Origin: an uncultured Lentisphaeria bacterium
GTDB lineage: Bacteria; Verrucomicrobiota; Lentisphaeria; Victivallales; Victivallaceae
Assembly: GCA_903821255.1 (NCBI GenBank)
Contig: CAIJKT010000826.1
Coordinates: forward strand, 1-8,881
Direction of reading: 5' to 3'
Length of the DNA: 8,881 bases
Of the stretch, positions 1-8,881 are shown one piece after another (within the stretch, counting starts at the first letter, position 1; each line of letters starts with the position of its first letter). The notes below the pieces were generated by a model. It saw nothing but the letters and a program-made list of their open reading frames with translations. It did not search any database and was not told where the DNA came from. A program made the position numbers and the translations under genes.

Positions 1-44
1 ATCATCGGCGTGTCCCGGTCCACATTCACAAACTTCGCTCCCAT
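1..44 (-). CDS. Transposase, N-terminal fragment (IS1182/IS4-like), cut by window edge
   Basis: Only the first 14 codons lie in the window. The ATG at 44-42 is preceded by AAGGA with a 6-base gap, so the start is well supported. The peptide reads MGAKFVNVDRDTPM. From memory, the V-x-V/N-R/D-D-x-P pattern is the usual opening of IS1182-group DDE transposases, where it is followed by a L-L-P-P segment that would lie outside this window. The gene reads in the same direction as the polysaccharide genes and starts 45 bases beyond the stop codon of the truncated methyltransferase reading frame. The family call rests on a short N-terminal match, so the exact IS group is uncertain. Confidence 0.7.
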   Translation of the reverse strand, partial: MGAKFVNVDRDTPM

Positions 45-125
45 CGTAAATCCTTTTTGATCGTAATATATCACTACACAATTTTCATGCTATATGGCCT
101 TTGAAAAAAAAGTCCGACAGGCTGC
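1..125 (-). mobile_element. End of an insertion sequence inserted in a methyltransferase gene
   Basis: Seen: the FkbM reading frame at 899-90 loses all family resemblance after about base 130. Within a further 90 bases a new gene with transposase-like N-terminus begins. The stretch between, about 125-45 on the minus strand, contains CTGTCGGAC followed by eight T residues, then AT-rich DNA leading to the transposase ribosome-binding site. That is what the left end of an insertion sequence looks like: terminal repeat, short leader, transposase. The exact boundary is an estimate in the 112-130 range. The other end is outside the window, so neither the terminal inverted repeat nor a target-site duplication can be verified here. 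Confidence 0.65.
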
Positions 126-899
126 TAGAGAAACAAATGATCGTTTTTCCGTCCGACCAGAAACACCCGCCTGGATCACTTCAATGTTCGTCAAGTCATT
201 TCGCCTGCAATTGGCTTCAAGTGTACTTCTGGACTTTGCGTCCGGCTCAAAACAGAAGACGCGTCCGCCCGGTCCCACATCGATGGCGGCGGCAATGCCG
301 AATAGCCCATGGTAAGAGCCAAGATCAAAGACAATTCCATCGCGGGGCGGCGGGCCAACTCGGTAATAGTAGTTTGAAAGCAGATCGCTCCAAAAGAATA
401 CCTCTTCCAAACTTTCCTCTGCCCATTTTGGACTAACCTCGTATTCAAGCCATACGCCCCGGTAGTTCACGCGTGCCAGTTCTCCTTCCAGGGTGACTCC
501 AGCAATCGAGTGAACGTTATGTGTTTCGTCGAGTTCCAGCGAATTCCAGTGCTTAATGATTCCACCCAAATAGTCAATTAAAGTGGAGACAGGCGGAAGC
601 GCAACCACTTTAGATTCAGATTGCAGAAGTAATCGTGACGCTCCTTGTTCCGCAATAATACGGAAACGTCCAGCCGCCATCAGCGCAGCGCATTTTTCCA
701 GGGAAGGGAGATACTGTTTTATCTGTAATGGCGTAATTGCCACACTGCCAATTTGCATTGACTGTACCGTCTCGCCTGGTCCGTAATGCACGTTCACCCC
801 GCATTGCCGCAGTTGTTTCAAACAGATGTTTCGATAAATCTGTCTTGACACGCGATTATGGACAGCGCGACTTAGCAAAGCCTGAAATTTCGATTTCAT
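90..899 (-). pseudogene. FkbM-family SAM-dependent methyltransferase, truncated by an insertion sequence
   Basis: The frame gives 269 residues. The start chosen is the ATG at 899-897: it overlaps the upstream glycosyltransferase stop as ATGA and has AAGGAGG 9 bases before it. A GTG at 923 in the same frame has no such support. Residues 1-185 are a family-specific N-terminal region that I do not recognise. The SAM-binding core begins at 189, with motif I VFDLGSYHG (190-198) and the acidic post-I motif FCFEPD (215-220). The family resemblance runs through VIQAGVSGRTEKRSF (241-255) and then stops. The last dozen residues (to FFSKAI) appear to be encoded by insertion-sequence end DNA. FkbM domains normally continue for roughly another 90-100 residues, including a D-V/I-E/Q-G-x-E motif that the second, intact copy at 5648-4893 still has. 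The protein therefore lacks half of its catalytic fold and is probably inactive. Its original role would have been O-methylation of a glycan. Confidence 0.8.
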
Positions 900-2047
900 T
901 GCGCTGTGCCTCCTTGGTAACACACTTTCTCCAGGGAAGCAATTAATTTACGTGCCGCAACCGGCAACGCGAATTCAGCCTCATATTTATTGCGGCTTTC
1001 GATGGCCATGTGATACAACAGGCCAGGCCGGGCGGCCAGTTGGTACAGCAACTGAGCATACTCGTCAACGTCATCTATTCGCCGCGTTACAAATCCGGTT
1101 TGTCCATGCTCGATCATCTCTGGAATTGCCCCTGCCGGAGAGCCGATTACCGGAAGTCCGAAGGCATAGGCTTCAGAGATCACATGCGGACTGAAATCTG
1201 CCCGTGACGGCAGGAATAGAACGTCTGAACTGAGAAAAGTCTGTGAGATTTTTGCATATTCTTCGGGAACGCCTTTCTGCATCGGCGGCAGGATTTCCAA
1301 CCATGATTCATTCTGCAATTCCGCTGGCGCCTTCATCCCCAGTGTAGTCAGGCGGACATCCAGCCCCATCCCCCGTACTTTGTGCACGGCCTCCAGAGCG
1401 ATGTCGGCTCCCTTGCGCAGCCAATCGTTGCCGACGATGAGACACCTAAGCGTTTTTTGTGCGCCGGAACGTACGGCCAACACCTCGTCCCTGGACGGCA
1501 CCCCGGGAAGAATCGCCGGCGCTTGGACAACCCCCAGCCGCGATTCAGTTGCGTGATAGCATCTGATGGCTCTTGCGGCAGCCCAGGATGACATAAGGAT
1601 AGTAAGAGCCGACCGGTGCAAAGCGCGACTTTCGGCGCGGTGGCCTGCGCGCAAACTTAAGAAGTCAAGATGGGTATGTGAGGGATAGAAGTCCACAATG
1701 CAATCAAAAACCGCATCGACATAGTTTACCACTGGCAAAGGAGTGTTTAGCCAGGCGGTGAAATGTGTACTTCGTGAAAATATGATGTCGGCCTCTGTTC
1801 CGCTGAGTGCTTTCCCGATTGAATAAGCCAAACCGCGCAACCGGGACACATCACACGCCGTGGACACATTATATCCCATTCGGCGGAACAGGGCTGAGCG
1901 CCAGCGCTCAATCCTGGCGGCTGGCGGCGGAGTCGGCTCTATGACCGTCACTTTCACGCCCAAAGCTTCAAAGGCGCCAATGAGGGCCGTATCACGGTCG
2001 AAAGCCCCGGCACCAACCCGGTCTGATGATAGAAATGCTATATGCAT
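896..2047 (-). CDS. Glycosyltransferase family 4-like protein (GT-B fold)
   Basis: 383 residues, ATG start, a typical length for GT4 enzymes that transfer a sugar from a nucleotide-sugar to a growing lipid-linked glycan at the cytoplasmic face. The N-terminal Rossmann half opens with MHIAFLSSDRVGAGAFD. The C-terminal half begins near residue 200 (CLIVGNDWLRKGADIALEA at 202-220, with the family K-G pair at 212-213). The donor-binding segment is DFSPHVISEAYAFGLPV at 284-300, followed by GAIPEMIEHGQTGFV. The usual E-x7-E pair is present as D284-x7-E292, a conservative change at the first position. It starts 18 bases after the stop of the preceding glycosyltransferase with only a weak purine-rich ribosome site (AGAGAGAC). 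Its stop overlaps the next start, so translation of the three genes is probably coupled. The sugar specificity cannot be read from the sequence. Confidence 0.9.
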   Translation of the reverse strand: MHIAFLSSDRVGAGAFDRDTALIGAFEALGVKVTVIEPTPPPAARIERWRSALFRRMGYNVSTACDVSRLRGLAYSIGKALSGTEADIIFSRSTHFTAWLNTPLPVVNYVDAVFDCIVDFYPSHTHLDFLSLRAGHRAESRALHRSALTILMSSWAAARAIRCYHATESRLGVVQAPAILPGVPSRDEVLAVRSGAQKTLRCLIVGNDWLRKGADIALEAVHKVRGMGLDVRLTTLGMKAPAELQNESWLEILPPMQKGVPEEYAKISQTFLSSDVLFLPSRADFSPHVISEAYAFGLPVIGSPAGAIPEMIEHGQTGFVTRRIDDVDEYAQLLYQLAARPGLLYHMAIESRNKYEAEFALPVAARKLIASLEKVCYQGGTAQ

Positions 2048-2065
2048 TGAAAGTCTCTCTTTCTG

Positions 2066-3292
2066 TTATTCTGTTCCAAAAATCGCTGCCAGTGTGGCAA
2101 AAACCGTCTTTTCGTCCGCACGGCGTGAAAAATCCAAGGCATTGTCCCTGAATTGCGCGGGGCTTTTCCGCAATTTGTCAAATTGACTGCGGAGATGCTT
2201 CAAGTCCAGATGCCGATAGGTTAATCCAATGCCATAATGGCGTACTGCGGCCGCCATATAGCCGATATCCGGCACGAGTACTGGACAACCGTAGGATGCA
2301 GCCTGGAAGAGGCTGCCGCTTAATCCGTACCAATGCCGGTAAGGCAGTATGATATATCGGGCTGAGCGAAAAAGATCATCGACCAGGGCGTTTTCCGGCA
2401 GGAATGGGATGCTCAATTCAAATATCCGGTTTTGCTCTGCCAGTTGTTGTCTAACCGAATTTGTTGTTTTCGAGAATGTTTCTTCCGGAACATCGCGCCC
2501 CACATCAACAAAGACGGTATCCTCGTACTCCAATGCCAAAGCGAGCAAGGTGTCGTAACCGCGCCGCACGAAGCGGCCTCCGTAGTAAAGCAACACGTCT
2601 TTTCCGGAATGGCATTCCAGAAATTCTGCATACCCCAGTCGAGCCTGGCCGATCTCAGGCGGTTCATGCCCAATGTCCGTCCCCCCCGTCCGGTAGATCT
2701 CCGGGAGATAACGAATTTGAGGATGGGACAGCGCAGCAACAGCATTTTCATCAGTGGAAAGAATTAAATCCAATCCCAGCTTCGACCATGCCTCCCGCCT
2801 GAAGAAGCGCCGCCGCCGGTATTTTTCCCTGAGATGTCGTGCCCATGGACGAAGCTTATCCCAGAAAGCGTACTTTCGCAAATCCAGCGGATATTCATGC
2901 GGGAAATAGATGAAAATGGCGGATCTCCGGCGTTGATTAGATTCCTGCAGCCATTCTCCCTGGAGCGCACTGACACATTCCTCCCCGTTTACCAGCAGAG
3001 TCCATGTGGGATTAAGGTCGGTTTCCAACTGGGTAAGCCGCATCCTGAACCGTGCCGGGGCATGGACGACATCGGCCTCCAGATCGAAGGCGCGCGCGTC
3101 CGAATCTGCCAGGAACTGAGCCAGAACCGGAGACCGGGATGCCGGGATGCCATGCTCGCCGGGGCCGCAAGCGATGACGACCGGATGACCTGTACCGGCA
3201 AACCAGCGGCCAAGAACAGCAACATAATTCTTCCGGTGGCCGTCCGAATCCGATGCCACAATTAATACAGGTCTTTGAATGGATGCATTCAT
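2066..3292 (-). CDS. Glycosyltransferase, divergent GT-B/GT4-like
   Basis: 408 residues, ATG start without a clear Shine-Dalgarno. The N-terminus has a first beta strand and glycine/histidine turn (VLIVASDSDGHRKNYV, 9-24) like GT-B enzymes that begin with a G-H-x-x-x-Y pattern. A basic stretch (REKYRRRRFFRREAW, 155-169) could contact membrane lipid phosphate. The C-terminal half starts around 232 (DVLLYYGGRFVRRGYDTLL) and carries the late GT4 signature YGLSGSLFQAASYGCPVLV (322-340), in which S-G-S-L replaces the usual acidic first position of the E-x7-E motif, so the donor site is atypical. It is followed by 18 bases and then the second glycosyltransferase, which argues for one operon. The role is inferred as addition of one sugar in the repeat unit. 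The family call is less secure than for its neighbour. Confidence 0.75.
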   Translation of the reverse strand: MNASIQRPVLIVASDSDGHRKNYVAVLGRWFAGTGHPVVIACGPGEHGIPASRSPVLAQFLADSDARAFDLEADVVHAPARFRMRLTQLETDLNPTWTLLVNGEECVSALQGEWLQESNQRRRSAIFIYFPHEYPLDLRKYAFWDKLRPWARHLREKYRRRRFFRREAWSKLGLDLILSTDENAVAALSHPQIRYLPEIYRTGGTDIGHEPPEIGQARLGYAEFLECHSGKDVLLYYGGRFVRRGYDTLLALALEYEDTVFVDVGRDVPEETFSKTTNSVRQQLAEQNRIFELSIPFLPENALVDDLFRSARYIILPYRHWYGLSGSLFQAASYGCPVLVPDIGYMAAAVRHYGIGLTYRHLDLKHLRSQFDKLRKSPAQFRDNALDFSRRADEKTVFATLAAIFGTE

Positions 3293-3518
3293 GCCACAGT
3301 CTGCTTTGGAATATCTTTGTTTTAATTTTCTACGTTTTCAACGTTAATAAAATGTCTGGAGTTACACATAAATTCTGAATGCCAATATGGATTCATGTTT
3401 CCCGCTGACTTTTAATCTTCGGCATTTTCTTCTAAAATTCCTTCTTGAAACCTGACAGTTTATTATGGATAAAATTGCGGGAGCAGCAGTTCACCGCTGA
3501 CACATGTCACCCGATTCC
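3293..3518 (-). other. Intergenic spacer, 226 bases, no confident gene
   Basis: AT-rich spacer between the membrane protein stop and the next glycosyltransferase start. It holds only very short frames on the minus strand, the longest noted being 24 codons beginning MNPYWHSEF, none with family resemblance. A small dyad TGACA-TG-TGTCA at about 3499-3510 lies just after the upstream stop but lacks a T-run, so I do not call it a terminator. The spacer is large enough to hold a promoter for the glycosyltransferase genes, but I could not find a convincing pair of hexamers. Confidence 0.5.
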
Positions 3519-4826
3519 TTACGGGGATGCCGGCAAAGCCCGGCTCTGACACTTGTCATACAAACGGCAGATTTCGGAGAAGAACAGTACTGTAAAGAAC
3601 ACTTCCGGCGGATGCAGGCTGTAGCCGACGATCCAGACGTAAACGAAGTAGATGGACCAAGCCGTCAGCATACTCCTGAACAATTTTTGCTCAGCGCTCA
3701 GCTGCATCAGCCAGCATTTTAAAAGTCGCCAGAATGCCGTAAAAAACAGTGCAGAGAACAGTATCACGCCAGGTATTCCATACCAAAGCCAGACATTTAG
3801 TATCACCGCAGTGTCAACTGAACCCTGGCAGTTTGCCAAGGGGTCCGGACCCGGCGCACCAAAGAAACACAGGTTTTGCAACAGATAAGTCTGTACATTG
3901 GCCATGTTATCCAGTCGATTCCAGACATTTTCATCGTCCAGGCCCAATGACAAAAACCTCATTTGAAACTCTTCTATCAAGACCACGAAATCAATATGGC
4001 AGACGGCAAATCCCAGGAGGCACGCGCCCGTGATTCCGATGGCGAACTTGCGTGTGCGGTTAAACTTTCCGCTCATCGATAGCCACGCAACCAGCATGAC
4101 AAGCGTTCCCATGCTCAGTACCAGAATCATGCTTCGGGTTACACTGATTCCCACCGCGATTAAAATAGTTCCAACTCCGGCATACATTGCCAGATTCCAC
4201 AGCCAATGATGTCTGGTTTGGACAAGAGCGCCTCGCAGTACATACCAGTAGGCCGACGGAATCACCGTAAACAGCCCCATTACGATAAAACGGTTCTTGA
4301 CGATCCACGCAGTGTCACCAAGCGTTAAGTCGCTCATTGCATCGCCACTGTCGGGGATGCCCCAAATAGCCATCTGCATCAGATATTCATTGCCGGTCAG
4401 ATAGACCATGGTTCCCCAAACTCCGACGACGATTCCAGCCATGCACATCCACAAGCGCAGGCTGGCCATCTCATCATCGCTGAGCCGGTTGAACGCCACC
4501 AATAGCGGACCCCACAGAAACGCAAGGCTAAGAAGCTGGACACACTGGCCCGGCCCGAAACCGAATTCCTGTTTCAATTCACACTGCCGCAACAGCACAA
4601 TCAGCGAGAGTGTCAGCGCGCAGATTTCAAGCCCGCGCAGGCGGCTGCGATGACTGAACAGCAACTTGATGGTGGCCAGGATGAGTATGGCAGAGGCTAA
4701 TTGAGGATGCACAAGCTTTCCTGCTAAATTGAACAGCGGCGTTTGCAGGAACATGAACAACGCATAACCCAGTACAGGACGAAGCCAGGCGACAGTTCCC
4801 AAGAGAAACAATAACAAGAAACTCAT
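3519..4826 (-). CDS. O-antigen ligase/polymerase-like polytopic membrane protein
   Basis: 435 residues. The ATG start has GGAG 8 bases upstream. The protein is strongly hydrophobic, with about 10-12 membrane segments by eye, the first at residues 1-28. A large polar loop follows the ninth or so segment (roughly IEEFQMRFLSLGLDDENVW to the LANCQGSVD region). It is followed by a hydrophobic segment with an aromatic-Tyr-Gly-Ile-Pro-Gly turn (NVWLWYGIPGVILFSALFF). The pattern of many membrane helices, one big periplasmic loop with an R-x-D-N stretch, then a Y-G-x-x-G turn is typical of the Wzy_C/WaaL superfamily, which either polymerises repeat units or joins finished glycan to an acceptor. Because the locus has an ABC exporter, which normally handles fully polymerised chains, a ligase role is somewhat more likely than a polymerase role. 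That is inference: sequence alone does not separate the two. Confidence 0.8.
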   Translation of the reverse strand: MSFLLLFLLGTVAWLRPVLGYALFMFLQTPLFNLAGKLVHPQLASAILILATIKLLFSHRSRLRGLEICALTLSLIVLLRQCELKQEFGFGPGQCVQLLSLAFLWGPLLVAFNRLSDDEMASLRLWMCMAGIVVGVWGTMVYLTGNEYLMQMAIWGIPDSGDAMSDLTLGDTAWIVKNRFIVMGLFTVIPSAYWYVLRGALVQTRHHWLWNLAMYAGVGTILIAVGISVTRSMILVLSMGTLVMLVAWLSMSGKFNRTRKFAIGITGACLLGFAVCHIDFVVLIEEFQMRFLSLGLDDENVWNRLDNMANVQTYLLQNLCFFGAPGPDPLANCQGSVDTAVILNVWLWYGIPGVILFSALFFTAFWRLLKCWLMQLSAEQKLFRSMLTAWSIYFVYVWIVGYSLHPPEVFFTVLFFSEICRLYDKCQSRALPASP

Positions 4827-4892
4827 TAATTAGACTCCAAAACTAGCGGAAGCAATAAGCTGAAGCTGAAAACATGATCGCATAAATCTGTT

Positions 4893-5648
4893 TTAAATGT
4901 TTCCAATTCCACGGCGGAAGATAACATCGCTCTGGATCACTTCCCCACTCCTGTCGGGACTGAACATCTGCTCAAGAATGCCGGCATATTCAAATCCAAA
5001 ACTGTGCATCTTTTCATACAACACATGAAACGTCGGGGAACCTGTATAAAGTGGCCGCATTGAGACTTCCACCACTACGGTATCAACTGCGGAAAACGCT
5101 TTCTTGCCCCCGTTGATGGCCATAATTTCCCCGCCCTGGACATCCATTTTCACAAATACACGTTCATTGCGTCCCACCTCGAACAACGAATCAAGGCAGC
5201 GAGTTTGTACTTTAATACATTGGTCCGTGCCTGATCCGGGCCATAATTCCCGGTGGTTCTGACTCATTGGCAGGAGTGACGATGAGTCTGCATAGTCAGC
5301 ACCTCCGAGATGAAAGTCCATCAATCCATCCTGATCACTCAGGGCGCATTGATGGCGCTCAATATTGGGTTGTTCACTGGTTCTGCGAGTTAGCTCCGCA
5401 AAATTTTCCGGGAGCGGTTCGAACGCAAGGATTCTTGCATTGGGAAAAAGCCGGCGAAACAAAAGCGCATGGGTGCCGCGTGCTGCCCCTATGTCCAAAA
5501 CAACGTTGAAGTTCCTGGCTATCAGCCATGGCAGATTATAAGTATATAAATCATGGGGAGATATTCCTGCCTTGCGCAATTGGCGCTCGCGAAGAAGTTT
5601 CCTGGGATGAGTCAGTTTACTGGCAGTACTATAAATCTTGTTGAGCAT
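4893..5648 (-). CDS. FkbM-family SAM-dependent methyltransferase, intact
   Basis: 251 residues, a normal length for the family. ATG start with AAGG about 10 bases upstream. SAM-binding motif I is LDIGAARGTHA (51-61), the post-I acidic residue is in FEPLPENF (77-84), and the later motif VFVKMDVQGGEIMAING (165-180) plus VVVEVSMRPL (191-200) complete the methyltransferase fold. No signal peptide or membrane segment, so it should act in the cytoplasm. FkbM enzymes O-methylate sugars or other hydroxyls. In a polysaccharide locus the expected substrate is a sugar of the repeat unit or the non-reducing chain end. It lies 267 bases downstream of the ABC ATPase and 66 bases upstream of the ligase-like gene. 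The motifs lost from the broken paralogue at 899-90 are all present here. The exact acceptor cannot be read. Confidence 0.9.
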   Translation of the reverse strand: MLNKIYSTASKLTHPRKLLRERQLRKAGISPHDLYTYNLPWLIARNFNVVLDIGAARGTHALLFRRLFPNARILAFEPLPENFAELTRRTSEQPNIERHQCALSDQDGLMDFHLGGADYADSSSLLPMSQNHRELWPGSGTDQCIKVQTRCLDSLFEVGRNERVFVKMDVQGGEIMAINGGKKAFSAVDTVVVEVSMRPLYTGSPTFHVLYEKMHSFGFEYAGILEQMFSPDRSGEVIQSDVIFRRGIGNI

Positions 5649-5915
5649 TTCTGGAGAACCTTTCCATAAAAGTTGAATGTTAAAAAATATCTTGTCGTCA
5701 TGAATCTTCTATTGTTTGATCATATCATAATCAAGCCATTTAATGTCGGAACCTCCGCACATCTCATTCCCCTGATTTATTGCGATATCCCGGGTAGATT
5801 AAATTCATGCCGGATATTCATTTAGAGAATCCATACCTTGCTTCAGCACAATTTGCATGCTCTCCTTTAAGATGTGCCGCTGTCACTCATGCGCTTGCCG
5901 CGTTGATTTTTGTTG
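5649..5915 (-). other. Intergenic spacer, 267 bases, mini-ORFs only
   Basis: No gene is supported here. The minus strand carries a 17-codon frame (ATG at 5858, stop at 5805, MQIVLKQGMDSLNEYPA) with AAAGGAG only 3 bases before the ATG. Its stop overlaps a 14-codon frame (MNLIYPGYRNKSGE), and that stop overlaps a third short frame. None resembles a family I know. This could be a leader or the debris of a decayed gene. A weak promoter-like pair for the methyltransferase, TTGATT then 17 bases then TAGAAG, lies near 5735-5707. The spacer has no clear hairpin followed by a T-run, so read-through from the ATPase gene is plausible. Confidence 0.4.
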
Positions 5916-7172
5916 CTAAACTTTTATCCAGGACAATATAGGCCGTATGACTCCGGGTTGAGGAGTGCTGACTACCCAGAATTCATTATTGCCGTGGGCG
6001 ACATATACATTGAACTGTATCGAAGGCTGCGTATGCACGATCCATCGAGTACAGTGAAGGCTGATTCTTGGTGCGACAGAGTACTTGCCCTTGTTCAGCA
6101 GTCCCTGCGGGATTTTACAGGATAGGCGGTTTATCCCAAGCGAGAGCGCAGGCCACTCGGAAGCTACAGCATCATTATGATGGGATGTAAACACCACTGT
6201 TCCGTCTTGCCACAGTAATTCGAACCCCACGCGCAGAGCTGCATCAATACTGCGGACATCCAGCAGCATCTCCACAAAAACGTCTTTATCCGATGAGAAA
6301 TCGGAGCATACATCGCCTTCGCTATTCATCGTTTTTAAGGACAGAATCCGTACAGTGTCATCTCCCGGAGCGGTTGCCAACGGCCAATTTTTTTCACCTG
6401 TGCAGTTGTCATCACTACCCATATAAGAGGAAGTCACGTCTGCCGGGTCCCCGTTTGCCGTAACATTGCCGTCCTGTAACAGAACGCAGCGAGTGCATAG
6501 CAAGCGGATTGCCTGCATGTTATGGCTTACGAACAATACAGTGCGTCCAGTCTTGGCAACGTCACCCATCTTTCCCAGACATTTCTTCTGGAATTCCGCA
6601 TCACCCACTGCGAGAACCTCATCCACCACCAGGATTTCCGGTTCCAGGTGCGCCGCCACGGCGAACGCCAGGCGGACATACATGCCACTGGAATAGCGCT
6701 TTACCGGGGTGTCCAGGAATTTGTCAATCTCCGCGAAGGCGATAATTTCACAAAACTTCTTTCTAATCTCGGCGCGGCTCATTCCCAAAATTGCGCCATT
6801 CAGAAAAATATTTTCACGTCCGGTCAATTCCGGGTGAAAACCGGTACCAACCTCCAAAAGGCTCGCCACTCTTCCACGCATGGTAATCTTACCTCTCGTG
6901 GGAGGAGTTATTTGCGATAATATTTTAAGCAGTGTACTTTTACCCGCGCCATTGCGGCCGATGATCCCGATCGCCTCGCCTTCCTGCACGTTAAAACTGA
7001 CATCTTTTAATGCCCAGAAGTCTGTTTCAGACGGTCTTCTATTTTTGATCCCCGGGCGGAGCCTGGAGGTAAATTTTACGATTTCATCACGCAGAGACAG
7101 ATATGGCTCCTTATTCGCGCCAATGCGATAACATTTACCGACGTTTTCTATTTCAATTATAGGTTTGGTCAA
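5916..7172 (-). CDS. wzt: ABC transporter ATP-binding protein, Wzt/TagH type with C-terminal glycan-binding domain
   Basis: 418 residues. It powers export of a lipid-linked polysaccharide across the inner membrane with the permease at 8293-7454. The nucleotide-binding domain covers about 1-250: Walker A GRNGAGKST (72-80), signature YSSGM (160-164), Walker B ILVVDE (180-185), and H-loop histidine 217 in VLFVSHN. The L-E-V-G-T-G-F-H-P-E-L-T-G-R-E-N stretch (106-121) is characteristic of the polysaccharide/teichoic-acid exporter subfamily. Residues 255-418 form a beta-rich domain (with VGFELLWQDGTVVF, 315-328) like the Wzt C-terminal domain that recognises the modified chain end. The start is a TTG at 7172. 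No ATG lies near, and AAGGA sits 9 bases upstream inside a heptanucleotide repeat. The spacer from the permease is 281 bases, whereas these two genes usually abut or overlap. Confidence 0.93.
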   Translation of the reverse strand: MTKPIIEIENVGKCYRIGANKEPYLSLRDEIVKFTSRLRPGIKNRRPSETDFWALKDVSFNVQEGEAIGIIGRNGAGKSTLLKILSQITPPTRGKITMRGRVASLLEVGTGFHPELTGRENIFLNGAILGMSRAEIRKKFCEIIAFAEIDKFLDTPVKRYSSGMYVRLAFAVAAHLEPEILVVDEVLAVGDAEFQKKCLGKMGDVAKTGRTVLFVSHNMQAIRLLCTRCVLLQDGNVTANGDPADVTSSYMGSDDNCTGEKNWPLATAPGDDTVRILSLKTMNSEGDVCSDFSSDKDVFVEMLLDVRSIDAALRVGFELLWQDGTVVFTSHHNDAVASEWPALSLGINRLSCKIPQGLLNKGKYSVAPRISLHCTRWIVHTQPSIQFNVYVAHGNNEFWVVSTPQPGVIRPILSWIKV

Positions 7173-7176
7173 TTTT

Positions 7177-7218
7177 CTTTGTCCTTTGTCCTTTGTCCTT
7201 TGTCACTTGTCACTTGTC
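7177..7218 (-). repeat. Heptanucleotide tandem repeat, six copies, carrying the wzt ribosome-binding site
   Basis: Read on the plus strand there are four perfect copies of CTTTGTC (7177-7204) followed by two copies of ACTTGTC (7205-7218). On the minus, transcribed strand this is (GACAAGT)2(GACAAAG)4. Each GACAAAG-GACAAAG junction makes the sequence AAGGAC, so AAGGA appears at 7186-7182, 7193-7189 and 7200-7196. The nearest lies 9 bases before the TTG start of the ABC ATPase. A further AAGGA at 7221-7217 sits at the edge of the array. Tandem 7-mers can change copy number by slippage. Confidence 0.95.
7182..7186 (-). promoter_or_regulatory. Ribosome-binding site (AAGGA) for the ABC ATPase, inside the heptamer array
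   Basis: AAGGA on the minus strand, 9 bases before the TTG start at 7172. It decides the start, since no ATG with a site is available. Two identical copies occur 7 and 14 bases further upstream as part of the tandem repeat. Confidence 0.7.
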
Positions 7219-7219
7219 C

Positions 7220-7360
7220 TTAATCGCGGGAAAAATCTCCAGATTTCGTGCAAGCATAAACTTTCCGAGCAAGCTCCCTGGCCATCTGCCATCCGTTAAT
7301 ATCTTCAAACCGCTCAATTTCATGTTTTTTTAATGTCCTTACTCCATTATCCTTAGTCAA
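7220..7360 (-). pseudogene. Four-helix-bundle protein (23S rRNA intervening-sequence protein / S23 family), truncated remnant
   Basis: A short frame ends with TAA at 7222-7220. From 7318 to 7262 it reads IERFEDINGWQMARELARK, then VYACTKSGDFSRD, then stop. This is the first helix of the small four-helix-bundle family related to proteins encoded in 23S rRNA intervening sequences and to the Avd accessory protein of diversity-generating retroelements. Members are usually about 115-130 residues and continue after this point with a R-D-Q-I-R-R-A-type helix. Here the stop and the heptamer array replace everything after about residue 33-36. No good start remains: upstream in frame there is only a TTG at 7360-7358, and the position where an initiator before K-K-H-E-I-E would be expected is TTA. 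About three quarters of the gene is missing, so I call it a remnant. The family match is from memory of its conserved N-terminus, not a search. Confidence 0.8.
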
Positions 7361-7431
7361 TCGTCAAACGCTGTTCGTGTTCATTCGCATTTTATTTAGT
7401 GCAAACCGACTAGCCGACTAAGGACGATGGA
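7343..7431. repeat. Imperfect inverted repeat, 16-base arms, 57-base loop
   Basis: The plus strand at 7416-7431 reads GACTAAGGACGATGGA. The minus strand from 7358 to 7343 reads GACTAAGGATAATGGA. Fourteen of 16 positions match. In minus-strand RNA one of the two differences is a G-U pair, so a long-range stem is possible. The arms sit between the permease stop and the four-helix-bundle remnant. Confidence 0.75.
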
Positions 7432-7449
7432 CGGTTTTTGACTAAGGAC
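7416..7449 (+). repeat. Direct repeat of GACTAAGGAC
   Basis: GACTAAGGAC occurs at 7416-7425 and again at 7440-7449, 24 bases apart start to start. The second copy ends 4 bases short of the permease stop codon. Both are in the opposite orientation to the AAGGAC units further along the spacer, so the motif family flips direction inside the spacer at about 7360-7415. Confidence 0.85.
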
Positions 7450-7453
7450 TTTA

Positions 7454-8293
7454 TTAAACTATGTCCGCAAAATATCTTTCAGTACTCCGGAAGTAATATA
7501 ATCCGGCAACAAAATAAACTATACTCATCAACAGAGAGATTCCGAGTACGCCGTAGTCAATTACGCCTTGTCCGAGCAGACCGGCACGGGCGGTGGAAAT
7601 AACCCCGGAGATCGGGTTCAACCAGAGCATAAGCTCTTTGATGACCGGATAGTTATTCAACATCTTGACCGGATAGATGACCGGCGTTACATACATCAGT
7701 ATCTGAATGAAGAACGGCAGCGCGAAACGGACGTCCCGGTATTTGATATTCAGCGATGCCAGCGCCATCCCCATCCCCAGCGAGCTGAGCACGGCAATCA
7801 GCAGTAAGACTGGTAGAATCAGTAATCCGATCAGTTGCGGCATTATCCCGTAATAAACCATCATGCCCATCAGGATCACAGTTGCAATCGCCAGATCAAC
7901 CAGTCCGGTAGTGGCGGCAGTCGCAGGCACGATGAGGCGGGGGAAATAGACCTTCTGGATCAGAGAAGAATTACTGATCATGGAGCCGCTGGCGTTGGTC
8001 AGTGTGCTGGAATAATATTGCCATAGCAGCAGTCCAACATAAAGAAAAACCGGATAGGGGGTGCTGTCCCCGCTGCTGATATTCGCCATACGGTTAAAAA
8101 TAAAGGTGAAGACGATCATTGTGACGAACGGCTGGAATATTGCCCAGGCGATTCCCAGCACGGTTTGTTTATAGCGCACAGAGATATCCCGCCAGGCGAG
8201 GACTAAAAAGAGGTCACGGTAGTGCCACAGTTCCTGCCAGTTAACGGCAAGCCATCTCTTCGACGGAGCGATGATAAATTCTGATTGCGACAA
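7454..8293 (-). CDS. wzm: ABC-2 type polysaccharide export permease, Wzm/TagG type
   Basis: 279 residues, a normal full length for the family. The start is TTG at 8293-8291 with a perfect AAGGAG 7 bases upstream, which makes this start firm despite the rare codon. The N-terminal amphipathic region (ELWHYRDLFLVLAWRDISVRYK) precedes six membrane segments beginning with LGIAWAIFQPFVTMIVFTFIF. The cytoplasmic coupling region includes the R-Y-K and I-K-Y-R-D-V-R-F sequences typical of these permeases, and the L-N-P motif (LWLNPISGVISTARAGLL) lies before the last segment. Two copies pair with two ATPase subunits to move a lipid-linked glycan across the inner membrane. Its partner ATPase lies 281 bases downstream, separated by repeat-rich DNA with a gene remnant. 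Confidence 0.93.
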   Translation of the reverse strand: MSQSEFIIAPSKRWLAVNWQELWHYRDLFLVLAWRDISVRYKQTVLGIAWAIFQPFVTMIVFTFIFNRMANISSGDSTPYPVFLYVGLLLWQYYSSTLTNASGSMISNSSLIQKVYFPRLIVPATAATTGLVDLAIATVILMGMMVYYGIMPQLIGLLILPVLLLIAVLSSLGMGMALASLNIKYRDVRFALPFFIQILMYVTPVIYPVKMLNNYPVIKELMLWLNPISGVISTARAGLLGQGVIDYGVLGISLLMSIVYFVAGLYYFRSTERYFADIV

Positions 8294-8300
8294 TATTAAT

Positions 8301-8306
8301 CTCCTT
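8301..8306 (-). promoter_or_regulatory. Ribosome-binding site (AAGGAG) fixing a TTG start
   Basis: AAGGAG on the minus strand, 7 bases before the TTG start of the permease. The consensus match and ideal spacing make the non-ATG start credible. Confidence 0.8.
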
Positions 8307-8346
8307 GATTGATGTGCAATTTATCTATAAATAAGAAAGGTTTAAG

Positions 8347-8366
8347 AAATTATCTTATGATAATTT
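8347..8366 (-). promoter_or_regulatory. AT-rich perfect hairpin in the permease leader
   Basis: AAATTATC (8347-8354) and GATAATTT (8359-8366) are perfect inverted arms of 8 bases around a 4-base loop, about 55 bases before the permease start. It is followed on the minus strand by CTTAAACC, not a T-run, so it is at best a weak terminator. It might be an operator or an RNA-processing or stability hairpin. Function is not known. Confidence 0.4.
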
Positions 8367-8399
8367 TATTCTAACCACTACTAGCAGATCACATTGCAA

Positions 8400-8414
8400 G
8401 ATCGCAAAGCGATC
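8400..8414 (-). promoter_or_regulatory. Short GC-containing hairpin at the end of the upstream gene
   Basis: GATCGC-AAA-GCGATC on the plus strand, with perfect 6-base arms and a 3-base loop, overlaps the stop codon of the upstream partial gene. No T-run follows on the minus strand, so it is not a canonical intrinsic terminator, though it could slow or protect the transcript end. Confidence 0.4.
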
Positions 8415-8881
8415 ATTCGACTGATACAACTTTCACATTATCAATAATGACATTTCCGGAAAAAAACAGAACCAGTCTGAAATTTTCACAATTTTTAAGG
8501 CTGAATGTTATTGTATATTTTCTTTTCATATTGCTAAGTTCAAATTCTCTTAAGTTGATTACTTCGGAAAAATGAACTTTTTTAATATAAGTATATGCGG
8601 ACAGCATTAAACATCCTCTGCTCCCGGAATTAGCTTGAACTGCTATCAGATAATTTCTATTGGCGTCAAACGTACAATTTGAATATAGCGAAATTATGTC
8701 CTTGCTTTTGACATTTAACGCATTGGTATTTCCCGCTGTAAGTTTGATAGACTCCGGGCTGCAGCTTGCATTCCAGCTATGGCTCGTATTTATAATCCAG
8801 TCATCGGGGATATCAACTTCTCCATTTTCGAATAAATTGATTCCACGGCCCAGTAAAATTTTAGTCGCGTCACAAAATGGA
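8413..8881 (-). CDS. Protein with C-terminal jelly-roll (carbohydrate-binding-like) domain, partial, open at the window edge
   Basis: The frame is open from the right edge of the window (no stop from 8880 down) to TGA at 8415-8413, giving at least 156 C-terminal residues. An internal ATG at 8607 is not a credible start, since the frame and its domain continue upstream. The visible part resembles the C-terminal beta-sandwich of CBM4/9-type modules: GINLFENGEVDIPDDW near the start, then alternating strands, and a final FSGNVIIDNVKVVSVE, matching the usual closing strand in which an I-D-N-V-x-V sequence ends the module. Such domains sit at the end of glycoside hydrolases and other secreted glycan-active proteins. 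The catalytic part, if any, is outside the window. The DNA is much more AT-rich than the other genes (16 G or C of 60 in 8521-8580), which suggests a separate origin. It ends 119 bases before the permease start. Confidence 0.6.
   Translation of the reverse strand, partial: PFCDATKILLGRGINLFENGEVDIPDDWIINTSHSWNASCSPESIKLTAGNTNALNVKSKDIISLYSNCTFDANRNYLIAVQANSGSRGCLMLSAYTYIKKVHFSEVINLREFELSNMKRKYTITFSLKNCENFRLVLFFSGNVIIDNVKVVSVE

What the first reader, a model, noticed from the sequence alone, without database searches (positions are those of the whole stretch)
7220..7360. Truncated four-helix-bundle (IVP/S23/bAvd-like) gene between exporter permease and ATPase
The minus strand of a spacer that would normally be absent encodes the conserved first helix of a four-helix-bundle protein (IERFEDINGWQMARELARK, then VYACTKSGDFSRD), then a stop, then a heptamer array. 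This family occurs in 23S rRNA intervening sequences and, as the Avd relative, with diversity-generating retroelements. Its job elsewhere is poorly understood. Here it looks like the scar of a small cassette inserted between wzm and wzt, with most of the gene deleted, perhaps by recombination between the short repeats that flank it.
Basis: partly seen in the sequence, partly recalled or inferred. Interest (0 to 1): 0.72.

Follow-up and report, generated by a model that had tools for sequence, protein, structure and literature searches.

The report
Relic of a tiny mobile gene
The short odd stretch between two sugar-export genes is the worn-down remains of a very small, apparently mobile DNA element that carries a single gene between two mirror-image rows of seven-letter repeats, and fuller copies of such elements turn up inserted in the genomes and plasmids of several bacterial groups.

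Summary
Minus strand 7223-7330 encodes the first helix of a four-helix-bundle (PF05635/TIGR02436) protein, followed by a stop and a 7-nt repeat array. A profile of 92 relatives ranks it first of 258 six-frame segments (E=7e-4). The closest wzm relative (L001) has the near-complete gene in the same spacer; the spacers are 88% identical over aligned bases. Four of the seven closest relatives have only 7-14 nt there.

So the window is a relic of a wider element: one four-helix ORF between inverted arrays of about 7-nt units. The two arms match each other (51/68 and 24/27 loci), rarely other elements' arms (8/248, 18/108); PIN genes 0/30. Close paralogues share arrays. Related cyanobacterial plasmids with and without the element show clean insertion, one with an exact 5-bp duplication. 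The protein is under purifying selection. Arm mismatches show no G-U excess, against a purely RNA role. How it moves is inferred. The Coxiella 23S rRNA IVS (PMC4990558) looks like a special case.

The parts
7454..8293 (-). wzm-like ABC-2 permease, upstream host gene
   Evidence: PF01061 E 3e-16; query
7406..7453 (-). outer left arm of the element: imperfect units reading TCCTTAGTC / GTCCATC / GTCCTTA / GTCGG on the minus strand
   Evidence: aligned with the L001 left arm
7336..7366 (-). inner left units in the opposite sense (GACTAAGGA, GTAAGGA on the minus strand)
   Evidence: (inverted pairs I1, I3, I4)
7223..7330 (-). remnant of the four-helix-bundle ORF: first helix and a little more, 36 codons before the stop
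   Evidence: orthologous to the L001 ORF
7218..7226 (-). deletion point: roughly 280 nt present in L001 (rest of the gene) are missing here
   Evidence: alignment
7177..7221 (-). right arm: 7-nt array (minus strand AAGGACA / AGTGACA units)
   Evidence: TRF score 62, period 7
5916..7172 (-). wzt-like ABC ATPase, downstream host gene
   Evidence: PF00005 E 9.8e-23; Wzt_C below cut-off

Best explanation
The spacer is the decayed remnant of a small mobile element made of one gene (a TIGR02436/PF05635 four-helix-bundle protein, relative of S23/IVP and of Avd) between two inverted arrays of about 7-nt units. Shown by comparison: such elements occur at many unrelated sites; close copies share gene and arrays; the two arms of an element are usually reverse complements although the unit differs from element to element; they are found inserted between genes, mostly in the sense of their neighbours; the protein is under purifying selection; in the window the gene is cut down to its first helix while array units remain. 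Inferred: the arrays are the element's ends, recognised as DNA; the element is expressed by read-through; the protein (a pentamer in a solved relative) acts on those ends together with a host or resident recombination or replication enzyme to place copies in new gaps by a staggered cut. Once the gene is lost only the arrays are left, as has nearly happened here.
For: Orthologous copy in L001, four-helix genes behind wzm in L003/L004, empty junctions in L002 and L005-L007. Family profile hit E=7e-4. Arms: own inverted score >=14 in 51 of 68 loci and 24 of 27 Nostocales loci; swapped arms 8 of 248 and 18 of 108; PIN genes 0 of 30. Period: best lag is 7 in 42/69 left and 47/70 right flanks. Unit movement: same-genome pairs >=70% alike in protein share flank sequence in 6 of 7, pairs under 55% in 1 of 323; L069/L079 are alike over 402 bp that begins and ends in the arrays. 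Insertion: full and empty forms at plasmid sites 1-7, L169 empty in 2 genomes, L164 empty at 5 places in 4 genomes, two elements of G005 absent from G006. Site 1 has an exact 5-bp duplication GTAAT. Orientation ++ 51, +- 19, -+ 11, -- 7 of 88. dN/dS 0.03-0.22 in 14 of 15 chosen pairs, one not computable. Mismatches in the arms: 138 G-U, 171 A-C.
Against: No transposition was observed. Target duplication is exact and 5 bp at only 1 of 4 junctions scored (site 6: 3 bp; site 5: TTCTA on both sides only with a 1-nt gap; L169: none); at sites 3 and 4 host bases at the junction differ between full and empty forms. 39 of 70 loci did not reach the strict period-7 threshold in either flank, and 19 of 99 elements fell short of the arm score or lacked flank. 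In some paralogue pairs the shared flank runs into a neighbouring gene (L085/L088). Arrays of 7-nt units also occur without the gene and in genomes with no family match (7.3 against 13.0 per 100 kb, p=0.07), and array pairs in general are more often direct (35) than inverted (10). The protein is not clearly basic (median pI 7.8).
Confidence: 0.85

Rival explanations
1. RNA-level element: like the 23S rRNA intervening sequence, the inverted arms pair in the transcript and RNase III cuts the four-helix ORF out of the operon mRNA; selection acts on the RNA stem.
For: Coxiella IVS has a 28-bp terminal stem, heptamers and RNase III processing (PMC4990558, passages). Strong sense-orientation bias, 51 against 7.
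Against: Arm mismatches are not biased to G-U (138 G-U, 171 A-C, p=0.07 in the other direction). Clean DNA insertions occur in plasmid operons.
Confidence: 0.2
2. Passenger model: 7-nt arrays are ordinary simple-sequence repeats of bacterial intergenic DNA, and the four-helix gene spreads by recombination between such arrays or by capture, with no role of its own in movement.
For: Arrays occur without the gene, also in genomes lacking the family; array pairs in general are more often direct than inverted; a gene pair that I read as antitoxin and PIN toxin in G005 lies between direct arrays; at the L172 site two relatives have arrays and no gene.
Against: Inverted arms mark four-helix genes, not the 30 PIN genes tested; one gene family carries the same kind of array to three unrelated plasmid sites (1, 5, 7) that lack it when empty; purifying selection on the protein.
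Confidence: 0.2
3. The 36-codon ORF in the window is a short independent functional gene.
For: It is open for 36 codons and holds a conserved segment.
Against: The orthologous spacer of the closest relative has the long gene (itself with one stop) and the window lacks roughly 280 nt of it. A similar short form was seen once more, at a site where full copies exist (L301), as expected of deletions.
Confidence: 0.03

Closest known systems
23S rRNA intervening sequences (IVS) with an S23p/IVP ORF (Coxiella, Leptospira, Brucella)
   Same: Same protein family; one ORF in about 430 nt; inverted ends; in Coxiella tandem 7-nt units GACAGAT/GACAGAA before the ORF; mobility proposed earlier (PMC4990558, passages, which cite Ralph and McClelland 1993).
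   Different: Those sit inside 23S rRNA and are cut out of RNA. The window element lies between protein genes and no Rfam family reached its threshold there. In the set studied arms average 47 nt and show no sign of RNA-level pairing.
Avd of diversity-generating retroelements
   Same: Four-helix bundle; 16 of 25 aligned family members match NF033474 at E<=0.01.
   Different: No reverse transcriptase match among the 7 window ORFs and the peptide scanned; 4 of 5 Nostocales genomes without an RT match still carry the family.
REPIN/RAYT system
   Same: Short inverted repeats dispersed between genes with a linked single-gene partner (recalled; PMC3116915 seen only as a listing).
   Different: The partner gene is of another family, and the repeat is a tandem 7-nt array that differs between elements of one genome.
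Heptameric SSRs of Nostoc and Xanthomonas, TAACTGA arrays of Beggiatoaceae
   Same: Intergenic tandem 7-nt units, in Xanthomonas often as inverted pairs (PMC4692102, PMC4679880, passages).
   Different: Searches of these papers for 'S23' and 'helix bundle' or 'four helix' found nothing; PMC4692102 says the repeats were generally not associated with mobile elements.

Membership tests
PF05635/TIGR02436 four-helix-bundle family | profile match above the curated cut-off | tested here: not met
   Window fragment 13.9 bits against 33.8. Relatives meet it: 25 of 25 aligned members match TIGR02436 at E<=0.01; L001 copy 98.5 bits on PF05635. The fragment is filed as a remnant, not as a member gene.
PF05635/TIGR02436 four-helix-bundle family | four helices, about 105-residue core | tested here: not met
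   Only profile positions 1-26 of 105 match in the window.
array-flanked four-helix element (class described here) | four-helix ORF between inverted ~7-nt arrays | tested here: met
   Met as a remnant: right array, inverted units, orthology to L001, whose own arms score 15 inverted (L063).
23S rRNA IVS | located in the 23S rRNA gene | tested here: not met
   0 Rfam matches at gathering threshold in the window; neighbours are wzm and wzt.
23S rRNA IVS | RNase III excision of the transcript | not testable with these tools
   No RNA data.
diversity-generating retroelement | reverse transcriptase with template/variable repeat | tested here: inconclusive
   No RT match among 7 window ORFs and the peptide; template repeats were not searched for.
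insertion sequence / DNA transposon | terminal inverted repeats | tested here: met
   For the class: 80 of 99 elements with arm score >=15.
insertion sequence / DNA transposon | target-site duplication | tested here: inconclusive
   Exact 5 bp at 1 of 4 junctions, 3 bp at one, imperfect at one, none at one.
insertion sequence / DNA transposon | own transposase | tested here: not met
   Three plasmid elements of 418-503 bp hold one annotated ORF, the four-helix gene.

The most novel reading that the evidence does not exclude
A widespread class of minimal mobile elements, about 420-770 bp, whose only product is a four-helix-bundle protein related to Avd/S23 and whose ends are inverted tandem 7-nt arrays of freely varying sequence. 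The protein itself drives or directs movement by reading the arrays as DNA; the 23S rRNA intervening sequences are members that landed in rRNA; and many unexplained 7-nt repeat arrays of bacteria are their scars.
Probability: 0.35. Interest if true: 0.92.

Novelty: new variant of a known kind. Interest (0 to 1): 0.74.

Why it matters
The role of S23/IVP four-helix proteins, found here in many genomes and annotated only by fold, is described as unknown in PMC4990558. A shared anatomy (one gene between inverted 7-nt arrays), with clean insertion seen between related plasmids, turns this into a testable question about a minimal mobile element without a recognisable transposase. It may also link two unexplained facts: rRNA intervening sequences, and heptamer arrays in cyanobacteria and other bacteria. 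The window itself is a minor relic; the class behind it is the interesting part.

Tried and rejected
Viral contigs: no wzm relative; phages: no match to a family protein. Target-templated arrays: at the L169 site the array unit resembles the target 7-mer, which suggested that arrays copy the target; rejected as a general rule because one gene family carries the same kind of array to three unrelated plasmid sites (1, 5, 7). Concerted rewriting of both arms at one site: not supported at the G071/G086/G087 site (G086 own arms 27, crossed 32; G087 own 12, crossed 33). Resident reverse transcriptase as a requirement: RT found in 55 of 60 Nostocales genomes, 4 of the 5 without it still have the family. 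The family as the cause of all arrays: only a weak trend. A second element of G035 (L284) gave no clean empty site in G088 and G089. L161 had no second genome in its genus. My notebook line '4 of 4 wzm-wzt junctions' for the two WOR-3 genomes is too strong: 4 of 4 wzm-like matches have a four-helix match 53-264 nt further on, but a Wzt-like next gene was detected for 2 (L099, L105), not for L100 or L089. Structure prediction and homologous-protein searches were not run.

Full report
What is there. The window is a gene cluster on the minus strand with glycan genes: an FkbM methyltransferase (a second just under the cut-off), a glycosyltransferase (a second under the cut-off), a wzt-like ATPase (5916-7172) and a wzm-like permease (7454-8293). 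The 281-nt spacer between wzm and wzt holds, on the minus strand, a 36-residue open stretch with the start of a four-helix-bundle protein, a stop, and a period-7 array at 7177-7221. Related short units also lie on the wzm side, several of them inverted. No Rfam family reaches its threshold in the window.

Is it real? Pfam alone gives E 0.064 for the fragment, far below the cut-off. A profile built from 92 family proteins, leaving out the orthologous copy, ranks the segment 7223-7363 (-) first of 258 six-frame segments, E=7e-4. The strongest evidence is orthology. The scan of genome contigs with wzm gave 45 loci. Among the seven closest, L002, L005, L006 and L007 have 7-14 nt between wzm and wzt. 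L001 and L004 have a four-helix gene between them, and L003 has one behind wzm, with no wzt found after it. L001 (wzm 87% identical; a bin labelled Lentisphaeria, binning not checked) aligns with the window spacer at 88% over 273 nt. The window lacks roughly 280 nt, from codon ~36 of the fragment to the right array. The L001 gene also has one in-frame stop, so this lineage is decaying.

The wider class. PF05635 was sought in the genomes of 15 wzm relatives: 11 have matches, 113 in all, fragments included, with 31 in G004 and 29 in G003. In 60 Nostocales genomes 43 have it. The 14 named control genomes have none. I studied 70 loci from the first set and 29 Nostocales loci. In the 70, lag 7 is the best of ten self-match lags in 42 of 69 left and 47 of 70 right flanks. 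At a strict threshold (0.70 over 35 nt) 20 of 69 and 22 of 70 pass at lag 7, 31 of 70 loci in at least one flank; 39 do not. Of 233 windows away from the gene 5.6% pass at lag 7, at most 0.4% at other lags. The two arms of one element match as reverse complements: score at least 14 in 51 of 68 (15 of 68 in direct sense), against 8 of 248 for arms swapped between elements, of the same genome where there was another. Nostocales: 24 of 27, swapped (between genomes) 18 of 108. PIN genes, the 30 loci returned from the first set's genomes: 0 of 30, although 3 left and 1 right flank pass the period-7 threshold. The unit differs between elements, and some have periods of 8 or 9 or no visible array.

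Do gene and arrays form one unit? Within a genome, pairs of four-helix proteins at least 70% identical share flank sequence at score 18 or more in 6 of 7 cases, those of 55-70% in 2 of 7, those below 55% in 1 of 323. In some pairs the likeness runs on into a neighbouring gene (L085/L088). L069 and L079 (G004) are alike over 402 bp that begins and ends in the arrays; upstream flanks show no match, and a further 104-bp match links the flank after L079 with sequence some 260 bp further along in L069. From reading and memory I take both to interrupt related restriction-modification genes at different positions; this was not tested. In G003, two proteins 94% alike sit behind two different wzm genes. 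In G003 and G004 all 4 wzm-like matches have a four-helix match 53-264 nt further on. These genomes were picked by wzm, so this is a lead on target preference, not a rate.

Insertion seen directly. G005 and G006 (aligned blocks about 75-94% identical) differ by two elements, and one shared junction holds different elements with no nucleotide match across them (L057, L062). L164 is absent at five places in four related genomes. L169 (about 770 bp) is absent in G088 and G089, whose flanks are 92-94% identical and directly adjacent. Cyanobacterial plasmids are best. A family protein matches 43 plasmid records. At site 1, plasmids of T. variabilis and Scytonema have the element and four fetched plasmids, 97-98% identical, do not. 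The 428-bp insertion is flanked by an exact duplication GTAAT. Sites 2-7 give further forms with and without it. Site 5 shows TTCTA on both sides with a one-base gap, site 6 three bases, L169 none; at sites 3 and 4 some host bases differ as well, and at site 7 the gene on the left differs. Sites 1, 5 and 7 carry the same gene family (pairwise pN 0.09-0.13) and similar arrays at unrelated targets. At site 1 a Nostoc C052 plasmid (L301) keeps only the left array and the first helix (E=1.8e-6), the same kind of ruin as in the window. At site 2 L303 keeps arrays without the gene.

How it may work. Neighbour orientation, from a crude ORF call, is strongly non-random: both neighbours in the sense of the gene in 51 loci, both against it in 7, mixed in 30, of 88 scored among 99. 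So the gene is probably expressed by read-through. The protein is conserved: dN/dS 0.03-0.22 in 14 of 15 chosen pairs, one not computable, several with saturating dS. If the arms were kept for pairing in the transcript, mismatches should lean to G-U; they do not (138 against 171 A-C, 427 others, in 80 of 99 elements). I therefore favour inverted DNA ends. The left arm is purine-rich on the sense strand (mean 0.66; above 0.6 in 55 of 80, below 0.4 in 4), which may partly serve ribosome binding. Solved relatives are 2gsc and 2rld, five chains each; PMC4990558 calls the Xanthomonas protein a homopentamer. Which enzyme cuts and joins DNA is unknown. A resident reverse transcriptase seems not to be required: 4 of the 5 Nostocales genomes with no RT match have the family.

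Limits. Arrays of 7-nt units also occur without the gene: 25 arrays in one 20-kb stretch of G005, only part of them beside four-helix genes, and in Nostocales without the family at 7.3 per 100 kb against 13.0 with it (p=0.07). In 821 kb, array pairs within 1.5 kb were direct in 35 and inverted in 10 cases. So arrays as such are not proof of the element; the inverted pair around the gene is the mark. At the L172 site two relatives have arrays and no gene, which fits loss of the gene or insertion into an array. The genomes sampled are those of wzm relatives and one order of cyanobacteria.

Against the literature. I ran ten full-text searches and saw listings and passages only. PMC4990558 reports, for the Coxiella IVS, inverted ends, a 428-nt length, heptamers GACAGAT before the S23p ORF, RNase III excision, evidence that the protein is probably not made in vivo, and earlier proposals of mobility. 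PMC4692102 reports heptamers in Xanthomonas and Nostoc, inverted pairs in Xanthomonas, and no general link to mobile elements. PMC4679880 reports TAACTGA arrays. None of the passages I saw links heptamer arrays to four-helix genes outside rRNA. Subscription journals are mostly not in the library, so priority is open.

Verdict. The window is a relic; the value lies in the class it reveals.

Noticed in passing
G005:C54 80082-80997 (in L116): A pair of small genes that I read as an antitoxin and a PIN-type toxin lies between direct CACCTTT arrays, each with the same extra flank; the same pair in G006 (63035-63777, 94% identical) has no arrays beside it.
   Followed up: partly
G061:C1, e.g. 5427476 and 5428659, 4561209 and 4562391: The right array of L164 recurs many times in the genome, often as direct pairs 1182-1183 bp apart, as if the ends of another mobile element carried or targeted the same 7-nt array.
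   Followed up: no
L069, L079 (G004): Two related elements appear to interrupt restriction-modification ORFs, with stop and start codons overlapping at the left array and an ATG at the right array, so that the split gene might still be translated in pieces (gene identity from memory).
   Followed up: no
Nostoc plasmids L311, L315-L319: One plasmid operon carries four-helix elements at two neighbouring junctions in different plasmids, two of them from one strain, suggesting a favoured region.
   Followed up: partly
G071, G086, G087 (L172 site): The arms of L172 have 106-125 matches in each of three related genomes (one array can count more than once), so this 7-nt array type is widely scattered.
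   Followed up: no
window 8413-8880: An open ORF upstream of wzm runs off the window end; not identified.
   Followed up: no
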